DNA of 8,356 nt from positions 1 to 8,356 of the forward strand of contig JADHVM010000032.1 in assembly GCA_016783985.1 (NCBI GenBank). The letters are read 5' to 3'. A program made the translations under genes and the position numbers. Below the pieces are notes generated by a model that was given only the letters and a program-made list of their open reading frames with translations, had not been told where the DNA came from and searched no databases. Positions 1 to 8,356 of the stretch are shown here, in pieces (within the stretch, counting starts at the first letter, position 1; every line of letters starts with the position of its first letter). The stretch comes from Actinomycetota bacterium. GTDB lineage: Bacteria; Actinomycetota; Humimicrobiia; Humimicrobiales; Humimicrobiaceae.

Positions 1-364
1 TAGCTTCACAACTAACTACTATATATTTAGGATTATCAATACTATCAAAAATATCATAGTTTAAATAATTAATACTACAGTAGCCTCTATCTTTATAATT
101 CTTATTAAAGTATTCATAAATAACATCACTGAAATTTTCGTTTAAAACATTAATGCCCAAATTTTCTGCAGCTTCAATATCTACACTTTTTGTGGCCTCT
201 TCTGCAGCTATCATGCATGCTTTGTTTATTTCCTCCTTATAAGTTAATGCTCTCCCAATATCCACTATCATACCTAGTAACAGAATAAAAACAGGAAGTA
301 AAACTGCAATAATTACTAGTACTGAACCTTTATTTAACTTAGCATCAAAATTCAACTTTTCCAC
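1..364 (-). CDS. TadG-like Tad-domain pilus assembly protein (partial, C-terminus off the left edge)
   Basis: The first 121 codons of a minus-strand gene that leaves the window at its left end. A short charged N-terminus (EKLNFDAKLNKGS) leads into one hydrophobic segment at about residues 14-34, ending in IVDIGRAL. That matches the N-terminal Tad domain of TadG-type proteins, which typically read G-S-V, hydrophobic stretch, P, hydrophobic stretch, then VDxGR. The Glu expected five residues after a pilin-like cleavage Gly is absent (G13, then S-V-L-V-I), so it need not be processed as a pseudopilin. The visible remainder is an extracytoplasmic region with one Cys near residue 99. The start is GTG at 362-364, with GGTGGT seven bases upstream; it overlaps the end of the repeat-protein gene by 20 bases, suggesting translational coupling. 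TadG proteins are thought to be minor components or anchors of the Tad pilus. The family call is good; the exact role and total length cannot be seen. Confidence 0.8.
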   Translation of the reverse strand, partial: MEKLNFDAKLNKGSVLVIIAVLLPVFILLLGMIVDIGRALTYKEEINKACMIAAEEATKSVDIEAAENLGINVLNENFSDVIYEYFNKNYKDRGYCSINYLNYDIFDSIDNPKYIVVSCEA

Positions 365-1595
365 AATAATTACCACCCAACCATGTATTTGCATTGGAAC
401 TACTACCATTTGAGCTTATATTTATAGATCTATAGCCATTAATTGGATTACTAAAATAAATATGAGCACTTTCTCCGCTCTGAGCATAAAGATATATATG
501 AAGGATGCTATCTTCACCACCACTATAATTAAATTTTATTATAGTATCTATACTTCCTTTTGCAGAAGCAGGGACTGAATCATTATAAATTATTACTTTA
601 TCAATCCCATTATTTTCAAACCTACATACATTCTCGTAAATATAAATAGAATTAATTTTTTTTTCTTCTTCACCTGGAGAAATTTCACTATTATCAAGAC
701 TCCAGGTAACTTTAAGTTCCATATTGCATTCTTCACCCATAGTATTCTTATGCCACTTAGTGAATACATATTTTGGACTTTTTTCTACAACTACTTCACC
801 ATGAAGAGGTGGTACATAATAACCATCCCGAACAAATATCTTTTTATGTTCATAGTAACTAGTGTCTACCCATTCTTTGACAATATATTCCTCCCAGTAT
901 CCCCTTTCTACTTTATAAGACGTATCTACCCAATATTTTCCCACTTTTGTTTCCCAATGAGAGTTATCAACAACTTTGTATGCAGTATAAGGTTGCCAAT
1001 ATCCTGAATTAATCCAAACATTGTAATATTCTCTATATGTTATTAGTTTACTTCTAAATACCCATTTTTCAGCATAAATCCTACCACCCCTATAAGGCTT
1101 ATAATTTATAACCCATTTTTCTGCCCAATAAATATTTCCCTTATAACTTACTCTTTTAAGACCAGCTGGTTTTGCGGCAAAAGCATAAACATCCCAACCA
1201 TATTGATTTGTCCCAATAATAACAGTAAAATAAGTTGGTACCCAAATTGTTACATCCCTATATCTCCTTTCGTAATGAGAAGTATTGACATATCTATATG
1301 CTGTATAAGGAACAATTGTTTTGGATGGAACCCATACAGAATATTGGCCTACTTTCCAGTATCCTTGTTTAATAATATAAGAAGTATCAACCCATTTATT
1401 TCTTTTTACTTCCTTGTAATACCCATCTTTTACAAGAATTTTTTTATACTCCCAATGCGAATTATCAACCCAGATCATTTCATCTTCAGTAATTTCCACT
1501 TTAAGCCAGTTCTCGCTAAACAACTCGCATGGAGAAATAATAACAATTAAAAAAAATATAACTAAAAATAAATTAACTTTTAAAACCTTCTTCAT
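345..1595 (-). CDS. Secreted W/Y-rich WVDTS-repeat protein, candidate pilus-associated surface protein
   Basis: A 416-residue protein I cannot place in a named family. Residues 1-28 look like a signal peptide: KK/K n-region, a strong hydrophobic core at about 9-20, possible cleavage near LFS-EN. C23 follows Pro, which is a poor lipobox. Residues 42-260 hold repeats built on W-V-D-[TN]-S-[HY] and G-Y-[WY]; W plus Y make up about 22% of this part (16 W, 33 Y). Paired modules occur in mirror order: WVDNSHWEYKKILVKDGYY at 42-60 against WVDTSYYEHKKIFVRDGYY at 242-260; WVDTSYIIKQGYW at 68-80 against WVDTSYKVERGYW at 222-234; a PYTAY...SH[YW]E module at 96-109 against 202-215; and IYWAEKWV at 155-162 against IYAEKWV at 173-179. 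Residues 280-416 form a different, probably beta-rich domain with Cys at 290, 324 and 411 and a Ser/Asn-rich end. ATG start with AGGTGGT five bases upstream. It lies between tadE and a TadG-like gene, so a role in or on the Tad pilus (adhesin, tip or wall contact) is inferred, not shown. Confidence 0.85.
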   Translation of the reverse strand: MKKVLKVNLFLVIFFLIVIISPCELFSENWLKVEITEDEMIWVDNSHWEYKKILVKDGYYKEVKRNKWVDTSYIIKQGYWKVGQYSVWVPSKTIVPYTAYRYVNTSHYERRYRDVTIWVPTYFTVIIGTNQYGWDVYAFAAKPAGLKRVSYKGNIYWAEKWVINYKPYRGGRIYAEKWVFRSKLITYREYYNVWINSGYWQPYTAYKVVDNSHWETKVGKYWVDTSYKVERGYWEEYIVKEWVDTSYYEHKKIFVRDGYYVPPLHGEVVVEKSPKYVFTKWHKNTMGEECNMELKVTWSLDNSEISPGEEEKKINSIYIYENVCRFENNGIDKVIIYNDSVPASAKGSIDTIIKFNYSGGEDSILHIYLYAQSGESAHIYFSNPINGYRSINISSNGSSSNANTWLGGNYCGKVEF

Positions 1596-1600
1596 AATTT

Positions 1601-1607
1601 ACCACCT
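1601..1607 (-). promoter_or_regulatory. Ribosome binding site of the repeat-protein gene
   Basis: AGGTGGT on the minus strand, five bases before the ATG at 1593-1595. The same GGTGGTAA form occurs before the overlapping GTG start of the TadG-like gene, supporting both starts. Confidence 0.7.
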
Positions 1608-1646
1608 ATATTTATATATATTAAAAAACTTATTTCATAAAAAATA

Positions 1647-1677
1647 TTTCAGTCTTATATAATTAAAATCACTGAAA
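1647..1677 (-). terminator. Hairpin with U-rich tail upstream of the repeat-protein gene (possible weak terminator or attenuator)
   Basis: A perfect 7-bp inverted repeat (TTTCAGT / ACTGAAA) with a 17-base AT-rich loop, followed on the minus strand by TATTTTTT. It lies about 50 bases before the repeat-protein start and about 200 bases past the tadE stop. The stem is short and the loop long, so termination would be partial at best. It could separate the main tad operon from the last two genes, or act in their leader. Confidence 0.35.
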
Positions 1678-1795
1678 AATAATATAAAAATATATATAAT
1701 AACAAAAAAAATATAACTCCAAGATAAATAATATAAACAATATTTTCTTTATTAACATTTTATAAATTAATACTTTAAGTTAATACTAAAATTTA

Positions 1796-1821
1796 ATAGA
1801 TTGATAAAAATTTAATCTATC
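1796..1821 (-). terminator. AT-rich hairpin downstream of tadE (weak terminator candidate)
   Basis: ATAGATT and AATCTAT form a 7-bp stem, plus one G-U pair, around an 11-base loop. The minus-strand sequence after it is T-rich but broken by A residues (TAAATTTTAG). It lies about 50 bases past the tadE stop. The surrounding spacer (1596-1873) is almost entirely A and T, holds no convincing gene, and contains only weak promoter-like matches, so I name no promoter there. Confidence 0.3.
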
Positions 1822-1873
1822 TTCTTACATCCATTTTTTGGAAAAATATCCTTCTTCAATAATTGCTATTACA

Positions 1874-2293
1874 CTATTCTTTTTCTTCTATTCTCATTAC
1901 ACTAATTCCACTAATATCAATAGTGTCACTATCATAAAAAGGTAAAATCTTCGCAAAAAAAACTGGAATTGAGTATATCACTTCCACACTAACCGTATCT
2001 CCTGGATTAGTACCTTGAATATTAATATTACCCTTAAGTCTTTCATTAAAATTCCATCCAGGTAAAGTTGATGAAGCATAATTTTCAATTGAATCCAATG
2101 CTTCACTCAAAGGATCATCTGCTAGGGTTGCTGTTCTTGCACCTTCGTAAGATGCTGAATTTACTGCAATTTTTGCATTGAATATAAAGCCAAATTGAAC
2201 TATTCCAGCTAGGAGCAATAGAAGTATCGGCATTACTAGAGCTAACTCAAGTAAAACATTCCCATTTTTTAAGTGAATTCTATCCTTAATCAT
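1874..2293 (-). CDS. tadE: TadE-like minor pilin (pseudopilin)
   Basis: A 139-residue protein with the TadE layout. A short basic leader (MIKDRIHLKNG) ends at G11, followed by N-V-L-L-E16 with Glu at +5 of the mature protein, the hallmark of substrates of the Tad prepilin peptidase. A hydrophobic helix at about 13-38 contains ELALVMP, a typical TadE signature. Residues 46-60 (SASYEGARTATLADD) match the conserved A-x-x-E-x-A-R region of the family. The C-terminal half is an extracytoplasmic, probably beta-rich domain. TadE proteins are minor pilins needed for assembly or adhesion in studied Tad systems. The ATG at 2291-2293 is the only possible start, since a TAA lies directly upstream in frame, yet no Shine-Dalgarno sequence precedes it; translation may be weak or coupled. 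It is separated from the flp gene by 170 bases containing a hairpin. Confidence 0.88.
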   Translation of the reverse strand: MIKDRIHLKNGNVLLELALVMPILLLLLAGIVQFGFIFNAKIAVNSASYEGARTATLADDPLSEALDSIENYASSTLPGWNFNERLKGNINIQGTNPGDTVSVEVIYSIPVFFAKILPFYDSDTIDISGISVMRIEEKE

Positions 2294-2387
2294 TTATTAT
2301 ATAATTAATTATTAATTCAAATTTAATAAATTTAACTCAATTGCATTTCAGATCACAAGACTAAAAAAATAATCTTATTAAACAATC

Positions 2388-2409
2388 TTAATTGAAGAAC
2401 CTCAATTAA
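2388..2409 (-). terminator. Perfect 8-bp hairpin between flp and tadE (partial terminator or mRNA-stabilising stem)
   Basis: TTAATTGA and TCAATTAA form a perfect 8-bp stem with a 6-base loop, located 55-76 bases after the pilin stop codon. The nearest T-run (seven Ts) lies about 20 bases further along the minus strand, so it is not a classical intrinsic terminator. A stem here could protect the 3' end of an abundant pilin transcript or reduce read-through into tadE. The stem is seen directly; its function is inferred. Confidence 0.45.
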
Positions 2410-2463
2410 TATTTTGTATTTAGTGATATATAGCAAATATTTACCTGGTTACTAAAGCGATAT

Positions 2464-2634
2464 CTATAAACTATCCACAATTGATTGAAATACTGATTGA
2501 AGTTTACCTCCAAGTGCTGTTACCACTGCTATACAAACTATAACCACTAGAGCAATATAAAGAGCTATCTCTATAAGAGTGGCTCCTTTAGCTTTTATAA
2601 AAGTTTTCATTACCATTTTTTTAAAAAAATTCAT
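2464..2634 (-). CDS. flp: Flp-type major pilin prepilin (56 residues)
   Basis: A small gene encoding a classic Flp prepilin. The basic leader of 17 residues (MNFFKKMVMKTFIKAKG) is followed by A-T-L-I-E22 and a long hydrophobic helix (about residues 20-42), ending in LGGKLQSVFQSIVDSL. Cleavage by a TadV/CpaA-type peptidase is expected after G17, giving a mature pilin of about 39 residues with the conserved Glu at +5. The next residue, usually Tyr in Flp pilins (E-Y), is Ile here, with a Tyr three positions after the Glu (Y26... at E-I-A-L-Y). C34 lies in the helix. The ATG has a perfect AGGAGG six bases upstream, the strongest ribosome site in the window and fitting for the main structural subunit. 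The 84-base gap to tadC leaves room for its own promoter; a TATCAT at 2674-2679 resembles a -10 box but lacks a convincing -35. It is the likely fibre subunit of the machine encoded upstream. Confidence 0.92.
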   Translation of the reverse strand: MNFFKKMVMKTFIKAKGATLIEIALYIALVVIVCIAVVTALGGKLQSVFQSIVDSL

Positions 2635-2640
2635 TACTTA

Positions 2641-2646
2641 CCTCCT
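2641..2646 (-). promoter_or_regulatory. Strong AGGAGG ribosome binding site of flp
   Basis: A perfect AGGAGG six bases before the ATG at 2632-2634. It decides the start of this short gene and contrasts with the weak or absent sites of several neighbouring genes, fitting high pilin output. Confidence 0.8.
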
Positions 2647-2718
2647 CACCTTTTACTAAAATTTACGATTTTAATGATAATAATATTACAAATCTCTATA
2701 ACTCTACTTTCCATTGCA

Positions 2719-3555
2719 TTATAATAACACTTTCAACTGAGGTATAACTGGCAATAATAGTAATAAAAGCATTGGAATAAATATAAAAATAAATATTATC
2801 AGAATCAAATTCCCTTCTAATTTCTCTGCTTTCATTTTTAATAAATCCCTCTGATTGTTCCTAATAGTTCTCGACAAATCCTTAAGAACATCCTTAATAG
2901 GATTTCCTATAATATCAGATTGAACTAAAACTTTTACTATACTTTTAAAATCATCACAAAAAGAGAGTCTAGCAATACTATAATAAGCTTCTTTTTTACT
3001 ATAGCCTTCAAATACTTTTACCTGTAATACTTTAAAGAGACTACCAACTTCACTACTATAGTTATTAGCAATATAAGTTACAGCCTCATCTAAACTTAAT
3101 CCAGCTTTAATTAAAGAAGACAATATATCAACTATATCCGGAAGCTCGCCTCTTATTTTCGAACTTATATTGTTTATTTTGCCTTTAATAATTTCTAGAG
3201 GTAAAAAATATAATATCACTGCAGTAATAAGAGAATAAATGATAAAATTTTTTCCTAATAAAAATCCAGTAAACACAAAAATAATTAAAAAACTAATTGC
3301 AAGTATTATCCTTAGAAGAAATAAGCCTTCGATAGACTTTATTTCTACTTTAAAAATTTTTATACTTCCCCATTCTTCAATTAAAAATCTCAAATCATCA
3401 TATATCCTTTTACTGCGCTTTTTTACATTAAAACCATTTCTATGTTTCTCTAATCTTTTAAGTATTTCTTTTAGATTAGAAGAATTAATACTTGTGAAGG
3501 TTAAAAAAATAAAAACTGTCATTAAAATAGATATTGATATAATAATTATTTTCAT
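2719..3555 (-). CDS. tadC: Tad pilus inner-membrane platform protein TadC
   Basis: A 278-residue membrane protein with a GspF-type (T2SSF) domain at about 135-265. It begins with a hydrophobic segment (2-22), has a paired hydrophobic region at about 79-120, then the cytoplasmic domain starting GELPDIVDILSSLIKAGLSL, which closely matches TadB/TadC and GspF proteins (L-P-D, then A-G-L-S-L-D-E-A). A helix with conserved A-E-K-L leads into the last membrane segment (about 249-270). TadC pairs with TadB to form the platform on which TadA acts and through which Flp subunits are assembled. The ATG overlaps the TadB stop in an ATGA arrangement, so the two are probably translationally coupled and made in similar amounts. 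The assignment as TadC rather than TadB rests on gene order (TadA-TadB-TadC). Confidence 0.9.
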   Translation of the reverse strand: MKIIIISISILMTVFIFLTFTSINSSNLKEILKRLEKHRNGFNVKKRSKRIYDDLRFLIEEWGSIKIFKVEIKSIEGLFLLRIILAISFLIIFVFTGFLLGKNFIIYSLITAVILYFLPLEIIKGKINNISSKIRGELPDIVDILSSLIKAGLSLDEAVTYIANNYSSEVGSLFKVLQVKVFEGYSKKEAYYSIARLSFCDDFKSIVKVLVQSDIIGNPIKDVLKDLSRTIRNNQRDLLKMKAEKLEGNLILIIFIFIFIPMLLLLLLPVIPQLKVLL

Positions 3556-4436
3556 TTTAATGCCCTACTTCTCTCAGAAAAATTTACAATTCTGTTTATT
3601 AAGAAAAAACCAATTCCATAGCTTACAACTGCATACGATAAAAATAATAATCCAATACTAGAAAAAAGTATTTCTACAAAGTTTTTGTTAATTAGAGCAA
3701 TAATAATAATAGATACCAGAGGTATAAACATTATTATATAAGAAGTATATTTAGGTCCGGAACTTAATACCTTTATATAATTTTCTATATTTCTTCTTTC
3801 CCTAATATATTCAATTTGGTCTTTTAAAAATTCTATTAAATTAATTCCTTTATCATTTGCTACTATAAAACCTATGAGCACAACTTCTATAATAAGACTT
3901 TTATTTCTATTTATCATATTCCATAACGCTTGATTAAGTAATAACCCTCTCTTTGTATCGCCTAATACAATTTCAAATTCCCTAGCTAGTGGGTATTCTG
4001 CATCCCCTAATGTTTTCTCTAAACTCACTAGAATATTTGGATTACCATATAAATTGCCTACTAAATCGAGTAAAAACTGCTCTAGTTGATTCTCCTTTTT
4101 TGCATTTTCTTTTCTACTTCTTAAATCAATAAAAATAAATGTTAGAAAAACAGCAATAATAGAAAGCAATATTGAAATAAAAATCCCTACCCTTAATAAG
4201 AGCCCAAATATTAATGGAAGTAAAGATATTGTAAAAATTACAATTATAAATTCCTTAATATCTAAATTTATATTATTTTTCTTTAGCCAAGTATCGGCCT
4301 TTTCTATAATTCCTATCTTTTTATTTTTTTTACTAATAGAATAATTACTTGATCTAAGAAATCTTTTTATAATATTTCTCTTCTTCTCTATCACATGCAG
4401 TGCTATTGCACCAAATAAATATAAAAACCCAATCAC
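3552..4436 (-). CDS. tadB: Tad pilus inner-membrane platform protein TadB (true start probably ATT at 4469)
   Basis: From the GTG at 4434-4436 this is a 294-residue protein: a short hydrophobic N-terminus, a basic stretch (18-48), two hydrophobic segments (about 62-105), a T2SSF-type cytoplasmic domain (about 115-230, including FLLDLVGNLYGNPNILVSLE), and two C-terminal membrane segments (about 230-250 and 256-281). With TadC it forms the platform for pilin extrusion. The GTG has no ribosome site and would cut the first membrane helix short. The frame stays open upstream to ATT at 4467-4469, seven bases after GAGGTG; starting there adds 11 residues (M-KISIIISLFF) and makes a full first helix resembling the start of TadC (MKIIIISIS). 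That longer form would be 305 residues and overlap tadA by 16 bases. The family call is firm; the start is uncertain. Confidence 0.88.
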   Translation of the reverse strand: MIGFLYLFGAIALHVIEKKRNIIKRFLRSSNYSISKKNKKIGIIEKADTWLKKNNINLDIKEFIIVIFTISLLPLIFGLLLRVGIFISILLSIIAVFLTFIFIDLRSRKENAKKENQLEQFLLDLVGNLYGNPNILVSLEKTLGDAEYPLAREFEIVLGDTKRGLLLNQALWNMINRNKSLIIEVVLIGFIVANDKGINLIEFLKDQIEYIRERRNIENYIKVLSSGPKYTSYIIMFIPLVSIIIIALINKNFVEILFSSIGLLFLSYAVVSYGIGFFLINRIVNFSERSRALK

Positions 4437-4453
4437 AAAGAATAATGAAATTA

Positions 4454-5641
4454 TTATAGATATTTTAATTTGTAATCACCTCTCTCATCTAAATCATTAT
4501 CAACTAACAATACCTCTTTAATTTTTCTTTTAATTACATTAAAATCTTTATCCTTTTCAAACTCTAAAAATAAAACTACATCAATAGCTCGGGAGATAAT
4601 TTTCTTTATAACCTGACTACTAATATTAGGTTTATATTCTAAGGCTAGTATTTCTAACCTTAATAGAGAATCATATGCAGAATCAGCGTGAATAGTACTA
4701 AAACTACCTCTATGCCCTGTATTCAAGGCTGATAACATCTGGTATGCTGCCATATAGTTTCTAACTTCTCCAACTATTATTCTATCAGCTTTCATTCTTA
4801 AAGTTTCAAAAACAAGCTTATCTTGATTAATTTCATTATCAACTTCCCTTGATTTAGGCCTAGTAGTTAACATCCGGACATATGGATATTTATGTAATTT
4901 AATTTCTGGAACATCCTGTATAATATTTATAAACTCATTTTTAGGTATTAGCTTAGCCATAGTATTAAGAAGAGTAGTCTTTCCAGATCCCATAGAACCA
5001 GCTATTAATATATTTTTTTTACTTTTTATAAAATCTTTTAAAACCTTAAAAATTTTTAAATCAAACATTCCCAATTTAATTAAATCTTCCAGCTCAAAAT
5101 CCAAGCAGTTAAAAACTCTTATACAAATATAAATTTTATCTGAAACAGGTGGTATAACTATAGAACATCTGCTTCCATCATACAGCTCGGTATTTAGAAA
5201 GGGCATTCTTTGGTCAACAGTCTTACCCGAACCGTTTTTAATACGATCCACAATTAATTTAACCTCATCTATGCTATTGAAAACCTCACCTAAATATTCT
5301 TTTTTACCATTTTTTATAATCACCATTTCCTTGTTTTGAATAAAAATGTCAGTAACTTCTTGATCCTTTAAATATTGCTCTAATAGTCCAAGCCCAAATA
5401 TTTCACAAAGTGTTCTTTCTATTAAATTATCATTAATCTCATACTCTATATACGGATATTTACTAGCAATTTCATTGCTAATCATTAAAAATAACCGATC
5501 CTTAAAATCATCTCTACTCGTGAATTCTGTACTCAAAAGAGTACTATCTTTCTTTATTTTATTCTTAACTATACTAATAATTTCTTTTTCCTGCTGTTTA
5601 TTTAAAAACTGTTCTTTAAATAGTCTATCTCTTAACCCCAA
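4454..5641 (-). CDS. tadA: Tad pilus assembly ATPase TadA/CpaF
   Basis: A 395-residue PilT/VirB11-like secretion ATPase of the CpaF family that hydrolyses ATP at the cytoplasmic face to drive Flp pilus assembly. The N-terminal domain (about 1-180) includes the CpaF-like YLKDQEVTDIFIQ (90-102) and the VDQRMPFLNTELYDGSR region (142-158). The motor domain holds the Walker A motif GSMGSGKTT (215-223), an Asp-box-like IIQDVPEIKL (240-249), the Walker B-region IIVGEVR (288-294), and the His-box ALNTGHRGSFSTIHADSA (305-322). All catalytic elements are present, so it should be active. The start is TTG at 5639-5641, with AAGGAG six bases upstream overlapping the previous stop codon; the ATG four bases earlier is out of frame and stops after six codons. 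It lies 11 bases downstream of the ParA-like gene, in the standard order tadZ-tadA-tadB-tadC. Confidence 0.96.
   Translation of the reverse strand: MGLRDRLFKEQFLNKQQEKEIISIVKNKIKKDSTLLSTEFTSRDDFKDRLFLMISNEIASKYPYIEYEINDNLIERTLCEIFGLGLLEQYLKDQEVTDIFIQNKEMVIIKNGKKEYLGEVFNSIDEVKLIVDRIKNGSGKTVDQRMPFLNTELYDGSRCSIVIPPVSDKIYICIRVFNCLDFELEDLIKLGMFDLKIFKVLKDFIKSKKNILIAGSMGSGKTTLLNTMAKLIPKNEFINIIQDVPEIKLHKYPYVRMLTTRPKSREVDNEINQDKLVFETLRMKADRIIVGEVRNYMAAYQMLSALNTGHRGSFSTIHADSAYDSLLRLEILALEYKPNISSQVIKKIISRAIDVVLFLEFEKDKDFNVIKRKIKEVLLVDNDLDERGDYKLKYL
4467..4482 (-). promoter_or_regulatory. GAGGTG ribosome site and candidate ATT start codon of tadB
   Basis: GAGGTG (4477-4482) inside the last codons of tadA, seven bases before an in-frame ATT (4467-4469). 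No ATG, GTG or TTG lies at a suitable distance, and the later GTG at 4436 lacks any ribosome site. This points to an unusual ATT start, as known for infC in other bacteria. Confidence 0.5.
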
Positions 5642-5647
5642 TCATAT

Positions 5648-5653
5648 CTCCTT
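5648..5653 (-). promoter_or_regulatory. AAGGAG ribosome site that fixes the TTG start of tadA
   Basis: AAGGAG six bases before TTG at 5639-5641. The nearby ATG (5643-5645) is only two bases from this site and leads to a stop after six codons, so TTG is the better start. Confidence 0.7.
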
Positions 5654-6393
5654 TAAATTAAATAACTACTTATAGCTTTACTCACTTGCCTAAAAAATTT
5701 TGTTCTAAAAATTTTTTCCCTATTAAATAAAAAATTAGTTTTATTAAATCCACTATCCATGGAAATAAAAATCTCAATTGGAAGTTCAATAATCTTTGCA
5801 ATATCCCATATCTTATAAAAATCTAAAAATTTCTTTTTATTTATAATTACTTTCATCTTAGATTTTGATATAGAAAATTTGTCTACAAGAAATTTAAATA
5901 AACTTGAAATCCTAGATATACTTTCTAAGGAATAGTCTGTTACAATGAAAATTAAATCAGAAAATCTTAAGGCATCAAGAATAATACCATTAATAGTAGT
6001 CTGAGTATCTATAATAATAAACTTATAATCTCTGTAGATATAATCAAATAAAATATTTATAGCCTCAGTCTTTATACTCTCAGCGACCAGTGGATTTGAT
6101 ATTCCATTCAAAACATCCAGATTTTTATATATATTTTTAACATATCTACTATATTTTTGAGGAAATCTCAAAGCAAGTTCCAGGGATTTATCTTCTTCTA
6201 TATCAAAAATAGTCTTAAAATCACCAGGAGAGCTATCTAATTCTAGAAGCAGAGTTCTATACTTTGTTTTTTGGGCATAAAACATAGACATCGCTATAGC
6301 AATTGATGTTTTACCGACTCCACCCTTATTAGAAATTACCATCAATACACTACTTTTATTTTTTAAACTAGTACATGCTTCTTTGTAAATCAT
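5653..6393 (-). CDS. tadZ: TadZ-like ParA/MinD-family ATPase with intact P-loop
   Basis: A 246-residue P-loop protein of the ParA/MinD superfamily. It shows the deviant Walker A motif NKGGVGKTS (22-30) with both lysines, the Walker A' segment LLLELDSSPGD (D53), and the Walker B region FIIIDTQT (D129). It has almost no N-terminal extension (about 18 residues before the core) and no receiver-like domain. Its position between cpaB/rcpC and tadA is that of tadZ in known tad loci, where TadZ helps place the pilus machine at a cell pole or site. ParA-type plasmid partition is less likely, since there is no parB or partition site nearby. The ATG overlaps the cpaB stop as ATGA. It differs from the ParA-like protein two genes upstream, which lacks the P-loop lysine. 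Confidence 0.85.
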   Translation of the reverse strand: MIYKEACTSLKNKSSVLMVISNKGGVGKTSIAIAMSMFYAQKTKYRTLLLELDSSPGDFKTIFDIEEDKSLELALRFPQKYSRYVKNIYKNLDVLNGISNPLVAESIKTEAINILFDYIYRDYKFIIIDTQTTINGIILDALRFSDLIFIVTDYSLESISRISSLFKFLVDKFSISKSKMKVIINKKKFLDFYKIWDIAKIIELPIEIFISMDSGFNKTNFLFNREKIFRTKFFRQVSKAISSYLI

Positions 6394-7250
6394 ATCTTTT
6401 CAATAACAATCTTATATTTATCATCTTTAGTTAGTCTAGCTACAATAGGAGCTTCTTTAATACTGCATTTGACATAAATGACTATCTGTTCTTCTCCTCC
6501 ACTTATAAGAGAGCTACTTTTACTTATTATATATTCTTTAATATTTACTATCTCTAAATTTCTAACTATTAATTGTCCATTAATCAATAATATCTTTTCA
6601 GATAATTTATAACTGTTATTATCCATAAAATCATTTTTAATATAACAATTACCTTCTTCCAAACTTTCAATACAATTATAATAACTATCTTCTTCAATAA
6701 AACTTTTACTACTAGAACTATTATTAGAATCATCTTGTAGATAATTGCTACCATTAGTATAAGATCCTGATACATATTTACTTGAATTTAATAATTCCTT
6801 ATCTATTTGTGTTGAAATAATAGACACACTTCCACCAGTTTTTAATTCTTCTACTAATGGTTCTAAATATTGCATATTAATTGCTATTAATACTTCTCCC
6901 TTAGATAAATCGTCAATAATATTTTTACCCAAATCTTTAGTAAACAATTCTTTAGAAATAAAGTCTCCTTTCTTCCTATCCATTTGAATAATACTTCCAA
7001 CTACTTCTTCTTTACTCTGTAGATAATCTTCAGGTAAAGAATTCTTGTAAAATTCTTTAAGATCTATATCATCCTCTTTAATTTTTTCACCCTTTTCTAT
7101 ATTTCTTACAGCTACCAATATTTCTTCTTTGTTAAAATAAATATTTAAAAAAAGATAAGAAGCTACACCTATAATTAATGCTCCAACCACAGCTAGTATT
7201 AAATATTTTTTATAAAAATAATTAACCATAAATATATTCTTTCTAATCAT
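6390..7250 (-). CDS. cpaB: Flp pilus assembly protein CpaB/RcpC (SAF domain)
   Basis: A 286-residue protein with a basic N-terminus, one membrane helix at about 17-38, and a SAF domain at about 43-104 (ILVAVRNIEKGEKIKEDDI, then GSIIQMDRKKGDFISKELF), the standard CpaB/RcpC start. A second domain follows from about 118 (VLIAINMQYLEPLVEELKTGGSVSII fits RcpC). It is interrupted by a Ser/Asn/Asp-rich stretch at about 152-215 that looks flexible and contains C193 and C202. The RcpC-like fold resumes with LLINGQLIVRNLEIVNI. In diderm Tad systems this protein works with the secretin; here it is probably anchored to the membrane and faces outward. The gene overlaps the upstream cpaE-like gene by 8 bases (ATGATTAG) and the next gene by 4. 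The first ATG has no clear ribosome site; M8 (7227-7229) is a possible alternative start. Confidence 0.88.
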   Translation of the reverse strand: MIRKNIFMVNYFYKKYLILAVVGALIIGVASYLFLNIYFNKEEILVAVRNIEKGEKIKEDDIDLKEFYKNSLPEDYLQSKEEVVGSIIQMDRKKGDFISKELFTKDLGKNIIDDLSKGEVLIAINMQYLEPLVEELKTGGSVSIISTQIDKELLNSSKYVSGSYTNGSNYLQDDSNNSSSSKSFIEEDSYYNCIESLEEGNCYIKNDFMDNNSYKLSEKILLINGQLIVRNLEIVNIKEYIISKSSSLISGGEEQIVIYVKCSIKEAPIVARLTKDDKYKIVIEKI

Positions 7251-8325
7251 AAGTTAATAAATCCAAGACTTTATCCATAAAGCAATTGAAGTTTTTTAAA
7301 CTATCAAAATTGAAATTCCCAAAATTAGATCTCCCTTTTAACTGCTTATTCTCATCTATTAAAATAAATTCTTTTAAATTAAATAATTGCCTTAATTGAC
7401 TCTTATTAAATATAATTTCACTATCATTATTACTTTTATTTATTACCAATATTTTTTCCAGGTCATCACAAATAAACTTTTTATTTATATTTATTAGTCT
7501 TCCAATACTCCCTATCGTGCAATCAGATACCAATACCATAATATCTGCAATATCCATCACCCCTAAATACATATCATTTATGTAGTTCGGCAAATCAACA
7601 ATTATTAAATGATATTTTTTCTTAGCAACATCTATTAAAGTATATATATCATAAAGTTCCATTTTTTTAGCTAATGTGTAAGTTGGTGGAGACTGCAGAA
7701 TATCAAGGTTGTCCTTAATATTAAAGGTAGAATTATCCATGGCACTTCTACTGTAACCATCTAAAAAATTTATCATATTTGGAGACTTTGGAATGCTAAG
7801 GTAATATCCAATATCACCACCACCTTCAGAAAAATTTAAATCTATAAGAAGAGTTTTGAGTTTCCTGAACGTAAACCCTAAGAAGATGCTGAGTAGCGTG
7901 CTACCTACACCACCTTTAGCTTTAGTGAAAACTATTATTTTCTGTTTTATAGCTTTTATAGTTTCTACACTAAATTTATGCTCTGGATAATTAAGTTTAA
8001 TATTTATTTCTTCTTCTTTTGTATTTGATTTTTCGATAACTTCATCTTTATCAAGCTTATCATTTTTTACATTAATATAGCCCAAATTTTCACTACTTAA
8101 ATCACTATCCTTTAAGACACTGTCACCTATATTATTATTCAACTTATTATCACAATCTATATTTTTAGATAAACTCTCCTTATTAATTTCACTAACTTTA
8201 TCTATATATTTAGCTGATTCACTTTTACAGCTTTCTAACAATTTCTGCTGCCTTCTTTTTGATATATTACCGAAAATTTTCTTTATATTAAATATTTTTA
8301 TTCTTTTCTCTTTACTCTTTTTCAC
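7243..8325 (-). CDS. CpaE/TadZ-like ParA-family protein with degenerate P-loop
   Basis: A 360-residue protein (if started at the GTG at 8323-8325) with two parts. Residues 1-120 are highly charged and low in complexity (Lys, Asp, Glu, Ser, Asn), probably disordered, in the place where CpaE proteins often have a receiver-like domain. Residues 128-358 form a ParA/MinD-like core: TKAKGGVGSTLLS (134-146), in which the usual P-loop lysine is Ser142; the A' segment LLIDLNFSEGGGDIGYYL (D162); and the Walker B region HLIIVDLPN (D244). Loss of the P-loop lysine is known in CpaE/TadZ proteins and suggests altered or no ATP hydrolysis. It is likely a localisation or scaffold factor, possibly partnering the intact ParA-like protein downstream. 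The GTG has no ribosome site and the frame stays open to the right edge, so the true start may lie outside the window. Confidence 0.82.
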   Translation of the reverse strand: MKKSKEKRIKIFNIKKIFGNISKRRQQKLLESCKSESAKYIDKVSEINKESLSKNIDCDNKLNNNIGDSVLKDSDLSSENLGYINVKNDKLDKDEVIEKSNTKEEEINIKLNYPEHKFSVETIKAIKQKIIVFTKAKGGVGSTLLSIFLGFTFRKLKTLLIDLNFSEGGGDIGYYLSIPKSPNMINFLDGYSRSAMDNSTFNIKDNLDILQSPPTYTLAKKMELYDIYTLIDVAKKKYHLIIVDLPNYINDMYLGVMDIADIMVLVSDCTIGSIGRLININKKFICDDLEKILVINKSNNDSEIIFNKSQLRQLFNLKEFILIDENKQLKGRSNFGNFNFDSLKNFNCFMDKVLDLLTYD

Positions 8326-8356
8326 AAGATATTCTTTTAACTCTTTTTCTAATACT

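Follow-up and report, generated by a model that had tools for sequence, protein, structure and literature searches.

The 8,356-nucleotide stretch of Actinomycetota DNA analysed here (the window) encodes on its minus strand a protein whose sequence modules occur in mirror order, and this order is real and conserved among relatives. We consider it very probable that the protein is a secreted, self-complementary antiparallel beta-ribbon built from one chain, with a cap and an Ig-like base, that is a candidate stalk for the tip of a Tad pilus. With somewhat less assurance, we also think it probable that the design is a protein analogue of base pairing, in which the order of D:G and Q:V modules specifies nested, forked ribbons with compensatory flips, and that Actinomycetota and thermophilic Clostridia employ it in their Tad pili as tip stalks of variable length. 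The unit code, fold-back register, parity, covariation and Tad operon described below are established at the level of sequence.

An earlier note had placed the gene at positions 345 to 1595 without stating its strand. The open reading frame is indeed present and runs from 1595 to 345, with the plus frame that starts at 345 being interrupted by stops (Table 1). Sequence searches of Pfam, NCBIfam and PDB with the window protein gave no match, there was no match to a TadE or Tad (PF13400) domain at E values up to 0.1, and no sorting signal or lipobox was seen by eye. Pfam was also searched with five relatives and a single locus protein, again without a match, PADLOC gave none for three proteins, and no relative was found in the viral contigs searched. 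Plasmid tblastn matches to P0151 (100 records, weak and partial) were set aside as an effect of composition; among the best 20 of the 100, identity was 22-26% and none covered 80%. Homologues were sampled from the best 120 of 171 and the best 120 of 161 listed matches, and the alignments A1, A2 and A3 hold 64, 62 and 84 sequences, respectively.

Table 1. Features of the window, the predicted ribbon protein and its units (residue numbers refer to the ribbon protein)
Feature	Positions	Strand	Basis or facing unit
TadE/TadG-like minor pilin, candidate, downstream, cut by window end	2..409	-	TadE 22.4 bits (cut-off 22.9), Tad PF13400 18.5 (22.3), both under
Predicted secreted beta-ribbon protein, 416 aa	345..1595	-	ORF; 103 homologues at E<=1e-3
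Putative N-terminal signal peptide, residues 1-27, approximate boundary	1515..1595	-	hydrophobic N-terminus by eye; AF2 helix 2-20
Predicted ascending ribbon arm, residues 41-127	1215..1475	-	AF2 strands; coevolution at i+j=302
D unit 42-48 (WVDNSHW), module A	1452..1472	-	opposite G unit 254-260
G unit 54-60 (LVKDGYY)	1416..1436	-	opposite D unit 242-248
D unit 68-74 (WVDTSYI), module B	1374..1394	-	opposite G unit 228-234
G unit 74-80 (IIKQGYW)	1356..1376	-	opposite D unit 222-228
Degenerate G unit 88-94 (WVPSKTI), without Gly	1314..1334	-	opposite D unit 208-214
D unit 102-108 (YVNTSHY), module C	1272..1292	-	opposite G unit 194-200
Predicted cap between arms, residues 128-174	1074..1214	-	conserved GT..YGW.VY.FAA ... 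DY.P..GG
Predicted descending ribbon arm, residues 175-261	813..1073	-	AF2 strands mirroring ascending arm
G unit 194-200 (WINSGYW)	996..1016	-	
D unit 208-214 (VVDNSHW), module C'	954..974	-	
D unit 222-228 and G unit 228-234, module B' (WVDTSYKVERGYW)	894..932	-	
D unit 242-248 (WVDTSYY), module A'	852..872	-	
G unit 254-260 (FVRDGYY), module A'	816..836	-	
Putative Ig/FnIII-like C-terminal domain, residues 262-416	348..812	-	
TadE minor pilin	1874..2293	-	PF07811 E 1.9e-14, 53.9 bits, cut-off 22.9
Putative Flp-type major prepilin, 56 aa, KGATLIE motif	2464..2634	-	read by eye
TadC and TadB	2719..4436	-	T2SSF E 3.6e-12 and 1.3e-8, both over cut-off
CpaF/TadA ATPase	4454..5641	-	T2SSE E 3.5e-33; TIGR03819 190 bits, under cut-off 373
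CpaE-like ATPase, candidate CpaB, second ParA-like ATPase, in gene order	5653..8325	-	

The identities on which the mirror order had been proposed are reproduced in full, with 13 of 19 positions identical between modules A and A', 9 of 13 between B and B' and 9 of 14 between C and C', and with spacers of 7 residues both between A and B and between B' and A'. This similarity exceeds chance, since the best three ungapped self-diagonals within residues 28-262 score 82, 75 and 69 as compared with means of 37, 33 and 31 (maxima 60, 50 and 40) in 200 shuffles. Partner choice was also scored family-wide, using segments from W-6 to W+12 in 62 aligned sequences that include that of the window, with scorable members counted. 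B matches B' best in 55 of 59 members, and B' matches B best in 58 of 61; C selects C' in 53 of 62 and C' selects C in 57 of 61; A selects A' in 41 of 58, and A' selects A in 34 of 62 with B second (14). Comparison of the short common core alone gives a weaker preference, with A preferring C in 29/58 and A' in 22/58. The earlier note had reckoned with two outcomes that would speak against a mirror order, namely modules that are all equally similar and membership in a characterised family. Across the family the modules differ in similarity, and Pfam, NCBIfam and PDB matched no family.

Two of the module pairs require a revised description. C and C' are as similar as had been claimed, but they sit within a longer block (residues 85-111 and 191-217, 13 of 27 identical) that runs in direct order, and the half-modules E (88-94) and E' (194-200) are out of mirror order. 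The fold-back described below explains this arrangement, as it places E opposite C' and C opposite E'. The modules originally lettered D and D' (IY..AEKWV) do share a short similarity (offset 17, score 45) located within and beside the cap, but they do not face each other in the ribbon register. A plain mirror duplication of whole modules was rejected, as half-module E is out of mirror order and yet D:G-like facing holds there.

The modules reduce to a 7-residue unit that occurs in two types, D (WVDTSHW) and G (WVxSGYW), with the unit patterns having been defined after inspection of the family. When each chain is folded back at the register with the most facing units, a choice that is blind to unit type, D lies opposite G in 462 of 473 facing units from 87 non-redundant members (190 proteins reduced at 70% identity), the remainder being 9 G:G and 2 D:D. 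Shuffling the labels 300 times gives a mean D:G fraction of 0.528 and a maximum of 0.603. A stem of at least three facing units forms in 81 of the 87 members and fails to form in 6. The redundant set of 166 proteins, which includes fragments and locus ORFs, behaves similarly, with at least three facing units in 149 proteins and 826 D:G, 1 D:D and 17 G:G pairs; some of the 17 proteins with fewer than three are fragments, but L021, L024 and L025 are distant Actinomycetota members of 376-408 aa whose five or six units yield two pairs only. No preference for D:G is seen in the direct register, with 221 D:G, 114 D:D and 120 G:G in the 87 non-redundant members as against 462, 2 and 9 upon fold-back, whereas an ordinary tandem repeat should place like opposite like in the direct register and show no preference upon fold-back. 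A control within individual proteins (members shorter than 540 aa with at least four pairs) likewise gives D:G for 338 of 346 pairs in the best register versus 390 of 697 (56%) in 195 other registers.

Additional features of the arms accompany this code. In about 84% of the 462 pairs, the W that opens a D unit lies opposite W, Y or F, and W:W accounts for 59% of D0:G6 positions and 37% of D6:G0 positions, as assigned by register and not by structure. Unit spacing is even in 1090 cases and odd in 63, W spacing is even in 1570 and odd in 34, and W occupies 16.0% of the even positions in the arms versus 0.0% of the odd ones. Less favourable is the symmetry of unit spacing when taken by itself, which outdoes gap shuffles (at most 1 of 100) in 117 of 159 proteins. 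A nested-fold score across 162 proteins pairs 1910 of 2262 units by D:G, as compared with 724 for like-to-like pairing and 1204 after label shuffles; this score splits stems arbitrarily when scores are tied, and we rely on the single-register counts instead.

Covariation points to the same register. In 84 aligned sequences i+j=302 ranks first of 122 antidiagonals (z 5.25), followed by 304 and 300, while parallel diagonals reach a z of at most 2.1, and with the units excluded i+j=302 is still first of 119 (z 3.65). These values come from a modest effective number of sequences (70 at 80% identity, 23 at 62%), and the strongest covarying pairs are mostly off register, with 3 among the top 50 pairs and 9 among the top 100 lying within one residue of it (expected 1.5%). 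Joint flips on both arms were recounted in 31 non-redundant members that have the same first four levels. Level 46, to which the degenerate unit 88-94 belongs, has 4 G:D and 8 D:G members, so the pairing there is a clear G:D in some other members, and level 80 has 5 G:D and 2 D:G. Most levels are without flips, with level 60 being D:G in 18 of 18. An earlier flip table counted levels from the outermost one detected, in which case a missed first level shifts all others and can explain part of its 15 G:D at level 0.

The ribbon itself, and the placement of both arms in one chain, are predictions that draw on structural modelling. An AF2 model of the window protein built from 62 sequences (pLDDT 78.8, pTM 0.48) has strands at 41-44, 47-55, 58-70, 73-75, 78-89, 92-104 and 107-127 in the ascending arm and at 173-195, 198-210, 213-224, 227-229, 232-244, 247-255 and 258-261 in the descending arm. 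Strands and breaks mirror each other at i+j=302, with the pairing inferred from the strand string, whose breaks fall within units and would mirror regardless. The modelled cap contains a helix (131-136) and two strands (141-151 and 154-165), and the C-terminal domain gives a weak hint of a fold class like that of the biofilm matrix protein RbmA. Foldseek searches of PDB return mostly pore proteins with very long beta-hairpins (best E 2.4e-3, TM about 0.1), which indicates a likeness of shape only. Among viral models there is one match at E 1e-4 with TM below 0.1, and the query-normalised TM is at most 0.18 among the best 50 matches listed.

Longer relatives appear to extend the design by forking. 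In the long-member table, which covers P0001-P0134 and leaves P0135, P0136 and the locus ORFs outside, 15 of 17 long relatives have a second, inner self-complementary hairpin, and the inner stems of these 15 are D:G in 90 of 92 pairs (shuffles 0.522, maximum 0.663). In P0092, for example, the inner arms 120-212 and 222-314 are closed by a short loop; its AF2 model from 15 sequences is too poor (pLDDT 40) to serve as proof and lacks the outer stem, and the strand breaks of its inner hairpin lie at the predicted i+j=434. Relatives from Thermoanaerobacter and Caldanaerobacter have a second pair type, Q:V, in which WVPEQGHW lies opposite WVVDVPGHY and the register shifts by one residue. This pairing is found 11 of 13 times by pattern and twice by eye; Q62 of P0155, one of 12 matches in the Q:V table, was taken as a chance register and is uncounted. 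Some Thermoanaerobacter members carry nearly regular 12-residue arrays.

The gene resides in a Tad pilus locus and lies between two minor-pilin-like genes. The Tad operon features present are a CpaF/TadA ATPase, TadB and TadC, and a TadE-type minor pilin. AAA_31 scores over its cut-off in 5653-6393 but falls short of it in 7243-8325, and the intervening gene (6390-7250) has SAF over cut-off and CpaB TIGR03177 at 34.8 bits, under the cut-off of 71. No prepilin peptidase was found among the eight genes scanned in the window, and the operon may continue beyond its end; in the related locus L018, from Thermoanaerobacter wiegelii, a prepilin peptidase adjoins the relative, which has 432 aa. Of the 21 related loci whose upstream sequence is long enough, 16 have a Tad context and the other 5 have no clear upstream Tad set. 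From this setting we infer that the protein, while not itself a pilin, has a role in the tip or stalk of the pilus.

We propose that the chain would rise for about 87 residues (41-127), turn at a small conserved cap and return (175-261) in register at i+j=302, with the Ig-like domain following at the base of the ribbon. Pairing would be set by 7-residue units of the general form W-V-x-x-[S/G]-[H/Y]-W, such that the Asp in D lies opposite the Gly in G, with the outer aromatics of the paired units opposed across the strands. As D pairs with G, the succession of units along one arm dictates that along the other, and this yields the A-B-C...C'-B'-A' reading; the modules form pairs because complementary half-units reside within them. 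Of the explanations offered in the earlier note, the hairpin is supported, as the facing modules are those of a single antiparallel fold-back, and the solenoid is not. Packing of like modules on like gives way to complementary D and G half-units, and a duplication followed by reordering would by itself leave equal spacing, D:G complementarity and forks unexplained. The protein would be exported, presumably by Sec, and take its place beside TadE-like minor pilins at the Tad pilus tip, where the ribbon may be a stalk of about 25-29 nm that presents the cap, much like the role proposed elsewhere for the tip pilins TadG, KilN and CpaL.

The same D:G pairing could instead occur between two chains to give a swapped dimer or a fibre. 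The register, code and covariation fit one chain or two equally well, and the W-lined face could also pack ribbon on ribbon. We nevertheless regard this as unlikely, given that the inner hairpin with its short loop in long members such as P0092 is natural within one chain and that AF2 makes mirrored strands from a monomer. It is much harder to sustain the view that the protein is an ordinary tandem repeat, a local beta-meander or solenoid with one turn per W-V-D-T-S-H-W, in which the mirror order is a by-product of duplication. The common core of all units, the consecutive breaks in the strand string, which could be tight turns, and the near-regular 12-residue arrays of some Thermoanaerobacter members are compatible with such a repeat. 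However, it does not explain why D should face G across 100-250 residues with an unvarying sum, why covariation at i+j=302 should persist once the units are excluded, why flips should involve both arms jointly or why Q should face V with a one-residue register shift, and we judge it very improbable.

Scarcely credible is the reading in which the long hairpin becomes part of a beta-barrel, as in a protein that forms pores or inserts into membranes. The best PDB matches from Foldseek do include the pores of perforin, lysenin, protective antigen and aerolysin, but these have a TM of about 0.1, there is no PDB sequence match, the gene is in a Tad operon, and the ribbon has no apolar face, with even positions being 10% K/R and 12% D/E and odd positions 15% and 13%. 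A more substantial, though still doubtful, possibility concerns the role and not the fold, namely that the ribbon protein serves as a scaffold in the cell wall or matrix, or as an assembly factor of the Tad machine, and is no part of the pilus tip. Such a role would be in keeping with the missing pilin domain match, with the lack of a visible sorting signal or lipobox and with the hinted RbmA-like fold class. Against it stands the position of the gene between two minor-pilin-like genes, which is where other Tad loci encode tip pilins, a placement consistent with PMC12075869.

If this reading is true, local sequence modules dictate long-range beta pairing, and a topology can be read from sequence alone and verified through compensatory changes in a manner otherwise known from RNA. 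It would also constitute a natural ribbon scaffold that varies in length and branches, a test case for the joint extension of two arms in evolution and, for Tad pili in the little-studied Actinomycetota, a candidate structure of the tip. We consider the design to be novel, given the absence of Pfam, NCBIfam and PDB matches, of Pfam matches for the six relatives and locus proteins, and of any description of such a repeat design in a literature search that covered sources other than subscription literature and bioRxiv.

Several known systems share individual features with the predicted ribbon protein. Tryptophan zippers are short designed peptides with cross-strand W:W pairs on a two-stranded hairpin, while the ribbon protein would have two unit types and about 5-10 levels that extend across some 87 residues or more. 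The ultra-long beta-hairpins of pore-forming proteins are likewise very long and two-stranded, but the ribbon protein has no sequence match to them and no barrel is expected; we know of no unit code for these hairpins. Antiparallel coiled coils such as the SMC arms also go out and return in register, although they are helical and we know of no two-letter code of complementary modules for them. The PilY1/ComC-type tip adhesins found on type IV pili are secreted non-pilin proteins encoded with minor pilins, as the ribbon protein appears to be, with PilY1 being a beta-propeller. For Tad pili, one report describes CpaL, a vWA-bearing minor pilin of Caulobacter, as a candidate tip protein that combines a pilin-like domain with a vWA domain, neither of which Pfam matched in the window protein (PMC12607857). 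Another report proposes that variable domains are presented at the tip by the Kil/Tad tip complexes (TadE, TadF and TadG; KilL, KilM and KilN), which share with the system described here both their encoding with Tad-locus minor pilins and a large variable partner among small pilins (PMC12075869). As described there, KilN and TadG are pilins with an alpha1N helix, whereas the window protein, which lacks a TadE or Tad match, has an apparent Sec signal peptide and a predicted beta-ribbon.

The modules of the predicted beta-ribbon family, to which the W/Y-rich protein of the window belongs, can be reduced to a 7-residue unit that is aromatic at both ends and occurs in two types, a D unit (W-V-D-T-S-H/Y-W) and a G unit (W-V-x-x-G-Y-W). 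When the window protein is folded back in register 302, the constant sum of facing residue positions, five of five levels join a D unit to a G unit (D42/G254, G54/D242, D68/G228, G74/D222 and D102/G194); at a sixth level, where 88 faces 208, the G unit is degenerate and lacks its Gly. For 166 proteins of the family the fold-back register was picked by the count of facing units with unit type ignored, and 149 of them have at least three facing units, with 826 D:G, 17 G:G and 1 D:D pairs distributed over 62 distinct spacings. A non-redundant set of 87 sequences (70% identity) includes 81 members with at least three facing units and contains 462 D:G, 9 G:G and 2 D:D pairs, while label shuffles of this set give a D:G mean of 52.8% and a maximum of 60.3% (300 shuffles). 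The six members with fewer facing units are L029, L021, L025, P0058, P0134 and L017. A direct, tandem register of the same sequences exhibits no preference for D:G (221 D:G, 114 D:D, 120 G:G). Comparison within proteins, using non-redundant members below 540 aa with at least four pairs, gives 338 D:G among 346 pairs in the best register versus 390 among 697 in 195 alternative fold-back registers having at least three facing units. The Asp of D lies opposite the Gly of G in 94% of the 462 pairs, and the W that opens D is opposite the W, Y or F that closes G in about 84%. We consider antiparallel D:G pairing of the arms very probable.

The earlier note had described the modules of the window protein as running A-B-C-D and then, in reversed order, D'-C'-B'-A', with identities of 13/19 for A and A', 9/13 for B and B' and 9/14 for C and C'; these identities are exact on recount. 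The mirror similarity also exceeds chance, with top self-diagonals of 82, 75 and 69 against shuffle means of 37, 33 and 31 (200 shuffles). The W/Y-rich region extends to residue 261 and is followed by a C-terminal domain, the N-terminus is by eye hydrophobic and signal-peptide-like, and the protein has no match among Pfam and NCBIfam models or PDB sequences. Homologues numbered 103 by single-sequence search and 171 by profile search, and the mirror order is kept family-wide, the mirror mate being the best partner in most scorable members of a 62-sequence alignment when segments around each W are compared (B to B' 55/59, B' to B 58/61; C to C' 53/62, C' to C 57/61; A to A' 41/58, A' to A 34/62). 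This preference is weaker for the short common core alone, where A prefers C in 29/58 versus A' in 22/58. Thus, the modules consist of a common core in differing context, and the mirror pairing resides in the context.

Coevolution was scored as mutual information with average-product correction over 84 aligned sequences (an effective 70 sequences at 80% identity, or 23 at 62%) and averaged for each antidiagonal. The antidiagonal i+j = 302 scores highest of the 122 registers (z 5.25), with 304 and 300 ranking next, as is typical of two antiparallel strands; no parallel diagonal exceeds a z of 2.1. Register 302 remains the top of 119 when unit columns are excluded (z 3.65) and of 54 when the part near the cap, the conserved stretch between the arms, is excluded as well (z 3.86). 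Counting against the register, most of the strongest single covarying pairs lie off it: the 50 highest-ranking pairs include 3 that are within one residue of it, and the first 100 include 9 (1.5% expected). Successive units are an even number of residues apart in 1090 of 1153 cases, and 1570 of 1604 W residues likewise lie an even number of positions from the unit before them; in the 84-sequence alignment, W accounts for 16.0% of residues at even arm positions and 0.0% at odd ones. This parity is as in a strand, here a predicted one, with a single W-lined face. Additionally, a single level may be D:G in some members and G:D in others, so that both arms have changed. Among 31 non-redundant members that have the first four levels in common, and counting members rather than independent events, level 46 is G:D in 4 and D:G in 8, level 80 in 5 and 2, and level 74 in one member each, and at level 60 all 18 are D:G; a broader flip table is prone to inflation by undetected first levels.

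Long members of the family appear to fork. Among the 17 relatives of at least 540 aa within P0001-P0134, 15 have an inner stem of 4-8 facing pairs lying between the arms of an outer one of 5-8, with 104 of 104 outer and 90 of 92 inner pairs being D:G (inner-stem label shuffles: mean 52.2%, maximum 66.3%; 300 shuffles). Of the remaining two, P0055 has no outer stem by the facing-pair test and P0103 has an outer stem of three mixed pairs with an inner stem of four D:G. An AF2 model of the forked P0092 is poor (pLDDT 40), with the strand breaks of the inner stem at the predicted register of 434 and the outer stem unformed, so that support for the putative forks comes from sequence.

Relatives from Thermoanaerobacter, Caldanaerobacter and kin carry a second pair type in which an 8-residue unit, WVPEQGHW (Q), stands opposite a 9-residue unit, WVVDVPGHY (V). 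For 11 of 13 Q units, from 10 partly redundant proteins, an in-register V is supported by at least four D:G pairs; opposite the remaining two stand WVVEVPGHY and WVVDTPAHH, both outside the search pattern, and one V unit of P0154 has no Q partner. Because 8 residues face 9, the register must shift by one across a Q:V level, and this is visible in the 5 of 13 cases where D:G flanks both sides (in L018, the Thermoanaerobacter wiegelii locus, the register changes from 331 outside the level to 330 inside it); the remaining Q units are innermost, supported on one side, or without a pattern-matched V. In L018, L023, P0151 and P0153, the unit string of one arm (DGQDGDDDDG, for instance) exactly reverse-complements that of the opposite arm. 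The strings of L019, P0156 and P0157, in which V belongs to arm 1 and Q to arm 2, match save for one additional G unit, L016 has one V and one D unit (WTDTSHW) outside the pattern, and automatic arm division was unsuccessful for P0155. A possible further pair type occurs in P0095 and P0096, where reading P0095 by eye shows AYRTVSYTKEEPYTA in one arm and AYRTVTYTEKIPYTA in the opposite arm.

The window is a minus-strand Tad pilus operon with the gene order CpaE/ParA-like, CpaB, ParA-like, CpaF, TadB, TadC, a 56-aa prepilin that is Flp-like by eye, TadE, ribbon gene and a TadE/TadG-like gene truncated by the window end. Its two ParA/CpaE-like ATPases are distinct and lie in a single Tad operon, and one has an N-terminal extension of ~125 residues. 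Of 31 related loci, 30 were recovered by BLAST of their ORFs; upstream sequence of 3 kb or more is present in 21, and in 16 of these 21, at least three different Tad genes precede the ribbon gene on its strand. The five with fewer are L015, L017, L022, L028 and L029. L029 has CpaB-, ParA- and CpaF-like genes downstream of the ribbon gene, and L015 has a diverged T2SSE-type ATPase in place of the classical Tad set, with no Pfam match for 8 of 10 scanned genes of its filament locus. The ribbon family may serve beyond classical Tad systems. Among five Actinomycetota loci scanned, the next gene exceeds a TadE or Tad cut-off in L001, L003, L009 and L024 and is under both in L007, like that of the window. 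Six loci have an additional gene for 207-243 aa immediately before the ribbon gene, absent from the window; all five products read have a hydrophobic start, and Pfam scans of those from L003 and L015 gave no match. P0090-P0093, P0098, P0100 and P0103 combine the ribbon with a different second C-terminal domain type (G[KR]VLHT...YE[IV]FFNGE or YDVFFNGE), which suggests that domains are exchanged as modules.

Coordinates of features in the window and in related loci
Feature	Locus	Coordinates	Strand	Remark
Ribbon protein ORF, 416 aa	window	1595..345	minus	
ParA/CpaE-like ATPase	window	5653-6393		
ParA/CpaE-like ATPase	window	7243-8325		
Additional gene	L003	8807-9430		after TadE
Additional gene	L012	2935-3666		after TadE
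Additional gene	L026	9234-9962		after TadE
Additional gene	L027	3001-3732		after TadE
Additional gene	L015	8033-8656		immediately before ribbon gene
Additional gene	L022	4272-4913		immediately before ribbon gene
Diverged type IV filament locus that the ribbon gene follows	L015	3153-4601		T2SSE E 5e-11
Type IV prepilin peptidase (PF01478)	L018	11275-11670		gene after ribbon gene
1402-aa frame spanning entire contig	L030	1-4207		putatively Micrarchaeota, by its label; five D:G pairs, register 585

We propose that the ribbon protein would be exported by Sec and that its arms would zip up, D unit to G unit and with aromatics meeting across the strands, to give a rod; about 87 paired residues at about 3.3 Angstrom each would make it roughly 25-29 nm long. 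An Ig-like domain would lie at the base beside both arm ends, with the conserved non-repeat cap at the far end. Since the gene sits among minor pilins, the base may dock on TadE-like pilins while the cap makes contact. The ribbon is likely formed by one chain and not two, and we lean slightly towards a role for it at the Tad tip, a role that PMC12075869 and PMC12607857 propose in other Tad systems for TadG/KilN pilins and for CpaL, respectively. Among the families tested by definition, the ribbon protein fits only its Tad locus.

Among the papers listed by searches on fold or motif, no title or abstract beginning describes such a code. The arms of the predicted ribbon would resemble a tryptophan zipper in their zipper-type working, and its topology would resemble that of fold-back coiled coils. 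With the reserve that long hairpins are themselves known, we regard the pattern as new, because unit types, complementarity, both-sided flips and forks jointly make it a pairing code.
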